Assembly: GCF_018069625.1 (NCBI RefSeq)
Contig: NZ_CP072941.1
Location: forward strand, 8,866,001-8,930,000
Direction of reading: 5' to 3'
DNA length: 64,000 bases
Source: Streptomyces yatensis
GTDB lineage: Bacteria > Actinomycetota > Actinomycetes > Streptomycetales > Streptomycetaceae
Part shown: positions 1 through 64,000 of the stretch, in pieces
Position numbering within the stretch: position 1 is the stretch's first letter
How the letters are laid out: each line of letters starts with the position of its first letter
Made by a program: the position numbers and the translations under genes
The notes under the pieces: generated by a model
What the model saw: only the letters and a program-made list of their open reading frames with translations
Told to the model about the DNA's origin: nothing
Database searches by the model: none

Positions 1-2
1 CC

Positions 3-920
3 GTCTTCCTCAGCGTCGTCGTCGCCTGTGTGGCGGCCGTCGCCGCCGGGCGGCGGATCGCCGCGTGGAGCGCGCTCGGGCTGCTGTGGGGCGGCCATCT
101 GCTCATCGGCCACTGGCTCTACCGCTGGCTGCCGCCGGACGGTGACGGGCCCGTCGGATGGGGGCAGGAGCTGGGGATTACCGCCTGGGCGATGGCGATC
201 GTCGCCGCGTCCGAGCTCGTCCGCGTACGGCGTGAGCGGTGGGTCCGCGAACGGGCCGAACGGGAGGCGGCGGCCCGGCGCCGGGCGGATGAGGAGCGGC
301 TGCGGATCGCCCGGGAACTGCATGACGTCCTCGCCCACAGCATCTCGGTCATCAACGTCCAGGCGGGCGTCGGCCTCGCTCTCCTCGACCAGGACCCCGA
401 ACAGGCCCGCACCGCGCTGACCACCATCAAGGCGGCCAGCAAGGAGGCGCTGGGTGAGGTCCGCCAGGTCCTCGACACCCTGCGGACCTCCGGCGCGTCC
501 GGCGCCGCGCCCCGCTCGCCCGCGCCCGGCCTGGACCGGCTGGAGGAGCTGACCGGACAGGCGGCGGACGCGGGGCTCGCGGTGCGGGTGGAGGTGGAGG
601 GCGTACGCACGGCCCTGCCGCCCGGCGCCGACCTCGCGGCGTTCCGTATCGTGCAGGAGGCCCTGACCAACGTCGTCCGCCACTCCAGCTCCCGGAACGC
701 CCACGTCCTGCTGCGCTACGCCCCCGGTGAGTTGGAGCTGCGGGTGGACGACGACGGTCCGGCGGCCGGGGGCGAGGTGACGGGCGGTGGCAACGGTCTG
801 GTGGGCATGCGTGAGCGGGCCGCCGCGCTCGGCGGAACGGTGGAGGCGGGCCCCCGCCCGGACGGCGGCTTCCGCGTCCGGGCCCGGATCCCGTTCAGGA
901 GCGCGAGGGAGACACCATGA
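3..920 (+). CDS. Two-component sensor histidine kinase (NarL-type partner), 5' truncated by window
   Basis: The frame is open from the first bases of the window, so the true start lies upstream. The first residues are hydrophobic and form the end of a membrane sensor region (two segments before the RVRRERWVRERAE linker). A HisKA_3 dimerisation/phosphoacceptor motif follows (RIARELHDVLAHS, with His as phosphoacceptor). The C-terminal HATPase domain has an N-box-like EALTNVVRHS and a DDDGP/GNGLVGMRER nucleotide lid. Family knowledge: such kinases autophosphorylate and pass phosphate to a LuxR-type regulator. The stop overlaps the start of the next gene by four bases (ATGA), which indicates translational coupling. 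The signal sensed cannot be read from this fragment. Confidence 0.93.
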   Translation, partial: VFLSVVVACVAAVAAGRRIAAWSALGLLWGGHLLIGHWLYRWLPPDGDGPVGWGQELGITAWAMAIVAASELVRVRRERWVRERAEREAAARRRADEERLRIARELHDVLAHSISVINVQAGVGLALLDQDPEQARTALTTIKAASKEALGEVRQVLDTLRTSGASGAAPRSPAPGLDRLEELTGQAADAGLAVRVEVEGVRTALPPGADLAAFRIVQEALTNVVRHSSSRNAHVLLRYAPGELELRVDDDGPAAGGEVTGGGNGLVGMRERAAALGGTVEAGPRPDGGFRVRARIPFRSARETP

Positions 921-1609
921 GTGAGGGGTACGGGGAAGAGGCCGTGATCCGTGTCGCGCTCGCCGATGACCAGATCCTCGTCCGCGCCGGCTTCCGCGCC
1001 CTGCTGGCCGCACAGCCGGATATCGAGGTGGTCGGCGAGGCGGCCGACGGGGAGCAGGCGCTGGCGCTCGTGCGGGAGCGGCACCCCGATGTCGTCCTCA
1101 TGGACATCCGGATGCCGGTGCTCGACGGCCTCGCCGCCACCCGCCGGATCACCGATGACCCGGCCCTGGGCGAGGTGAAGGTGGTCATGCTGACCACCTT
1201 CGAGCTCGATGAGTACGTCTTCGAGGCGATCCGCTCCGGCGCCTCCGGCTTCCTGGTCAAGGACACCGAACCGGAGGAGCTGCTGCGGGCGGTGCGCGCG
1301 GTCGTCGGCGGCGACGCGCTGCTGTCGCCCGGGGTGACCCGCCGCCTCATCGCCGAGTTCGCGGCCCGTTCCAGGGAACCCGCGCCCGCGGCCGCGCTGG
1401 CGGAGCTGACCGAGCGGGAGCGGGAGGTGATGGCCCTGGTCGGCATGGGGCTGTCGAACCAGGAGATCGCCCGGCGGCTGGTGGTCAGCCCGCTCACCGC
1501 CAAGACCCATGTGAGCCGCACGATGGTCAAACTGGGCGTCCGCGACCGCGCCCAACTCGTCGTGCTCGCCTATGAGTCGGGTCTGGTCCGGCCCGGCTGG
1601 CTGGGCTGA
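917..1609 (+). CDS. Response regulator, NarL/LuxR family
   Basis: This 230-aa protein has an N-terminal receiver domain with the acidic pair ADD, phosphoacceptor Asp63 (VVLMDIRMP) and the conserved Lys in FLVKD. A LuxR-type helix-turn-helix follows at about residues 163-220 (LTEREREVMALVGMGLSNQEIARRL). ATG at 917 is chosen because it sits behind GAGGGAGA and overlaps the kinase stop. It is the cognate DNA-binding partner of the upstream kinase; the targets are unknown. No clear terminator was found before the convergent gene at 1674. Confidence 0.95.
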   Translation: MSEGYGEEAVIRVALADDQILVRAGFRALLAAQPDIEVVGEAADGEQALALVRERHPDVVLMDIRMPVLDGLAATRRITDDPALGEVKVVMLTTFELDEYVFEAIRSGASGFLVKDTEPEELLRAVRAVVGGDALLSPGVTRRLIAEFAARSREPAPAAALAELTEREREVMALVGMGLSNQEIARRLVVSPLTAKTHVSRTMVKLGVRDRAQLVVLAYESGLVRPGWLG

Positions 1610-1673
1610 GCAAGGGCCCGGGGAGCGGTGGCGAGAGTGCCACGTGCTCGGTGCCCGGTGCTCCGGGGCCCGC

Positions 1674-2579
1674 TCAGAACAGCCCCTCCGGGGCCCGCGT
1701 CTCCCGCTCCCGTGCCGCCACCGGTGCCGTCGTCGGGGCGTCAGCCGCGGCCGCCGCCAGCGGCCAGCCCGCCAGCCGGCGGGTGTCCAGCAGCAGGATC
1801 CGGCCGTCCGTCGAGGTCAGGTGGATGTCCGGGCCCGCCACGGCGTCGATCCGCCCGGCCACGGTGGCCTCGGGGACGAGCTGGATCAGCCCCGGCGCGG
1901 GGCGCACCCGGTCCAGCTGGAACGCCGCGTCGTGGTGCACCGGCTCGAACGGCGTCAGGGCCAGCGACTCCGGCAGCCCGCCCAGGCCGCGCGCCCGACG
2001 GTGGAGCGCGGCGAGGTCGGCGGCCCGCCGCTCCGGGGGCGGCGCTGCCTCGCGGGCGGTGCGCTTGGCGGCGTAGGGGAAGCGGTCCGGGACGCCGAGC
2101 GCGGAGCCCAGCACGGCCTCGGCGCGGCGCGCGGCCATCAGCGGGCCACGGCCCAGCAGGCAGTACGAGAGCGCGGCCTGCTCCAGCAGCCGCGCCCCCT
2201 CCCGCTCGGCCGCGGTGATCCCCACCTTGATCAGATCCGGGCCGAACCAGGCGAGATAGACGTCGTAGGGGCGCGGGTCGTCGGTACGGGTGTCGGCGGC
2301 CACGGAGTACGAGCGGTCCAGCCGGGCGCAGTCCGGGCACTGCGCCGATACGGCGGCGGCCGGGACCTCGGCCCCGGCCGGGCACGGGGTGTGCCGGGCG
2401 CTCCTGCGGACGCCGACGCAGTCGCGCCGGGGCCCGGTGGTGAAGGAGAGCGGGCGGTCCGGCGTCAGCGGGGAGAGCCGTTCGCCCTGGGCCGGATGGC
2501 GCCAGACGAGCGCGGGCCCGCGCCGGCCCCAGCGCGCTCCCGCGCACTGCCACCGTGTCGGCCGCGGGCTCTCGGCCAT
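1674..2579 (-). CDS. DUF2797 domain-containing protein
   Basis: The 301-aa protein is recognised as the DUF2797 family by its overall pattern. That pattern includes a Cys pair in CPDCARLDRSYSVAAD and the segment VYLAWFGPDLIKVGITAAER, which resembles a GIY-YIG-like strand. The start ATG at 2579 gives a one-base TGATG overlap with the stop of the upstream small membrane gene; an upstream in-frame ATG at 2606 would overlap that gene and is less likely. It is the last gene of a three-gene minus-strand operon. No biochemical role is established for the family. Confidence 0.85.
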   Translation of the reverse strand: MAESPRPTRWQCAGARWGRRGPALVWRHPAQGERLSPLTPDRPLSFTTGPRRDCVGVRRSARHTPCPAGAEVPAAAVSAQCPDCARLDRSYSVAADTRTDDPRPYDVYLAWFGPDLIKVGITAAEREGARLLEQAALSYCLLGRGPLMAARRAEAVLGSALGVPDRFPYAAKRTAREAAPPPERRAADLAALHRRARGLGGLPESLALTPFEPVHHDAAFQLDRVRPAPGLIQLVPEATVAGRIDAVAGPDIHLTSTDGRILLLDTRRLAGWPLAAAAADAPTTAPVAARERETRAPEGLF

Positions 2580-2821
2580 CAGCGCCGCGCCCGGGAGAAG
2601 AGCCACAGCGCCCGGACCAGGCGGACGGCGAATCCGGCGGTGGCCACCGCGAAGGCGGCGCCCTTCCAGGCCGTCTCCCGGGCCCGGCCCAGCTCGCCGA
2701 AGAGCGCGGGGCTCGCGACCGCGACATAGAGCACGGCCGCCAGTAGACCGGCCGTGACCAGGGCGAACACCATCTCGACGGTGAGCGCGTCGCGCTCGTC
2801 CTGGGAACGGGGTCCGGTCAT
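2579..2821 (-). CDS. Small two-TM membrane protein, DUF6332 family
   Basis: The 80-aa protein has two hydrophobic helices (about residues 16-36 and 52-72) and begins MTGPRSQDERDALTVE, a pattern recalled from the Streptomyces DUF6332 family. It lies 6 bp after the DUF4442 gene and shares one base with the DUF2797 start, so it is very probably cotranscribed with both. It is expected in the cytoplasmic membrane. The function is unknown. Confidence 0.8.
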   Translation of the reverse strand: MTGPRSQDERDALTVEMVFALVTAGLLAAVLYVAVASPALFGELGRARETAWKGAAFAVATAGFAVRLVRALWLFSRARR

Positions 2822-2827
2822 CTCGAA

Positions 2828-3352
2828 TCAGCCCTCCGCCTGCTGTCCGGTGGCTGCCGCCGAGTCGGTCCTCCCCGGCTCGCGCTGCCCGTCACGCTGC
2901 TTGCGGCGCACATACAGCTGCTTCCGTACGCGTGCCACGACCGTACCGTCCGCGGCGACCACGTCGTTCTCGAACCACGGCAGTGCCTTGCCGCCGTCCG
3001 CCGTGGCCTCGCGGATCTCCTCCAGCCGCTCCTCGGTGAGCTTGAAGTCGGCGAACACATCGCCGCGGCCGGGCGAGACGAAGTCGATCTCGCCGGCCTT
3101 GTCCCAGACGATGTAGTCCCGGCCGAGCCGGTTCATCACCAGCAGCATCCAGAACGGGTCGCTCATCGCGAACAGCGAACCGCCGAAGTGGGTCCCCACA
3201 TAGTTGGAGTTGAAGCGGTGCAGCCGCAGCCTGACCCGGACACTGCTCCAGTCCTCCGCGAGGTGGACCACCCGCACTCCGGCGAAGAGATAGGGCGGCC
3301 ACCAGTTCATCGCGCGGCGCAGGCGGCGCGCGGACATCGATCGACGTGACAT
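2828..3352 (-). CDS. DUF4442 hotdog-fold thioesterase-like protein
   Basis: The 174-aa protein contains the single hotdog domain of the DUF4442 family: FNSNYVGTHFGGSLFAMSDPFWMLL followed by DKAGEIDFVSPGRGDVFADF. Related proteins are tetrameric acyl-CoA thioesterase-like enzymes, but the substrate here is unknown. The C-terminus is polar and low in complexity. ATG at 3352 is used; none of the candidate starts has a good Shine-Dalgarno. It is the first gene of the DUF4442-DUF6332-DUF2797 operon, and a TTACC-N4-GGTAA palindrome lies 22 bp upstream. Confidence 0.85.
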   Translation of the reverse strand: MSRRSMSARRLRRAMNWWPPYLFAGVRVVHLAEDWSSVRVRLRLHRFNSNYVGTHFGGSLFAMSDPFWMLLVMNRLGRDYIVWDKAGEIDFVSPGRGDVFADFKLTEERLEEIREATADGGKALPWFENDVVAADGTVVARVRKQLYVRRKQRDGQREPGRTDSAAATGQQAEG

Positions 3353-3374
3353 GTCAGGAAGCTAGCACGTGATA

Positions 3375-3388
3375 TTACCCGTCGGTAA
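3375..3388. promoter_or_regulatory. Candidate operator TTACC-CGTC-GGTAA
   Basis: This is a perfect 5-bp inverted repeat with a 4-bp spacer. It lies in the 53-bp gap upstream of the DUF4442 thioesterase gene and downstream of the isomerase-like gene. The form resembles sites used by TetR-family regulators of acyl-CoA metabolism. This is inferred from symmetry and position only. Confidence 0.35.
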
Positions 3389-3405
3389 CCCAGTGGCTCG
3401 GTGTA

Positions 3406-4140
3406 TCAGATGCCCGAGCGCTCCCGCCACAGATCGGCCAGCTTCTCGTCCCCCTCGGTGGTCAGCGCGGTGATCGGCAGCCGGTTCCAGAGCGCGAGAT
3501 AGAGATCGCCGGCCGGGCCGCTCAGCTCGCAGTCGGCCGCCCCCTCGCCGTCGCGCTCGGTGCGCGGAACGTCCTGGGACAGCCGCATCGTCCACACCGC
3601 GTCATGGTCCGTGGCCCTCATCCGGAGCGTGCGCGGGGTGTCCGTGCGCACCCGGGACCGGTCCAGGCCGTGGAAACCGACCAGCAGCTCATCGACCCCG
3701 TCGGCCGCGAACTCCGGGGTGAACGGGGAGAGGTCCCCGCCCCGTGCCGACTCCGCGTCGATCCGGTGGATGGCCGTCTCATGGGCCTGGCGCCGGGCCC
3801 AGAAGCCCAGCGGGGACTCCGTGGGCAGGAAGGTGAAGCACTTCAGCTCGGGGTCCGCATCGGTAAGGGTGCCGACCAGCCGTCCATGGACCTCGCGGTA
3901 CCAGGACACGAGCTCGGCGTCGGCCGGCGCCGGCTGGAGCGTCGGCCGGACCGGGTCCGTCAGGCACTCGCCGACGATCCGGGTGGCCCAGCCGTGCACC
4001 TGGCCCAGATGGGACAGCAGGTCGCGGACGCGCCAGTCGGGACAGGTGGGCACCGGGGCGTCCACTCCGGCCTCGGCCGCGGCGTCGGCCAGCAGCCGGC
4101 CCTCGCGGTCCACGATTTCGATCAACTCGGCAGTATCCAT
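3406..4140 (-). CDS. Maleylpyruvate isomerase family mycothiol-dependent enzyme
   Basis: The 244-aa protein has an N-terminal DinB/MDMPI helical-bundle domain (TCPDWRVRDLLSHLGQVHGWATRIV), with histidines placed as in the metal-binding DinB fold. A C-terminal MDMPI_C-type domain follows, with ETAIHRIDAE and the closing DLYLALWNR segment. Family members use mycothiol, the actinobacterial thiol, for isomerase or transferase reactions, and many have no known substrate. ATG at 4140 is the only sensible start. It stands alone between the MFS gene and the DUF4442 operon. Confidence 0.88.
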   Translation of the reverse strand: MDTAELIEIVDREGRLLADAAAEAGVDAPVPTCPDWRVRDLLSHLGQVHGWATRIVGECLTDPVRPTLQPAPADAELVSWYREVHGRLVGTLTDADPELKCFTFLPTESPLGFWARRQAHETAIHRIDAESARGGDLSPFTPEFAADGVDELLVGFHGLDRSRVRTDTPRTLRMRATDHDAVWTMRLSQDVPRTERDGEGAADCELSGPAGDLYLALWNRLPITALTTEGDEKLADLWRERSGI

Positions 4141-4194
4141 GGCGGAATCATGCCAGCCGCCTCGGACATCCGCCGGGGCCGGACGGCGAGGGCG

Positions 4195-5448
4195 TCAGTT
4201 TCCGGCCGGGCGTACGGCGTTCCGTGTGCCGTACGCGACCACCGCCGCCACGGCCGCCAGCGCCGCGACCGTGGTGAGCGCGATCGGCAGCGAGTACCAG
4301 TCGGCGAGGAAGCCGATCGTGGGCGGGCCCAGCAGCATGCCGCCGTAGCCGAGCGTGGAGGCCGCGGCGACCCCGCCCGGCCCCGTCAGCGCGCCCGCCC
4401 GGGCGATGGCGACGGGGAAGAGGTTGGCCAGCCCCAGCCCGGTGACCGCGAAGCCCAGGAGCGCGAGCCAGACCGTGGGCGCGAGCGAGCCCAGCAGCAT
4501 GCCGGCCGCGGCCGTGGTGCCGCCCACGATCAACGCTCTGGTCTGGCCGAGCCGTTCGAGCAGTGCGGTGCCGGTCAGCCGGCCGACGGCCATCATCAGC
4601 GCGAAGACGGAGTAGCCCGCGGCGGCGAGCCCGGCGGACGCGTCGAGGTCCTGGTGCAGATGGAGCGCCGCCCAGTCGGCCATCGCGCCCTCGCCGTACG
4701 CCGTGCAGAGCGCGATCAGGCCGAAGACGGCGACGAGCCACCGGGCGCGGCCCGGCCGCTCCGCGCCGGGAGACGGTGCGGCGGCGGCGTTTCCGGCCTC
4801 GGCCGCGGGCCCGGCGCCGTCCCGCGGCGCGGGCACCGGCAGCGAGATCAGCGTCCGGCCGGCGGCCGCCGCGAGCAGCAGCCCGAAGATCGCGAGCAGC
4901 GACAGATGGCGGGTGGGGGAGAGGTGGTCGGCGATCAGCCCGCCGAGCCCGGCCCCGGCCATCCCGCCCAGGCTGAAGGCGGCGTGGAAGCCGGGCATGA
5001 CCGGGCGGCGCAGGGCGGCTATGAGGTCGACCGCCGCGCTGTTCATGGCCACGTTGAGCGCGCCGAACCCGGTGCCGAAGACCAGTAGCACCAGGCCGAG
5101 GGCGAGTGCGGAGTGGGTCAGCGGCGGCAGCGCCACGGAGCCGGCGAACAGCACACCGGCGGCCACCGTCGTCGGGTGGTTGCCGAAGCGGCGGCACAGG
5201 CGTCCGGTGGCCATCATCGTGGCCGTCCCGCCCGCGGACACGCCGAGCAGGGCCAGCCCCAGCGCGCCCTCCGAGGCGCTCGTCTGGTCCTTGATCGCGG
5301 GGATCCGGGCGACCCATCCGGCGAACACGAAGCCGTCGAGGAAGAAGAACACGGTGATGGCGGCGCGGAGTCGGGCGAGGTCGCGATCCGCGGCGACGGA
5401 GCGGCGCGCGCCCAGGATGGCCGTCCGTGTTTTGTTTGGAGTCGGCAC
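4195..5448 (-). CDS. MFS transporter
   Basis: This is a roughly 417-aa, 12-helix major facilitator protein of the sugar/drug-efflux type. The first-loop motif region is GWVARIPAIKDQTSASEGALGLALLG, and the rest is regular hydrophobic segments with short Arg-containing loops. The first ATG (5526) would overlap the divergent ROK gene by 60 bp. The GTG at 5448 lies 6 nt after a TATTCT hexamer, which would suit a leaderless transcript, so it is preferred. It is probably controlled by the adjacent ROK regulator. The substrate is not deducible. Confidence 0.88.
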   Translation of the reverse strand: MPTPNKTRTAILGARRSVAADRDLARLRAAITVFFFLDGFVFAGWVARIPAIKDQTSASEGALGLALLGVSAGGTATMMATGRLCRRFGNHPTTVAAGVLFAGSVALPPLTHSALALGLVLLVFGTGFGALNVAMNSAAVDLIAALRRPVMPGFHAAFSLGGMAGAGLGGLIADHLSPTRHLSLLAIFGLLLAAAAGRTLISLPVPAPRDGAGPAAEAGNAAAAPSPGAERPGRARWLVAVFGLIALCTAYGEGAMADWAALHLHQDLDASAGLAAAGYSVFALMMAVGRLTGTALLERLGQTRALIVGGTTAAAGMLLGSLAPTVWLALLGFAVTGLGLANLFPVAIARAGALTGPGGVAAASTLGYGGMLLGPPTIGFLADWYSLPIALTTVAALAAVAAVVAYGTRNAVRPAGN

Positions 5449-5460
5449 AAAGTGAGAATA
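5431..5460. promoter_or_regulatory. Compact divergent promoter/operator between MFS and ROK genes
   Basis: The two starts (GTG 5448 minus, GTG 5466 plus) are only 17 bp apart. On the minus strand TATTCT (5460-5455) ends 6 nt before its GTG; on the plus strand GAGAAT (5454-5459) ends 6 nt before its GTG. Neither gene has a clear Shine-Dalgarno, so both could be leaderless. An inverted repeat TTTGT-N11-ACAAA (5431-5451) lies inside the MFS start and could be the ROK operator. Function is inferred. Confidence 0.4.
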
Positions 5461-5465
5461 GGGGC

Positions 5466-6695
5466 GTGACCCAGACACGGACAAGGCTCGAGCGCGGCCG
5501 AAGCGCTCTTGGCCCGGCACTGGCACTCGTCCACACCGGCCGCGCGCCCACCCGCGCGGTGCTCACGGCCGAGCTCGGGGTGACCCGCGCGACCGCGGGC
5601 GCCGTCGCCGCCGAGCTGGAGGCGCTCGGCCTGATCCAGGTCGACTCACGGCCGCTCGGGGCCGCGGGGGCGCAGGGCCGTCCCTCGCACCGGCTGTCGG
5701 TCGCCCCCCGGGGGCCGGTCGCACTCGCCGCCCAGGTGCACGCCGACGGCTTCCGCGCGGCGCTCGTCGGGCTCGGCGGCCGGACCGTGGCCACCGCCCC
5801 GGGCTGCATGACCGTGCCCGCCGACCCGGCGCATGTCATCGACGCGGTGGTGGAGGCCGGTGCCCGGCTGCTGCGGGAGACCGGCCGCCGCTGTGTGGGC
5901 GCGGGGCTCGCCGTCCCGTCCGCGGTCGCCGAACCGGAGGGCACCGCCCTGAACCCGCTGCACGTCGCCTGGCCCGCGGGCGCTCCGGTGCGCGAGCTGT
6001 TCAACCGCAGCCTGGCCGCGGCCGGGATCCGTGGCGACGACGGGGAACCGGTCGCCGGCTTCGCGGGCAATGACGTCAACCTGGCGGCGCTCGCCGAGCA
6101 CCGCCACGGCGCGGGCGGCGGCGCCCAGCATCTGCTCTGTGTCGCCACCGGGCACCGGGGCGTCGGTGGCGCGCTGGTGCTCGACGGGCGGCTGCACACG
6201 GGCAGCGCGGGGCTCGCCCTCGAAGTCGGCCACCTGACCGTCAACCCCGAGGGCCCGCCCTGCCACTGCGGCAGCCGCGGCTGTCTGGACATCGAGGCCG
6301 ATCCGCTCGCCTTCCTCACGGCGGCCGGGCGCGACCCGGGCCCGGAGGTGTCCCTGCTGCAGCAGGCCCGCGATCTGCTGCGCGAGGAGTACGCCACCGA
6401 ACCGTCCGTACGGGCCGCCACCAGCCAGCTCATCGACCGGCTCGGCCTCGGGCTCGCCGGACTGGTCAACATCCTCAACCCGGACCGCATCATCCTCGGC
6501 GGGCTGCACCGCGAACTCCTGGAGGCGGACCCGGAGCGGCTGCGCGCGGTGGTGGCGGAGCGGAGCCTGTGGGGCCGGAGCGGCGGCGTACCGATTCTGC
6601 CGTGCACGCTGGACCACAACAGCCTGGTGGGCGCGGCGGAGTTGGCGTGGCAGCCGGTGCTGGACGACCCCTTGGCGGCCCTGGGCGTGGGCTGA
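5466..6695 (+). CDS. ROK family transcriptional regulator
   Basis: This is an about 409-aa protein. The N-terminal winged HTH (RAVLTAELGVTRATAGAVAAELEALGLI, residues about 25-52) is followed by a ROK sugar-kinase-like domain. The zinc motif reads CHCGSRGCLDIEAD, close to the family CxCGxxGCxE. GTG at 5466 is preferred over the upstream in-frame ATG because that ATG overlaps the divergent transporter. Family knowledge: ROK repressors respond to sugars or sugar phosphates. Divergent pairing with the MFS gene suggests control of that transporter. Confidence 0.9.
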   Translation: MTQTRTRLERGRSALGPALALVHTGRAPTRAVLTAELGVTRATAGAVAAELEALGLIQVDSRPLGAAGAQGRPSHRLSVAPRGPVALAAQVHADGFRAALVGLGGRTVATAPGCMTVPADPAHVIDAVVEAGARLLRETGRRCVGAGLAVPSAVAEPEGTALNPLHVAWPAGAPVRELFNRSLAAAGIRGDDGEPVAGFAGNDVNLAALAEHRHGAGGGAQHLLCVATGHRGVGGALVLDGRLHTGSAGLALEVGHLTVNPEGPPCHCGSRGCLDIEADPLAFLTAAGRDPGPEVSLLQQARDLLREEYATEPSVRAATSQLIDRLGLGLAGLVNILNPDRIILGGLHRELLEADPERLRAVVAERSLWGRSGGVPILPCTLDHNSLVGAAELAWQPVLDDPLAALGVG

Positions 6696-6729
6696 CCCGC
6701 CCATGGCCGGTGGCCCGTGAGCGCCCGGC

Positions 6730-6768
6730 CCTTACGGCGCTCACCGGACCACCGCGCGCTCCTTACGG
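6730..6768. repeat. Paired CCTTACGG octamers downstream of ROK gene
   Basis: Two copies of CCTTACGG (6730-6737 and 6761-6768), each followed by a related GTCACC or CTCACC context, lie in the 76-bp gap between the convergent ROK and DUF4865 genes. They belong to an octamer that recurs in the first half of the window. No hairpin with a T-run was seen here. Confidence 0.5.
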
Positions 6769-6771
6769 CCG

Positions 6772-7359
6772 TCACCACTGGCGGCCCCGGGGGAGCGCGT
6801 CCAGGTCCGGGGTCGACAGATGGAGCACCTGATAGCGGTCGCCGGGCTCCGAGGGCGGTGCGGAGCCCTCCCAGAGCGTGAAGTGGATCAGCTCCCAGCC
6901 ACGCGGGTCGATGCCGAGGGCCGTCGCGTGGACACCGTCCGTACGGGCGCGCTCGGCCAGCCGCGCCAGCGCGTCCTCGACGACGGAGGCGGGGTCGGCG
7001 GCGGCCGGAACCGGCACGGCGTGGCGGGTGGCGGCGCGCGGCGCGGCGCCCGCCGCGGGGCCCCGTTCGAAGGCGAGCCCCTGCCAGTGCTCGACCGTGG
7101 GCCTGCCGAAGTCCCGGACGATGCCCTGGAATCCGGGGCCCCACAGGAAGCGGTTCATGGCCTCGGGCGCGGTCCACAGATAGAACGGGGCGTACTGATG
7201 GACCGGCGAGCCGTCCACCCCCCGCTCCCGGATGCCGTAGGCCTTGAGGCCCAGCCCCGAGAAGTCGTCGAGCAGCGGCCCCTTCGTCTCCACCCGGTCC
7301 CGGATGATCCTCATGTCGTAGTCGGCGGGCAGGGTGATCCGGTACTGCATGACGAGCAT
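6772..7359 (-). CDS. DUF4865 family protein
   Basis: The 195-aa protein starts MLVMQYRITLPADYDMRIIRDRV, recalled as the characteristic start of DUF4865. Conserved segments LKAYGIRERGVDG and QYAPFYLWTAPEAMNRFLWGPGFQGIV follow. The start at 7359 has AGGAG 8 nt upstream; the longer open frame to 7596 has an implausible N-terminus. No signal or membrane segment is visible. The function is unknown; the fold may be of the dimeric ferredoxin-like/monooxygenase kind, which is only a guess. A palindrome at 7429-7446 lies in its upstream region. Confidence 0.85.
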   Translation of the reverse strand: MLVMQYRITLPADYDMRIIRDRVETKGPLLDDFSGLGLKAYGIRERGVDGSPVHQYAPFYLWTAPEAMNRFLWGPGFQGIVRDFGRPTVEHWQGLAFERGPAAGAAPRAATRHAVPVPAAADPASVVEDALARLAERARTDGVHATALGIDPRGWELIHFTLWEGSAPPSEPGDRYQVLHLSTPDLDALPRGRQW

Positions 7360-7428
7360 CGGTGAACTCCTGTCGGCGGGGCGTGCGTTCGCGGGCGTTC
7401 GCTTACGTTCGCTCCGCTCGATGCGATC

Positions 7429-7446
7429 GTACACACTAGTAGGTAC
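7429..7446. promoter_or_regulatory. Candidate operator GTAC-N2-ACTAGT-N2-GTAC
   Basis: The 18-bp sequence is symmetric at 14 positions (GTAC, central ACTAGT, GTAC). It lies 70 bp upstream of the DUF4865 start and about 175 bp upstream of the divergent SHOCT gene. It looks like a TetR/MarR-type operator, but no such regulator gene is adjacent. Confidence 0.4.
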
Positions 7447-7620
7447 AGAACGGGCCGCCCCCGGCACGCGTACTCCCCTGGAGGTACCGGGAATGTCGTC
7501 GGCCGTACGACGACCGGGCGCCGTAAGGGAGTGATCCTCGAAGTGGCCATGAGAAAAGGCCGTGAGAGGTGGCCATGAGAACGGGCCATGAGACAATCAC
7601 TCCCGAGGAGCGCGATCATC

Positions 7621-7914
7621 ATGAACACCCTGGCGCACGGCTTCGCCGACGGCGACGGCCCCGGACCGTGGATTCTGCTCTTCCCGCTGATGTGGGCGCT
7701 GGTCGTCGGTGGTGCGGTCTTCCTGTTGAGGCGCGCCGGGTGGCGCGGACGCGCCCCCTGGCGGCACGGGTCCGTGGAGTTCGGCGAGCGATCGCCGATC
7801 GCGGTGCTGGGCCGTCGCTTCGCGGCCGGTGAGATCGATGAGGACGAGTACTGGCGCCGACTGTCCGTCCTGGACGAGCAGTTCGGACGCCATGCGAAGG
7901 GCGGGGCCCGCTGA
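7621..7914 (+). CDS. SHOCT domain membrane protein
   Basis: The 97-aa protein has one N-terminal transmembrane helix (WILLFPLMWALVVGGAVFLL), a basic stretch and a C-terminal SHOCT motif. The SHOCT motif spans about residues 59-88 and includes LGRRFAAGEIDEDEYWRRLSVLDE. ATG at 7621 follows GAGGAG with good spacing; the ATG at 7588 lacks this. SHOCT domains are short oligomerisation modules. The role is unknown. Confidence 0.85.
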   Translation: MNTLAHGFADGDGPGPWILLFPLMWALVVGGAVFLLRRAGWRGRAPWRHGSVEFGERSPIAVLGRRFAAGEIDEDEYWRRLSVLDEQFGRHAKGGAR

Positions 7915-8062
7915 CCGCCGCTGACGGTGGGGGCGCTGACGCGGGGCGCTCAGGCGGTCCGGGCTGACAGGGCGGTTGAGGCGGGTGGAGCGGTGGGGGC
8001 TGTCCGGGCTGCCGGGGCCGTCCGGACCGTCCCGCCTCGCGGGAGGCGGGACGCCTGCGTGC

Positions 8063-8803
8063 TCAGCGGGAGGCTGCCGACCGGGCGGCCGCGGGAGCCC
8101 GCTCGCGCACCGCAGGCGCCGGGGCCGCGGCAGCGGCCGGTGCCGGTGCCGGGGCCGCGGCGACGGGCGCGGGGGCCGGTGCCGGGGCGACGGGCGCGGG
8201 GGCGACGGGTGCGGGGGTGGGTGCCGGTGCGACGGGCACCGGTGCCGGGGCGACCGGTGTCGGGGCGGTGGCGGGTCCGGGCGGGGGAGCGGGGCCGGTG
8301 ATGGGCGTGGTGGGCGCCGCCGGGCGGGAGGCGTCCGTGCGATGGGGCGGTGCGGTACGGCCCGCTCCATGCGCCGTGAGGGGCGACTTGGCGGAGGCGG
8401 TGGGCCGCGGCACGGCCAGCGTGAACCAGACGACCTTCCCGCTGCCGTCCTCCCGTGCGTGCATTCCCCAGCTCTGGCTGACGGCCGCGACCAGCGCGAG
8501 CCCCCGGCCATGCGTGGCCACGGGATCGCATGCCCGAAGGCGGGGCAGCCGCGGATCCTGGTCGCGGACCGAAACGGTCAACCGGTCCAGCATGAGAACG
8601 ATCTCCACCGTGCACTGCTTGTCCGGCTCGGCGTGCCGATGCACATTGGTGAGCAGTTCGGTGACGCCGAGCGCCGCCGGGTCGATGAGCGGATCCAGAT
8701 GCCAGTAGCGCAACTGCGCCGACACGATTCTGCGGACCTGTCCGATCCGCGACGGCAGGGCCTGCAGCTCCACCGTGCACTGCCTGCTAGGACGACTGAT
8801 CAC
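8063..8803 (-). CDS. RsbW-like ATP-binding protein with Pro/Ala-rich tail
   Basis: Residues about 1-135 form a GHKL/HATPase_c_2 domain of the anti-sigma-factor kind, with N-box GVTELLTNVHRH and a glycine lid GRGLALVAAVSQ. The G1 box reads DQDPRLP rather than D-x-G-x-G, a variant recalled from many Streptomyces members. Residues about 150-246 are a Pro/Ala/Val repeat tail (PVAPAP units) encoded by GC-rich repeats. Family members act as anti-sigma factors or stand-alone ATPases with unclear partners; no sigma factor or antagonist gene is adjacent. The tail length may vary between strains. Confidence 0.85.
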   Translation of the reverse strand: MISRPSRQCTVELQALPSRIGQVRRIVSAQLRYWHLDPLIDPAALGVTELLTNVHRHAEPDKQCTVEIVLMLDRLTVSVRDQDPRLPRLRACDPVATHGRGLALVAAVSQSWGMHAREDGSGKVVWFTLAVPRPTASAKSPLTAHGAGRTAPPHRTDASRPAAPTTPITGPAPPPGPATAPTPVAPAPVPVAPAPTPAPVAPAPVAPAPAPAPVAAAPAPAPAAAAAPAPAVRERAPAAARSAASR

Positions 8804-8988
8804 GGCTGCGACTCCCTGAAGAAGTTGGGGCTAGCCTGATTCAGATGCGGGCGACGAACACGTTCAGCAGTGGTGGCTGCTGGGCGCGACCGGTGGGACG
8901 GTTCTCAGCGTCACCGCTTGTTGACCCTCAGTGATACTGATACTCGTCCAGGGTCGGCCCCACCGCGCGCATGCGCAACTCGGCCACT

Positions 8989-9324
8989 TCACCGCTTCTG
9001 GGAGTGCCCCCGAGCGGACCGGACGGCGTCGAGGAAGCGGCTGGCGGCCCCGGAGCCGGTCTTGGCCGAGGTGGACTTGGTGTCCTGCGAGCCGAGGGTG
9101 AGACGGTAACGGGTGCCGTTCACGGTGGCCATGGCCTGGTCCCCGTCCACGAACCAGGGCTTGCTGGCGCGCACCGACTGCACCGGCGCGCTGTCGATCT
9201 CGCGGCCGTTGCTGGTGAGCAACTCCAGCCTGCCGTCCTTGATCAAGACCTGTCCGGCGCGGGTGACCGAGCGCAGGAACCGCTCGATCCGCACTCCCCT
9301 GGCGTTGAACTCGTTATCGGCCAT
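8989..9324 (-). CDS. Conserved hypothetical protein (Streptomyces-type)
   Basis: The 111-aa soluble protein begins MADNEFNARGVRIERFLRSVTRAGQVLIKDGRLELLTSNGREID. The alternating hydrophobic pattern suggests a small beta-rich domain, and the polar C-terminus is probably disordered. ATG at 9324 has GGAGG 8 nt upstream; a GTG immediately before it is possible. It is transcribed divergently from the PLP enzyme and upstream of the RsbW-like gene, about 185 bp away. I do not recognise a function. Confidence 0.7.
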   Translation of the reverse strand: MADNEFNARGVRIERFLRSVTRAGQVLIKDGRLELLTSNGREIDSAPVQSVRASKPWFVDGDQAMATVNGTRYRLTLGSQDTKSTSAKTGSGAASRFLDAVRSARGHSQKR

Positions 9325-9503
9325 CACAACCGCCTCCCCGATGGCTCCGACTGGCGCTTCTGCCGCCGTCTCTCATTTTCCCTGCTGCGCAGTGTGCCCG
9401 GGACCGGCCCCGGGCACCAGGGCGCACTGGGGGACAATGAGGATCGAAACGGCACGAGTATGCCACCTGGGCTGGGCGTGGGCACGAGCAGGAGGAGTGG
9501 GCG

Positions 9504-10625
9504 TTGGACGGCACGGCGCGCGGGATCATCAAGACGATCGACGTGGACCGCAGCGACCACGGCTATCGCGAGTGGCTGAAGGAGGCCGTCCGAAAGGTGC
9601 AGGCGGACGCCCAGCGGTCCGCGGACACCCATCTGCTGAGCTTCCCGCTGCCCGAGCGCTGGGGGATCGATCTCTACCTCAAGGACGAGTCCACCCACCC
9701 CACAGGGAGTCTCAAGCACCGTCTGGCACGTTCGCTGTTCCTCTATGGGCTGTGCAACGGCTGGATCCGGCCGGGCAAACCCGTGATCGAGGCGTCCAGC
9801 GGCTCGACCGCCGTATCCGAGGCGTACTTCGCCAAGCTGATCGGGGTGCCCTTCATCGCGGTGATGCCCCGCACGACCAGCCGGGAGAAGTGCCGCCTGA
9901 TCGAATTCCATGGCGGCCAGTGCCATTTCGTGGACGACCCGCGGACGATGTACGAGGAGTCCGCCGCCCTCGCGGCGGAGTCCGGGGGTCACTACATGGA
10001 CCAGTTCACCTACGCCGAGCGGGCCACGGACTGGCGCGGCAACAACAACATCGCCGAGTCGATCTATCAGCAGATGCGTCTGGAGCGGTATCCCGAACCG
10101 GCATGGGTCGTCGCCACGGCGGGCACCGGAGGCACCTCGGCGACCCTCGCCCGCTATGTCCACTACATGCAGTACGACACCCGGGTGTGCGTGGCCGACC
10201 CGGAGAACTCCTGCTTCTTCGACGGCTGGGTCCACCATGACGACGCCGCCTCCAGCGACCACGGTTCACGCATCGAGGGCATCGGCCGCCCCCGGATGGA
10301 GCCCAGCTTCGTACCGGGCGCGATCGACCGGATGATGAAGGTCCCGGACGCGGCGAGCGTCGCGGCGGTGCGCGCCCTGGAGCGGGCCATCGGCCGTAAG
10401 GCGGGCGGCTCCACCGGGACGGGGCTGTGGAGCGCGCTGCGGATCGTCGCGGAGATGGTCACCGCGGGGCGGACCGGGAGCGTGGTGACCCTGCTGTGCG
10501 ACCCGGGGGAGCGGTATCTGGACAAGTACTACTCGGACGCGTGGCTCGAGGAGCAGGGGCTGGACATCGAGCCGTATGTGAAGACGCTCGACATCTTCCT
10601 CACCACGGGCGACTGGACCGACTGA
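9504..10625 (+). CDS. PLP-dependent cysteine synthase/cystathionine beta-synthase family enzyme
   Basis: The 373-aa fold-type II PLP enzyme has the Schiff-base lysine in [11 protein letters not shown], an Asn/Ser substrate loop [13 protein letters not shown] and the phosphate-binding glycine loop [10 protein letters not shown]. It starts with TTG at 9504, supported by GGAGGAG 6-7 nt upstream. The C-terminal extension ([21 protein letters not shown]) is typical of cysteine-synthase relatives. It is probably an O-acetylserine or related beta-replacement enzyme, or a cysteine desulfhydrase; no sulphur genes lie next to it, so the substrate is uncertain. Confidence 0.9.
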
Positions 10626-10668
10626 CGGCGCACAATGCCGGACCGGCCGGCCCGCGCCCGTGGGGCCG

Positions 10669-11142
10669 TCAGGCCGCCGCCACCATCCGGTCCAGGTTCC
10701 GCACCGCCTGGTGGAACGCGCGCCGCAGCCCCGGCCGCATCGCCCGCACGACGGCGCGCAGCAGTGGCGTGCCGTCCACCGCGAACACATAGCGCACCAC
10801 GGTCCCGCCGCCGTCCGTGGGCCGCAGCGTCCACTCCTCCAACAGCGCCCGCAGGCCCGGTGCGTTGGTCTCGTCGACGCGGTAGGCATAGCGCTCGTGC
10901 GGCTCGACCGCCATGACCGTCTCGCGGAAGCGGCCGCCGCCCACGAGGCGGATGGCCCGGCCCTTGCCGCCGTCCGTGGAGCGGGCCTCCTTCACCGACC
11001 GGAACCACCGAGGCCAGCCCTCGACATCGGTGAACGCCTCGAACACCGCCTCGGGAGAGGCCGAGATCTCGGCGACGAAGACCAGCCGCAACGGGGCGGT
11101 CTCGACGTACTCCAGTCCGACGGCACGCAACCGGTGTGTCAT
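10669..11142 (-). CDS. SRPBCC family protein
   Basis: The 157-aa single-domain helix-grip protein has the polyketide-cyclase/SRPBCC pattern FVAEISASPEAVFEAFTDVEGWPRWFRSV, then FRETVMAVEPHERYAY and a long C-terminal helix. ATG at 11142 is chosen; a GTG two codons upstream is equally possible. SRPBCC proteins bind hydrophobic ligands in a central cavity. Nothing nearby identifies the ligand. Confidence 0.85.
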   Translation of the reverse strand: MTHRLRAVGLEYVETAPLRLVFVAEISASPEAVFEAFTDVEGWPRWFRSVKEARSTDGGKGRAIRLVGGGRFRETVMAVEPHERYAYRVDETNAPGLRALLEEWTLRPTDGGGTVVRYVFAVDGTPLLRAVVRAMRPGLRRAFHQAVRNLDRMVAAA

Positions 11143-11166
11143 GGACACACGATAACTGCCGGGGTG

Positions 11167-12012
11167 TCAGATGTCTGCGGTGCGGGACGGCTCGCCCGCC
11201 ACCACCAGCTCCGGCAGATACTCGGAGATCTCCGCCCGTGCCTCCTCCGGCAGCCCCGGGTCCGTGACCAGCGCGTTCACCTGGTCCAGCGTGGCGAAGG
11301 AACTCAGCCCCACCGTGCCCCACTTGGTGTGGTCCGCGACCACCACCACCCGCCGCGCGGCCCTGACGAAGTGGCGGTTCGTCTCCGCCTCCGCGAGATT
11401 CGGCGTCGACAGACCCGCCTCCACCGATATGCCGTGCACTCCGAGGAAGAGCACATCGAAGTGGAGCGAGCGCACCGCCGCGTCCGCGACCGGCCCCACC
11501 AAGGTGTCCGACGGTGTGCGCACCCCGCCGGTGAGCACGACGGTGGCCGCACCGGGGCGCGGGCCCACCCCGCCGAGCGCCGCCGACCGCTGGGCGTTGT
11601 AGAACACATCGGCCACCCGGACCGAGTTCGTCACCACGGTCAGATCCGGCACCTCCAGCAGCTGCTGGGCCAGCGCGAAGGCCGTGGTGCCCCCGGCCAG
11701 ACCGATCGCGGTGCCCGGCGTGGCCATCGCGGCCGCCGCCTTCGCGATGTCCTCCTTGGCGCTCAGCTCGAGGCCCGATTTGGCCTCGAACCCGGGCTCG
11801 TACGTGCTCGCCTCGGCCACCGGCACGGCCCCGCCGTGCACCTTCTCCACCACGCCCAGCCGGGCCAGCGCGTCCAGATCGCGACGAACCGTCATGTCCG
11901 AGACATTGAGCTTGCGCGTCAACTCATTGACCCGCACCCCGCCGCGCCGCCTGACCTCGTCGAGGATCAGGGCGCGCCGCTGCTCCGCGAGGAGGTTCTG
12001 GTTGTCGCTCAC
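11167..12012 (-). CDS. DeoR/GlpR family transcriptional regulator
   Basis: This is a 281-aa repressor. The N-terminal DeoR HTH (RRGGVRVNELTRKLNVSDMTVRRDLDALARLGVVEKVHGGAV) is followed by the DeoRC sugar-phosphate-sensing domain, with GLAGGTTAFALAQQL and VTNSVRVADV. It starts GTG at 12012. It ends 25 bp before the SRPBCC start, so the two may form an operon. Family members respond to phosphorylated sugars; no sugar operon is adjacent in the window. Confidence 0.92.
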   Translation of the reverse strand: MSDNQNLLAEQRRALILDEVRRRGGVRVNELTRKLNVSDMTVRRDLDALARLGVVEKVHGGAVPVAEASTYEPGFEAKSGLELSAKEDIAKAAAAMATPGTAIGLAGGTTAFALAQQLLEVPDLTVVTNSVRVADVFYNAQRSAALGGVGPRPGAATVVLTGGVRTPSDTLVGPVADAAVRSLHFDVLFLGVHGISVEAGLSTPNLAEAETNRHFVRAARRVVVVADHTKWGTVGLSSFATLDQVNALVTDPGLPEEARAEISEYLPELVVAGEPSRTADI

Positions 12013-12203
12013 CCTGCCTCGTCTCCCTCCGGTCGGCCCTCGTCGCCCGCGCGTTCATCTTCGCATGAGGCGGGGACAGCCGGTCGCCACAGCACCCGGG
12101 GTTACGATTTCGCCACGCCCGGCCTGTCAGGGTCGGGGGAGGTGGCCGATGGGCACAATCCTGGAGCGGAACGACCGCACCACACCGGAATCGGGGGAAC
12201 ACG

Positions 12204-14600
12204 GTGCCAGCGACCATGCCTACGGACACGCCGGCCGACGGGGCGCAGCGGGCGACGGCAGCCCGTAAGGGCGGAGCATCGCCGTCCGATCTCGAACTCC
12301 TCGTCCACGGTGTGGGCGGCACCACCCCCGAGGAGATGCTGCGCGATCCGCGCACCTGCCGGGTCACCGGCGACGAGACCGCGGCGGTCTACCGCAGGAC
12401 GGACGAGGTCGACGCCGAGCAGCGGCCGCCGGAGGACCGGGAGGGCCCGGACCGCGAGGGGCCGATCCGCGAGGCGTACGTATGGTGCAACCTCACCTCG
12501 GGCAACAGCTCCCGCGCCCTGTGGCTGCTCTTACTGCCGTTCATGGTCGCCAACCTCGCCCACTGGATGCGGCCCCCGGCCGACCGGCGCGAGCGGACCG
12601 TGCGCACCTACGGCCTGTTCGTCCGGCTCGTGGCGCTCACCCTGACCGTGCTGCTGATCGCCGGGGCCTGCGAGGTGGCCCTGGACCTGATCGCCTGGCA
12701 GTGTGCCGGTTCGGCCGACTGCGCCGGTGGCAAGTCCTGGCTCGGCTTCCTGTCCCCGGAGAACCACGGATGGTGGAGCCAGCCCGGCCGCAGGCTCGCG
12801 CTCGCCGCGGTGCTGCCCGGCGCGCTCACCGGACTGCTGTGGTACCTGTCCAACCGCACCTGGAGCGCGTACGAGTCCTCCCCGCCGCTGGAGCGCCCGG
12901 TCGACGAGTCCGCCCCCGAGGCGGGCAACCGCCCCGCGCTGTGCCTGCCCGGCTTCTGGTACGGCCGCAGGATCGTCGCCCGGCTGCGTGCCGCGCACAC
13001 CGCCGCCGGATTCCTCACCATCGCGGCGGGCCTGACCCTGCCCACCACCACCTACGACCGCAAGCCGGGCGGCGGCGGGTTGCAGGACGCCGCGGGCTGG
13101 GCCCTGCTGACGCTGCTCGCCGCGGTCGCGGTCGCGGTGGTGGCCGTGGTGTGCTACCGCGGCCGCAGCGAGACCAAGGTCGACGGGGAGCTGGACCGCA
13201 TCACCATCACCGCGCTGCCCGGAGCGGCCCTCGCGGTGCTGGCGCTCTCCGTGCTCTACGCCGGATGGTCCCGCCCGGACTGGGCCTCCACCGGCAAGCT
13301 GCCGGGCAACCAGGCGTTCTGCGCCATCGCCATAGGGGAGGGCGCGCTGATCGTGACCATGGCGGTGTGCGCCCTGGTCCTCCACCGGTCCGCTCCCGGC
13401 CGCACTCCGCTGTACGGGCTCGCCGGGCCCGCCGTGGCCGTGCTCGCCTGCGGGCTCGGCGCGGTACTCGCGGGCGGTATCGCCCAGCGCTTCGCCGACT
13501 GGCTGGACGGCGGCGCCACCCCCGGTGAGGGGCCGGGCATCGCCCCGCCGGTTCTGCTGACCTGGCTGGCCACGTCCATCCCCGCGCTGCTGCTCGCCCT
13601 GGTCGTCCTGCTGCTGATCTTCACCGTAAGGGTGTGGCGGGTGCGCAACCGGCTGCTGCCGACCATCATGGACGGCTATCCGGGGGAGCGGCCCGATCCG
13701 GTGCGCACCCGGCGGATCGCGCGCACGATCGCCCGCGCCGGTCTCACCGACTCCGCCCCGTGGATCGTCGGCCCCGTCGCGCTGCTGACCCTGCTGTTCG
13801 GCGCCGCCGCCGTCACCGGGGCCTGGGTCACGGACCAGGTGCCGGGGCGGGCCGCCGACGACGCGCCCGGGGCCGTGGACGCCGCCGCCCAGACCGCCCA
13901 GGCGCTGGGCTCCTGGCTGATGGGGCTGGCCTTCCTGATGCTGGTCACCTGGGCCCGCCGCGCCTACCGCAGCCCCTCCGCCCGCCGCACCATCGGCATC
14001 CTGTGGGACGTGGGCACCTTCTGGCCGCGCGCCGCCCACCCCTTCGCGCCCCCGTGCTACGCCGAGCGGGCGGTGCCCGATCTGACCTGGCGGATGGAGA
14101 CCTGGACCCGCCGGTTCGGCGGCCGGCTGGTCATCTCCGGCCACTCCCAGGGCAGTGTGCTGGCTGCCGCGGCGGTCTGGCAGCTGGACCACCGCACCCG
14201 CGGCCAGGTCGCGCTGCTCACCTACGGCTCACCGCTGGAGCGGCTCTACGGGCGCTGGTTCCCCGCCTACTTCGGGCCCACGCAGCTGCTCTCGCTCCAC
14301 GGCGAGGTGCGCTGCTGGCGCAATCTGTGGCGCTACACCGACCCGATCGGCGGCCCCATCCGGCTGCCCGACGGCAGCGGGCCCGAGGTCGACCGCGACG
14401 CGCTCAAGGACCCGCTGGTCTACGGCCGTACGCCCGAACACCCGCTGCCCGCGCCGATCCTGGGGCATGGGGACTACCAGGCCGACCCCGTCTTCGACCG
14501 GGAGCGGGCCGGACTGCTGGCCCGGCTCCCGGAACAGACGCCGCCCCCTCCGCAGGAGGGGGCCGCCGGTCAGATGAGCTCCGGCAGATCCTCGGGATAG
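12204..14600 (+). CDS. Polytopic membrane protein with C-terminal alpha/beta-hydrolase (GHSQGS) domain
   Basis: This is a 798-aa protein. An N-terminal soluble segment (LELLVHGVGGTTPEEML) is followed by about ten transmembrane helices between residues 105 and 590. A C-terminal lipase-like domain carries the nucleophile elbow VISGHSQGS and a later HGEVRCWRN segment. The split hydrolase (the early LVHGVGG strand resembles an oxyanion strand) suggests the membrane part is inserted into a hydrolase. Codon 110 (12531-12533) is TTA, the only TTA codon seen in the window. The 3' end overlaps the convergent AAA+ gene by 31 bp. The substrate is unknown. Confidence 0.82.
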   Translation: MPATMPTDTPADGAQRATAARKGGASPSDLELLVHGVGGTTPEEMLRDPRTCRVTGDETAAVYRRTDEVDAEQRPPEDREGPDREGPIREAYVWCNLTSGNSSRALWLLLLPFMVANLAHWMRPPADRRERTVRTYGLFVRLVALTLTVLLIAGACEVALDLIAWQCAGSADCAGGKSWLGFLSPENHGWWSQPGRRLALAAVLPGALTGLLWYLSNRTWSAYESSPPLERPVDESAPEAGNRPALCLPGFWYGRRIVARLRAAHTAAGFLTIAAGLTLPTTTYDRKPGGGGLQDAAGWALLTLLAAVAVAVVAVVCYRGRSETKVDGELDRITITALPGAALAVLALSVLYAGWSRPDWASTGKLPGNQAFCAIAIGEGALIVTMAVCALVLHRSAPGRTPLYGLAGPAVAVLACGLGAVLAGGIAQRFADWLDGGATPGEGPGIAPPVLLTWLATSIPALLLALVVLLLIFTVRVWRVRNRLLPTIMDGYPGERPDPVRTRRIARTIARAGLTDSAPWIVGPVALLTLLFGAAAVTGAWVTDQVPGRAADDAPGAVDAAAQTAQALGSWLMGLAFLMLVTWARRAYRSPSARRTIGILWDVGTFWPRAAHPFAPPCYAERAVPDLTWRMETWTRRFGGRLVISGHSQGSVLAAAAVWQLDHRTRGQVALLTYGSPLERLYGRWFPAYFGPTQLLSLHGEVRCWRNLWRYTDPIGGPIRLPDGSGPEVDRDALKDPLVYGRTPEHPLPAPILGHGDYQADPVFDRERAGLLARLPEQTPPPPQEGAAGQMSSGRSSG

Positions 14601-17008
14601 AGCAGCGTGAGGTCGTCCGTGGTCGGGTCGCTCAGCTGGGCGACCCGGCCCGCATGCCGCTCCACCATCGCCTCGAAGGTCTGCCGGGCGGTGCGTCCGT
14701 TGCCGAACGCCGGGCCCTTGGGAAGCGCCGTGAAGTACTTCAGCAGCGCCTCGGCCGCCCCCTCGCCGATCCGGTACTCATGCTCCTCGGCCTGCTGCTC
14801 CACGATCCGCAGCAGCTCCTCCGGGGCGTAGTCGCCGAAGGTGATGGTGCGCGAGAAGCGGGAGGCCACACCGGGGTTGACGGACAGAAAGCGCTCCATC
14901 TCGGCGGTGTACCCCGCGACGATGACCACGACCGCTTCCCGGTGGTCCTCCATCAGCTTGACCAGGGTGTCTATCGCCTCCCGGCCGAAGTCCCGGCCGG
15001 AGTCCTCCGGCGAGAGGGCGTACGCCTCGTCGATGAAGAGCACCCCGCCGCGCGCCCGGTCGAACGCCTCCTGGGTGCGTATGGCCGTGGAGCCGATGTG
15101 CTCACCCACCAGGTCCACCCGGGAGACCTCCACCAGATGGCCGCGCTCCAGCACTCCGAGGGAGGCCAGGATCTCCCCGTAGAGCCGGGCGACCGTCGTC
15201 TTTCCGGTGCCCGGGGAGCCGGTGAAGACCAGATGGCGGCGGACGGAGGCGGCCTTGAGCCCGGCCTCCTGGCGCCGCCGGCCCACCTCGATCATGTCGG
15301 TGAGGGCGCGCACCTCGCGCTTGACGCTCTCCAGCCCGACCAGTGTGTCGAGTTCGCCCAGCACCGCCGAGGAGGGGCGGACGGAGACCGGGGGCTCGAC
15401 GGCGGGCGCGGAGGTCTGGACGGACCGCTGTGACGGGACGCCGCCCAGCAGCCCGCCCGTCGAGGCGGCGGTCTCCACGGCGGGCGCGGTGAGCGGGAGC
15501 CCGCCGGGCGCGGTCGGGGAGCCCAGCGCCGTGGTGGCGCTCTCGTCGCTGGTGCAGTCCTCGACGAGCGGCCCCGCCTCGGAGAACTCGTACCCGCCGC
15601 GCGCACACCGCTCGGTGCGGCACCGGGTCAAGGTGGTGCGGCAGCCGTCGATGATGTGGAAGCCGTAGCCCCCGCTGCCGGTCACCCGGCAGCCGGTGAA
15701 GGTGCCGCGGCCCTCGGCGGACACATAGAACCCGGCCTCCGTCGGCCCGGAGACCGTGGTGCGCTCGACCGTCGGATCGGCGCCCTTGGTGACGATCACT
15801 CCGGTGGAGGCCCCGTCTATGGTGCAGTTGGCGAGCGTGCCGCCGCTGCCGTGGTCGCGGAACCACGCCCCGGTGGCCGCCTCCCGGATGCGGCAGTCGT
15901 CCAGCTGGACGATGGCCCCGTCGCTGACCGAGACCGCGGTGGAGCGCACCTGGGACAGATCGCTGTCGACCACATCGACCCGCGACCCGCGGTCCAGCAC
16001 GAACAGCGCGTCCGGCACCTCGCGCACCCGGCACGAGTCGAGCACGGCGGTCGCCCCGTCGCTCACCCACACCGCCGGATAGTCGCCGGTGCTCTCGTGC
16101 AGCTCGCACTGGTTGGCGTCCACCCGGGTGCCCGGGTCCCACACCGACAGGCCGTTGCGCCCGAACCGGCGCACCGTGGAGCGGGTCAGCGTCAGCACCG
16201 AACGCGACCTCAGGTCGATGGCGTTCTCCGGGATGTCATGGATCTCGCAGTCGGCGAGGGTGAGCACCGCGTCCGTGTCCAGATTGACCCCGTCGGACGT
16301 CGTACGGTGCACCCGGCAGTCGGTGAGGTGCCCGGTCGCGCGCCCGGAGACCTGCACCCCGGCGCCCCGGATCTCGTACACCTCGCAGCCGACGGCCTCC
16401 AGCGAGGAGCCCTCGCCGGTCAGCGAGAAGCCCGCCCCGGACGCGTGGTGGACCCGGCAGCGGTCCAGGCGCGGACGGGCGCCGCCGCGCACCGCCACCC
16501 CGGACTGCCCGGCGGCCACCACCTCGCACTCCTCGAACACCCCGCCCGCGCCGTCCAGCACGCTGAGCCCGACGCCCGCGGGGTTGTCCACGGTGCAGCG
16601 CCGCACGGTGGGACGGGCGCCGCCGCGCACCTCGATGCCGACCGCCGAGCGCGTGGCGACCCGTACGTCCGACACCTCCGGGGTGGCGTCCTCGATCAGC
16701 AGCGCGGGGGCGGCCGAGTCCTGGCCCTCGACATGCAGATCCTGGACCACGGCGGAGGCACGAATCGTCAGGGCGACTCCGTCGACCGGCGCGATGCGCA
16801 CCGAACCGCGGGCCGAGCCCTCGGGACCGCGCAGTGTGACGGCCCGGCCCACCACCAGATTCTCGCGGTAGGTGCCGGGCGAGATGGAGAGCACATCACC
16901 GTCCCCGGCGGCCTCCAGGGCCGCCGTGAGGGAGGCGTACTCTCCGGTGCGGCGCCGCCACCGCGACGTTCCGCTGTGCGTCACCTGGACGACCGAGCCC
17001 TGTGCCAT
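14570..17008 (-). CDS. Right-handed beta-helix repeat protein fused to CbbX/SpoVK-type AAA+ ATPase
   Basis: This is an about 812-aa protein. Residues about 20-510 are a long series of parallel beta-helix (NosD/pectate-lyase-like) repeats, such as CEVVAAGQSGVAVRGGARPRLDRC, with regular Cys/Gly-Val patterns. A disordered linker leads to a C-terminal AAA+ domain with Walker A GSPGTGKTTVAR and Walker B GVLFIDEAYAL. The AAA part resembles CbbX and EccA of type VII systems. ATG at 17008 is preferred over the open frame to 17167 because MAQGSVVQVTHSG starts the recognisable domain. Partners are unknown. Confidence 0.85.
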   Translation of the reverse strand: MAQGSVVQVTHSGTSRWRRRTGEYASLTAALEAAGDGDVLSISPGTYRENLVVGRAVTLRGPEGSARGSVRIAPVDGVALTIRASAVVQDLHVEGQDSAAPALLIEDATPEVSDVRVATRSAVGIEVRGGARPTVRRCTVDNPAGVGLSVLDGAGGVFEECEVVAAGQSGVAVRGGARPRLDRCRVHHASGAGFSLTGEGSSLEAVGCEVYEIRGAGVQVSGRATGHLTDCRVHRTTSDGVNLDTDAVLTLADCEIHDIPENAIDLRSRSVLTLTRSTVRRFGRNGLSVWDPGTRVDANQCELHESTGDYPAVWVSDGATAVLDSCRVREVPDALFVLDRGSRVDVVDSDLSQVRSTAVSVSDGAIVQLDDCRIREAATGAWFRDHGSGGTLANCTIDGASTGVIVTKGADPTVERTTVSGPTEAGFYVSAEGRGTFTGCRVTGSGGYGFHIIDGCRTTLTRCRTERCARGGYEFSEAGPLVEDCTSDESATTALGSPTAPGGLPLTAPAVETAASTGGLLGGVPSQRSVQTSAPAVEPPVSVRPSSAVLGELDTLVGLESVKREVRALTDMIEVGRRRQEAGLKAASVRRHLVFTGSPGTGKTTVARLYGEILASLGVLERGHLVEVSRVDLVGEHIGSTAIRTQEAFDRARGGVLFIDEAYALSPEDSGRDFGREAIDTLVKLMEDHREAVVVIVAGYTAEMERFLSVNPGVASRFSRTITFGDYAPEELLRIVEQQAEEHEYRIGEGAAEALLKYFTALPKGPAFGNGRTARQTFEAMVERHAGRVAQLSDPTTDDLTLLYPEDLPELI

Positions 17009-17219
17009 GGTGCTGCTGTGCCCCCACCTCGTGCGTTGCCGGTGTGCGCGCCTGACCGCCGCTGCCGACTGCCGCTGCGCATATGGAATGCCCCACCGTA
17101 GCGTGCGCACGGCACCATGAGATGACCTGCCTGTGGACCACGGGCGGAGTTGGCGTTCATATGACAACTCCCGCCCGTGTACAGCCCACTCGCAGGGACC
17201 GACGGCCCGCTCGCGGGGG

Positions 17220-17822
17220 CTAGCTGCCGGCGTCCGCCCGGCCCCAGTCCTGACCGGCTCGCTCCCAGGCGATGTCCCACTGTGTGTAGCGCCGGCGCAT
17301 GAGCCGCCATACGATCAGCCGCCGGGCGCCGTCCACCAGGACCGCCGTCGCACCGGCCGCGCCGATCCCCGCCAGCACGGCGTGGGTGGTGGCCGTCGCG
17401 GCGTCCAGCGGGCGGCCCACCGGGCGGCCGTGGTCGTCGGTCCAGATCCGGAACCGCTCACCGGGGTCGGCACCGGGGTGGGCCCCCAGCGTGCCCTGGT
17501 GTCTGCTGCCGTCCGGTCCCGTCCAGCGGGCGAGGACGCGACGGTGGGCGTCTGACGCGGAAGCGGTCTCGGGATCGGAGTCGATGGGTGGATGCGGCAG
17601 CACCTTCAGCACGGTGGCCGAGAGCGGATGGCGCTCGGCCCGCTGTTCGTGCGCGGCCCTCACCAGCGCTCCGTGTGCCATGGAGCCCGATGCCCAGCCG
17701 GCGGCGGGGGCGACGAGCAGGATGAGCGCCGCGGCGATCATCGCCGCGCACGCCTCCACGATGTCCGTCTTACGGCGCAGCGGATTACGCCGCCAGCGCC
17801 ACAGCCCCCAGATCATTCGCAT
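17220..17822 (-). CDS. Rv1733c-like two-TM membrane protein
   Basis: The 200-aa protein has the layout of the mycobacterial Rv1733c family: an N-terminal cytoplasmic RRNPLRR motif, a first TM helix (MIAAALILLVAPAAGWASG), an extracytoplasmic domain with GERFRIWTDDHGRPVGRPL, and a second TM helix (AVLAGIGAAGATAVLV). A C-terminal basic/Trp-rich end follows (RRRYTQWDIAWERAGQDWGRAD). Rv1733c belongs to the DosR dormancy regulon of M. tuberculosis. Here it sits next to a DevS-like kinase, which supports the same kind of stress role. Molecular function is unknown. Confidence 0.85.
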   Translation of the reverse strand: MRMIWGLWRWRRNPLRRKTDIVEACAAMIAAALILLVAPAAGWASGSMAHGALVRAAHEQRAERHPLSATVLKVLPHPPIDSDPETASASDAHRRVLARWTGPDGSRHQGTLGAHPGADPGERFRIWTDDHGRPVGRPLDAATATTHAVLAGIGAAGATAVLVDGARRLIVWRLMRRRYTQWDIAWERAGQDWGRADAGS

Positions 17823-17902
17823 GGATCACATACCCCCTTCCCCATCCGTGGGTACCGCATGGCGGGCCGGATATGCGCGGATTCGGTGAAGAGAGAGCAA
17901 TA

Positions 17903-19726
<1,824 letters not shown>

Positions 19727-19774
19727 CTATGGAAGGAACTCGGCCAGGGTCAGGGGCCGCTGAGGGACGGGAGC

Positions 19775-20752
19775 CTAGGAAACCGGCACCACGGCGACCG
19801 GGCACTTGGCGTGATGCAGTACGGCGTGGTTGACAAGCCCCAGCTGCATGCCGAAGTGCCCCTGGCGCCGCCGGGCCCCCACCACCAGCAGATCGGCGTG
19901 GGCGGAGGCGTCCAGCAGCGCCTTGCGGGCCGAGCCCTCGACCGGGCGGTGCGCCACCGGCACCGGCGGCAGCCCGGCCGCCGTGGCGCCGCCCAGCGTC
20001 TCGTCCAGGAGCTCGGCGGCGCGCCGTGCGTGGTCCTCACGCGCCCCGTGGTTCTCACGTGCCCTGTGGTCCTGAGGCGCCCTCTCGCTCTCTCGTGCCC
20101 TGTGGTCCTCGTGTGCTCCATGGTTCTCGCGCGCCTCGTGGTCCTCGGGGCCCGCGCAGCGCCATGCGTGCACCGCCTCCAGCTCCCCGCCGCGCAGCCG
20201 CGCCTCGCGCAGGGCGAACGCGACGGCGGCCGAGGGCGGCGCGGGCTCCCGGTCGCTCGGGCGCTCGTGCTCGGCGATCCCCACCACCACCCGGTTCATC
20301 CCGCCGTGCACGTTCTCCGGGCGGCCGCGCACCACGACCACCGGGCACTGGGCGCGGGCCGCGATGCCCAGCCCGACCGAACCGAGCAGCAGGGAGGCGA
20401 ACTCGCCGCGGCCGCGCGAGCCGACCACCAGCGCCTCGGCGCTCTGCCCGGCGCGCAGCAGGGCGGTGACCGCGTCGTCGGCCGCCAGGTCGGTCATCAC
20501 CTTCAGGGCCGGCACCCGCCGCCCGGCCCGCTCTGCCGCGGTGGCCAGCACCGCCTCGCTGTGGAGCCGCTCGGCGGGGCGGTCGGCGGCCGTTCCGGCG
20601 ACGTAGCCCTCGTACCGCTCCCACAGGGAGGCGTGGACGACGCGCAGCGGCAGCCCGCGGCGCCCGGCCAGCTCGGCCGCCCAGTCCAGGGCGTCCGAGG
20701 CGGCCTGCGAACCGTCGACCCCGACGACCACGGGAAGCTCCACCGTGCCCAC
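19775..20752 (-). CDS. Universal stress protein, tandem USP domains
   Basis: The 325-aa protein has two USP domains (about residues 5-145 and 152-325). The first keeps the ATP-binding pattern VVGSRGRGEFASLLLGSVG; the second has VVGARRRQGHFGMQLGLVNH and has lost the G-x9-G-S/T match, so it may not bind ATP. Between strands of the second domain, residues 203-239 are a charged insertion of three 12-residue units (type DHRARENHGA). Tandem USPs are frequent DosR/OsdR targets. It lies between the kinase and the anti-sigma-type ATPase gene, all on the minus strand. Confidence 0.93.
   Translation of the reverse strand: MGTVELPVVVGVDGSQAASDALDWAAELAGRRGLPLRVVHASLWERYEGYVAGTAADRPAERLHSEAVLATAAERAGRRVPALKVMTDLAADDAVTALLRAGQSAEALVVGSRGRGEFASLLLGSVGLGIAARAQCPVVVVRGRPENVHGGMNRVVVGIAEHERPSDREPAPPSAAVAFALREARLRGGELEAVHAWRCAGPEDHEARENHGAHEDHRARESERAPQDHRARENHGAREDHARRAAELLDETLGGATAAGLPPVPVAHRPVEGSARKALLDASAHADLLVVGARRRQGHFGMQLGLVNHAVLHHAKCPVAVVPVS
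20033..20146 (-). repeat. 36-bp in-frame tandem repeat within the USP gene
   Basis: About three imperfect 36-bp units encode EDHEARENHGAH, EDHRARESERAP and QDHRARENHGAR in succession. The encoded stretch is rich in Asp, Glu, Arg and His and interrupts the second USP domain. Period and reading frame are read directly from the translation. Confidence 0.75.
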
Positions 20753-20831
20753 CGCCTCTCCTGCCGGTACATGGGTGTGTCCCCTCCCATTGTCCCGCCG
20801 AAGCGATCGCCGAGGGAGTCCGGCGGCTCAC

Positions 20832-21290
20832 TCAGCGCAGCCGCATGGCCAGCGTCACCACGGCCCCCACCGCCCCCGCGCTGATCACCAGCCGGTCGGT
20901 GACCAGCTGGGTCAGCCACAGTCCGCGGCCGCTGGTGGCGCCGTCCAGCCCCGGCAGGATCCGGGGGATGACGTCCTCGGAGAAGCCGGGGCCGGAGTCG
21001 CTGATCCGGCACTCCAACTCGTCGCCGATCCGCCGCAGCAGCAGCGAGCCGGTGCCCCCGGCGTGCTCGATGGCGTTGTTGGCGATCTCGTCGACGGCCA
21101 GCACGAAGTCCCCGCGGCGGGCTTCGCTGAGCCCGGCCCAGGCCGCGCACTCCTCGATCTGCACCCGCAGCCGGGGCAGCTCGTCGGCGGTGAAATGGCG
21201 GTGGAGCAGGTGTTCTCCGGCTCGATCGGCGGACCGACGAGGGTCGGCTAGCACCAGTGCCTCCCGTTTGGTGACGAGTACGAGCGACAT
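20832..21290 (-). CDS. Anti-sigma-factor-type (RsbW-like) ATP-binding protein
   Basis: The 152-aa GHKL domain has all boxes intact: N-box VLAVDEIANNAIEHAG, G1 ISDSGPGF and G2 lid ATSGRGLWLTQLVTD. This is the size of a stand-alone serine kinase/anti-sigma factor such as RsbW. No sigma factor or STAS antagonist is encoded next to it. It is divergent from the cyclic-nucleotide-binding gene across 223 bp, and close to the USP and kinase genes, so a stress-signalling role is likely. Confidence 0.9.
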   Translation of the reverse strand: MSLVLVTKREALVLADPRRSADRAGEHLLHRHFTADELPRLRVQIEECAAWAGLSEARRGDFVLAVDEIANNAIEHAGGTGSLLLRRIGDELECRISDSGPGFSEDVIPRILPGLDGATSGRGLWLTQLVTDRLVISAGAVGAVVTLAMRLR

Positions 21291-21513
21291 CGCAGGGTCG
21301 GTGAAGCAGCCGAGGGTACGGGGAGTGGGGTCTCATCGGTCATCACGACCACGAATGACGTGTCATATCGGAAACGTGACCGGAAATGGGTAAGGGTGAA
21401 GCGATACCCGATCGTCGGTGTATCGCTTTGGATCGGTGCCTCTCGTACGCACAGTTCGTACGCACAGTGACCGCCGAGGGGCGAGGGGGGAGAGGAGACG
21501 GCAAGGTGAGGTC

Positions 21514-21963
21514 ATGATGGGACTTCTGAGCGCGCTGAAGACCGAACATCGTGAGCGGCTGATGGCGCTCGCCCACGATGTGTCCTTCCCCGCGGGCGGC
21601 CGCATCTTCGAGGAGGGCCGTAAGGCGGACCGTTTCTGGATCATCCGCACCGGGGCGGTCACCCTCGATCTGCATGTTCCGGGGCGTCGGCCCGCGGTGA
21701 TCGAGACCCTCGGCCCCGGGGAGCTCATCGGCTGGTCCTGGCTCTTCCCGCCGGACACCTGGCATCTGGGCGCGGAGGCGCTCAGCCCGGTGCGCGCGCA
21801 CGAATTCAACGCGGAGACGGTGCGCCGGCTGTGCGACGAGGACCCGGAGCTCGGCTATGCCCTCGCGCTGGCCTGCGCCCAGGTGATCGGGGGCCGGCTG
21901 CAGAGCGCCCGCACCCGGCTGCTGGATCTGTACGGGCCCTACGCGGGCGGGATCTCGCCATGA
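21514..21963 (+). CDS. Cyclic-nucleotide-binding domain protein without HTH
   Basis: The 149-aa protein is essentially one Crp/Fnr-type cNMP-binding beta-roll (FPAGGRIFEEGRKADRFWIIRTGAVTLDL through ETLGPGELIGWSWLFPPDTWHLGAEAL) plus a short C-terminal helix. There is no DNA-binding domain, unlike Crp (about 210-225 aa). ATG at 21514 follows AAGGTGAG; the adjacent ATG at 21517 is possible. The canonical cAMP phosphate-binding Arg-Ser pair is replaced around GWSW, so the ligand is uncertain. It lies 123 bp upstream of the DevR-like regulator. Confidence 0.88.
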   Translation: MMGLLSALKTEHRERLMALAHDVSFPAGGRIFEEGRKADRFWIIRTGAVTLDLHVPGRRPAVIETLGPGELIGWSWLFPPDTWHLGAEALSPVRAHEFNAETVRRLCDEDPELGYALALACAQVIGGRLQSARTRLLDLYGPYAGGISP

Positions 21964-21992
21964 TCGGGCCGGAGGGCGCGGGGAGCGGCCCG

Positions 21993-22008
21993 GGGGCCGA
22001 ATGGCCCC
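21993..22008. promoter_or_regulatory. Palindrome GGGGCC-GAAT-GGCCCC upstream of DevR-like gene
   Basis: A perfect 6-bp inverted repeat with a 4-bp AT-containing centre lies 78 bp before the start of the DevR-like regulator. Its G/C-arm dyad around a 4-bp AT core resembles the symmetry of mycobacterial DosR boxes. It could be an autoregulatory site. GC-rich palindromes are common in this DNA, so confidence is limited. Confidence 0.35.
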
Positions 22009-22086
22009 TTACGCCGCCCTGCGGCAGAACGTAAAGCTGGGCAGCCGGATCGCGACCGGCGACCCGTGCGCCATGGAGGAGAGGCC

Positions 22087-22779
22087 GTGCCCCAGACCGC
22101 CGACCCCGACGGCCCCATCAGGGTCTTTCTGCTCGACGACCACGAGGTGGTGCGGCGCGGACTGCGTGACCTGCTCGACGCCGAGTCCGATCTGGAGGTG
22201 GTCGGCGAGGCGGCCAACGCCCGCGAGGCCATCGCCCGCGCCCCCGCCGTACGGCCACGGGTCGCGGTGCTCGACGTACGGCTCGGCTCCTCGGGCGACG
22301 GCGGGGACCACGAAGGGATCGAGGTCTGCCGGGAGTTGCGGGCCCGGCTCCCCGATCTCGCGTGTCTGATGCTGACGTCCTTCGACGACGACGAGGCGCT
22401 GTTCGACGCCATCATGGCCGGGGCCGCGGGCTATGTGCTCAAGCAGATCAACGGGTCCGACCTGGTGTCGGCGGTGCGTACGGTGGCCGACGGCCGGTCC
22501 ATGCTGGACCCCGGCGCCACCGCCCGGGTGATGGCCCGGCTGCGCGGCCCCGCGCCCAGCGGTCCCGTGGAGCTGGAGAACCTGTCACCGAGGGAGCGGG
22601 AGATCCTCCAGCTCATCGGCGACGGGCTGACCAACCGGCAGATCGCCGAGCGGCTGTTCCTGGCCGAGAAGACCGTCAAGAACCGCATCTCCTCGATCCT
22701 GTCCAAGCTGGGCGTGGGGCGGCGCATTCAGGCCGCGGTGATCGCCGAGCGGATCAAGGAGCGCGAAACGGGTCAGTGA
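22087..22779 (+). CDS. DevR/DosR/OsdR-like response regulator (NarL family)
   Basis: This is a 230-aa protein. The receiver (VFLLDDHEVVRRGLRDLL) has Asp63 in VLDVRL and Lys in YVLKQI. The C-terminal LuxR HTH has the DevR-like signature GLTNRQIAERLFLAEKTVKNRISSILSKLGVGRR. Relative to recalled DevR, about 6 extra residues (GSSGDGGDHEG region) follow the phosphorylation site. GTG at 22087 has GGAGGAG upstream and is preferred over GTG 22066. The DevS-like kinase 2.4 kb away is the probable partner. A strong hairpin follows at 22891. Confidence 0.93.
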   Translation: MPQTADPDGPIRVFLLDDHEVVRRGLRDLLDAESDLEVVGEAANAREAIARAPAVRPRVAVLDVRLGSSGDGGDHEGIEVCRELRARLPDLACLMLTSFDDDEALFDAIMAGAAGYVLKQINGSDLVSAVRTVADGRSMLDPGATARVMARLRGPAPSGPVELENLSPREREILQLIGDGLTNRQIAERLFLAEKTVKNRISSILSKLGVGRRIQAAVIAERIKERETGQ

Positions 22780-22890
22780 GACCGTGCGCGGTACGGCCAC
22801 GAGCCGATGACGTCCTTACGGCGGGCCGGATGACGCTCTCACAGTGGTCCTGGTGACGTCCTTACGGTGGGCCCGGCGCGCGTTACGCAT

Positions 22891-22928
22891 GGGGCGCGGG
22901 ACCGGCTCCCCTGCCGGCCCCGCGCCCC
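22891..22928 (+). terminator. Hairpin downstream of DevR-like gene
   Basis: The left arm (22891-22906) and right arm (22913-22928) pair over 16 bp with one mismatch, around a 6-nt loop TCCCCT. There is no T-run, as is usual for many Streptomyces terminators. It lies 112 nt after the stop codon. Confidence 0.6.
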
Positions 22929-23126
22929 ACACCGAACGAGGCGGACCGGTCGAGTCGCCCTTCACCGCAGTGGAGTGAGAGCCCGGTCCGCCCCCGTGAT
23001 GGAGAGGGCTCGCGGCATTGCTCGGTCCAGCATCGCGAGGCGTTCCACCGCCGGGGAGGGGCCGAACGGCCCCTCGAGAATCGGCACCGTCCCGGCCCCC
23101 GGACATCCAGGGGCGTGAGGCCCCGG

Positions 23127-23166
23127 AAAAAAGTCAGGGGCCGGACGGGGAAGCCCCATCCGGCCC
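23127..23166 (-). terminator. Rho-independent terminator of DUF6643 gene
   Basis: On the minus strand a GGGCCGGA...TCCGGCCC stem with an inner GGGG/CCCC stem and a 3-nt loop (23138-23166) is followed by TGAC and a run of six T (plus-strand A-run 23127-23132). It lies 52 bp after the DUF6643 stop. Both stem and T-tract are present, so this is a canonical terminator. Confidence 0.85.
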
Positions 23167-23218
23167 GATCCTTCCCGCGACCGGGCACCGGCCCGGTCGC
23201 ACCACCTCCCGACACGTG

Positions 23219-23713
23219 TCAGTAGCCGCCTCCCGGCTGCGGCGACCGGCCGCCCGGGTACTGCTGACGTCCGTACGGGTCGTCGTAGGGAGACGGCGCC
23301 GGGGCCGCCGGACGCGGCGCGGCCGGACGCGTCATGGCCGGGCGCATCGCCTCGTAGCCCATCGGCGCGGCCGGGCCGGGGCGCTGCATCTGCGGCTGCT
23401 GGGCGCCCGGGTAGCCCCGCGGGCCGGTCGGCTGCGGCGGGATGTACGGCGCGTGCGCCTGCTGCAGCCCGGTGGGCTGCGGCTGCTGCTGGTAGCCCTG
23501 GTACATGGGCTGCGGCGAGGGCGCGGCCGGCAGCGCGGGAAGCGCTGAGGGCAGGGCCGGAAGATGACTTCCGGTGTCGTACGCGGACGGCACCCTGATG
23601 GGCGCGATCTGTGGTGTGCCCCGCTCGGCGACAAGGCTGTCGTAGATGGGGGTGTCCGGGAAGGACGGCGAGGAGTAGTAGCCGCCACCGTAAGTGCTGC
23701 GGGGGGAGGTCAT
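23219..23713 (-). CDS. DUF6643 family Pro/Gln/Gly-rich protein
   Basis: The 164-aa protein begins MTSPRSTYGGGYYSSPSFPD followed by TPIYDSLVAERGTPQIAPIRVP, recalled as the conserved core of the Streptomyces DUF6643 family. The remainder is low-complexity Pro, Gln, Gly, Ala and Tyr and probably disordered. No signal peptide or TM helix is visible. The start ATG at 23713 has no Shine-Dalgarno; a TAACTT hexamer 7 nt upstream would fit a leaderless transcript. It is divergent from TerD. The function is unknown. Confidence 0.85.
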   Translation of the reverse strand: MTSPRSTYGGGYYSSPSFPDTPIYDSLVAERGTPQIAPIRVPSAYDTGSHLPALPSALPALPAAPSPQPMYQGYQQQPQPTGLQQAHAPYIPPQPTGPRGYPGAQQPQMQRPGPAAPMGYEAMRPAMTRPAAPRPAAPAPSPYDDPYGRQQYPGGRSPQPGGGY

Positions 23714-23946
23714 AGACCATAAGTTAAGCCCACCATGTGCTGATTGGGGAGTCCGGTAGGAGGGTTGTTTTCAGTGTTCGGAGTGGCCGTGGATCCCCAA
23801 TCCGAGCGAACCAGGGAAAATCGGTCGTCAGGGTACGTTGAGATCGTGTAAAGAGCGCGTTTTCAGCGGGTAGCCACCGGCCGTACGCGATATGCGGCGG
23901 CCGAGCGGCCCGGTGGCCGAGCGAACAGAGAGGCAGGGGGACGGAA

Positions 23947-25359
23947 ATGGCGATGCGCAAGGGCGGTAACACGCCAGTACCGGCAAGCGCGGTGCGGATC
24001 GAGCTCGGCTGGCGCGCCGGACCGGGGGCACCGGACGTGGACGCCTCGGCGCTGCTGCTGATGTCCGGGAAGGTCAGGTCCGACGGGGACTTCGTCTTCT
24101 ACAACCAGGCGGCGCACTCCTCCGGCGCGGTGCGCCACGAGGGGAAGCGGACCACGGGTGACACCGTGACCGACACCCTTTCGGTGGACCTCGCCCGCGT
24201 GGAGTCCGCCATCGACACCGTGGTCCTCGCGGCCTCGGCCGATGGCGGAACGTTCGGTCAAGTCCCCGGTCTGCACATCCGGGTGCTGGACGCGGCGGGC
24301 GGCGCGGAGCTCGCCCGCTTCGACAGCGAGGACGCCACCGTCGAGACCGCCTTCGTCCTCGGCGAGCTGTACCGCAGGCAGGGCGCCTGGAAGTTCCGCG
24401 CGGTGGGCCAGGGGTACGAGAGCGGGCTGGCGGGGCTCGCCACGGACTTCGGCATCAGTGTCGACGAACCGCAGCAGACGCCGGCTCAGCCCGCGGCCCC
24501 CGTTCCCGCCCCCGCCGCGCCGCCGAACGCCGGGCAGAACCCGTACGCGGCACAGGCCCCGCACGCGGCCGCGCCGAACCCGTACGCCGCCCCCGCACCG
24601 CCGTCCGGCCCGCCGGCCGGGGCGTACCCGCCTCCGCCGCCCACCGCCGCCTCCACGCCCCTTCCGCCGCCCCCGCCCACCGCACCGGCCGCCCCGGCCC
24701 CCGCGCCCGCCACGGCGCCGGTGAGCCTCAGCAAGGTCACCCTGACGAAGGAGGCGCCCGCGGTCTCGCTCACCAAGCAGGGCGGCACCTCCGGCACCAT
24801 GCGGGTCAACCTCAACTGGCAGGTGCACAAGCAGTTCTCGGGCTGGGCCTCCAAGCTGGGCAAGGCCATGGCCATGCACAACGAGCTCGATCTCGACCTG
24901 GGGGCGCTGTTCGAACTCTCCGACGGCAGCAAGGGCGTGGTCCAGGCCCTCGGCAACTCGTTCGGCTCGCTGCACCAGCCGCCCTTCATCCACCTGGACG
25001 CGGACGACCGGACCGGTGCCCGGGCGGCCGGTGAGAACCTCACCATCAACCTCGACCACCTGAGCTCGTTCCGCCGGATCCTGGTCTTCGTGACCATCTA
25101 CGAGGGCGCCCGCAGCTTCGCCAACCTCCACGCCACGGTCACCCTGCAGCCTCAGTTCGGCGCGCCGATCGACTTCTCGCTCGACGAGTGCACCGTCCCG
25201 TCCCCGGTCTGCGCGCTCGCGCTCATCACCAACACCGGCAGCGATCTCGTCGTACAGCGCGAGGCCCGCTATCTGGTGCCGCAGCGCGGCGTCAGCCCGC
25301 AGCGCACCCTCGACCACGCCTACGGCTGGGGCATGAACTGGACGCCCGGCCGCAAGTGA
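23947..25359 (+). CDS. TerD family protein, two TerD domains with Pro-rich linker
   Basis: This is a 470-aa protein. TerD domain 1 (about 1-175) has [37 protein letters not shown] and [24 protein letters not shown] Pro/Ala/Tyr linker (about 180-260) follows. The second TerA/TerD-like domain (about 280-470) has [17 protein letters not shown] and [11 protein letters not shown]. TerD domains bind calcium and are linked to tellurite resistance, stress and Streptomyces differentiation. ATG 23947 has AGGCAGGGGGA upstream. It is a single gene, divergent from DUF6643. Confidence 0.93.
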
Positions 25360-25384
25360 AGTCCCGGTGCACGGGGCGCGGCCG

Positions 25385-26665
25385 TCAGGGCGCGGCGCTG
25401 GGGCGGGCGTAGGTGCGCCCCTTCCAGGCCGCGCCCTGTCCGAGGTGGTGCCGCACCGCCGAGTCCACGGTCATCAGGAGGTAGAGAAGGGCCGTCAGGG
25501 GCAGCAGCGGTGCCAGCCACAGGGTCTGCCGGTAGTAGCGCAGCATCGGGATGTAGCTGCCCGCCATGAGGACCCAGGCGGCGGCGCCCAGCGACAGGAG
25601 CGCGGGACGCCCCGTCAGCACCCCGGCGGCCACGGCCGCGGGCGGCGCGAGATACACCACCGCCAGCCCCGCGACCGTCATCAGCAACAGCAGCGGATTG
25701 TGGCGCAGCTGGGTGTACGCGCTGCGCGTGACCATCCGCCACAGCTCGCCCAGCCGCGGATACGGCCGCACGCTGTCGACCCGGTCGGCCAGCCCCAGCC
25801 AGATCCGTCCGCCGGACCGTTTCACCGTGCGGGCCAGCGCCACGTCGTCGATGACCGACTGCCGGATCGCCTCCGGGATCCCGGCCCGCTCGGCGGCCTC
25901 CCGGCGCAGCAGCACACAGCCGCCCGCGGCCGCCGCGGTGCGCCCCCGGGGCCGGTTGACCCACCGAAAGGGGTACAGCTGGGCGAAGAAGTAGACGAAG
26001 GCGGGCACGATCAGCCGCTCCCAGCCGGTCGCCACCCGCAGCCGCGCCATCTGGGAGACCAGATCCAGTCCGTTCGCCTCGGCCGCGCGCACCAACTCCC
26101 GCAGGGAGTCCGGTTCATGGGCGATATCCGCGTCCGTCAGCAGGAGGTAGTCGACGCCGACGTCGTCCTTACGGTCGCCGTCGTCACGGTCGCCGTCGTC
26201 ACGGCCGCCGTCGTCCCTATGGGCGCCGTCGTCCTTACGGTCCGCGGCGAGACGGGTCGTCGCGAGCGCCATGCCGTGCCGCACCGCCCACAGCTTGCCG
26301 GTCCAGCCGGGGCCGGGTTCGCCGGGGGAGTCGACGGTCAGCGGCAGCCCGCCGTACTCCTCGGCCAGTTCACGGGCGAGCTTTCCGGTGCCGTCCGAGC
26401 TGCCGTCGTCGATCAGGAAGATCTCCGCCGGCCCCGGATAGTCCTGGGCGAGCAGCGAGGGCAGGCTGGCCCGAAGCACGGCGGACTCGTCCCGGGCGGG
26501 CACCACGACGGCCACCGAGGGCCATGCCGCGGGCTCCGGCGGCCCGGAGCCGTCCGGGCCCCTCCGGGGCAGCCGGACGTCCGTACGCCAGAAGAAGCCC
26601 TGGCCCAGCAGCAGCCACAGCCATGCGGCCAACGACCCGGCGGCGATCCACATCAGCGCGCTCAC
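25385..26665 (-). CDS. Family 2 glycosyltransferase, HpnB-like membrane protein
   Basis: This is a 426-aa protein. An N-terminal TM helix is followed by a GT-A domain (VAVVVPARDESAVL, FLIDDGSSDGTG, DXD-type LTDADIAHE, RSVIDDVAL segment) and about four C-terminal TM helices. The architecture and the AYTQLRHNP/YRQTLWLAPLLPL pattern match hopene-associated HpnB glycosyltransferases. Residues 142-169 are an Asp/Arg/Gly insertion (RDDG units) absent from the family as I know it. No hopanoid genes are adjacent. Start GTG 26665, divergent from the racemase gene. Confidence 0.87.
   Translation of the reverse strand: MSALMWIAAGSLAAWLWLLLGQGFFWRTDVRLPRRGPDGSGPPEPAAWPSVAVVVPARDESAVLRASLPSLLAQDYPGPAEIFLIDDGSSDGTGKLARELAEEYGGLPLTVDSPGEPGPGWTGKLWAVRHGMALATTRLAADRKDDGAHRDDGGRDDGDRDDGDRKDDVGVDYLLLTDADIAHEPDSLRELVRAAEANGLDLVSQMARLRVATGWERLIVPAFVYFFAQLYPFRWVNRPRGRTAAAAGGCVLLRREAAERAGIPEAIRQSVIDDVALARTVKRSGGRIWLGLADRVDSVRPYPRLGELWRMVTRSAYTQLRHNPLLLLMTVAGLAVVYLAPPAAVAAGVLTGRPALLSLGAAAWVLMAGSYIPMLRYYRQTLWLAPLLPLTALLYLLMTVDSAVRHHLGQGAAWKGRTYARPSAAP
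26159..26242 (-). repeat. In-frame RDDG-type tandem repeat in the glycosyltransferase gene
   Basis: A run of GTCGTC/GGTCGCC-like units encodes repeated Arg/Lys-Asp-Asp-Gly tetrapeptides, directly before the DXD segment of the glycosyltransferase. It includes two copies of CCTTACGG (26167 and 26233). The unit length is about 12 bp and the reading frame is kept. Confidence 0.75.
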
Positions 26666-26733
26666 CCGCCGAAGTCTGCCCGAAGGTGTGCCCGGCCGTC
26701 GGGCGCACCGGACCGATCCATTAAAGTGACCGG

Positions 26734-27528
26734 GTGAAGATCGCGCTTATGGACTCCGGAATCGGGCTCTTGCCCACCGCCGCCGCGATGCGCCGACTGC
26801 GGCCGGACGCCGATCTCCTTCTCTCCTCCGACCCCGCCACCATGCCGTGGGGTCCGCGCACGCCCGAGGACGTCACCGAGCTCGCCCTGGGCTGCGCCCG
26901 GGCCGCCGCCGCGCACCGCCCCGACGCGCTGATCGTCGCCTGCAACACCGCCTCCGTCCACGCCCTGCCCGCGCTGCGCGCCGAGCTGGAGCCCGTTCTG
27001 CCGGTCGTCGGGACCGTGCCCGCCATCAAGCCCGCGGCGGCCGGGGGAGGTCCGATCGCGATCTGGGCCACCCCGGCCACCACCGGCAGCCCGTACCAGC
27101 GCGGACTGATCCGCGACTTCGCGGACGGCGTCGAGGTGACCGAGGTGCCGTGCCCGGGGCTCGCGGACGCGGTGCAGCACGCCGACACCGAGGGGATCGA
27201 CGCCGCGGTGGCCGCCGCGGCGGCCCGCACCCCGCGCGAGGTAACGACCGTCGTCCTGGGCTGCACCCATTACGAACTGGTCGCCGACCGCATCCGGGCC
27301 GCCGTGCAGCAGCCGGACGCGCCGCCGATCGCCCTCCACGGCTCGGCCGGGGCCGTCGCCGCCCAGGCCCTGCGCCGGATCGGCGCCGACCCCTTCCCGC
27401 CGGACGGCGCGGCCGCCCCCGGGGGGCTGACCGTCATCCTCGGCGGGCGCGAGGCCGCCTTGCCGGAGGTCGCCCTGACCTACGCCGAGGGAGCGCTGCT
27501 GGCACCCGTGGCCCCGGCGCGGGGTTGA
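26734..27528 (+). CDS. Aspartate/glutamate racemase family protein (MurI-like)
   Basis: The 264-aa protein has the two catalytic cysteines of the MurI fold, in VACNTASVHALP and VLGCTHYEL, plus the N-terminal DSGIGLLP substrate loop. It is the usual length for glutamate racemase (about 265 aa). It may supply D-glutamate or act on another amino acid; a second, canonical murI is expected elsewhere in the genome, so the housekeeping role is not certain. Start GTG 26734. Nothing further downstream is clearly in the same unit. Confidence 0.88.
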   Translation: MKIALMDSGIGLLPTAAAMRRLRPDADLLLSSDPATMPWGPRTPEDVTELALGCARAAAAHRPDALIVACNTASVHALPALRAELEPVLPVVGTVPAIKPAAAGGGPIAIWATPATTGSPYQRGLIRDFADGVEVTEVPCPGLADAVQHADTEGIDAAVAAAAARTPREVTTVVLGCTHYELVADRIRAAVQQPDAPPIALHGSAGAVAAQALRRIGADPFPPDGAAAPGGLTVILGGREAALPEVALTYAEGALLAPVAPARG

Positions 27529-27626
27529 CAGCGGCGCCTCTTGCGGTGCGCTGACCGAAACGCTCTTCACCAGCGGAATCACTCTCCCCGCTGCCGTGTG
27601 GGCGGAATCTGAGTACGCTGCCAACC

Positions 27627-28184
27627 ATGAGGCACCACGACCACGGAACGCCGAGCGCCCACGGGCAGCCGCCCGCGGTCTGGACCGGACGAGCCCACAA
27701 CCGGGTGCAGTGGGTGCTGGCCGTGGCGGGCGCCGCGTGCCTGGCGCTCGGTGTCGACCTCGCCGTCGACTCACCATGGGGTTCCGGCCTCGCTCCGCTG
27801 CTGATGTCCGTCATCGGCTGTGTCGCCGCCGGGCTGCTGATGCTCTTCGGCACCCTCGCCTTCGTCCATGTGGCGGTACGGGTCGACGACGAAGTGCTGG
27901 AGATCCGCTGCGGCCATATGGGGCTCCCCCGCCGCCGTATCCCGCTCAGCGATGTGGTCCACGCCGATGTGGCCCGCAAGGTCACCCCCTGCCAGTGGGG
28001 CGGCTGGGGCTACCGCTGGCGCCCCGACAAGGGCACGGCGGTGGTGGTGCGCCGGGGCGAGGGCGTGGTGGTCCGCCTCGGGGACGGGCGCGTCTTCACG
28101 GTCACGGTGGACGACGCGGAGGCGGCGGTCCGGGTCATCCGCGACCGGCTGCGGCTGATCGCGGCGCGCACCTCCCAGGTCTAG
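27627..28184 (+). CDS. Two-TM membrane protein with PH-like C-terminal domain, hypothetical
   Basis: The 185-aa protein has a polar N-terminus, two TM helices (about residues 28-45 and 53-78), and a C-terminal beta-rich domain (VAVRVDDEVLEIRCGHMGLPRRRIPLSDVVHADV ... GEGVVVRLGDGRVFTVTVDDAEAAVRVIRDRL). That domain has the strand-and-helix pattern of a bacterial PH domain. I do not recognise a named family. ATG 27627 is the only suitable start. A terminator hairpin follows within 5 bp of the stop. Confidence 0.8.
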   Translation: MRHHDHGTPSAHGQPPAVWTGRAHNRVQWVLAVAGAACLALGVDLAVDSPWGSGLAPLLMSVIGCVAAGLLMLFGTLAFVHVAVRVDDEVLEIRCGHMGLPRRRIPLSDVVHADVARKVTPCQWGGWGYRWRPDKGTAVVVRRGEGVVVRLGDGRVFTVTVDDAEAAVRVIRDRLRLIAARTSQV

Positions 28185-28188
28185 CCGG

Positions 28189-28218
28189 TCCCCGTTCCCC
28201 TCTTGCGGGGGACGGGGA
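28189..28218 (+). terminator. Terminator hairpin after the PH-like membrane protein gene
   Basis: A 12-bp stem TCCCCGTTCCCC/GGGGGACGGGGA with one G-T wobble and a TCTTGC loop starts 5 nt after the stop codon. There is no long T-run. It probably also serves the convergent O-antigen-ligase-like gene. Confidence 0.7.
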
Positions 28219-28318
28219 TGTCTTTCGGGGGAGGCGCTGTCCGTCGCGGCCATCGGCGGCCCGCATGCACTGTCGTCGGACGCGTTCGAGAGCGCGTGCT
28301 CTCCCGCCGTGCCGGGTC

Positions 28319-29341
28319 TCATGGCACCGCCCCCGGGTCGTCGTTCAGGCGGGCGGTCGCCAGTCCGGCGAGGAGACCCGCTCCCGCGGTGATCTGGGAG
28401 AAGCTCAGGGCGTTGCCCAGACAGGACACGACGGCCAGTGCCGTGAGCGCCGCGGCCGCCGTAAGGACCACCGGAGTCGGGCGCGGGGAGCGCCACAGGG
28501 CGTGGAGCATCCAGCCGAAGGCGGCGCCCAGCAGGATCACCCCCGGCAGCCCCTGACCGGCCGCCTGCTGCAGCGGCGCCGAATGGGGCTTGGCCTCTGT
28601 GCCCTGCGGCTGGGCCGCCGCGGGGCTCAGCTCACCGAAGCGGTCCGGGCCCGCACCGCGCAGCGGGTCCGTCTCCTCGATACGGACCGCGTCCTGCCAC
28701 AGCCGGATCCGGTGCTCGGTGAGATGGGCGCGCAGGGCGGGCGGGAGACCGCCCGGGACCGCGTCCTTGGACACCGCCCAGGTGCCGCCGACCGCGACCG
28801 CCGCGATCAGCACACATACGGCGAGCGCCGGCAGCCGGTGCCGGCGCCGGGCGGCGGTGAGCGAGCACACCAGGACGGCCCCGCTCGCGACCGCGCCCGC
28901 CGTCGAGCCGGCCATCGCGGCTGTCAGCGTGATCGCCGTGGCCAGCAGCCACAGCGCCGGGCGAAGCGCCCGCGGGGCGGCCCAGGCCGCACAGCAGACC
29001 GCGCCCGTGGCCAGGGTGAGCTGTCCCGGGCCCGCTCCCTCATGGCCGGTGAGCCCATACGGCGAGGCGCAGGCCAGGCCGAACCCCGCGAGCCCGGCGG
29101 CCGCCGTCGAGGCCACCGGCAGCAGCGAGCCGGCCATCCGGCCGCAGGCGTAACCGGCGGCCACCGCCAGCACCGCCAGCAGCACCCCCTCGGGGCGGGC
29201 CGGCCGCCCCATGGCCGCGATCAGGGCCCAGACGGCGCAGCCGGCCAGGATCAGAACCCCCGCGATATCGGATGCGCCGGCACATCCGTCGGCCGGTCTG
29301 CCGTGGTCCTGCACGACAGGCTCCACCACTGATGACGTCAT
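28319..29341 (-). CDS. O-antigen ligase-like (Wzy/WaaL family) membrane protein
   Basis: The 340-aa polytopic protein has about nine TM helices. A large extracytoplasmic loop carries the family signature RIRLWQDAVRIEETDPLRGAGPDRFGEL, then HSAPLQQAAGQGLPGVILL. Family members polymerise or ligate lipid-linked glycans at the outer face of the membrane. ATG 29341 is preferred over 29380 because GGGGGG precedes it. A glycosyltransferase lies 1.7 kb away but no complete glycan locus is present, so the role is open. Confidence 0.82.
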   Translation of the reverse strand: MTSSVVEPVVQDHGRPADGCAGASDIAGVLILAGCAVWALIAAMGRPARPEGVLLAVLAVAAGYACGRMAGSLLPVASTAAAGLAGFGLACASPYGLTGHEGAGPGQLTLATGAVCCAAWAAPRALRPALWLLATAITLTAAMAGSTAGAVASGAVLVCSLTAARRRHRLPALAVCVLIAAVAVGGTWAVSKDAVPGGLPPALRAHLTEHRIRLWQDAVRIEETDPLRGAGPDRFGELSPAAAQPQGTEAKPHSAPLQQAAGQGLPGVILLGAAFGWMLHALWRSPRPTPVVLTAAAALTALAVVSCLGNALSFSQITAGAGLLAGLATARLNDDPGAVP

Positions 29342-29545
29342 CCCGTCGACCCCCCGTCGTGACGGGCACCGCACCGACACGCCTTACGGCCGTGGTGCGA
29401 GCCATGACACCCGAAACCGTAGCGCTTGTCATAAGGAATGTGTATATGGTGCGCAGAAACGATGAGTCGGTCGTGAAACACCCGCCGCGGAGGGCGCCGT
29501 TCGGCCGCCGTGCGCGCCCCCTTTTCCGCCCGATACGCTCGGCCC

Positions 29546-30025
29546 ATGCCGACCCCCGACTTCATCCGTGACCTCAGGGCCTCCATCGGTCACCAACTGC
29601 TGTACCTGCCGGGCGTGAGCGCCGTGGTCTTCGACGACCAGGGGCGGGTGCTGCTGGGCCGCCGGGCCGACAACGGCCGCTGGACGATCATCTGCGGCAT
29701 CCCCGAACCCGGTGAGCAGCCGGCCACGGCGGTGGTCCGCGAGGTGGCGGAGGAGACGGCGGTGCGCTGTGTCCCCGAACGCATCGTGCTCGTACGGACC
29801 CTGGCGCCGGTGACCTACCCCAACGACGACCGGTGCCAGTTCGTGGACGTCTGCTTCCGCTGCCGCGCGGTCGGCGGCGAGGCGCGGGTGAACGACGACG
29901 AGTCGCTGGACGTCGGCTGGTTCCCGCTCGACGCGCTGCCCGAGATGGAGGACTTCTCCCTGTCCCGTATCAAGCAGGCGCTCGAGGACGGCCCGACATG
30001 GTTCGAGCCCACCGTCGCGGAGTGA
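29546..30025 (+). CDS. NUDIX hydrolase
   Basis: The 159-aa protein has a complete NUDIX box (GIPEPGEQPATAVVREVAEETAV, matching G-x5-E-x7-REU-x-EE-x-G-U except that the final Gly position is Ala). The substrate loop LAPVTYPNDDRCQFVDVCFRC suggests an ADP-ribose or nucleoside-diphosphate substrate. ATG 29546 lacks a Shine-Dalgarno; TACGCT lies 6 nt upstream, so a leaderless transcript is possible. It is followed after 55 bp by the dehydrogenase gene on the same strand. Confidence 0.92.
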   Translation: MPTPDFIRDLRASIGHQLLYLPGVSAVVFDDQGRVLLGRRADNGRWTIICGIPEPGEQPATAVVREVAEETAVRCVPERIVLVRTLAPVTYPNDDRCQFVDVCFRCRAVGGEARVNDDESLDVGWFPLDALPEMEDFSLSRIKQALEDGPTWFEPTVAE

Positions 30026-30080
30026 AGTATGTGCCGCCCCCACATCGGACCGGGCCCCAGGGCTGCCTAATGTGCCCCTC

Positions 30081-30887
30081 ATGAGCGCGTCCACCACACC
30101 AGGCCCGGGCCCCCGGCCGTCCGACGGCCTCGATCTGTCCGGCCGTACCGCACTTGTCACGGGCGCCGCCGGGGGCATCGGCCGGGCCTGTACGCTGCGG
30201 CTGGCCACCGCCGGGGCGCGGGTGCGGGCCGTCGATCTGGACGCCGAGGGCCTCACCGACCTGGTCGCCGCGGCCTCCGGACTGCCCGGCCCGGTCGAGG
30301 CCCACCCCCTCGACCTCACCGACCTCGACGCCGCCGAACGGGTCGCCGCCGGCATCGACATCCTGGTCAACAACGCCGGGCTGCAACTCGTCCGGCCCAT
30401 CGAGGACTTTCCGCCCGAGGTCTTCTCCCGGGTGCTCACCGTGATGCTCGAGGCCCCGTTCCGGCTGGTGCGCGGCGCGCTGCCGCATATGTACGCACAG
30501 GGCTGGGGCCGGATCGTCAACGTCTCCTCGGTGCACGGGCTGCGCGCCTCCCCGTACAAGTCGGCCTATGTGGCCGCCAAACACGGTCTGGAGGGGCTCT
30601 CCAAGGTCGCCGCCCTGGAGGGCGCGGCGCACGGGGTGACCTCCAACTGCGTCAACCCCGGCTATGTGCGCACCCCGCTCGTGGAGCGGCAGATCGCCGA
30701 CCAGGCCGAGGCCCACGGGATCTCGCCGGAGCGGGTCGTCGCCGAGGTGATGCTGGCCGATACGGCGGTCAAGCGGCTGGTCGAACCCGATGAGGTCGCC
30801 GAGGCCGTCGCGTATCTCTGCGGTCCGCACACGTCCTTCGTCACCGGTGCCTCGCTGAGTATGGACGGCGGATGGAGCGCCCACTGA
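30081..30887 (+). CDS. 3-hydroxybutyrate dehydrogenase (SDR family)
   Basis: The 268-aa short-chain dehydrogenase has TGAAGGIG cofactor motif, NNAG, catalytic Ser in NVSSVHG, and Y-x3-K in SAYVAAKHG. The pattern VNPGYVRTPLVERQIADQA, with SPERVVAEVMLADTAVKRLVEPDEVAEAVAYL, is characteristic of D-3-hydroxybutyrate dehydrogenases, which oxidise 3-hydroxybutyrate to acetoacetate with NAD. ATG 30081 is used. It lies upstream of the GAF/PucR-type regulator, which may control it and the MHS transporter. Confidence 0.9.
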   Translation: MSASTTPGPGPRPSDGLDLSGRTALVTGAAGGIGRACTLRLATAGARVRAVDLDAEGLTDLVAAASGLPGPVEAHPLDLTDLDAAERVAAGIDILVNNAGLQLVRPIEDFPPEVFSRVLTVMLEAPFRLVRGALPHMYAQGWGRIVNVSSVHGLRASPYKSAYVAAKHGLEGLSKVAALEGAAHGVTSNCVNPGYVRTPLVERQIADQAEAHGISPERVVAEVMLADTAVKRLVEPDEVAEAVAYLCGPHTSFVTGASLSMDGGWSAH

Positions 30888-30924
30888 GCGGCCCATCGGA
30901 TCGGTCACCGGGCGACGAGGGCCG

Positions 30925-31051
30925 ATTGGCTCAGCCACCGGGCCACGAAAACCAATTGGCTCAGCCATTGGCGGACAGTGGCCGATTGGCTCAGCCACTG
31001 GCGGACAAATTGGCTCAGCCATCGACGGACGGTGGTCCATTGGCTCAGCCA
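30925..31051. repeat. Five phased copies of ATTGGCTCAGCCA (TGGC-TCA-GCCA palindrome)
   Basis: Identical 13-mers lie at 30925, 30955, 30985, 31009 and 31039 (starts), spaced 30, 30, 24 and 30 bp. Each contains the dyad TGGC-N3-GCCA. They fill the 251-bp gap between the dehydrogenase stop and the preferred start of the GAF/PucR regulator. The plus frame is open across them (repeating LAQP), but no protein family is recognisable. An operator array is the favoured reading. Confidence 0.8.
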
Positions 31052-31138
31052 CCAGGCCGCGTATTGCCCGGCCGCTCCATAGAAGGGGTACCGGGCCGCC
31101 TTACGGCTGGCGTCGTCGGGCCCGGCGGGAGTATGCCT

Positions 31139-33187
31139 GTGACCATGCCCGACGACCGGCCGGAGGCCCCCTACCTGGAACTGCTCGTACGCGGCGCGCC
31201 CGCCGAGGCGTACGAGCGCCCGGTGCTGCGCGCCCGCGCCGACAAGGCCCCGGCCGACCGGCTGGCGGCCCTGGAGAGCGCCAAGCTGCTCGCCCTGCGG
31301 GTGCGCGGCGAGCTGGAGGGGCGACGGCGCCGCGAGGCCGAACTGTCCGCCCTCTACGAGACCGCCCACGACCTGGCGGGGCTGCGCGATCTGGACGCGG
31401 TGCTCCAGGCCATCGTGCAGCGCGCCCGCTCCCTGCTGGGCACCGAGGTCGCCTATCTGACGCTGAACGATCCGACGGCCGGTGACACCTATATGAGGGT
31501 CACCGACGGTTCGGTCTCGGCCCGCTTCCAGCAGCTGCGGCTCGGCATGGGGGAGGGGCTCGGCGGCCTGGTGGCCCAGACCGCCCGCCCCTATGTCACC
31601 GAGAGCTACTTCCACGATCCGCGGTTCCAGCACACCCACACCATCGACGCGGGCGTCAGGGACGAGGGGCTCGTGGCCATCCTCGGGGTGCCGCTGCTGC
31701 TCGGCAGCGGTGTCATCGGCGTGCTGTTCGCGGCCGACCGCCGGGCCCGGGTGTTCGAACGCGAGCAGACGGCCCTGCTCGGTTCGTTCGCCGCCCATGC
31801 CGCCGTGGCCATCGACACCGCCCATCTGCTCGCCGAGACCCGTGCGGCGCTCGCCGAGCTGGAGGCCGCCAACGAGATCATCCGGGACCGCAGCCGGGTC
31901 ATCGAGCGCGCCTCCGAGGTCCACGACCGGCTCACCGAGCTGGTGCTGCGCGGTGGCGGGGTGCACGACGTGGCCGATGCCGTGGCCGAGGTGCTCAGCG
32001 GTTCCGTGGAGTTCCTCGAGGTCGGCGAGGCGCCCGCGGCGGCCGTCGACCGGTCCCGGGCCGACGGCCACGCGGTGCGCGACGGCGAGGAGGACTGGGT
32101 CGCCGCCGTCTCGGCGGGTGGCGAACTGCTCGGCGCGCTCGTGCTGCGCGGCCACCCCCGGCTCGACCCCATGGACCAGCGCACCCTGGAGCGCGCCGCG
32201 ATGGTCACCTCGCTGCTGCAGCTCGCCCGCCGCTCGGCGGGCGAGGCCGAACAGCGGGTGCGCGGTGAGCTCCTGGACGACCTCCTCGACACCCCCGACC
32301 GCGAGCCCCGGCTGCTGCGCGAGCGCGCCGCGCGCCTGCGGGCGGACCTGGACACGCCCCATGTGGTGCTCGCCGCGGGCATCGAGGCCCTGGACAGCGG
32401 CGCCCCCGCCACCGGTTCCGCCGCCGCACACGGAAGCGGCCCCGGCGGCACACCCGGAAGCGGACCGGGTGCGACACCGGGAAGCAGATCAGGCGGCGCA
32501 CCCGGCGGTGGGCCCGGTGGCGCGCCCGCCGAGGACGCCGAGGGCCGTCGGCGGCTGTGGTCCGCCGCGTCCCATCTGGCGGTCACCCGGCACGGTCTGG
32601 CCGCCACCCGCGACGGCGGCACCGTGCTGCTGCTGCCGCTGGCCGACGGCGACACCGCCGACGCCCTCGCCCGCCGCACCGCCCGGCAGTTGGGCACCGC
32701 CGTACACGCCGCGGTCACCGTCGGCGCCTCCGCACCCGTCCCCGCGCCCGCCGCACGGCCCGGGGAGGTCGCCGCGGGCTATGCCGAGGCGCGGCGCTGT
32801 CTGGCCGCCCTGCGGGTGCTGGGCCGGGCCGGACAGGGCGCCGCCGCCGAGGACTTCGGCTTTCTCGGGCTGCTGCTGGCCGGTACCCGCGAGGGCGCCC
32901 CGGACGGCACCGGCGTCCAGGACTTCGTGACCCGCACCGTGGGCGCGGTCATCGACTACGACGAGCGGCGCGGCACCGAGCTGATCCGCACCCTCGACGC
33001 GTACTTCGCCGGCGGCATGAGCCCGGCCCGTACGAAGGACGCCCTCCACGTGCACGTCAACACGGTGGCGCAGCGGCTGGAGCGGGTCGGGCGGCTGCTC
33101 GGCCCCGACTGGCAGTCGCCCGCCCGCTCCCTGGAGATCCAGCTCGCCCTGCGGCTGCACCGCCTGGCCTCGGCCGTGGGCTACTGA
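31139..33187 (+). CDS. GAF domain/PucR-type C-terminal HTH transcriptional regulator
   Basis: This is a 682-aa protein. It has an N-terminal segment with a coiled coil (about 45-70) and a GAF domain (about 75-225; YETAHDLAGLRDLDAVLQAIVQRARSLLGTEVAYLTL). A central region carries a Gly/Ser/Pro insertion (about residues 415-465). The C-terminus is a PucR-type HTH (FAGGMSPARTKDALHVHVNTVAQRLERVGRLLG). GTG 31139 has GGCGGGAG 7 nt upstream; ATG 31133 or 31145 are alternatives. The frame is open back to 30872 through the palindromic repeats, so a longer product cannot be excluded. It is a likely regulator of the hydroxybutyrate dehydrogenase and the MHS transporter, whose gene it overlaps convergently by 7 bp. 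Confidence 0.88.
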   Translation: MTMPDDRPEAPYLELLVRGAPAEAYERPVLRARADKAPADRLAALESAKLLALRVRGELEGRRRREAELSALYETAHDLAGLRDLDAVLQAIVQRARSLLGTEVAYLTLNDPTAGDTYMRVTDGSVSARFQQLRLGMGEGLGGLVAQTARPYVTESYFHDPRFQHTHTIDAGVRDEGLVAILGVPLLLGSGVIGVLFAADRRARVFEREQTALLGSFAAHAAVAIDTAHLLAETRAALAELEAANEIIRDRSRVIERASEVHDRLTELVLRGGGVHDVADAVAEVLSGSVEFLEVGEAPAAAVDRSRADGHAVRDGEEDWVAAVSAGGELLGALVLRGHPRLDPMDQRTLERAAMVTSLLQLARRSAGEAEQRVRGELLDDLLDTPDREPRLLRERAARLRADLDTPHVVLAAGIEALDSGAPATGSAAAHGSGPGGTPGSGPGATPGSRSGGAPGGGPGGAPAEDAEGRRRLWSAASHLAVTRHGLAATRDGGTVLLLPLADGDTADALARRTARQLGTAVHAAVTVGASAPVPAPAARPGEVAAGYAEARRCLAALRVLGRAGQGAAAEDFGFLGLLLAGTREGAPDGTGVQDFVTRTVGAVIDYDERRGTELIRTLDAYFAGGMSPARTKDALHVHVNTVAQRLERVGRLLGPDWQSPARSLEIQLALRLHRLASAVGY

Positions 33188-34602
33188 GCCGAGGCCGAAC
33201 GGGCCGTGCGCTCCGCCGCGTCCGGTGCCGGCCGCGGGGACGGGGCCGAGGTCGGTTCGACGGCGGCCAGATCGCGGTCCCGGGTCTCCTTGGCGACGCC
33301 CACGGCCACCAGGGTGAGCAGGGCCGCCGCGATCACATAGAGGGCGATCGGGGTGGCGCTGCCGTAGTCGGCCAGGAGCGCGGTGGCGATCAGCGGGGCG
33401 GGCGCACCGGCCGCGACGGACGCGAACTGCGCGCCGATCGACGCCCCCGAGTACCGCATCCGGGTCGCGAACATCTCGGAGAAGAAGGCCGCCTGGGGCG
33501 CGTACATGGCCCCGTGGAAGACCAGCCCGACCGTCACGGCGAGCAAGAGGGCCGGGAAGCCCTTGGTGTCGATGAGGAGGAAGAACGGGAAGGCCCACGC
33601 GCCCACGCCCACCGCGCCCAGCAGATACACCGGGCGGCGCCCGATCCGGTCCGACAGCGCGCCCCATGCCGGGATGACCGCGAAGTGCACGGCCGAGGCG
33701 ATCAGTACGGCGTTGAGCGCGGTCTGCTTGCCGAGGCCCACATGGTCGGAGGTCGCGTAGACCAGGACGAAGGCGGTGATGACGTAGTAGCTGATGTTCT
33801 CCGCCATCCGTGCGCCCATGGCGATCAGCACATCGCGCCAGTGGTGGCGCAGGACCGCCACCAGCGGCATCTTCTCGGTGGTCGCCTCGCCCGCGGCCGC
33901 CTTACGGGCCTCGGCTCGGGCCTGTGCCGCCTTGAAGACCGGCGATTCATCGACAGAGAGACGAATCCACAGGCCGACCAGGACCAGCACCCCCGAGAGC
34001 AGGAACGGCACCCGCCACCCCCACGACTCGAAGGCGCTGTCGGAGAGCAGGGCGGTGAGCGCGGAGAGCACCCCCGTGGCCAGCAACTGCCCGGCCGGGG
34101 CGCCGGTCTGCGGCCAGGACGCCCAGAATCCGCGCCGTCGCGCGTCCCCGTGCTCCGACACCAGCAGCACCGCCCCGCCCCATTCGCCGCCGAGCGCGAA
34201 GCCCTGGATCAGACGCAGCGCGGTGAGCAGTACGGGCGCGGCCGAACCGACCGTGGCGTGGGTGGGCAGCAGCCCGATGGCGCAGGTCGCGCCGCCCATC
34301 ATCAGCAGACTCAGGATCAGCAGCTTCTTACGGCCGAGCCGGTCGCCGTAATGGCCGAAGACCAGGGCGCCGACCGGGCGGGCGGCGAAGCCGACCGCGT
34401 AGGTCAGGAACGACAGCAGCGTGCCGACGAGCGGATCCGAGTCCGGGAAGAAGAGCTTGTTGAAGACGAGCGCGGCCGCCGAGCCGTAGAGGAAGAAGTC
34501 GTACCACTCGATGGTGGTGCCGATCAGGCTCGCGGCGACGATACGGCGCAGCGAACCGGGCGGGGTCGGGGGAGCGGAGGCCGGAGAATCCGGGGTGGTC
34601 AT
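33181..34602 (-). CDS. MFS transporter, metabolite:H+ symporter (MHS) family
   Basis: The 473-aa, 12-TM protein has MHS hallmarks: IGTTIEWYDFFLYGSAAALVF in helix 1, GHYGDRLGRKK in loop 2-3, and LRLIQGFALGGEWGGAVLLVSEH. The family includes ProP, ShiA and alpha-ketoglutarate permeases, which import organic acids, osmolytes or shikimate. Its neighbours suggest a carboxylate substrate such as 3-hydroxybutyrate, which is inference. ATG 34602 is used. The C-terminal 35 residues are polar and disordered. Confidence 0.92.
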   Translation of the reverse strand: MTTPDSPASAPPTPPGSLRRIVAASLIGTTIEWYDFFLYGSAAALVFNKLFFPDSDPLVGTLLSFLTYAVGFAARPVGALVFGHYGDRLGRKKLLILSLLMMGGATCAIGLLPTHATVGSAAPVLLTALRLIQGFALGGEWGGAVLLVSEHGDARRRGFWASWPQTGAPAGQLLATGVLSALTALLSDSAFESWGWRVPFLLSGVLVLVGLWIRLSVDESPVFKAAQARAEARKAAAGEATTEKMPLVAVLRHHWRDVLIAMGARMAENISYYVITAFVLVYATSDHVGLGKQTALNAVLIASAVHFAVIPAWGALSDRIGRRPVYLLGAVGVGAWAFPFFLLIDTKGFPALLLAVTVGLVFHGAMYAPQAAFFSEMFATRMRYSGASIGAQFASVAAGAPAPLIATALLADYGSATPIALYVIAAALLTLVAVGVAKETRDRDLAAVEPTSAPSPRPAPDAAERTARSASAQ

Positions 34603-34769
34603 GGGTCACCACTTCCGAGCGGGGTGCGGGGACGATTTTGTGTTGCCACACCGTAGAAATGCGCACTTCGGCTCGGATATGTAGGCGGGCGACACACTTC
34701 ACCCGGCCGCTGTGGTGATCCGCCCCGCCCAGGACGCCCCGGGTCGGCGCGTCCCGCCCCGAATGCCCC

Positions 34770-34817
34770 CTAGTCGGCCCGTCCCATCCGCGGCTAGTCG
34801 GCCCGTCCCATCCGCGG
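34770..34817. repeat. 24-bp tandem duplication over the tetR stop codon
   Basis: Two exact adjacent 24-bp copies (34770-34793 and 34794-34817) encode the last seven residues and the stop of the TetR gene. The second copy is the functional 3' end; the first lies just beyond the stop. A degenerate third copy seems present at about 34743-34766. Confidence 0.8.
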
Positions 34818-35474
34818 CCGCCGCACCTTGCCGAGCTGGAGCATGGCGGCGCCGAGCTGGTCCCCGGTGAGCGAGGGGGCCGGGAGCGGGTGGGACCCCT
34901 CGGGGCGCAGTCCGTCGAGCAGCAGGGCCAGATAGCGGCGCCAGGCCAGCGGTGCGGCGACGGTCGAGCCGGGGACCGCGCGGCCGAGCGCGGCCAGCAG
35001 GAACAGCAGGTCCTCCGCGGTGGCGTCCTTACGGGCCGCGCCCTGCTCCTGCGCACGGCGCAGAAGGACGTCGAGCGTCTTGTGGTTCTCCTTACGGAGC
35101 GCGTCGAGCGAGGGGACGCCCTGGATGCCGGTGGTCATCAGGTCGTTGGTGCCCCGGTCGGCGGCGAGCAGCCCGAATATGCGCTCCAGATAGGCCGTCA
35201 GGCCGATCCAGGCGTCCGGCGCCGAGCGGGCCTCCTCGGCGGCCCGCAGGATGTCCCGCAGGGAATCGCCGAATACCGCCTCGATGAGTTCCGCCCGGCC
35301 GGCGAACCGCCGGTAGAGAGTGGCGCTGCCGACTCCGGCCCGACGGGCGATGTCGTCGAGCGGGGCGTCCACACCCTGATCCGTGTAGATCTCCCGGGCG
35401 GCAGCTATCAGCATCTCGCGGTTGCGCCGTGCGTCTCGGCGCAACGGTGTCTCTTTCTCCACACGGCTGCCCAT
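34794..35474 (-). CDS. TetR/AcrR family transcriptional regulator
   Basis: The 226-aa protein has an N-terminal TetR HTH (MLIAAAREIYTDQGVDAPLDDIARRAGVGSATLYRRFAGRAELIEAVF, about residues 19-66). A helical ligand domain ends with a SBP-type tail (TVAAPLAWRRYLALLLDGLRPEGSHPLPAP). ATG 35474 is preferred; the ATG at 35492 would lie inside the palindrome that probably serves as its operator. It sits downstream of cotB4 on the same strand, 192 bp away, and could regulate itself or the terpene operon. Confidence 0.9.
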   Translation of the reverse strand: MGSRVEKETPLRRDARRNREMLIAAAREIYTDQGVDAPLDDIARRAGVGSATLYRRFAGRAELIEAVFGDSLRDILRAAEEARSAPDAWIGLTAYLERIFGLLAADRGTNDLMTTGIQGVPSLDALRKENHKTLDVLLRRAQEQGAARKDATAEDLLFLLAALGRAVPGSTVAAPLAWRRYLALLLDGLRPEGSHPLPAPSLTGDQLGAAMLQLGKVRRPRMGRAD

Positions 35475-35487
35475 GGCCCGCAACCCT

Positions 35488-35522
35488 AACACTAACCGGG
35501 GGAATCTCTCCGGTTAGGTGTT
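35488..35522. promoter_or_regulatory. Candidate TetR operator, TAACCGG-N10-CCGGTTA
   Basis: Perfect 7-bp arms TAACCGG (35493-35499) and CCGGTTA (35510-35516) extend outward as AACAC and GGTGTT with one slip. The site is directly upstream of the tetR start at 35474 and 145 bp beyond the cotB4 stop. It is a typical autoregulatory position for a TetR protein. Confidence 0.55.
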
Positions 35523-35666
35523 CAGATCATTGAAGGAACGGGGAACGATCCCCGATTCCGGTTTCGGGGGAAGCCGCGATCGGCCGCTGCGGGAGGGCGT
35601 GATCGACGGCCCGCCTCAGCAGGGGACGCTCGACGGACCGCCCCGGTCCGCCGAGCGCCAGTGCGT

Positions 35667-37028
35667 TCAGCGTGGTTCCGGAATCATGCGCAGCGGACCG
35701 GCCGTGAGGCTCATCTGCGGCCTCGGCCGGATCTTCGTCCGCGGAATCGGGCGCATCCGCCAGCGGCCCGCGATCGCGGCCAGGGCGAGCGTCGCCTCCG
35801 TCATGCCGAAGACGTCGCCGATGCACTTCCGGCTGCCACCGCCGAACGGCAGATACGCGCCGCGCGCCACGTCCTTGGCCCGCTCGGGAAGCCAGCGGTC
35901 GGGGTCGAAGGATTCCGGGTCGGGGAAGAGGGCCGGATCGCGGTGCAGCACATACGGGCTGATCAGCACGTCCGACGCCGGGGGCAGCCGCCGTCCGCCG
36001 AGCTCGGTGGCCTCGGTGGTGGTCCGGGTGACCAGCCACGCGGGCGGGAAGAGCCGCAGCGCCTCGCTGAACACCCGCTGGGTGTGGGCGAGCCGGGGGA
36101 CGTCGGCGTAGCGCGGGGCCCGCCCGCCCAGCACCTCGTCGACCTCGGCGTGCAGCGCGGCCTCGGCCCGGGGATTGCGGCCGAGCAGGAACCAGGCCCA
36201 GGTCAGCGCGGAGGCGGTGGTCTCGATCCCGGCCAGCAGCAGGGTCATGACCTGGTCGTGGATCTCCTGGTCCGACATCGTGCCGCCGGTCTCGTCGTCC
36301 TGCGCGGCGAAGAGCGCGGACAGCACATCGCCGCGGTCGCCGTCGTCCGCCCGCTTGTAGTCGTCGATCATGCGGTCGATGAGCTGGTTGAGCCGGGTGA
36401 GCGCGTCGTCGAAGCGCCGGTTCGCCGCGAGCGGGAGCCTGGCCATGAGCCCGGTGGGGTCGATCGCCTGCCGGTAGGCGCCCTCCACGACGATGGGCAG
36501 ACAGTGCTGGATCTCGGCCACGGCATGCGGCGCCATATCGGTCGAGAAGAGCGCACGGGCCGTCACCCGCGCGGTGAGCGCGAGCATCTCATGGCTCACG
36601 TCGAGGGGACGGCCCGCCGTCCACGCCGTCGACTCGGCCTCGCACTCCTCCTCCATCACCTCGGCGTACGTGGCGATCCGGGCGGCCTGGAAGGCGGGCT
36701 GCACCAGCCGGCGCTGCCGTCGGTGGTCCGCCCAGTCGGAGGTGATCAGGCCGTTGCCCAGGATGGGCTTCGCCTTCTCCTTGACCGGCCCGCCGGTGTC
36801 GTAGATCCGCGCGTTCACCAGCACCTGCTGGACCAGTTCCGGATGACAGGGCAGAAAGACCGGCCGGGGCCCCAGCCGGAGCTCGACCAGATCGCCGTAG
36901 GCGGGCAGGGAGGCCAGGAACTGAAGTGGCTTGCGGCCCATCAGCAGGGCATGGCCGGCCAGCGGAAGCCGGCCGGGGGCGAGGGCGTGCCGCCAGTGGC
37001 GCGTCGCCGGATGCTGCGCGGTCCTCAT
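35667..37028 (-). CDS. cotB4: Cytochrome P450 CotB4 (final hydroxylation to cyclooctatin)
   Basis: The 453-aa P450 has I-helix AGIETT (residues 266-271), ExxR motif EALR and the haem loop FGGGSRKCIG with Cys402. It has the same length and Cys position as the other P450 here, so the two are paralogues. The fourth position in the cotB1-B2-B3-B4 order matches the characterised cyclooctatin cluster. In that cluster CotB4 oxidises cyclooctat-9-ene-5,7-diol to cyclooctatin (established knowledge, recalled). It lies 84 bp after cotB3, with a strong hairpin in between. No ferredoxin gene is in the operon. Confidence 0.9.
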   Translation of the reverse strand: MRTAQHPATRHWRHALAPGRLPLAGHALLMGRKPLQFLASLPAYGDLVELRLGPRPVFLPCHPELVQQVLVNARIYDTGGPVKEKAKPILGNGLITSDWADHRRQRRLVQPAFQAARIATYAEVMEEECEAESTAWTAGRPLDVSHEMLALTARVTARALFSTDMAPHAVAEIQHCLPIVVEGAYRQAIDPTGLMARLPLAANRRFDDALTRLNQLIDRMIDDYKRADDGDRGDVLSALFAAQDDETGGTMSDQEIHDQVMTLLLAGIETTASALTWAWFLLGRNPRAEAALHAEVDEVLGGRAPRYADVPRLAHTQRVFSEALRLFPPAWLVTRTTTEATELGGRRLPPASDVLISPYVLHRDPALFPDPESFDPDRWLPERAKDVARGAYLPFGGGSRKCIGDVFGMTEATLALAAIAGRWRMRPIPRTKIRPRPQMSLTAGPLRMIPEPR

Positions 37029-37078
37029 GCGGAAGATGTCCTTCGCTCGCGAGGTGGAGAGTACGGAAGGTACGGGGC

Positions 37079-37108
37079 GTCCGGTCCGGGGCGGACCCCG
37101 GACCGGAC
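37079..37108 (-). terminator. Intercistronic hairpin between cotB3 and cotB4
   Basis: A perfect 13-bp inverted repeat (37079-37091 with 37096-37108) around a 4-nt loop starts 5 bp after the cotB3 stop. There is no T-run. It may attenuate transcription into cotB4, or protect the upstream mRNA end. The position is clear; the effect is inferred. Confidence 0.6.
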
Positions 37109-37112
37109 GTCG

Positions 37113-38474
37113 TCAGCGTGGCTCGCACACCATGGGCAGCGGGCCGGGTTCGAGCGTCGCCTTCGGCTCGGGGCGCAACGTCGTCCCGGGCACCGGGCGA
37201 AGACGCCACCGACTCGCGATCGTCGCCACGATCAGGGCGGTCTCGGTCAGCGCCAGGACGTCCCCGATGCACTTGTGGCTGCCCGCGCCGAACGGGAGCA
37301 GCGCCCCGCGCGGCACGTCCTTGGCCCGGTCGGGGAGCCAGCGCTCGGGGTCGAACCGCTCGGGTCCGGGGAACAGGTCGGGGTTGTGGTGCAGCGCCTG
37401 GGCGCTGTAGAGGATCATCGTGCCCGCCGGGATGGTCCGCCCGCCGAGGTCGGTCTCGGCCGCCGTGACCCGCATCGCCATCCAGGACGGCGGATACAGC
37501 CGCAGCGACTCGGTGATGACCCCGCGGGTGTACTCCAGGGACGGCAGGTCCTCGAAGGTGGGGATGCGGCCCTCGAGGACCTCGTCGATCTCGGCGTGCA
37601 CTCGCTTCTCCACCTCGGGGTGGGCGCCCAGGAGATGGAAGACGAAGGCGAGCGTCGAGGCGGTGGTCTCGCTCCCGGCGACCAGGAAGGTGACCACCTG
37701 GTCCAGGACCTCGCCGTCGTCCAGCCGCTCGCCGGTCTCGGGGTGTTCGGCGCGCAGCAGCATGGAGAGCAGATCGCCGTGGTCGGCGCCGGAGCGGCGG
37801 CGGTCGCGGATCAGCTCGTCCACGATGCTCCGCAGCCGGGCATTGGCCCGGTCATAGCGGCGGTTGCCCGGGGTGGGGAGCTTCTCCATGATGCCCAAAG
37901 GCGCCATGGTGCGCTTGTAGATGCCGTGCGAGACGATGCGCAGACAGTGGCGCGCCTCGTCGATCGTCGCCTCGTCGATCCCGGTGGAGAACAGCGTCCG
38001 CGCGGCGACCCGCATCAGCAGGGCGTGCATGGTGTCGCCGATGTCCAGCGTCCGCCCCGGCTCCCAGGAGCCGATCGCGGCGCGGGTGTCATCGGCGACC
38101 GCGGCGGTGTAGTCGGCGATCTTCGGAGTGTGGAACGCGGGCTGGATCATCCGCCGCTGGGTGCGGTGGTCCTCGCCCCGGGAGACCGAGAGGCTGTTGC
38201 CGAGCAGCTGCCGCGCCTTCTCGAAGACCCCGCCCTTGTCGAACACACGGGGATTGAGCAGCACTTGGCGGACCAGCTCGGGATGGCAGGCCAGATAGGC
38301 GCGGCTGGGCCCCAGCCTGACCTCCACCAGATCGCCGTGGGCGGGCAGGGACGCCAGGAACTGCAGCGGACGGCGCCAGAGCGCCACGGTGTGTCCCAGC
38401 AGCGGCATCGAGCCGGGCGCCGTGCCGGTGGTCCAGGGGCGCTCCGGCTGTGCGGAGCTCTTCGCGGGAGTCAC
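37113..38474 (-). CDS. cotB3: Cytochrome P450 CotB3 (C-5 hydroxylase of cyclooctat-9-en-7-ol)
   Basis: The 453-aa P450 has AGSETT (266-271), ESLR (322-325) and the haem loop FGAGSHKCIG with Cys402. GTG 38474 is preferred, preceded by GGGAACGGGGA, and lies 14 bp after cotB2. Recalled function: CotB3 hydroxylates cyclooctat-9-en-7-ol to the 5,7-diol. Assignment of B3 against B4 rests on gene order. The enzyme needs ferredoxin and reductase supplied from elsewhere in the genome. Confidence 0.9.
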   Translation of the reverse strand: MTPAKSSAQPERPWTTGTAPGSMPLLGHTVALWRRPLQFLASLPAHGDLVEVRLGPSRAYLACHPELVRQVLLNPRVFDKGGVFEKARQLLGNSLSVSRGEDHRTQRRMIQPAFHTPKIADYTAAVADDTRAAIGSWEPGRTLDIGDTMHALLMRVAARTLFSTGIDEATIDEARHCLRIVSHGIYKRTMAPLGIMEKLPTPGNRRYDRANARLRSIVDELIRDRRRSGADHGDLLSMLLRAEHPETGERLDDGEVLDQVVTFLVAGSETTASTLAFVFHLLGAHPEVEKRVHAEIDEVLEGRIPTFEDLPSLEYTRGVITESLRLYPPSWMAMRVTAAETDLGGRTIPAGTMILYSAQALHHNPDLFPGPERFDPERWLPDRAKDVPRGALLPFGAGSHKCIGDVLALTETALIVATIASRWRLRPVPGTTLRPEPKATLEPGPLPMVCEPR

Positions 38475-38488
38475 GGTTCCCCGTTCCC

Positions 38489-39412
38489 TTACTGAATGCG
38501 GGAGTTGACGTCGTTGACGGCCGTCTTGTAGCGCTTGTTGCTGATGGTCCAGACGAAGTTGCCGTAGATCAGATCGAGGAAGACGTCCTGTGTCAGCCGG
38601 TCGAACACCTTGATGCACTCGATGTCCTCGATCATGTCATCGAGCCGGGCCTGGAAGAACTCCTTGAACGTGGTCTCGTCGCTCACATCGCAGAGCCGGA
38701 AACAGTTGGTGATCTGGCCCAGCGAGACCTCGCGATCATAGGAGTAGAAGTCGTTGACGATGGTGAGTCCGCGGGTGGTCATCCGCGCGGCCAGGCTTGT
38801 CCTGGCGTGTTCGGTGAACTCCGGATGCCGGTAGATCGGGTACGACATCTTCATCCAGAAGTCGACACCGATGTCCGTGACCCGGAAACGGAAATACTGC
38901 TCCGGGGACGTGGTGCACAGCGCCGCCTTGATGGGCGAGTTGCGGAACATATGGTCGCTGGTGACGAAGGCGCGGGCGGCCTCGTACGCGACCTGTGCGT
39001 CCTCGGGGCCGTAGTACTTCTCGCAGATCGCGCGCAGCCGCGGCAGGAAGAGATCGAAGTCATGCAGTGCGGGATCCATGTCGTCCCACACGAATGTCAC
39101 GCAGTTCAGGACGCAGACGGCCTTGAACGCTTCCATGTCCTTGATATGGCGGGGACTCTGGGACCACAGCACCACCCCCATATAGGAGATCCAGCGCTCA
39201 TCGGAAACCGATTTGCCGAGGGGGGCCACCGCCGCGTTGCAGTCGGCTATGACCTCGCGCAGTTCGGCGTCGGTCAATTCGACCTTGGTGGGCCGGGTGA
39301 CGACATGGCGGTCGAACATCTCCTGGAAGCGGCCGGTGCACTCCTCCAGGTACGGGCGGACGCTGCTCCGGCTGATGTCCTGGGCCCCGGCCGTGGAAAG
39401 TCCTGTCGTCAT
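38489..39412 (-). CDS. cotB2: Cyclooctat-9-en-7-ol synthase CotB2 (class I diterpene cyclase)
   Basis: The 307-aa class I terpene synthase begins MTTGLSTAGAQDISRSSVRP and carries the Asp motif D110-D-M-D113 and the NSE motif N220-D-x2-S-x3-E228. Active-site residues known for CotB2 are present at the same numbers (N103, F107, F149, R177, W186, R227). It converts GGPP to the 5-8-5 tricyclic cyclooctat-9-en-7-ol. The ATG overlaps the cotB1 stop (ATGA), so the genes are translationally coupled. From memory it is nearly identical to the S. melanosporofaciens enzyme. Confidence 0.96.
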   Translation of the reverse strand: MTTGLSTAGAQDISRSSVRPYLEECTGRFQEMFDRHVVTRPTKVELTDAELREVIADCNAAVAPLGKSVSDERWISYMGVVLWSQSPRHIKDMEAFKAVCVLNCVTFVWDDMDPALHDFDLFLPRLRAICEKYYGPEDAQVAYEAARAFVTSDHMFRNSPIKAALCTTSPEQYFRFRVTDIGVDFWMKMSYPIYRHPEFTEHARTSLAARMTTRGLTIVNDFYSYDREVSLGQITNCFRLCDVSDETTFKEFFQARLDDMIEDIECIKVFDRLTQDVFLDLIYGNFVWTISNKRYKTAVNDVNSRIQ

Positions 39413-40488
39413 GAGTTCCTCACAGTGGCCATGCGGGCGATCAGCTTCAGCGCGTTGACCGCGTCCGCGGTGAATGGGGCGTCGTCGAGGGCCCGCAGGG
39501 CCTGTGTCCGGCGGTCGTCGATCATCTGCTCGACGGCCTCCCGGGCGGTGGTGGCGGCGAAGATCTCCTGGATGGTCACGGCGTCCCGCTCGTCCAGCCG
39601 CGGATTGCCGATGAGGCTGCGCAACCGCGCCGCCTGGGCGCTGTCGGAGCCGCGCAGGGCGAGCGCTATCAGGGTGGTGTTCTTCCCGGCCCGCAGATCG
39701 TCCAGCTGGGACTTGCCGGTGGACTCCGGATCGCCGTACACGCCCAGCAGGTCGTCGCGGAGCTGGAACGCCTCGCCGAGCGGCAGGGCGTAGGCGGTGA
39801 ACGCCTCCATGGCCTCCGGGCCGGCGCCCGCGATGGCGCCTCCGACGTGCAGCGGACGCTCGATGGTGTACTTGGCGGTCTTGTACCGGTTGACCGTGAG
39901 GGTGGCCTCGACGTCGTCCGTCAGCTCCCCGGTGGCCTGCAGATCGAGGTACTGGCCCAGCATCACCTCGGTGCGCATCTCCGACAGCAGCGGCAGTACG
40001 GCGTCGAACTGGGCGGCGGTGAGGCCGGCCGAGTGCAGCAGCTCGTCCGACCAGGTGAGCGCGAGGTCGCCGAGCAGCACCGCCCCGCTGACCCCGAACC
40101 GCTCGATCTGCTCCGGCCTGCGGTCGGTGGCGCACAGCGCGGCCAGGGTGCGATGGATGGTCGGCCGGCCGCGGCGGGTGTCGCTGTCGTCCATGACGTC
40201 GTCGTGGATCAGCGCGAAGGCGTGGAACATCTCCAGGCAGGCGGCCACCCGGAACACCGCGTCGGTGTCCTCACCGCCGCCGACGGCCTGCCATCCGGTG
40301 ACACACAACAGGGGCCGTATGCGTTTTCCGCCGGACAGGAAATCCTTGAGCAGTCCGGAGAGATACGGCAGATGGTGTTGCGGAGTGGTACGGGCCTTGG
40401 CCGTCAGAAAGTCTTCGAGTACGACGTCCACCGACTCGCGGACGGTATCCGCGTCCAAGCGGCCGGGGCTGAGCGTGGGTGTGGTCAT
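39409..40488 (-). CDS. cotB1: Geranylgeranyl diphosphate synthase CotB1
   Basis: The 359-aa trans-isoprenyl diphosphate synthase has the first Asp-rich motif in LIHDDVMDDSDTRRG (D96, D97, D100), SGGKRIRPLL for IPP binding, and the second motif RDDLLGVYGD. The residues before the first motif (ALIH) fit a C20 product. ATG 40488 has GGAGGAG 8 nt upstream; the open frame to 40611 runs through AT-rich promoter-like DNA. It is the first gene of the operon and supplies GGPP to CotB2. Confidence 0.94.
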   Translation of the reverse strand: MTTPTLSPGRLDADTVRESVDVVLEDFLTAKARTTPQHHLPYLSGLLKDFLSGGKRIRPLLCVTGWQAVGGGEDTDAVFRVAACLEMFHAFALIHDDVMDDSDTRRGRPTIHRTLAALCATDRRPEQIERFGVSGAVLLGDLALTWSDELLHSAGLTAAQFDAVLPLLSEMRTEVMLGQYLDLQATGELTDDVEATLTVNRYKTAKYTIERPLHVGGAIAGAGPEAMEAFTAYALPLGEAFQLRDDLLGVYGDPESTGKSQLDDLRAGKNTTLIALALRGSDSAQAARLRSLIGNPRLDERDAVTIQEIFAATTAREAVEQMIDDRRTQALRALDDAPFTADAVNALKLIARMATVRNS

Positions 40489-41122
40489 GCGACTGACTCC
40501 TCCACGTCGAAAATGTCGATATCCGTTGATTAAGGAGAAGAAAACAGGCACGCGGAAACCCTTGCTTCTCCGGAAAATATGGATTGCCGTCCGCGCTGTG
40601 TGCGGCACCATGAAGGCAGAAGCGGGGGTGCGACCGCTGCCTCATGGTCGATGTGTCGAACGCGCCGCGACGGGCGCGAAGATCAGACGCTCAAGGAACC
40701 ATGAGATCGGCGCGGTCGGGTCATTTCCGCACGTGGAATCCGAGCCGGCCCGCAATGGGGCCCTGGCCGGTGGGACACCCGCGTCGGCATCATCGGTTCG
40801 ATGGATGCCAGGTGCGCGCGGGCACACTCAATTACGCCCATTTATTCCCCCTGAGTGCCGCCGGTCCCCCCACTCGGACATCAGCAGTCTAGACGCAAGA
40901 TCGACGGATTCGGAAGCCCGTTCTGGTATCGCGCCTATCACTTGACGGCCGGGGGCCGGTGAGGTCTCGCCGTGCGCGAGGCGGTCCGAAACGGGCGACT
41001 CGCCCCGTACGCGGCGAGCATCAGTGCAATAAACGGCCCGCAATATTGCGACGGGGGAGTCGTTGAAGGCTGAACGGGGCCCCGCCTTCGTCGGCGGAGC
41101 CCCGTTCAATAGCGGTGCGGTG
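40489..41122. other. Intergenic region upstream of cotB1, no gene seen
   Basis: About 630 bp lies between the cot and dha operons, both on the minus strand. The part nearest cotB1 (40490-40610) is unusually AT-rich and probably holds the cot promoter and leader. A perfect 12-bp palindrome CGCAATATTGCG lies at 41039-41050, and the dhaM terminator at 41072-41107. Short open frames here show no protein family pattern. Confidence 0.6.
41072..41107 (-). terminator. Terminator of the dhaKLM operon
   Basis: A 15-bp stem with one mismatch (41072-41086 with 41093-41107) around the loop TTCGTC begins 15 bp after the dhaM stop. There is no T-run on the minus strand. Confidence 0.75.
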
Positions 41123-41539
41123 TCAGACCTTGCGGTAGTCGTACGCCTCCGAGGCCGCCTGGAGCACCCCGTCCACATCCGCCCCGGTGGAGGCGGTGAC
41201 GAGGGCCGCGACCGCCCCCTCCACGAGCGGCGCGTCCACCAATCGGGTGCCCTCCGGCAGTTCATCGCCCTCGGCCAGCAGCGCCTTGACGGCCAGGACC
41301 GCGCTGCCCAGGTCCACCAGGACGGCCACTCCGGCGCCCCGGTCGACCGCCTGGGCCGCCTCCGCTATGAGCTCCGGACTGGTGCCGAACCCGCCGTCCT
41401 CGGTGCCGCCCGCGGCGCGGACCGGTGCCGCGCCACCGCCGGACAGCCCCTTCGCCATCTCGGCCACCGAGTCCGCCACCGCCGCGCTGTGCGACACCAG
41501 CACTATGCCGACCAGCTTCTTCTCACCCTCGTCGGTCAT
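41123..41539 (-). CDS. dhaM: PTS-dependent dihydroxyacetone kinase, phosphotransferase subunit DhaM
   Basis: The 138-aa EIIA-mannose-like protein has the phosphorylated histidine His17 in GIVLVSHSAAVADSVAEMA and VAVLVDLGSAVLAVKALL. It carries only the first domain of E. coli DhaM, as in actinobacteria. It passes phosphate from HPr to ADP bound on DhaL. The start overlaps the dhaL stop by four bases (ATGA). It is the last gene of the operon. Confidence 0.94.
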   Translation of the reverse strand: MTDEGEKKLVGIVLVSHSAAVADSVAEMAKGLSGGGAAPVRAAGGTEDGGFGTSPELIAEAAQAVDRGAGVAVLVDLGSAVLAVKALLAEGDELPEGTRLVDAPLVEGAVAALVTASTGADVDGVLQAASEAYDYRKV

Positions 41540-42171
41540 CGTGCCGCCTCCGCCAGTGCCGCGATGAGCAGCGCCGACGAGGTGGCGCCCGGGTCCTGAT
41601 GGCCGACGCTGCGCTCACCCAGATAGCTGGCCCTGCCCTTGCGCGCCAGCATGGGCACGGTGGCCAGCGCGCCCTTCTCGGCGGCCTCGCCCGCGGCGGC
41701 GAACGACCCGGTGGCCCCGCCCAGCGCCTCGACGGCGGGAAGCAGCGCGTCCAGCATCGTCTTGTCGCCGGGCGCGGCGCCGCCGAGCTGCGCCACCGCG
41801 TCCACCCCGGCCCGCAGCGCGTCCGCCAGCTGCTGCGGGGTGATCTGCTCGGCGTCGCCGAGCGCCTTTCCGGCCCGCCGCAGCAGCGTTCCGTACAGCG
41901 GTCCGGAGGCCCCGCCCACCTTGGAGATCAGCTGGCGCCCGGCCAGGATGAGCGTGGCCCCGGGCGAGCCGGGCGGCTCCTTCTCCAGCGCCTCGGTCAC
42001 GGCGGCGAAGCCGCGCTGCATATTGGTGCCGTGGTCGGCGTCGCCGATCGCGGAGTCCAGATCGGTGAGGCGGGCCGCCTCACGGCTCACGGACGTGGCC
42101 GCGGCGGTGAGCCAGCGGAGGAAGAAAGGGGTGTCGAGCGTGTCATCGACGGCGGGTTCACTGCTGGACAC
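41536..42171 (-). CDS. dhaL: Dihydroxyacetone kinase, ADP-binding subunit DhaL
   Basis: The 211-aa protein has the metal/nucleotide aspartates in LDSAIGDADHGTNM, the SKVGGASGPLYGT nucleotide loop and PGDKTMLDAL. DhaL holds ADP permanently and phosphorylates dihydroxyacetone bound to DhaK. GTG 42171 is preferred over the longer frame because GGAGG lies upstream and the family starts there. A 58-bp gap separates it from dhaK. Confidence 0.94.
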   Translation of the reverse strand: MSSSEPAVDDTLDTPFFLRWLTAAATSVSREAARLTDLDSAIGDADHGTNMQRGFAAVTEALEKEPPGSPGATLILAGRQLISKVGGASGPLYGTLLRRAGKALGDAEQITPQQLADALRAGVDAVAQLGGAAPGDKTMLDALLPAVEALGGATGSFAAAGEAAEKGALATVPMLARKGRASYLGERSVGHQDPGATSSALLIAALAEAAR

Positions 42172-42229
42172 AGGCGCCTCCTCGGTCGTAGCCAACGGCG
42201 ACAGCGTACGTATCGGGGGCCGGCCGGCC

Positions 42230-43222
42230 TCAGGCACCCCAGCGCAGCCCGGCGGTCCGCACGGGCGCGTCCCACAGCCGCAGGAGGTCCTCGTCGACCT
42301 GGCACAGTGTGATCGAGGCGCCCGCCATGTCGAGTGACGTGACGTAGTTGCCGACGAGCGTACGCGCCACCGCCACCTGCCGCTCGCCGAGTGCCCGGTG
42401 CACCTCGGCGGCGAAGCCGTACAGCTCCAGCTGCGGGGTCGCGCCCATGCCGTTGACCAGGAGCAGCACCGGGTTCTCCGGGCGCAGGTCCTCGACCACC
42501 ACCTGCACCGCGTAGTCGGCGATCTCGTGGGAGGTCATCATCGCCCGCCGCTCACGCCCCGGCTCGCCGTGGATGCCCACGCCCAACTCCAGCTCCCCGG
42601 CGGGCAGTTCGAAGGTGGGGCCGCCCTTGGACGGGGTGGAACAGGGGCTGAGCGCGACGCCGAAGCTGCGCGAGAGCTCGTTCACCCGCCGGGCGATCGA
42701 CTCCACCCGCTCCAGCGGCGCGCCCTCGGCGGCCGCCGCACCCGCGATCTTCTCCACGAACAGAGTGGCCCCGGTGCCGCGCCGGCCCGCCGTGTAGAGG
42801 CTGTCGGTCACCGCCACATCGTCGTTGACCAGGACCTTCGCGACCTGGATGCCCTCGTCCTCGGCGAGCTCGGCGGCCATGTCGAAGTTGAGCACATCGC
42901 CCGTGTAGTTCTTGATGATGAACAGCACGCCCTTGCCGCTGTCCACCGCCGCCGCGGCGCGCACCATCTGGTCCGGCACGGGGGAGGTGAACACCTCGCC
43001 GGGGCAGGCGGCGTCGAGCATGCCGGGTCCCACGAAACCGCCGTGCAGCGGCTCATGTCCCGATCCGCCGCCGGAGACCAGTCCCACCTTGTCCTCGACC
43101 GGCGCGTCCCGCCGGACGATCACCCGGTTCTCGACGTCGACGATCAGTTCGGGGTGGCAGGCGGCCATTCCGCGCAGCGCGTCGGCGACCACCGTCTCGG
43201 GGACGTTGATGAGCATCTTCAT
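42230..43222 (-). CDS. dhaK: Dihydroxyacetone kinase, substrate-binding subunit DhaK
   Basis: The 330-aa protein binds dihydroxyacetone covalently through His218 in GVGIHGEPGRER. Other conserved segments are SGGGSGHEPLHGG and IIKNYTGDVLNF. Together with DhaL and DhaM it converts dihydroxyacetone to DHAP for glycolysis, using phosphoenolpyruvate through the PTS. ATG 43222 starts MKMLINVPETVV as in the family. It is the first gene of dhaKLM; no dedicated DhaS/DhaR-type regulator is adjacent. Confidence 0.95.
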   Translation of the reverse strand: MKMLINVPETVVADALRGMAACHPELIVDVENRVIVRRDAPVEDKVGLVSGGGSGHEPLHGGFVGPGMLDAACPGEVFTSPVPDQMVRAAAAVDSGKGVLFIIKNYTGDVLNFDMAAELAEDEGIQVAKVLVNDDVAVTDSLYTAGRRGTGATLFVEKIAGAAAAEGAPLERVESIARRVNELSRSFGVALSPCSTPSKGGPTFELPAGELELGVGIHGEPGRERRAMMTSHEIADYAVQVVVEDLRPENPVLLLVNGMGATPQLELYGFAAEVHRALGERQVAVARTLVGNYVTSLDMAGASITLCQVDEDLLRLWDAPVRTAGLRWGA

Positions 43223-43364
43223 GGGTGTGTCCGTCCTCCGCCGGATGGGGGCTGTGCACCGCTGCAACAGCCTACGGATCCGTCGCGTCCATGGCACCCC
43301 TTGGACACTGAGCCGGATGGCCTAATAGGACGAAAAAGGTACATAGATATCATATGGTGCGCGC

Positions 43365-45473
43365 ATGGAGAATACTGCCGCACCGGCGGCCGCCGTCCTG
43401 CCCCCGCGCCCCCAGCCACGCCAGCCGCGGCGGTACCGTCGCCCGGCCCCCTGGCTCGGGCTGGTGGCCATCGGGTACGCCCTGGTCCAGCTCGCCATGG
43501 TCATCCCGCACACCGGCCACGCGCTGGGCTGGGACGAGTCCGTGTACGTCTCCCAGGTCGATCCGCGCACCCCGCCCGCGTACTTCAGCGCACCCCGCTC
43601 GCGCGGCGTCAGTCTCCTGGTCGCGCCCCTCGTGGCGGCGACCGACTCCATCCCGGCACTGCGGATCCTGCTCATGCTGCTCTCCGCGGGCGCGCTCTAC
43701 GGCGCCTTCCGGGTCTGGGCCCGGCTGCTGCCCCCGGCCCAGGTCGCCCTGGCCGCGCTGCTCTTCTCCGGACTGTGGATCACCCAGATCAGCGGGCCCG
43801 CGGTGATGCCCAACCTCTGGGTGGCGATCGGCGCCGTCGCCGCCGTCGGCTGGTTCCTCCGCGCGTCGCACGAGACCAACGCCCGCTGGTGGCTGGCCGC
43901 CGTCCTCGCGGGCGTCACCCTGGTGCGCACCCCCGACGGGGGATGGCTCACCCTGCCGCTGCTGATCGGCGCGATCGGGGTGCGCACCTGGCGGCCGGCC
44001 CTGCCCGCGCTGATCGGCGGACCGCTGCTCGGCGCCGCCCAGTGGATCGGCGAGGCGTACGACCGCTTCGGCGGCATCGGCGAGCGGCTGAACATCTCCA
44101 GCGACGTCGAGGGCGGCATGGGCCTCCACTTCAGCGTGGGGGCCGCGCTGCGCAGCCTCAACGGACCTCAGCTGTGCCGCCCCTGCGAGGTGCCGCTGCG
44201 CCACCCGGAGCTGACCGTATGGTGGCTGGCACTGCCCGTGCTGACCCTCCTGTGCGTCCACGCCGCACTGCGCGACCGCCAGGAGCTGCGCCGGGTGCGG
44301 GTGGGGTTGGGCAGACCCGCCGCCCGGCTCCCCGCCGTACCGCTGACCGTGCTGCCCATCGTCTGCGCGGCCACCCTCGCCCTGCCGTATCTGCTGCTCA
44401 TCGGCTACTCCGCACCGCGCTTCCTGATGCCCTCCTACGCGCTGCTGGCGCTGCCGATCGCCGGTCTTGTGTTCCGCGCGGTGCGGGCCGCGCGCTCGCC
44501 GCAGCACCTGGCGGTCGCCCTCGGGGTGGTCATCACCCTCCATCTGGCCAGCCAGTTCGTCATTCTCCACCACACCGCCAAGCAGTCGGACCACACCACC
44601 GGGCGCTATCGCGCCGCCGCGCAGGGGCTGCAGCGGCTGGGGCTGCGGCCGCCCTGTCTGGTGACCGGCGACCGCGCCCTGCCCGTCGCGTACCACGCGG
44701 GCTGCTCCTCCGCGCAGACCAGCGGCAACAACCGGTCCACCACCCTGCCCACGCTGCTGCGCCGCGCCGCCCGTGAACCCACCGCGCTGCTGCTGCGGCG
44801 CGGCCAGGCCCGGCCGCCGTCCTACGCCCGGACCTGGGTCGCCTATCCGCTGCCGGGCACCGAGTGGAACGCGTATCTGCCGCCGGATCAGGCGCGGGAG
44901 TCGGAAGCCGGGAAATCCCGACAGGAGACGTCCGGAAACGGCCCGAGCATGGGCGCCATGACGATGACCTACCCGACCACCAGCTGGGCCGGATTCGCGG
45001 CGGCCGAGCCCGCCTTCGCCGACTGGGCCCAGGACCGCTTCGGCCGCTACCGCCACCATGTGCTGGCCACCCTGCGCCAGGACGGCTCCCCGCGGGTGAC
45101 ACCGCTCGAAGTCACTTTCTCCTCCGGTGAGTTGTGGCTGGGCATGATGCCCGACTCGCGCAAGGCGCTCGACCTGCGCCGCGATCCGCGGTTCTCGGTG
45201 CAGGCCAATCCCGGCCCCGGCGAGGGGCTGACCGAGGGCGATGTGCGGGTGAGCGGACGGGCGGTCGAGGTCACCGACCCCGAGACGGTCGCCCGCTTCG
45301 CCGAGGAGGTCCGGCCGCCCGAACCCTTCCACCTCTACCGCGCCGAGCTGACCGAGGTGGTGCACACCGCCCTGGAGAACGGGGAAATGGTGCTGCGCAC
45401 CTGGCGTCCGGGCCAGCCGGTACAGGTCCTGCGGCGCGGCACCGACGACAGCCCGCCCCGGGTGGAGGGCTGA
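43365..45473 (+). CDS. Polytopic membrane (GT-C-like) protein fused in frame to a PNPOx-like domain
   Basis: This is one uninterrupted 702-aa frame. Residues about 1-520 form an about 10-12-TM protein with GT-C glycosyltransferase features (early acidic loop GHALGWDESVYVSQVDPRTPP; TPDGGWLTLPLLIGA). Residues about 532-702 form a complete pyridoxamine-5'-phosphate-oxidase-like split-barrel protein. The junction (YLPPDQARESEAGKSRQE then MGAMTMTYPTTSW) looks like a lost stop between two genes, and an internal ATG at 44958 could start the second. An AT-rich promoter-like stretch precedes ATG 43365. The substrate is unknown. Confidence 0.75.
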   Translation: MENTAAPAAAVLPPRPQPRQPRRYRRPAPWLGLVAIGYALVQLAMVIPHTGHALGWDESVYVSQVDPRTPPAYFSAPRSRGVSLLVAPLVAATDSIPALRILLMLLSAGALYGAFRVWARLLPPAQVALAALLFSGLWITQISGPAVMPNLWVAIGAVAAVGWFLRASHETNARWWLAAVLAGVTLVRTPDGGWLTLPLLIGAIGVRTWRPALPALIGGPLLGAAQWIGEAYDRFGGIGERLNISSDVEGGMGLHFSVGAALRSLNGPQLCRPCEVPLRHPELTVWWLALPVLTLLCVHAALRDRQELRRVRVGLGRPAARLPAVPLTVLPIVCAATLALPYLLLIGYSAPRFLMPSYALLALPIAGLVFRAVRAARSPQHLAVALGVVITLHLASQFVILHHTAKQSDHTTGRYRAAAQGLQRLGLRPPCLVTGDRALPVAYHAGCSSAQTSGNNRSTTLPTLLRRAAREPTALLLRRGQARPPSYARTWVAYPLPGTEWNAYLPPDQARESEAGKSRQETSGNGPSMGAMTMTYPTTSWAGFAAAEPAFADWAQDRFGRYRHHVLATLRQDGSPRVTPLEVTFSSGELWLGMMPDSRKALDLRRDPRFSVQANPGPGEGLTEGDVRVSGRAVEVTDPETVARFAEEVRPPEPFHLYRAELTEVVHTALENGEMVLRTWRPGQPVQVLRRGTDDSPPRVEG
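44958..45473 (+). other. PNPOx/F420-type split-barrel domain, possible separate CDS by internal start
   Basis: This 171-aa part begins MTMTYPTTSWAGFAAAEPAF and has the flavin/F420-binding split-barrel pattern HHVLATLRQDGSPRVTPLEVTF, SRKALDLRRDPRFSVQANPG and DVRVSGRAVEVTD. It is a complete protein by length. ACAGGAGACG lies about 30 nt upstream, too far for a normal ribosome site. Whether it is made separately or only as part of the fusion cannot be decided here. Confidence 0.6.
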
Positions 45474-45478
45474 GGCCC

Positions 45479-45516
45479 GGGCCGTGGACCGGGTCGACGG
45501 GCCCGGTCCACGGCCC
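45479..45516 (+). terminator. Terminator hairpin after the fused membrane/PNPOx gene
   Basis: A perfect 15-bp stem (45479-45493 with 45502-45516) with an 8-nt loop starts 5 nt after the stop and is followed by a T-rich stretch (TTCCGTATTGTT). Confidence 0.8.
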
Positions 45517-45527
45517 TTCCGTATTGT

Positions 45528-45541
45528 TGGAACACGTTCTA
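45528..45541. promoter_or_regulatory. KstR-type operator TGGAACACGTTCTA
   Basis: The 14-mer fits the mycobacterial/rhodococcal KstR consensus TnnAACnnGTTnnA exactly. It lies 68 bp upstream of an acyl-CoA dehydrogenase start, just past a terminator, in promoter position. KstR is the repressor of cholesterol/steroid and fatty-acid catabolic genes. Functional assignment is inference; no kstR gene is in the window. Confidence 0.5.
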
Positions 45542-45609
45542 CCGTGCCCCTCGATCCCAGGACGCTCCCAGACCGCCGTCACGGCGCACGCGAGACTCCA
45601 GGAGGGGCC

Positions 45610-46788
45610 GTGGACCTCGAATACACCCCTGATCAGCGGCGGTTGCGCGATGAGCTGCGCGCGTACTTCGCCCAACTGGTCCCCGACGACGCCTACGCCC
45701 GCTACGCCGACTCCACCGGGCAGAAGCGGTTCTACCGCGAGACCATCCGCCGGCTCGGCACCGACGGCTGGCTGGGGGTCGGCTGGCCCCAGGAGTACGG
45801 CGGGCGCGGGCTCGGCCCGGTCGAGCAGTTCATCTTCTTCGACGAGGCGGCCCAGGCCGGTGTGCCGCTGCCGCTGATGGCGCTCAATACGGTCGGGCCC
45901 ACGATCATGCGGTTCGGCACCGAGGAGCAGAAGGCGTACTTCCTGCCCAAGGTCCTCTCCGGCGAGATCGACTTCGCCATCGGCTACAGCGAGCCCGACG
46001 CCGGTACCGACCTCGCCTCCCTCAAGACCCGCGCGGTGCGCGACGGCGACGACTACATCGTGAATGGCCAGAAGACCTGGACGACCAACGGCGACACCGC
46101 CGACTGGGTCTGGCTCGCGGTCCGCACCGACCCCGACGCCAAACCCCACAAGGGCATCAGCATCCTGCTGGTCCCGACCGCCGACCCCGGCTACTCCGCC
46201 ACCCTCATCAAGACCCTCGCCTCCCACGACACCACCGCCAGCTACTACGAGAACATCCGCGTCCCCGCCACCCGCCGGGTCGGCCCCGAGAACGAGGGCT
46301 GGCGCATGATCACCACCCAGCTCAACTACGAGCGGGTCACCCTCGCCGCCCACGGCACCATGGCCATCCGCGCCCTGCGCGGCGTCCGCCAGTGGGCCGC
46401 CGACACCAAGCTCCCCGACGGCCGCCGGGTGATCGACCTGGCCTGGGTGCGCGGCCGGCTGGCCCGTACCCACGCCCGGCTGGACGCCATGAAGGTGCTC
46501 AACTGGCAGATGGTGGACGCCCTCCAGCGCGACACCCTGACCCCACAGGACGCCTCCGCCGTCAAGGTGTACGGCTCCGAGGCGCGCCGCGACGCCTACG
46601 CCTGGCTGATGGAGATCGTCGGCGCCGCGGGTCCCCTCAAGGAGGGCTCGGCGGGCGAGGTCCTCCACGGAGAGCTGGAGCGCGGCTACCGCAGCAGCGT
46701 CGTCTTCACCTTCGGCGGCGGCAACAACGAGATCCAGCGGGAGATCATCTCCTGGATCGGCCTGGGGATGCCACGGGTGCGCCGCTGA
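45610..46788 (+). CDS. Acyl-CoA dehydrogenase (FadE type)
   Basis: The 392-aa flavoprotein has the FAD/substrate motif YSEPDAGTDLASLKTRAV, NGQKTWTTNGDTADW and the C-terminal GELERGYRSSVVFTFGGGNNEIQREIISWIGLG. GTG 45610 is preceded by GGAGGGG at good spacing. This C-terminal pattern is common in actinobacterial FadE enzymes for steroid, terpenoid or branched substrates. With the KstR-like site upstream, a sterol- or lipid-catabolic role is plausible. It is monocistronic; a short hairpin follows at 46917-46936. Confidence 0.93.
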   Translation: MDLEYTPDQRRLRDELRAYFAQLVPDDAYARYADSTGQKRFYRETIRRLGTDGWLGVGWPQEYGGRGLGPVEQFIFFDEAAQAGVPLPLMALNTVGPTIMRFGTEEQKAYFLPKVLSGEIDFAIGYSEPDAGTDLASLKTRAVRDGDDYIVNGQKTWTTNGDTADWVWLAVRTDPDAKPHKGISILLVPTADPGYSATLIKTLASHDTTASYYENIRVPATRRVGPENEGWRMITTQLNYERVTLAAHGTMAIRALRGVRQWAADTKLPDGRRVIDLAWVRGRLARTHARLDAMKVLNWQMVDALQRDTLTPQDASAVKVYGSEARRDAYAWLMEIVGAAGPLKEGSAGEVLHGELERGYRSSVVFTFGGGNNEIQREIISWIGLGMPRVRR

Positions 46789-47584
46789 GAAGGTGAGGGG
46801 CGATCGGTCGCCCGCAGTGCCGTATGCGTGGGGTGCATCTCGCCGATGCTGTGCTGCGCCTGCCCTTCACCGTGACTGACGCGGCGCCGCGCCCACCATC
46901 CGCCTCCCCGCGGTGAATGCCCCCGACCGGGGGCATCATCGCCTGGCCAGCAGGGGACAGGGCCGGGACCAAGCGCTCCTCCTCTGCCCTGGCCGGTCTG
47001 CGAACACGCAGGTCAGACGTGCGTCCATGGACGAGTGGTCAACCCCTCCGCCAAGTGGCTGGAGGCCCCGGCGCTCGGTCAAGACGCGCCCGCCCACTCG
47101 GCCGCGTGCTCCCGCGAAATGGAGCCGGTCCACCGGCGCGGTCAGCATCCTCCGGGAGGAGGCCCCGAGAGGGCTTGGCGCCAGGCAGGAGTAGGAACCC
47201 AGTGCGTAGGGGTCGGCGGACCGGGATGTCCGCGGGAACGCTTCCGGCCGCGGGAGGGCAGAGGAACGGGTAGGGCCCCCGCCGGCCGCGCCGCCGCTGT
47301 CGGAACCGCCCACCGTTGCTCCGGTTGCCGCCGCCCCCTTTCTCCTTCGCGCACGCCGCGAGGCTTCCGGTCGCGACCGCTGCCGTGCCACCGGCGAGGA
47401 CGGCACGCCGGCTCAGCAGGCGGAGCTTGTGTTCCATGACGCATCGGCTTCCTGGTCGTGAGGGCTCTGTGCGGCCCACACTTCCCGCCCCGGCCGTCCG
47501 ACCGGCATCCACCGACCGGCGGTCGCACCCCCGCCGACCGGAGGGAACGGGCACTCACCGCGCCAGGCCCGGAGCGGCCGGGGC
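46789..47584. other. Long intergenic region with hairpin and lipoprotein remnant
   Basis: There are about 800 bp without an intact gene. It contains a perfect hairpin ATGCCCCC-GACC-GGGGGCAT (46917-46936), 128 nt after the acyl-CoA dehydrogenase. A minus-strand lipoprotein-like N-terminus starts at 47437. The rest shows no recognisable family in any frame and looks like decayed or non-coding DNA. Confidence 0.5.
47039..47437 (-). pseudogene. Probable remnant of a Tat-type lipoprotein gene
   Basis: From ATG 47437 the minus strand encodes a convincing twin-arginine lipoprotein signal: MEHKLRLLSRRAVLAGG, then a hydrophobic core and the lipobox SLAAC, then a Gly/Ser linker. After that the frame becomes Arg/Pro-rich and unlike any protein (RFRQRRRGRRGPYPF). 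Another frame continues with a more protein-like GGSDSGGAAGGG linker. This suggests a frameshift and decay. It is also possible that the signal-like start is a chance match. Confidence 0.4.
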
Positions 47585-48181
47585 TCAGGCGGTGGTGGCC
47601 TTCCTGAGCGTGCGCAGGCACAGGGAGATCGCGGTGTGCTTGGGGGTGCCGTGTTCCCGGGTCTGCTCCCAGGCCGCGTAGAGCAGGGCCCACAGGACGT
47701 TCTGCAGCCAGGTGGCGTCGACGTCGGGGTCGAGCGTGCCGTCCTCCTGGCCGCGCCGGACGAGGGCGAGCACGGCACGGTCGGACGGAGCGTCCTTTTC
47801 GTCCTCCAGGCCCGACCACGCCCAGAACTGGGGCACGTCGTCCAGCAGCATCAGACGGTCACCGAGTTCGAAGTACTCCAGGCACAGGCGGTCCAGGGCT
47901 TCTGGGGCCGTGCCGTCGTCGAGCCGTGCGCGGTCGGTCGCCGTCTCGATCCGCTCGCGTACGTCCGTACCGATGGCCGCGAGCAGGTCGGACCGCTCGG
48001 GGAAGTACCGGTGGACGGTGGTGCGCCCCACCCCGGCCGCCTCCGCCACGTCGGCCAGGGAGGCCGCGTGGTCGGCGGAGAGCCGGGCGACGGCGGCGTC
48101 CAGGATCGCGCGCCGGGTGCGGGCGCGGGTGGTGCTCTCGTGCGTGGTTGTGCCGTGCGCGGCAGTGCGGTCGGACCCCAT
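47585..48181 (-). CDS. TetR/AcrR family regulator of the divergent ABC exporter
   Basis: The 198-aa protein has the TetR HTH at about residues 20-65 (AILDAAVARLSADHAASLADVAEAAGVGRTTVHRYFPERSDLLAAI) and a helical C-terminal domain. ATG 48181 is chosen; the much longer open frame upstream overlaps the exporter antisense. It is divergent from the ABC gene across 81 bp containing the palindrome TGGAAC-N6-GTTCCA, the expected arrangement for a local repressor of efflux. Confidence 0.93.
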   Translation of the reverse strand: MGSDRTAAHGTTTHESTTRARTRRAILDAAVARLSADHAASLADVAEAAGVGRTTVHRYFPERSDLLAAIGTDVRERIETATDRARLDDGTAPEALDRLCLEYFELGDRLMLLDDVPQFWAWSGLEDEKDAPSDRAVLALVRRGQEDGTLDPDVDATWLQNVLWALLYAAWEQTREHGTPKHTAISLCLRTLRKATTA

Positions 48182-48242
48182 GCGCCCACGGTAGTGCCTC
48201 GCCGGTGCACCGCATGCCGAATCGAAACTCAGTTGACCTTTT

Positions 48243-48260
48243 TGGAACGGCGATGTTCCA
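48243..48260. promoter_or_regulatory. Operator TGGAAC-GGCGAT-GTTCCA
   Basis: A perfect 6-bp inverted repeat with a 6-bp spacer ends 2 bp before the ABC transporter start codon, so it overlaps the ribosome-binding/promoter region. It is a likely binding site of the divergent TetR regulator. Confidence 0.6.
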
Positions 48261-48262
48261 TT

Positions 48263-50101
48263 ATGGGTATGTCCACCTCCACCCCGTCCCTGCCCCGCGT
48301 CCGAAATGCCGCACCGCGGCTGCGCATCCTGTGGTCGTTCGCCCGTCCCCATCGGCCCACGCTGATCCACGGTCTGTGCCTGGCCCTGGTCGTATCCGGT
48401 CTCGGCCTCGCCACCCCCATGGTCACCAAGCAGATCCTCGACGCGCTGGGCAGCTCGACGTCGCTGGTGGGCCCGGTGACGACGCTCCTCGTCCTGCTGG
48501 TGGTCGGCGGCGCGGTGTCGTTCCGGCAGTGGACGCTGCTCGGCACGCTGGGCGAGCGCGTGGTCCTCGAGGCCAGGCAGTCGCTGGTACGCCGTTTCCT
48601 GCGGGCCACCGTGCCCGCCGTCACCTCGCGCCCGGCCGGCGAGCTCGTCACCCGCGTCACCTCCGACACGGTGCTGCTGCGCGAGGCCGCCTCGGAATCG
48701 CTGATCGGCCTGATCAACGGGATGGTCATGCTCGTGGGCAGCCTCGTCCTGATGGGCTGCCTCGACCCGGTGCTGCTCGCCACCACCCTGGTCGCCGTGG
48801 TGCTCACGGGTGCGGTCTTCGCGTTCCTGATGCCCGGGATCGCGCAGGCGCAGCAGCAGGCCCAGGAACACGTGGGGCGGCTCGGCGGCCTCCTGGAGGG
48901 CACGCTGCGGGCGATACGCACCGTGAAGGTCAACCGCGCCGAGGACCGCATGGAAGGGCGGATCATGACCGACGCGCGTGCGGCGGCGCGGTACGGCACC
49001 CGGGCGGTCCGCCGCGAGGCGCTGGCCTGGACGACGGCGTGGTCCGGCATCCACCTGGCCATCATCGCGATCCTCGGTGTGGGGGCCTGGCGCGTCGGCG
49101 AGGGCCGGCTCGAGGTCTCGGGCCTGATCGCCTTCCTGCTGTACGCGTTCGCGCTGATGGAGCCCGTCACCGAAGTCAGCGAGAACGTCACCAAGTTGCA
49201 AGCCGGCATCGCCGCGGCCGAACGCATCCGGCAGGCCGACGCCCTGTCCACCGAGGCCACCGCCCCCACCGCCGACGGCACCTCCACCGCCGACGGCACA
49301 CGCACCGTCGCGAGCCCGGACGAGACTCCCGTTCTGCGCCTCAGCAAGGTCACCGCGGCCTACGGCCCGGATCGGGCGCCCACCGTGCGGGACATCGACC
49401 TCACGATCCCCCGGCGCGGCCACACCGCGATCGTCGGCCCGTCGGGCGCGGGCAAGACGACCCTGCTCTCCCTCGTGCTGCGCTTCCTCGAACCGACACA
49501 CGGCGAGCTGCTCCTGGACGGCCGTCCGTACCGCGGTCTCACCCACGCCGACGTCCGTTCCCGCCTCGCCTACGTCGAACAGGACACCCCGCTGGTCCCC
49601 GGAACGATCCGCGACAACCTCCTGCTCGCCCGACCCGACGCCACCACGGATCAACTCCGGCAAGCGCTGCGGGACGTCCGGCTCGCCGACAAGGTCGACG
49701 CACTCGACGACGGCCTGGACACACCCCTGTCCTCGGCCGACGTCTCCGGCGGCGAGCGCCAGCGCATCGCCCTGGCCCGTGCCCTGCTCGCCACCCCCGA
49801 TGTGCTGCTCCTGGACGAGGCCACCGCCCAGCTGGACGGTCCGACCGAGGCGGCCGTGCACGACTGCATCCGCTCGCGTGCGGTCACCGGCGCCGTGGTG
49901 ACGATCGCCCACCGCCTGTCGACCGTCGTCGACGCGGACACGATCGTCGTCATGGAGGCCGGCCGCGTGCGCACCCAGGGCCGCCACGAGGAACTTCTGG
50001 AGTCGGACGCCCTCTACCGCGACCTGGTGGAGTCCCTGCGCATCGCCGCACCCGCCGCGTCGGGCTCCGCGTCGCAGGTGACCGCCGGGCGGGCGGCCTA
50101 G
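48263..50101 (+). CDS. ABC transporter, fused permease-ATPase (multidrug exporter type)
   Basis: The 612-aa half-transporter has six TM helices (about 30-300). The ATPase has Walker A GPSGAGKTT, signature VSGGERQRIALARALL, Walker B VLLLDEATAQLD and H-loop TIAHRLST. A Thr/Ala/Asp-rich segment (about 325-350) links the two parts. It is expected to work as a homodimer exporting a lipophilic compound. ATG 48263 is used; a second in-frame ATG follows at 48269. Control by the divergent TetR gene is likely. A strong terminator follows. Confidence 0.94.
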   Translation: MGMSTSTPSLPRVRNAAPRLRILWSFARPHRPTLIHGLCLALVVSGLGLATPMVTKQILDALGSSTSLVGPVTTLLVLLVVGGAVSFRQWTLLGTLGERVVLEARQSLVRRFLRATVPAVTSRPAGELVTRVTSDTVLLREAASESLIGLINGMVMLVGSLVLMGCLDPVLLATTLVAVVLTGAVFAFLMPGIAQAQQQAQEHVGRLGGLLEGTLRAIRTVKVNRAEDRMEGRIMTDARAAARYGTRAVRREALAWTTAWSGIHLAIIAILGVGAWRVGEGRLEVSGLIAFLLYAFALMEPVTEVSENVTKLQAGIAAAERIRQADALSTEATAPTADGTSTADGTRTVASPDETPVLRLSKVTAAYGPDRAPTVRDIDLTIPRRGHTAIVGPSGAGKTTLLSLVLRFLEPTHGELLLDGRPYRGLTHADVRSRLAYVEQDTPLVPGTIRDNLLLARPDATTDQLRQALRDVRLADKVDALDDGLDTPLSSADVSGGERQRIALARALLATPDVLLLDEATAQLDGPTEAAVHDCIRSRAVTGAVVTIAHRLSTVVDADTIVVMEAGRVRTQGRHEELLESDALYRDLVESLRIAAPAASGSASQVTAGRAA

Positions 50102-50108
50102 ACGAGCG

Positions 50109-50146
50109 CGTTCGTGGAACGGTCACGGTGCACCGTTCCACGAACG
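50109..50146 (+). terminator. Terminator of the ABC exporter gene
   Basis: A perfect 15-bp stem (50109-50123 with 50132-50146) around an 8-nt loop starts 8 bp after the stop. The arms also contain TGGAAC and GTTCCA, the same half-sites as the operator in front of the gene. Confidence 0.85.
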
Positions 50147-50212
50147 GCGATCGCGGAGCCGTCGGGCACCTGAGGAGGTGCGCCCGTCACCGTGGTGGCC
50201 TCAGCCGGCGGC

Positions 50213-51334
50213 TCATGAGGGCTGCTCGTCCCGGGCGAAGATGTTCATCACGTCCTGGAGGGTGGGATGGTCAGGGTCTTCGGCTGTCGGGAGCTGCTCG
50301 GCGCTGCGCGGGAACATCGCCTGCTCGTAGGCGGAGAGCGCGGCCTCGGTGTCGCCCGGGTGCGCGGCGAGGGCCTCACCGAGGTCGGCGCCGTCCAGCA
50401 TGGCCAGGTTGGCGCCCTCGCCGTTCGGGGGGATGAGGTGGGCGGCGTCGCCGAGCAGGGTCACCCCGGGCACCCGGTCCCACCGGTGGCCGACCGGCAG
50501 CGAGTAGAGGGGGCGCAGCACCGGTGCGGTGTCGCTTTCGGTGATCAGGGCGGTGAGTTCCGGTGCCCAGCCGTCGAACGCCCGCAGGATCCGTTCGGTG
50601 GCCGCGGCGGGATCGTCGAAGTCGATACCGCCGAACCACTCCAGCGGTTCGGTCAGCATCGCGTAGACGTGAAGGGTCTCATCCTTCTCCCGTTGGGCCC
50701 CGATCTGCCGGTTGCCCTGATCGCCCGCGAACATCGACCCTCCACCGACCGCCTTCGCGGCAGCGGGGTGCCGCGTGTCCGCGTCGAACAGATAGGTCTC
50801 GACGAACGATGTGCCGGCGTACACGGGGCTCGCGCCGGAAACCACCGGCCGGACCCGTGACCACGCGCCATCCGCGCCGACCAGCAGGCTTGTGACGACG
50901 GTGCCGCCGTCGGCGAAGGTCACCTCATGGCGACCCTCGCCGAGGCCACGCACGCAGCGGACCTTGTGCCCCCACCGGACGGTGCCCGCCGGGAGCGAGT
51001 CGAGCAGCAGCTGCCGCAACTCGCCGCGCTGCACCTCGGGGCGTCCGCCCGTACCGTCGTCGGGCTCGTCGAGCAGGACGTTTCCCTCCCGGTCCAGACC
51101 CCGCACCGCCTGACGGCCCTCCAGGACGATGCCGCGGAACTCATCCATCAAACCGGCCGCCCTCAGGGCCAGTTGGCCGTTGTAGTCGTGGATGTCGAGC
51201 ATCCCGCCCTGCGGACGCGCCGTCGGCGAGGACTCCGCCTCGTAGACGGTGGCCGGAATGCCGTGGACGTGCAGGACGCGGGCGAGCGTGAGCCCGCCGA
51301 GTCCGGCGCCGATGATCGTGACATGAGTGGTCAT
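50213..51334 (-). CDS. FAD-dependent monooxygenase, TetX-like
   Basis: The 373-aa class A flavin monooxygenase has the N-terminal GxGxxG (IIGAGLGGLTLARVLHVHG), the DG motif VGADGAWSRVRP and the GD motif GVTLLGDAAHLIPPNGEGANLAMLDGADLG. The order PQGGMLDIHDYNGQLALRAAGL resembles tetracycline-inactivating TetX proteins. ATG 51334 follows GAGGAA. Its position between an exporter and a DrrC/UvrA-like gene suggests a resistance or tailoring role. The substrate is unproven. Confidence 0.88.
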   Translation of the reverse strand: MTTHVTIIGAGLGGLTLARVLHVHGIPATVYEAESSPTARPQGGMLDIHDYNGQLALRAAGLMDEFRGIVLEGRQAVRGLDREGNVLLDEPDDGTGGRPEVQRGELRQLLLDSLPAGTVRWGHKVRCVRGLGEGRHEVTFADGGTVVTSLLVGADGAWSRVRPVVSGASPVYAGTSFVETYLFDADTRHPAAAKAVGGGSMFAGDQGNRQIGAQREKDETLHVYAMLTEPLEWFGGIDFDDPAAATERILRAFDGWAPELTALITESDTAPVLRPLYSLPVGHRWDRVPGVTLLGDAAHLIPPNGEGANLAMLDGADLGEALAAHPGDTEAALSAYEQAMFPRSAEQLPTAEDPDHPTLQDVMNIFARDEQPS

Positions 51335-51404
51335 GCGGATTCCTCGCCTGTCGGATGCCCGCCGGACGGGCACCCGGCAGGCTCTCCGGCAAGGCTCCGG
51401 TCCT

Positions 51405-51475
51405 CCGCCGACAAACCACCGGCCCTGCGCCGACAAGCCACCGGCATCGGACCGACAGCCCCGAGATACCACCGA
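51405..51475. repeat. Short degenerate repeats upstream of the monooxygenase
   Basis: Units of about 22-23 bp of the type CCGACAAACCACCGGC recur two to four times with decay in the 187-bp gap between the UvrA-like and monooxygenase genes. They are read by eye and are of unknown meaning. Confidence 0.4.
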
Positions 51476-51520
51476 CACCGCGGCTCCGGCGGCTCTCGTG
51501 GCCCGCGCCGGCCACCTCGG

Positions 51521-53914
<2,394 letters not shown>

Positions 53915-54036
53915 CGTGTCTCCATCTGTTCGGGCGGGGCCGCCTTCGCGATCTCCAGCGGGGTCGCCTGGCTCGATCTGACCAGGTTCGAACAATACGT
54001 CCGGTTCACGGCTCGTGGCTGCCGGGGCCGGACGGC

Positions 54037-54447
<411 letters not shown>

Positions 54448-54591
54448 GGCGATGACGCTAGCCGCGCCCGCGTGACGGGGGCTTCTCCATTCCTGACCGG
54501 TGCGGCCGGCCGCTTCTCCCGGCCGGTCGCACCTCCTTCCCGGCCCCGGGCAGTTCCTTCCCGGCCTCCGGCGCTGTGGGAAACTGAGCCG

Positions 54592-55020
54592 GTGAAACGG
54601 CTGGAGCTCGATGACCTGGTCCGGCTGCGGCGGGCCCGCGACCGGATGGACCGCGACTACGCCGAGCCGCTCGACGTCCCGGCGCTCGCGCGTGGCGCCC
54701 TGATGTCGCCGGGCCACTTCTCCCGCAGCTTCCGCGCCGCCTTCGGCGAGACGCCGTACAGCTATCTGATGACCCGCCGCATCGAGCGGGCCAAGGCGCT
54801 GCTGCGCCGCGGCGACCTCACGGTGACCGAGGTCTGCATGGCGGTCGGCTGTACCTCGCTCGGGTCGTTCAGCTCGCGCTTCACCGAGCTGGTCGGCGAG
54901 AGCCCGAGCAGCTACCGGGCCCGGAGCCATGACCACGGCGCCGCCATCCCGGCCTGTATCGCCAAGATCCACACGCGACCGGTCAGGAACGGAGAAGCGA
55001 GCCCCGCCGACCGGCCGTAG
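54592..55020 (+). CDS. AraC family regulator, DNA-binding domain only
   Basis: The 142-aa protein is essentially the AraC double HTH (LDVPALARGALMSPGHFSRSFRAAFGETPYSYLMTRRIERAKALL ... VTEVCMAVGCTSLGSFSSRFTELVGESPSSYR). It has no separate ligand domain, so it may act constitutively or sense through partners. GTG 54592 is used. It is followed after 9 bp by a VOC gene, with a VOC paralogue divergent on the other side, and probably regulates both. Confidence 0.92.
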   Translation: MKRLELDDLVRLRRARDRMDRDYAEPLDVPALARGALMSPGHFSRSFRAAFGETPYSYLMTRRIERAKALLRRGDLTVTEVCMAVGCTSLGSFSSRFTELVGESPSSYRARSHDHGAAIPACIAKIHTRPVRNGEASPADRP

Positions 55021-55029
55021 CGTGAGCGC

Positions 55030-55446
55030 ATGGACATCACACTCTCCAGTTGCTTCATCGCCGTCGACGACCACGACAAGGCGCTCGCCTTCTACCGCGA
55101 TGCCCTCGGCCTCGAGGTCCGCAACGACGTCGGGTTCGAGGGAATGCGCTGGGTCACCGTCGGGGCGCCCTCACAGCCGGACGTGAACATCGTCCTGGAG
55201 CCGCCGCTGGCCGACCCCAACGCCTCGCCCGCCGACAGACAGGTCATGGCGGAGCTGATGGCCAAGGGCCTGTTGCGCGGTGTCATCTTCGCCACCGACG
55301 ACTGCGACGCCACCTTCGAGCGCGTCAGCGCCGCGGGCGGCGAGGTGCTGCAGGAGCCGATGGACCAGCCGTACGGCGTCCGCGACTGCGCGTTCCGCGA
55401 CCCCTCCGGCAACATGCTGCGCTTCACCCAGCCCCTGAAGAAGTGA
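55030..55446 (+). CDS. VOC (glyoxalase) family protein
   Basis: The 138-aa single VOC domain has DDHDKALAFYRDALGLEVRNDVGFEGMRWVTVGA and the C-terminal DQPYGVRDCAFRDPSGNMLRFTQPL. It is clearly paralogous to the protein at 54037. It is cotranscribed with the AraC-type regulator, whose stop is 9 bp upstream. AraC-VOC pairs are common in Streptomyces; the physiological substrate is not known. Confidence 0.92.
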   Translation: MDITLSSCFIAVDDHDKALAFYRDALGLEVRNDVGFEGMRWVTVGAPSQPDVNIVLEPPLADPNASPADRQVMAELMAKGLLRGVIFATDDCDATFERVSAAGGEVLQEPMDQPYGVRDCAFRDPSGNMLRFTQPLKK

Positions 55447-55508
55447 GCCCCTCGGGGCCCGCCCACGGGCCCGGCGCCGCCTAGGCTGGCCGTCGGGAGG
55501 TGGTGGCC

Positions 55509-56480
55509 ATGGCGGCGGCCATACGGCAGGGCGGATCGGCCATACGGCAGGGCGGATCGGACGCCGACCCGGGGCTCTACGGCCCCCGGTCGGTCACCTG
55601 GCAGATGCACGGCGACCCGGTGATGTGGATCGCCGGGGTGCGCGCCCTGTACCTCCAGGCCCTGCATCCGCTCGCGGTGCGCGGCGTCACCCAGAACTCC
55701 GACTTCCGCAAGGACGCCTGGGGAAGGCTGCTGCGCACCGCGCGGTTCGTCGCCACCATCACCTACGGCACCACCGAGGCCGCCGAGCGGGCGGGCGCCA
55801 AGGTCCGGGGCATCCACCGCAGGCTCTCCCTGACCGACCCCGTCACCGGTGTCCGGCACGGCGTCGACGAGCCCGAGCTGCTGCTGTGGGTGCACTGCGC
55901 CGAGATCGACTCGTACCTCCATGTGATGCGGCGCTCCGGCTATCCGCTCACCGACGCCCAGGCGGACGCCTATGTCGCCGAGAACGTGGTGTCCGCCCGG
56001 CTGGTCGGCCTCGACCCCGCCGACGTACCGGCCGATACGGCGGCGCTCGCCGCGTACTTCGCAAAGGTGCGCCCCCAACTCGCCGACACCCCCGAGTCCC
56101 GGGAGGTGGACGCCTTTCTGCGGCGGCCCCCGGTCCATGCCCTGCTCGTCCCGGCGCGTGAGGCGATCTGGGGGCGCTTCGCCGCGCTCGCCTACGGGTC
56201 CCTGCCCCCGTACGCCCACGAACTGTACGGGCGCCCCGCGCCCCCGCCGGCCGCGGTCACCCGCCGCCTGCGGGCGATGGGCAGGGCGCTGCGCTGCATC
56301 CCGCCCACGGCCCGCTGGCAGCTCCCGCCGAAGCACATCATGCGCGCGGTCGAGCGGCTCGGACCGGGCAGCCGCCCCTCGCCCTACAAACTGCGCAGAA
56401 ACGCGGCCATACTGGACAGCGGGGATGCGACGGGGGTTCGGCCGCACGCGGCCGGTCTCCACGGGGGCGGCGGAAGCTGA
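55509..56480 (+). CDS. Oxygenase MpaB family (DUF2236) protein
   Basis: The 323-aa protein has the MpaB/latex-clearing family pattern: VTWQMHGDPVMWIAGVRALYLQALHPLAVRGVTQNSDF with haem-region histidines, then RLLRTARFVATITYGTTE and WVHCAEIDSYLHV. Relatives include mycophenolic-acid MpaB' and rubber oxygenase Lcp, b-type haem oxygenases. The N-terminus carries an exact 21-bp tandem duplication (repeating AIRQGGS). ATG 55509 has GGGAGG upstream; GTG 55500 is possible. The substrate is unknown. Confidence 0.88.
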   Translation: MAAAIRQGGSAIRQGGSDADPGLYGPRSVTWQMHGDPVMWIAGVRALYLQALHPLAVRGVTQNSDFRKDAWGRLLRTARFVATITYGTTEAAERAGAKVRGIHRRLSLTDPVTGVRHGVDEPELLLWVHCAEIDSYLHVMRRSGYPLTDAQADAYVAENVVSARLVGLDPADVPADTAALAAYFAKVRPQLADTPESREVDAFLRRPPVHALLVPAREAIWGRFAALAYGSLPPYAHELYGRPAPPPAAVTRRLRAMGRALRCIPPTARWQLPPKHIMRAVERLGPGSRPSPYKLRRNAAILDSGDATGVRPHAAGLHGGGGS

Positions 56481-56502
56481 CTTCCGCCAAGGCAGGGGGA
56501 GC

Positions 56503-58707
56503 ATGGCGGACATCAGGCTGATCCAGGGCCGGTACCGGCTGCTGGACCGGATCGGGCGCGGGGGAATGGGCGAGGTGTGGCGGGCGCGCGACGAATCGCT
56601 CGGCCGCCGCGTCGCCGTCAAATGCCTCAAACCGCTGGGGTCGCGCCACGACCCCTCGTTCACCGGTGTGGTGCGCGAGCGCTTCCGCCGGGAGGCGCGG
56701 GTGGCCGCCGCGCTGCAGCACCGCGGGGTCACGGTGGTGCATGACTTCGGTGAGTACGAGGGCGCGCTGTACCTGGTCATGGAGCTGCTGGAGGGCCGTA
56801 ACCTCAGTCAGCTGCTGAAGGACAACGAGCGCCGCCCGCTGCCGGTCCCCGAGGTGCTGGACATCGCGGAGCAGGTCGCCGCGGCCCTCGCCTACACCCA
56901 TGACCAGGGCGTGGTGCACCGCGATCTGAAGCCGGCCAACATCATGCGGCTCACCGACGGCACCGTGAAGCTCTGCGACTTCGGCATCGCCCGCCTCGGC
57001 CATGACGTCGGCTTCACCTCCCGGCTCACCGGCACCGGCGTCGCCATGGGCACCCCGCACTACATGTCGCCCGAGCAGATCGCGGGCGACCCGGTCGACC
57101 ACCGCAGCGATCTGTACTCCCTGGGCTGTGTGCTCTACGAACTGGCCACGGGGGCGCCGCCGTTCGCCCTCGACGACGCATGGGCGGTCCTCGTCGGCCA
57201 CCGCCACACCCAGCCCGCCCCGCCGCGCGGCCACCGGCCGGAACTCCCCGAGCGGTTCGAGCGCGCCGTCCTCGACCTGCTGGCCAAGACCCCGGAGGGG
57301 CGGCCACGCGACGCCGCCGAGCTCGCCCGGCGGATCGCCCCGGCGCGCCCGTCCCGATGGCCGACGGCTCCGCCGCTCCCCGGGCCGCGCGGTGCCCTCC
57401 CGGCCGCCGGACCCCCGGCTCCCCGACTTCCGTCCTGGGCCCGGGACATGACCACCGGCTCCAAGGCGCACACCGGCGGCGTGGGACTGCTGTCGGCGAC
57501 CCCGCCCGACGCGACGGCCGGGCTCACCGGCGCCTGGACCGGACGCCGCGTCAGCGCGCTGCCCGCGCCGCCGCCTCCGTCCGGAGTCCGGGCCCGGCTC
57601 GCCGACCGGCACCGCGCCGCGCTGGACCTCGGGCGGCTGGGCCGCTGGGAGGAGGCCGTGGCAACCCACCAAGAGGTGGCCGCCGAGCGCGAGCGCGCGC
57701 TGGGTCCCGACCATCCCGACACCCTCGCCAGCCGCTATGAGGCCGCCTTCGCCCTCGGGATCCTGGGCCGCCCCGGCGACGCCCTGCGCGAGTACGAGCG
57801 GGTCGCGGCGGGCCGCCGGCGCGCCCTGGGCCCCGACCACGCGGACACCCTCGCCGCCCGCCAGGAGACCGCGTTCACCCTGGGCCGCCTCGGCCGCTTC
57901 ACCGAGGCCCAGCACCTCTATGCGGCGGTGCTCGCCGCCCGCGAGCGCACGATGGGCGCCGACCACCCCGACACCCTGCGCTGCCGCCACAACCTCGCCT
58001 TCAACCTGGGCTGTCTGGGGCGCCTGACGGAGGCGTACCGCATGGCGGAAGGGGTGGCCGCCGACCGCGCCCGGGTGCTGGGCCCCGACCACCCCGACAC
58101 GCTGGTCACCCGCTACGAGGTGGCGTACGCCCTCGGCCGCCTCGACCGCTGGCGGGAGGCCCTGGACATCTTCCGCGAGGTGGCCGCCGACCGCGCCCGC
58201 ACCCTCGGCCCCGACCATCCCGACACCCTCGCCGCCCGCTACGAGATCGGCGTCGGCCTGGGGCGGCTGGACCGGGGCGCGGAGGCCCTCGCGGCCTACC
58301 GCGCCCTCGTCGAGGACCGCACCCGCGCCCACGGCCCGGCCGATCCGGAGACCCTGCGCGCCCGGCACGGCCTCGGCGTCAGCCTCGGCCGGCTGGGCCG
58401 CTGGGAGGAGGCGCTGGCCGAGGCGCGGGAGGTCTGCGACCTCCGCGAGCGCGCCCTGGGCCCCGACCATCCGGACACCCTGGTCAGCCGTCGTGAGGTG
58501 GCCGTCGCTCTGGGCTGGCTCGGCCGCTGGTCCGACGCGCTGGACGGCTACCGCCGGGTGACCCGCGCCCGCACCCGCGTCCTGGGCCCCGACCATCCCG
58601 ACACCGTCGTCAGCCGCGGTGACGAGGCCCACTGCCTGGAGCGGCTGGGCCGGGGCGCCGAGACGGCGGAGACGACGGAGACGACGGAGACGACGGAGAC
58701 AGCCTAG
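56503..58707 (+). CDS. Serine/threonine protein kinase with C-terminal kinesin-light-chain-type TPRs
   Basis: This is a 734-aa protein. A Hanks-type kinase domain spans about 8-275 (GRGGMGEVW, catalytic HRDLKPAN, CDFGIA, YMSPEQI). A Pro-rich linker follows, then eight 42-residue TPR-like units, each with an L-G-P-D-H-P-D-T-L-type motif. The last residues are an ETT repeat encoded by a 9-bp microsatellite. No TM helix or PASTA domain is visible, so it is probably cytoplasmic and senses protein partners through the TPRs. ATG 56503 has AGGGGGAG upstream. Confidence 0.93.
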   Translation: MADIRLIQGRYRLLDRIGRGGMGEVWRARDESLGRRVAVKCLKPLGSRHDPSFTGVVRERFRREARVAAALQHRGVTVVHDFGEYEGALYLVMELLEGRNLSQLLKDNERRPLPVPEVLDIAEQVAAALAYTHDQGVVHRDLKPANIMRLTDGTVKLCDFGIARLGHDVGFTSRLTGTGVAMGTPHYMSPEQIAGDPVDHRSDLYSLGCVLYELATGAPPFALDDAWAVLVGHRHTQPAPPRGHRPELPERFERAVLDLLAKTPEGRPRDAAELARRIAPARPSRWPTAPPLPGPRGALPAAGPPAPRLPSWARDMTTGSKAHTGGVGLLSATPPDATAGLTGAWTGRRVSALPAPPPPSGVRARLADRHRAALDLGRLGRWEEAVATHQEVAAERERALGPDHPDTLASRYEAAFALGILGRPGDALREYERVAAGRRRALGPDHADTLAARQETAFTLGRLGRFTEAQHLYAAVLAARERTMGADHPDTLRCRHNLAFNLGCLGRLTEAYRMAEGVAADRARVLGPDHPDTLVTRYEVAYALGRLDRWREALDIFREVAADRARTLGPDHPDTLAARYEIGVGLGRLDRGAEALAAYRALVEDRTRAHGPADPETLRARHGLGVSLGRLGRWEEALAEAREVCDLRERALGPDHPDTLVSRREVAVALGWLGRWSDALDGYRRVTRARTRVLGPDHPDTVVSRGDEAHCLERLGRGAETAETTETTETTETA

Positions 58708-59114
58708 GCAACCGAGCGGGCCTGGGCGGCTGAAGCGGGCCGAGCGGGCTTGGGTGGCCGAGACGGCCGAGAGGGTCCAGGCGGTGGCCACGGCCCAGGC
58801 GGCGGGGCCGGGTGAGCGGGCCGAGCGGGCCTGAGCGGCCTCGATGAAGTCCGGTGCGGTTCGGGTGCGCCCCGAAGGGGCGCGGGGCTGTGTCGATGTG
58901 CGGCTCCGCCACGTGGGCGACCGGCCACGAAACAGCCGCGGATGAACGACCGCACCTCGCGGCACTTCCCGCGGAGCGCTTAGGCGGCCGAGCGGGCCCA
59001 GGTGGCCGGGACGGCCTGGGCGGCGGCCATGGCCCAAGCGCCGGGACGGCGGGTGCGGCAGGGGTGACCTGCGGCGCTCTGGCCCCGGCGATCAGCGCGT
59101 GCTAACCAGAGGGC
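58708..59114. other. Intergenic region with degenerate GC repeats
   Basis: About 400 bp. The first 130 bp and the stretch 58981-59060 share degenerate GGCCGAGCGGGCC-like units and appear to be related copies. Between them lies a hairpin element (58867-58883). Open frames here are low-complexity Arg/Pro/Gly and are not taken as genes. Confidence 0.55.
58867..58940. repeat. Streptomyces intergenic hairpin element (GCGCCCC-GAA-GGGGCGC)
   Basis: The 7-bp perfect stem with GAA loop, followed by GGGGCTGTGTCGATGTGCGGC, resembles a short intergenic repeat I recall from many Streptomyces genomes at 3' ends. It may act as a terminator for the kinase gene. Confidence 0.5.
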
Positions 59115-60671
59115 ATGTCTCACAGCGATGCGTATGACGTCGTCATCGTCGGCGGCGGTCACAACGGTCTGGTCGCCGCCGCCTATCTCGCCCGCGCCGG
59201 GCGGACCGTGCTGGTGCTCGAGCGCCTCGGCCACACCGGTGGCGCCGCCGTGTCGACACGGCCCTATCCCGGCGTGGACGCACGGCTCTCGCGCTACTCC
59301 TACCTGGTCAGCCTGTTGCCGCGGCGGATCGTCGACGACCTCGGACTGCGCTTCGCGGTGCGCAAGCGCGCGGTGTCCTCGTACACGCCCGAGGTCCGGG
59401 GCGGGCGCCACACCGGGCTGCTGGTGGACGCCGGCTCCTCCGCCCGGACGCGCGCCGCGTTCGCGCGGCTGACCGGATCGGAGCGGGAGTACGAGTCCTG
59501 GCAGCGCTTCTACGGCATGACCCAGCGCGTCGCCGAGCGCGTCTTCCCCACGCTGACCGAGCCGCTGCCCACCCGGGAGGAGCTGCGGGCCCGGATCGGG
59601 GACGACGCGGCGTGGCAGGCGCTGTTCGAGCGGCCGCTGGGGGAGGCGGTCGAGGCGGCGTTCGACGACGACCTGGTCCGGGGCGTGGTCCTCACCGACG
59701 CGCTCATCGGCACCTTCGCCCGGGCCCACGACCCGTCGCTGCGTCAGAACCGCTGCTTCCTCTACCACGTGGTCGGCGGCGGCACCGGCGACTGGGACGT
59801 CCCCGTCGGCGGCATGGGCGCGCTCACCGATGCCCTGGCCGACGCCGCCCGCGCGGCGGGCGCGCGGATCGCGACCGGGTGCGAGGTCACCGCGATCGCC
59901 ACCGACGGCACCTCGGCCGAGGTGCGGTACGAGGGCGAGGCGGGGGAGTCCACCGCGGCCGCCCGGCATGTGCTCGTCGGGGCCGCGCCGCGCGAGCTGG
60001 CCCGGCTGCTGGGCGAGGAGCCGCCCGGCCCGCCCGCGGAAGGGGCGCAGCTCAAGGTGAACATGCTGCTGCGCAGACTGCCCGCGCTGCGCGACCGCGA
60101 GGTGGACCCGCGCGAGGCGTTCTCCGGGACGTTCCACATCGCCGAGGGGTACGGCGCCCTGGAGGACGCGTACCGCCAGGCGGCCGCGGGGGAGCTGCCG
60201 CACCGGCCGCCGTCGGAGATCTACTGCCATTCGCTGACCGACCCGTCGATCCTCGGCCCGGAGCTGGCACGCGAGGGCTATCAGACCCTGACCCTGTTCG
60301 GACTGCACACCCCCGCCCGGCTGTTCACCGAGGACAACGACGCGGCGCGCACCGCCCTGCTGCGCGCCACCCTCGCGGAGCTGGACGCGCATCTCGCCGA
60401 GCCGATCACCGACTGTCTCGCCCACGACGCCGACGGCCGGCCGTGCATCGAGGCCAAGACCCCGCTGGACCTGGACGCCGAGCTGCGGCTGCCCGGCGGC
60501 AACATCTTCCACCGGGACCTGGCCTTCCCGTACGCCCAGGAGGGCACCGGCCGCTGGGGCGTGGAGACGCGCCACGCCAATGTGCTGCTCTGCGGCGCGG
60601 GGGCGGTGCGCGGCGGCGGGGTGAGCGGAATCCCCGGGCACAACGCGGCCATGGCGGTGCTGGGGAAGTGA
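59115..60671 (+). CDS. FAD/NAD(P)-dependent oxidoreductase, phytoene-desaturase/PYROXD2-like
   Basis: The 518-aa protein has an N-terminal dinucleotide fold (VVIVGGGHNGLVAAAYLARAGRTVLVLERLGHTGGAA), a middle substrate region, and a C-terminal FAD segment VLLCGAGAVRGGGVSGIPGHNAAMAVL. The overall pattern fits PYROXD2-like amine/carotenoid-type oxidoreductases rather than a carotenoid cluster enzyme; no crt genes are near. It precedes the nitronate monooxygenase gene by 120 bp, with a palindrome between. The substrate is unknown. Confidence 0.9.
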   Translation: MSHSDAYDVVIVGGGHNGLVAAAYLARAGRTVLVLERLGHTGGAAVSTRPYPGVDARLSRYSYLVSLLPRRIVDDLGLRFAVRKRAVSSYTPEVRGGRHTGLLVDAGSSARTRAAFARLTGSEREYESWQRFYGMTQRVAERVFPTLTEPLPTREELRARIGDDAAWQALFERPLGEAVEAAFDDDLVRGVVLTDALIGTFARAHDPSLRQNRCFLYHVVGGGTGDWDVPVGGMGALTDALADAARAAGARIATGCEVTAIATDGTSAEVRYEGEAGESTAAARHVLVGAAPRELARLLGEEPPGPPAEGAQLKVNMLLRRLPALRDREVDPREAFSGTFHIAEGYGALEDAYRQAAAGELPHRPPSEIYCHSLTDPSILGPELAREGYQTLTLFGLHTPARLFTEDNDAARTALLRATLAELDAHLAEPITDCLAHDADGRPCIEAKTPLDLDAELRLPGGNIFHRDLAFPYAQEGTGRWGVETRHANVLLCGAGAVRGGGVSGIPGHNAAMAVLGK

Positions 60672-60731
60672 CACCCGAAAGTCCTCGGAGAGTCCTCCCG
60701 ACGGCCCTGGGGGCGCATTTCTTCCACCGAA

Positions 60732-60748
60732 TCTGACGTAGCGTCAGA
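60732..60748. promoter_or_regulatory. Candidate operator TCTGACG-TAG-CGTCAGA
   Basis: A perfect 7-bp inverted repeat with a 3-bp spacer ends 43 bp upstream of the nitronate monooxygenase start. Its form fits TetR-family regulators of acyl-CoA catabolic genes. The regulator gene is not in the window. Confidence 0.5.
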
Positions 60749-60791
60749 AAAACTCTTCCCTCGTCCGCCCCCCTGCGGCATCCTGCCGACC

Positions 60792-61895
60792 ATGCAGACG
60801 GAGCTGAGCACAAGGCTGGGTGTCGAGCACGCCGTCTTCGGCTTCACGCCGTTCCCCGCCGTGGCCGCGGCGATCAGCCGGGCCGGCGGCTTCGGTGTGC
60901 TCGGCGCGGTCCGCTACGGCGCGGGCGAGGAGCTGGCCCGCGACCTCGACTGGATGGAGGCGCACGCCGACGGCAAGCCCTACGGCGTGGACGTGGTGAT
61001 GCCCGCGAAGAAGGTGGAGGGGGTCACCGAGGCCGATATCGAGGCGATGATCCCCGAAGGCCACCGGGCGTTCGTCCGGGACACCCTCGCCAAGCACGGC
61101 GTCCCCGAGCTCGCCGAGGGCGAGGCGTCCGGCTGGCGGATCACCGGCTGGCTCGAGGAGGTGGCCCGCAGCCAGCTCGACGTCGCCTTCGACTACCCCG
61201 TGAAACTCCTGGCCAACGCCCTGGGCTCGCCCCCGGCCGATGTCGTCGCCCGCGCCCATGACCACGGCATCCTCGTGGCCGCCCTCGCGGGCAGCGCCCG
61301 CCACGCCCTCCACCACAAGGAGGCGGGGCTCGATGTCATCGTCGCCCAGGGGTACGAGGCGGGCGGCCACACCGGCGAGATCGCCTCCATGGTGCTCACC
61401 CCCGAGGTGGTGCGGGCCGTGGACCCGCTGCCCGTGCTCGCCGCGGGCGGTATCGGCAGCGGTGAGCAGATCGCCGCCGGGCTGGCGCTGGGCGCCCAGG
61501 GCGTGTGGATCGGCTCCCTCTGGCTCACCACCGAGGAGGCCGAACTGCATTCGCCGGCCCTCATCCGCAAGCTGCTGGCGGCCGGCTCCGGGGACACCGT
61601 GCGCTCCCGCGCTCTGACCGGCAAACCCGCCCGCCAGCTGCGCACCGAGTGGACCGACGCCTGGGAGGACCCGGACGGCCCGGGCCCACTGCCCATGCCG
61701 CTCCAGGGACTGCTCGTCGCCGAGGCCGTCTCCCGCATCCAGAAGCACGAGGTGGAACCGCTGCTCGGCACGCCGGTCGGCCAGATCGTCGGCCGGATGG
61801 ACGAGGTCCGCCCGGTCCAGGCCGTCTTCGACGACCTGACCCGGGGCTTCGAGCGGGCCATCGACCGCGTCATCCGCATCGCCGAGCGCGCCTGA
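60792..61895 (+). CDS. Nitronate monooxygenase family flavoprotein
   Basis: The 367-aa TIM-barrel FMN protein has VIVAQGYEAGGHTGEI, LAAGGIGSGEQIAAGLALGAQGVWIGS and an N-terminal barrel start GVEHAVFGFTPFPAVAAAISRAGGFG. It belongs to the 2-nitropropane dioxygenase/IpdC-like group. In actinobacteria such proteins occur beside acyl-CoA synthetases in lipid or steroid pathways, and an acyl-CoA synthetase follows here. True nitronate activity is therefore not certain. Confidence 0.9.
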   Translation: MQTELSTRLGVEHAVFGFTPFPAVAAAISRAGGFGVLGAVRYGAGEELARDLDWMEAHADGKPYGVDVVMPAKKVEGVTEADIEAMIPEGHRAFVRDTLAKHGVPELAEGEASGWRITGWLEEVARSQLDVAFDYPVKLLANALGSPPADVVARAHDHGILVAALAGSARHALHHKEAGLDVIVAQGYEAGGHTGEIASMVLTPEVVRAVDPLPVLAAGGIGSGEQIAAGLALGAQGVWIGSLWLTTEEAELHSPALIRKLLAAGSGDTVRSRALTGKPARQLRTEWTDAWEDPDGPGPLPMPLQGLLVAEAVSRIQKHEVEPLLGTPVGQIVGRMDEVRPVQAVFDDLTRGFERAIDRVIRIAERA

Positions 61896-62009
61896 CCGGG
61901 CGCACCGCAACCCGCCCGGCCTCGCCCGACCCTGCTCGCCCCCGCCCCACCTCGCCCGATCTCGTCCCACACCGCCTGACACCGCCGTCAGAAGGAGGAC
62001 CGGACCGCC

Positions 62010-63566
62010 ATGTCCCCTACACCCAACGGCTTCTGGGCCCAGGCCGCGCTCGAGCCCGACCGCACCGTGCTCATCGCCCCGGACGGTGAGGAGTGGACCG
62101 CCGGGCGGCTGCACAGCGCGTGCAACCGGCTCGTCGCCGGGCTGCGCGCCGCCGGGCTGCGACGCGGCGACGCCCTGGCGGTCGTCCTGCCCAACGGGGT
62201 GGAGTTCTTCGTCGCCGCCCTCGCCGCCACCCAGGCCGGGCTCTATCTGGTGCCGGTCAACCACCATCTGGTCGGCCCCGAGATCGCCTGGATCGTCTCC
62301 GACTCCGGCGCCAAGGTGCTGATCGCCCATGAGCGCTACGGCGAGCGGGCGGCCGCGGCCGCCGACGAGGCGGCGCTGCCCGCGACCCACCGCTACGCGG
62401 TCGGTGCCATCGACGGCTTCCGCCCGTACGCCGAGCTGATCGAGGGGCAGCCGGAGGAGCCGCCCGCCGACCGCGAGCTGGGCTGGGTCATGAACTACAC
62501 CTCCGGCACCACCGGCCGTCCGCGCGGCATCCGCCGTGCGCTGACCGGAAAGCTCCCCGAGGAGAGCCACCTCGGCGGCTTTCTGCGCTTCTTCGGCATC
62601 ACCCCGCGCTCCGAGGAGCCCGACCACGTCCATCTGGTGTGCTCACCGCTCTACCACACCGCCGTACTGCAGTTCGCGAGCTCGTCGCTGCACATCGGCC
62701 ATCCCCTGGTGCTCATGGACAAGTGGACGCCCCAGGAGATGCTGCGCCTCATCGACACCTACCGCTGTACGCACACCCATATGGTGCCCACCCAGTTCCA
62801 CCGGCTGCTCGCCCTGCCCGACGAGATCAAGCGGTCCTACGACGTCTCCTCGATGCGCCACGCCATCCACGGCGCCGCACCCTGCCCCGACCATGTGAAA
62901 CGCGCGATGATCGAGTGGTGGGGCGGCTGTGTCGAGGAGTACTACGCGGCCAGCGAGGGCGGCGGCGCGTTCGCCACCGCCGAGGACTGGCTGAAGAAGC
63001 CGGGGACCGTCGGCCGCCCCTGGCCCATCAGCGAGCTCGCCATCTTCGACGACGAGGGCACCCGGCTCCCGGCCGGTGAACTCGGCACCGTCTACATGAA
63101 GATGAGCACCGGGGGCTTCGCCTACCACAAGGACAAGAGCAAGACCGAGAAGAACCGCATCGGCGACTTCTTCACCGTCGGGGACCTCGGCCTCCTGGAC
63201 GACGACGGCTATCTCTACCTCCGCGACCGCAAGATCGACCTGATCATCTCGGGCGGGGTCAACATCTACCCCGCCGAGATCGAGGCAGCGCTGCTCACCC
63301 ACCCGGCCGTCGCCGACGCCGCCGCCTTCGGGATCCCCCACGAGGACTGGGGCGAGCAGGTCATCGCGGTCGTGGAACCCGCCGAGGGGCATGCGCCGGG
63401 GCCCGAGCTGGCCGCCGGGATCCTCGCCCACTGCACCACCCGGCTGGCGGGTTACAAATGCCCCAAGTCGGTGGAGTTCATCGCCGAGATGCCGCGCGAC
63501 CCCAACGGCAAGCTCTACAAGCGGCGGCTGCGCGCGCCCTACTGGGAGGGTGCGGAGTCGCAGTAG
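62010..63566 (+). CDS. Acyl-CoA synthetase (AMP-forming, FadD type)
   Basis: The 518-aa adenylate-forming enzyme has A3 motif YTSGTTGRPRGIRR, A5-like YYAASEGGGAF, A7/A8 GDLGLLDDDGYLYLRDRKIDLIISGG and A10 NGKLYKRRLR with the catalytic Lys. It activates a carboxylic acid to its CoA ester via an acyl-adenylate. ATG 62010 has AAGGAGGA upstream. The gap of 114 bp to the nitronate-type gene and the shared strand suggest one catabolic unit. Confidence 0.93.
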   Translation: MSPTPNGFWAQAALEPDRTVLIAPDGEEWTAGRLHSACNRLVAGLRAAGLRRGDALAVVLPNGVEFFVAALAATQAGLYLVPVNHHLVGPEIAWIVSDSGAKVLIAHERYGERAAAAADEAALPATHRYAVGAIDGFRPYAELIEGQPEEPPADRELGWVMNYTSGTTGRPRGIRRALTGKLPEESHLGGFLRFFGITPRSEEPDHVHLVCSPLYHTAVLQFASSSLHIGHPLVLMDKWTPQEMLRLIDTYRCTHTHMVPTQFHRLLALPDEIKRSYDVSSMRHAIHGAAPCPDHVKRAMIEWWGGCVEEYYAASEGGGAFATAEDWLKKPGTVGRPWPISELAIFDDEGTRLPAGELGTVYMKMSTGGFAYHKDKSKTEKNRIGDFFTVGDLGLLDDDGYLYLRDRKIDLIISGGVNIYPAEIEAALLTHPAVADAAAFGIPHEDWGEQVIAVVEPAEGHAPGPELAAGILAHCTTRLAGYKCPKSVEFIAEMPRDPNGKLYKRRLRAPYWEGAESQ

Positions 63567-63656
63567 TGAGGGTGTGGGGCGGCCTGCTGAGCGCCAGTGG
63601 CAACCAGTAAGGCGAGCAGTGCCGATGAGCGCCGGCGCCGCCCGATCCGGCCAACG

Positions 63657-63702
63657 CGCCACGGGGCCGGTTCCGCTTTCCCGCGGGACCGGCCCCGTGG
63701 CG
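63657..63702 (+). terminator. Terminator hairpin after the acyl-CoA synthetase gene
   Basis: An 18-bp stem (63657-63674 with 63685-63702) with one wobble pair and a 10-nt loop lies 90 bp after the stop. There is no T-run. Confidence 0.75.
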
Positions 63703-63808
63703 TGCCGAGGGTGTGGCGTCCTATCGTTCCAGAACCCGTCGGGCGCCCCCCGGGGCTGCTGGGGCGACGCCTCGGGCCGCCCGCCCCGCGAGAGAGGAAC
63801 CCCCGCCC

Positions 63809-64000
63809 ATGCGACCGCATCTGTCCCCGCGTCATGCGCTGATCGCCGCGCTGACCACCGCCGTGCTGGCCACGGGGGCCACCGCCGCCTTCGCCGCTCC
63901 GGCGGGTCCGGCCCGTGTCCACGGCGCCCTGCGGCCGCTGGTCGATCTGTCCGCGCAACGGGTGCTGGTGGCCGATGAGGTCGCCGCCGCGAAGTGGGGC
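63809..64000 (+). CDS. Secreted chorismate mutase (AroQ gamma-type), 3' truncated by window
   Basis: The first 64 codons are visible. They encode a Sec signal peptide (MRPHLSPRHALIAALTTAVL, then an AAFAA cleavage region), followed by LRPLVDLSAQRVLVADEVAAAKWG. This is the start of the secreted chorismate mutase fold known from M. tuberculosis Rv1885c and its relatives. The enzyme converts chorismate to prephenate outside the cytoplasm; its purpose there is not understood. GAGAGAGGAA precedes ATG 63809. The rest lies beyond the window. Confidence 0.8.
   Translation, partial: MRPHLSPRHALIAALTTAVLATGATAAFAAPAGPARVHGALRPLVDLSAQRVLVADEVAAAKWG

Follow-up and report, generated by a model that had tools for sequence, protein, structure and literature searches.

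The tandem palindromes before a pucR-type regulator gene in Streptomyces yatensis are probably a lineage-specific tandem operator cluster for an FCD-type GntR protein acting in trans, an arrangement that would tie pucR to the carboxylate signal of a carrier encoded beside the GntR gene. By sequence, this reading draws on the identity of the site at the two loci, its conservation at both, a shared half-site register and the co-occurrence of GntR gene and array. Most likely, the array would be a tandem operator for FCD-GntR and not for the PucR protein.

The palindrome array and its flanking genes

The window, as we call the whole stretch of DNA analysed, comprises 64,000 nt from S. yatensis (GCF_018069625.1, NZ_CP072941.1 8,866,001-8,930,000, forward strand). 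At 30925-31051 it holds five exact copies of ATTGGCTCAGCCA with spacings of 30-30-24-30, and exact copies of TGGCTCAGCCA start at 30927, 30957, 30987, 31011 and 31041. The features of the locus, with scores from a matrix of GntR-side sites, are:

30072..30887, + strand: 3-hydroxybutyrate dehydrogenase (SDR) gene, upstream of the array (NCBIfam TIGR01963, 337 bits, cut-off 307)
30872..31144, + strand: putative in-frame upstream extension of the regulator, whose ATG overlaps the SDR stop and in which the array is read as x-LAQP repeats
30925..30939, no strand: candidate operator unit 1, ATTGGCTCAGCCACC, 20.4 bits
30955..30969, no strand: candidate operator unit 2, ATTGGCTCAGCCATT, 23.2 bits
30985..30999, no strand: candidate operator unit 3, ATTGGCTCAGCCACT, 26.8 bits
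31009..31023, no strand: candidate operator unit 4, ATTGGCTCAGCCATC, 16.8 bits, 24 bp past unit 3
31039..31053, no strand: candidate operator unit 5, ATTGGCTCAGCCACC, 20.4 bits, with TGGTCCA 5' of the unit
31107..31144, + strand: promoter-like block CTGGCG-N18-GTATGCCTGTGACC, directly before ATG 31145
31145..33187, + strand: GAF / GGDEF-like / PucR-HTH regulator gene (pucR), with a start common to orthologues

The units conform to the near-complete palindrome ATTGGCTSAGCCA and are often accompanied, 8 bp farther out, by an accessory TGGY half-site; most of them fall short of the full palindrome by its outermost A, and TGGC-TCA-GCCA, two inverted TGG/CCA boxes with a 3-nt centre, is found in 5/5 window units. 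The array occupies the stretch 99-213 bp ahead of the conserved pucR start, entirely downstream of the dehydrogenase stop, and Tandem Repeats Finder picks it up with periods of 30 and 24. A strict same-face helical array was considered and rejected, the sites falling at 0.00, 0.86, 0.71, 0.00 and 0.86 of a 10.5-bp turn.

A sequence-only reading of this DNA had reported the five 13-mers with their 30-30-24-30 spacing, named the flanking genes and proposed a genome search for further arrays. The positions are confirmed, and with at most one mismatch the window contains 11 matches to the 13-mer (each palindrome scoring once per strand), whereas shuffles average 1.51 with a maximum of 6, and 0/100 reach 11. 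The gene assignments also hold, TIGR01963 scoring above its cut-off and the regulator comprising GAF, GGDEF_2 and HTH_30 (PucR C-terminal HTH) domains. The genome search found the core TGGCTSAGCCA at 8 places in the 10.36-Mb genome, 5 of them in the array and 3 outside it; the reversed control pattern occurs 21 times per strand. At 5513308 in this genome, AGTGGCTGAGCCACA stands at the upstream end of a gene that we read as penicillin-binding-protein-like, and another TGGCTSAGCCA place, at 7466809, has no promoter assigned to it.

The block before ATG 31145 would be a promoter with a very short or absent 5' leader. Its CTGGCG-N18-GTA form occurs in 13/14 array-bearing and 11/40 array-less loci, two species being represented twice among the latter. 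An earlier survey found a block in 34 of 54 loci and none in 20, with a pattern that itself demanded a block near the start and with one false match (L010) among the 34. A generic scan for sigma-70 promoters and terminators found nothing, including no terminator-like site, and around the pucR promoter the matrix gave no second operator-like site, the next best score of the window being 7.4 bits. ATG 31145 is the likely main start of the pucR-type regulator. Shortly upstream of the pucR-like start, several array-less orthologues (L047, L048, L051, L055, L058, L063, L065, L068 and L069) carry TTNTCCACAG, which resembles a DnaA box, and near forms are found in L011, L016 and L049. A Gly/Ser/Pro-rich low-complexity insert (GSGPGGTPGSGPGATPGS...) is present in the GGDEF-like region of the regulator (window 32420-32540).

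The partner site and the distribution of the array

Outside the array, TTGGCTSAGCCA is found at one place in the S. yatensis genome, where a perfect palindrome, TTGGCTGAGCCAA, separates an FCD-GntR gene (C1:1521656-1522363) from the divergent gene of a MatC_N/CitMHS carrier, 7.37 Mb from the array on the same chromosome. A protein search of 30 genomes, a set partly chosen for carrying the motif, gave a GntR orthologue in 17 (74-100% identity; the copy in G059 has one internal stop codon), and the core TGGYTNAGCCA lies upstream of the GntR gene in 17/17. Seven of these 17 loci (L127, L131, L135, L136, L137, L139 and L140) were not picked by the exact 13-mer, L127 having been picked by a 12-mer. 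In a second search, of 17 genomes, a close orthologue was found in 8, with the exact 15-mer ATTGGCTCAGCCAAT in 7 of the promoters and the variant ATTGGCTGGGCCAAT in one; two of the 7 repeat genomes of the 17/17 set, and the promoter of a 63% GntR paralogue (L158) is outside the 8 read. Two palindromes 56-77 bp apart are present at 7/25 GntR loci scanned.

We built a matrix on 12 GntR-side sites, which comprise 10 distinct strings and include no array unit. Applied to the 64-kb window, it places the five array units in the top five ranks, at 16.8-26.8 bits, ahead of a next best score of 7.4 bits. Unit 3 is the same string as the GntR-side site in L137 and L139, and the TGGCCGA 5' of it is an accessory half-site in the 8-bp register. 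On the GntR side, TGGY stands at exactly -8 in 29/30 distinct contexts (43/60 arms), and at no register from -5 to -7 or from -9 to -13 in any of the 60 arms; in array contexts it is at -8 in 30/72 left and 15/72 right, with other tested registers at 7 or fewer, counts that are inflated by duplication in the array and by common descent on the GntR side.

Several observations concern further occurrences of the site. TTGGCTSAGCCAA is present in 11/246 genomes, beside the GntR gene in 8 and elsewhere in 3 (G032, G049, G128); in G049 and G128 it overlaps, by our reading, the end of a secE-like gene before nusG. The array genome G357 has two further full TTGGCTSAGCCAA palindromes, at C253:25091 and C221:37729, the latter in the gap before an MBL-fold-like gene with an alcohol-dehydrogenase-like gene adjacent (names from reading translations), and the GntR regulon may be larger in this genome. 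In the GntR promoter of G122, half-sites ATTGGTCG are repeated at 8 bp beside the palindrome, with a tandem 21-mer nearby, so repeats have grown on a small scale on the GntR side too. CAGTTATCCACAG adjoins the GntR-side operator in some array genomes (L129, L132, L151).

Arrays of 4-9 units, by our reading, were found in 14 distinct sequences including the window (L075, L079 and L080 duplicate L013, L008 and L007, respectively). A protein scan of genome contigs gave 22 loci, of which 9 carry the array (S. antioxidans, S. iranensis, S. niphimycinicus, S. sabulosicollis, S. endocoffeicus, S. rugosispiralis, S. samsunensis, S. violaceusniger and strain S465), 11 are without it and 2 (L027, L028) are limited to the 3' end of the pucR-like gene; best-segment identity is 90-97% for array loci and 67-85% for array-less ones. 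At the DNA level, 10 of 392 Streptomyces genomes searched had a match, and 8 of these carry the array. It is absent from G069, as read in the sequence, and G180 matches only beyond the array and has TTGGCTSAGCCA solely at its GntR-side site, its SDR-pucR gap having been covered by searching rather than base-by-base reading. A tree of 27 sequences, built on the first part of the regulator, unites the 14 array-bearing ones in one clade with support of 0.94, the nearest branches being the array-less L009, L010, L083 (G180) and L072 (G069). This single clade suggests that the array most likely arose once, and the 4-9 copies among sister species suggest that the copy number of an operator can grow like that of a minisatellite.

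The GntR gene was found in array genomes in 8/8 cases in the first search and 7/7 in the second (13 distinct of the 14), and in array-less genomes in 9/22 and 1/10, respectively; the 9/22 is inflated, some genomes having been chosen for carrying the 13-mer, and the co-occurrence as a whole is confounded by phylogeny. L010 and G180, a sister lineage that lacks the array, have the gene as well, which makes it probable that the GntR protein and its site predate the array. Protein searches did not find GntR in L009, the nearest array-less sister, or in G069, which would mean losses or another history there.

Constraint on the array and alternative readings

The sequence-only reading had set a sharply conserved 13-mer against variable spacers. 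The spacers do drift more, 46 distinct 30-mers having 10 distinct changes in the 13 motif positions and 35 in the 17 spacer positions, but the 13-mer is not strictly invariant in relatives. Among 75 listed sites, which include two that are not true units by our reading (one each in L007 and L076) and which were found with a threshold of at least 10/15 matches to the consensus that favours conserved motifs, the centre base is C in 52 and G in 23, the inner T gives way to C in 9 and to G in 2, and 70 retain the last A. C and G alternate at the centre, as would be expected of a palindrome whose central base is free. TTGG is preceded by A in 74/75 listed sites, although that A is a third codon base and its codon stands for differing residues (R, P, Q, G, S, K). 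The last unit before the regulator (unit 5 in the window) is exactly TTGGCTCAGCCA in 14/14 array-bearing sequences and its distance to the start is constant in the 14, bar a 3-base insertion common to two, while in 12 sequences the 93 bases past it have accumulated 47 changes. Conservation is looser in the first unit, whose 13 sites have 3 changes across 11 sequences. Because duplication links the array units, and descent the GntR-side sites, these counts are not independent. The pattern indicates that the constraint is on DNA rather than on peptide.

If the array were a coding repeat, the regulator would have a 91-residue N-terminal tail from ATG 30872, coupled to the dehydrogenase stop, with the array as a decapeptide repeat R-L-A-Q/E-P-x-x-D-G-G. 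As the sequence-only reading had said, the + frame from this ATG is open through the array into the regulator, and it is open and in register in 14/14 array-bearing sequences, where other frames often have stops. True unit spacings are 24, 27, 30, 39 and 42 and flank indels are also multiples of three; by our count there are 7 independent indels outside the 30-bp unit, giving (1/3)^7 ~ 5e-4. Among array-less loci with both ends found, the frame is open and in register in 6/14, and in L072 too, but shifted or closed in 8/14. (A gap survey of 51 loci found both gene ends in 25, with 21 lacking the SDR end and 5 the start; the frame check covered 19/21 loci, L083 and L010 being left out.) The array-bearing sequences have the open frame in register that a coding repeat needs; their third-position GC is not coding-like, and there is no synonymous excess. 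GC by codon position is 0.82/0.66/0.64 in the pooled extension, against 0.76/0.52/0.90 in the SDR gene and 0.82/0.54/0.92 in the regulator. Synonymous changes number 12/47 in the 3' flank (15.0 expected) and 11/34 in the 5' block (10.6 expected), in ungapped tests made without L024 and L071, which have the 3-base insertion, and for the 5' block also without L007. The same test is positive in the SDR gene (24/40, 11.2 expected), and at the known coding start of the regulator it gave 12/25 (9.05 expected, P 0.14), indicating limited power on short stretches; a stop-avoidance simulation inside the unit, with just 1.46 stops expected in frame 0, has no power. The promoter-like block right before ATG 31145, present in array-less orthologues too, and the third codon base before TTG, kept while the residue changes, also speak against a coding repeat. 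Two outcomes had been named in advance as counting against an operator, translation from 30872 and synonymous-only variation of the 13-mers; the latter is contradicted by a Q/E swap at the centre, and for the former the frame is open in 14/14 but composition and substitution pattern are not coding-like. A coding repeat is disfavoured by these data and we consider it improbable, a translated tail being a minor or additional possibility. An open frame and multiple-of-three indels are, for their part, not predicted by an operator alone. Somewhat less probable still is a dual use, in which the GntR operator array, variable in copy number, would also encode, in frame, an N-terminal tail for the regulator that it controls: with GntR off the DNA, read-through from the dehydrogenase gene would give a long isoform, and with GntR bound there would be only the short isoform, from the promoter before 31145.

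The multi-site operator put forward in the sequence-only reading is supported by conservation at the DNA level and by the same site in the promoter of another regulator, but the GAF/PucR protein proposed as its binder is disfavoured. Autoregulation is common and the array adjoins the pucR-type gene, so that the array might be an operator for the GAF/PucR regulator and the GntR-side site a PucR target. A site of at least 12 bits was, however, found at just 2/40 array-less pucR-type loci (a set with a few species twice), and both lie outside the SDR-pucR gap, L009 having its site ~4.3 kb downstream of the match start and L066 ~1 kb upstream of its match; in the gap itself, the matrix scan found none in the 40, so these loci give no sign of an autoregulatory operator. 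The core upstream of the GntR gene in 17/17 genomes likewise speaks against PucR as the binder, and we regard autoregulation as a distinctly unlikely reading. A neutral intergenic minisatellite that binds no protein would fit the varying unit number (4-9) and spacing, but not the retention of the 13-mer while spacers drift (10 and 35 changes) nor its identity with an independently conserved GntR-side site, and is very unlikely. Finally, the array might work as RNA, its transcripts folding through inter-copy pairing and affecting the mRNA: at -111.7 kcal/mol, the folding energy is below the mean of shuffled sequences, -92.4 (z -3.78; 0/200 shuffles as low). Pairing of palindrome copies with each other accounts for this low energy and is expected of any palindrome array, a divergent promoter carries the same site singly, as DNA, and there is no terminator-like site; such an RNA element seems to us highly improbable.

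Putative mechanism and comparison with known systems

If the array is a tandem operator for FCD-GntR, GntR dimers would be expected to fill its 4-9 sites upstream of pucR, and the bound array would most likely block or modulate transcription from the dehydrogenase gene into the pucR gene, so that one carboxylate signal would govern both the pucR regulator and the MatC/CitMHS-type carrier. Binding of GntR to the array seems probable, and an effect of the array on pucR is, on balance, rather likely; a strict block of read-through from the dehydrogenase gene into pucR is put forward more tentatively, as less likely than not. From the position of the array and the want of an operator-like site over the promoter (next best window score 7.4 bits), a read-through block or an upstream activating array is favoured over promoter occlusion, and plain occlusion or looping is not evident. 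We infer both the sign of the binding effect and the ligand class of the GntR protein. The model links two carboxylate-related Streptomyces loci, 7.4 Mb apart, by one testable site, and provides a candidate binding site for an uncharacterised FCD-GntR protein present in 17/30 Streptomyces genomes (a set partly chosen by motif). The natural series of copy numbers would also allow measuring how site number shapes a regulatory response.

Within the literature open to us, most subscription journals being out of reach, no paper was found with any of five forms of the site string, nor a matching one on PucR and Streptomyces. We know of no 4-9-fold tandem of PdhR boxes. The GntR protein, whose gene neighbours that of a MatC/CitMHS-type carrier, has LldR as its best NCBIfam match (120 bits, cut-off 311) and scores 91 bits against PdhR (cut-off 330). 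We rejected it as an orthologue of either, both scores being far below the cut-offs; it shares the FCD-GntR domain architecture of LldR and is a distant relative of LldR and PdhR.

As far as the part of the source available to us goes, the E. coli PdhR box is (A)ATTGGTnnnACCAAT(T) (PMC7660256). The array unit resembles it in the geometry ATTGG-Y-NNN-R-CCAAT, a palindrome with a 3-nt centre (PMC7660256), and differs in an inner C/G in place of T/A; PdhR is a GntR-family regulator of carboxylate metabolism, and the FCD-GntR described here likewise belongs to the GntR family. NanR offers a precedent for a GntR-family protein with a repeated operator, its dimers binding (GGTATA)3 cooperatively in the portion of the account at hand (PMC8012715), and binding at the array may be cooperative too. 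Within that portion, NanR uses hexamers in direct repeat, its dimers being spaced by about half a turn, whereas the array has full palindromes about three turns apart. Operators of the FadR subfamily typically have a 3-nt centre and extra half-sites, according to the excerpt of the source that we could use (PMC4494728), and our sites are like them in combining a palindrome with a weaker close half-site and in occupying the divergent promoter of the regulator gene (PMC4494728). Unlike the sites in that excerpt, the module of palindrome and half-site occurs here in 4-9 copies, ~30 bp from one to the next, at a distant target. Both loci have GC-N3-GC in place of the canonical GT-N3-AC core of FadR/FCD-GntR operators, and on its sequence we would file the array site as a non-canonical FadR/FCD-GntR operator rather than a textbook member.
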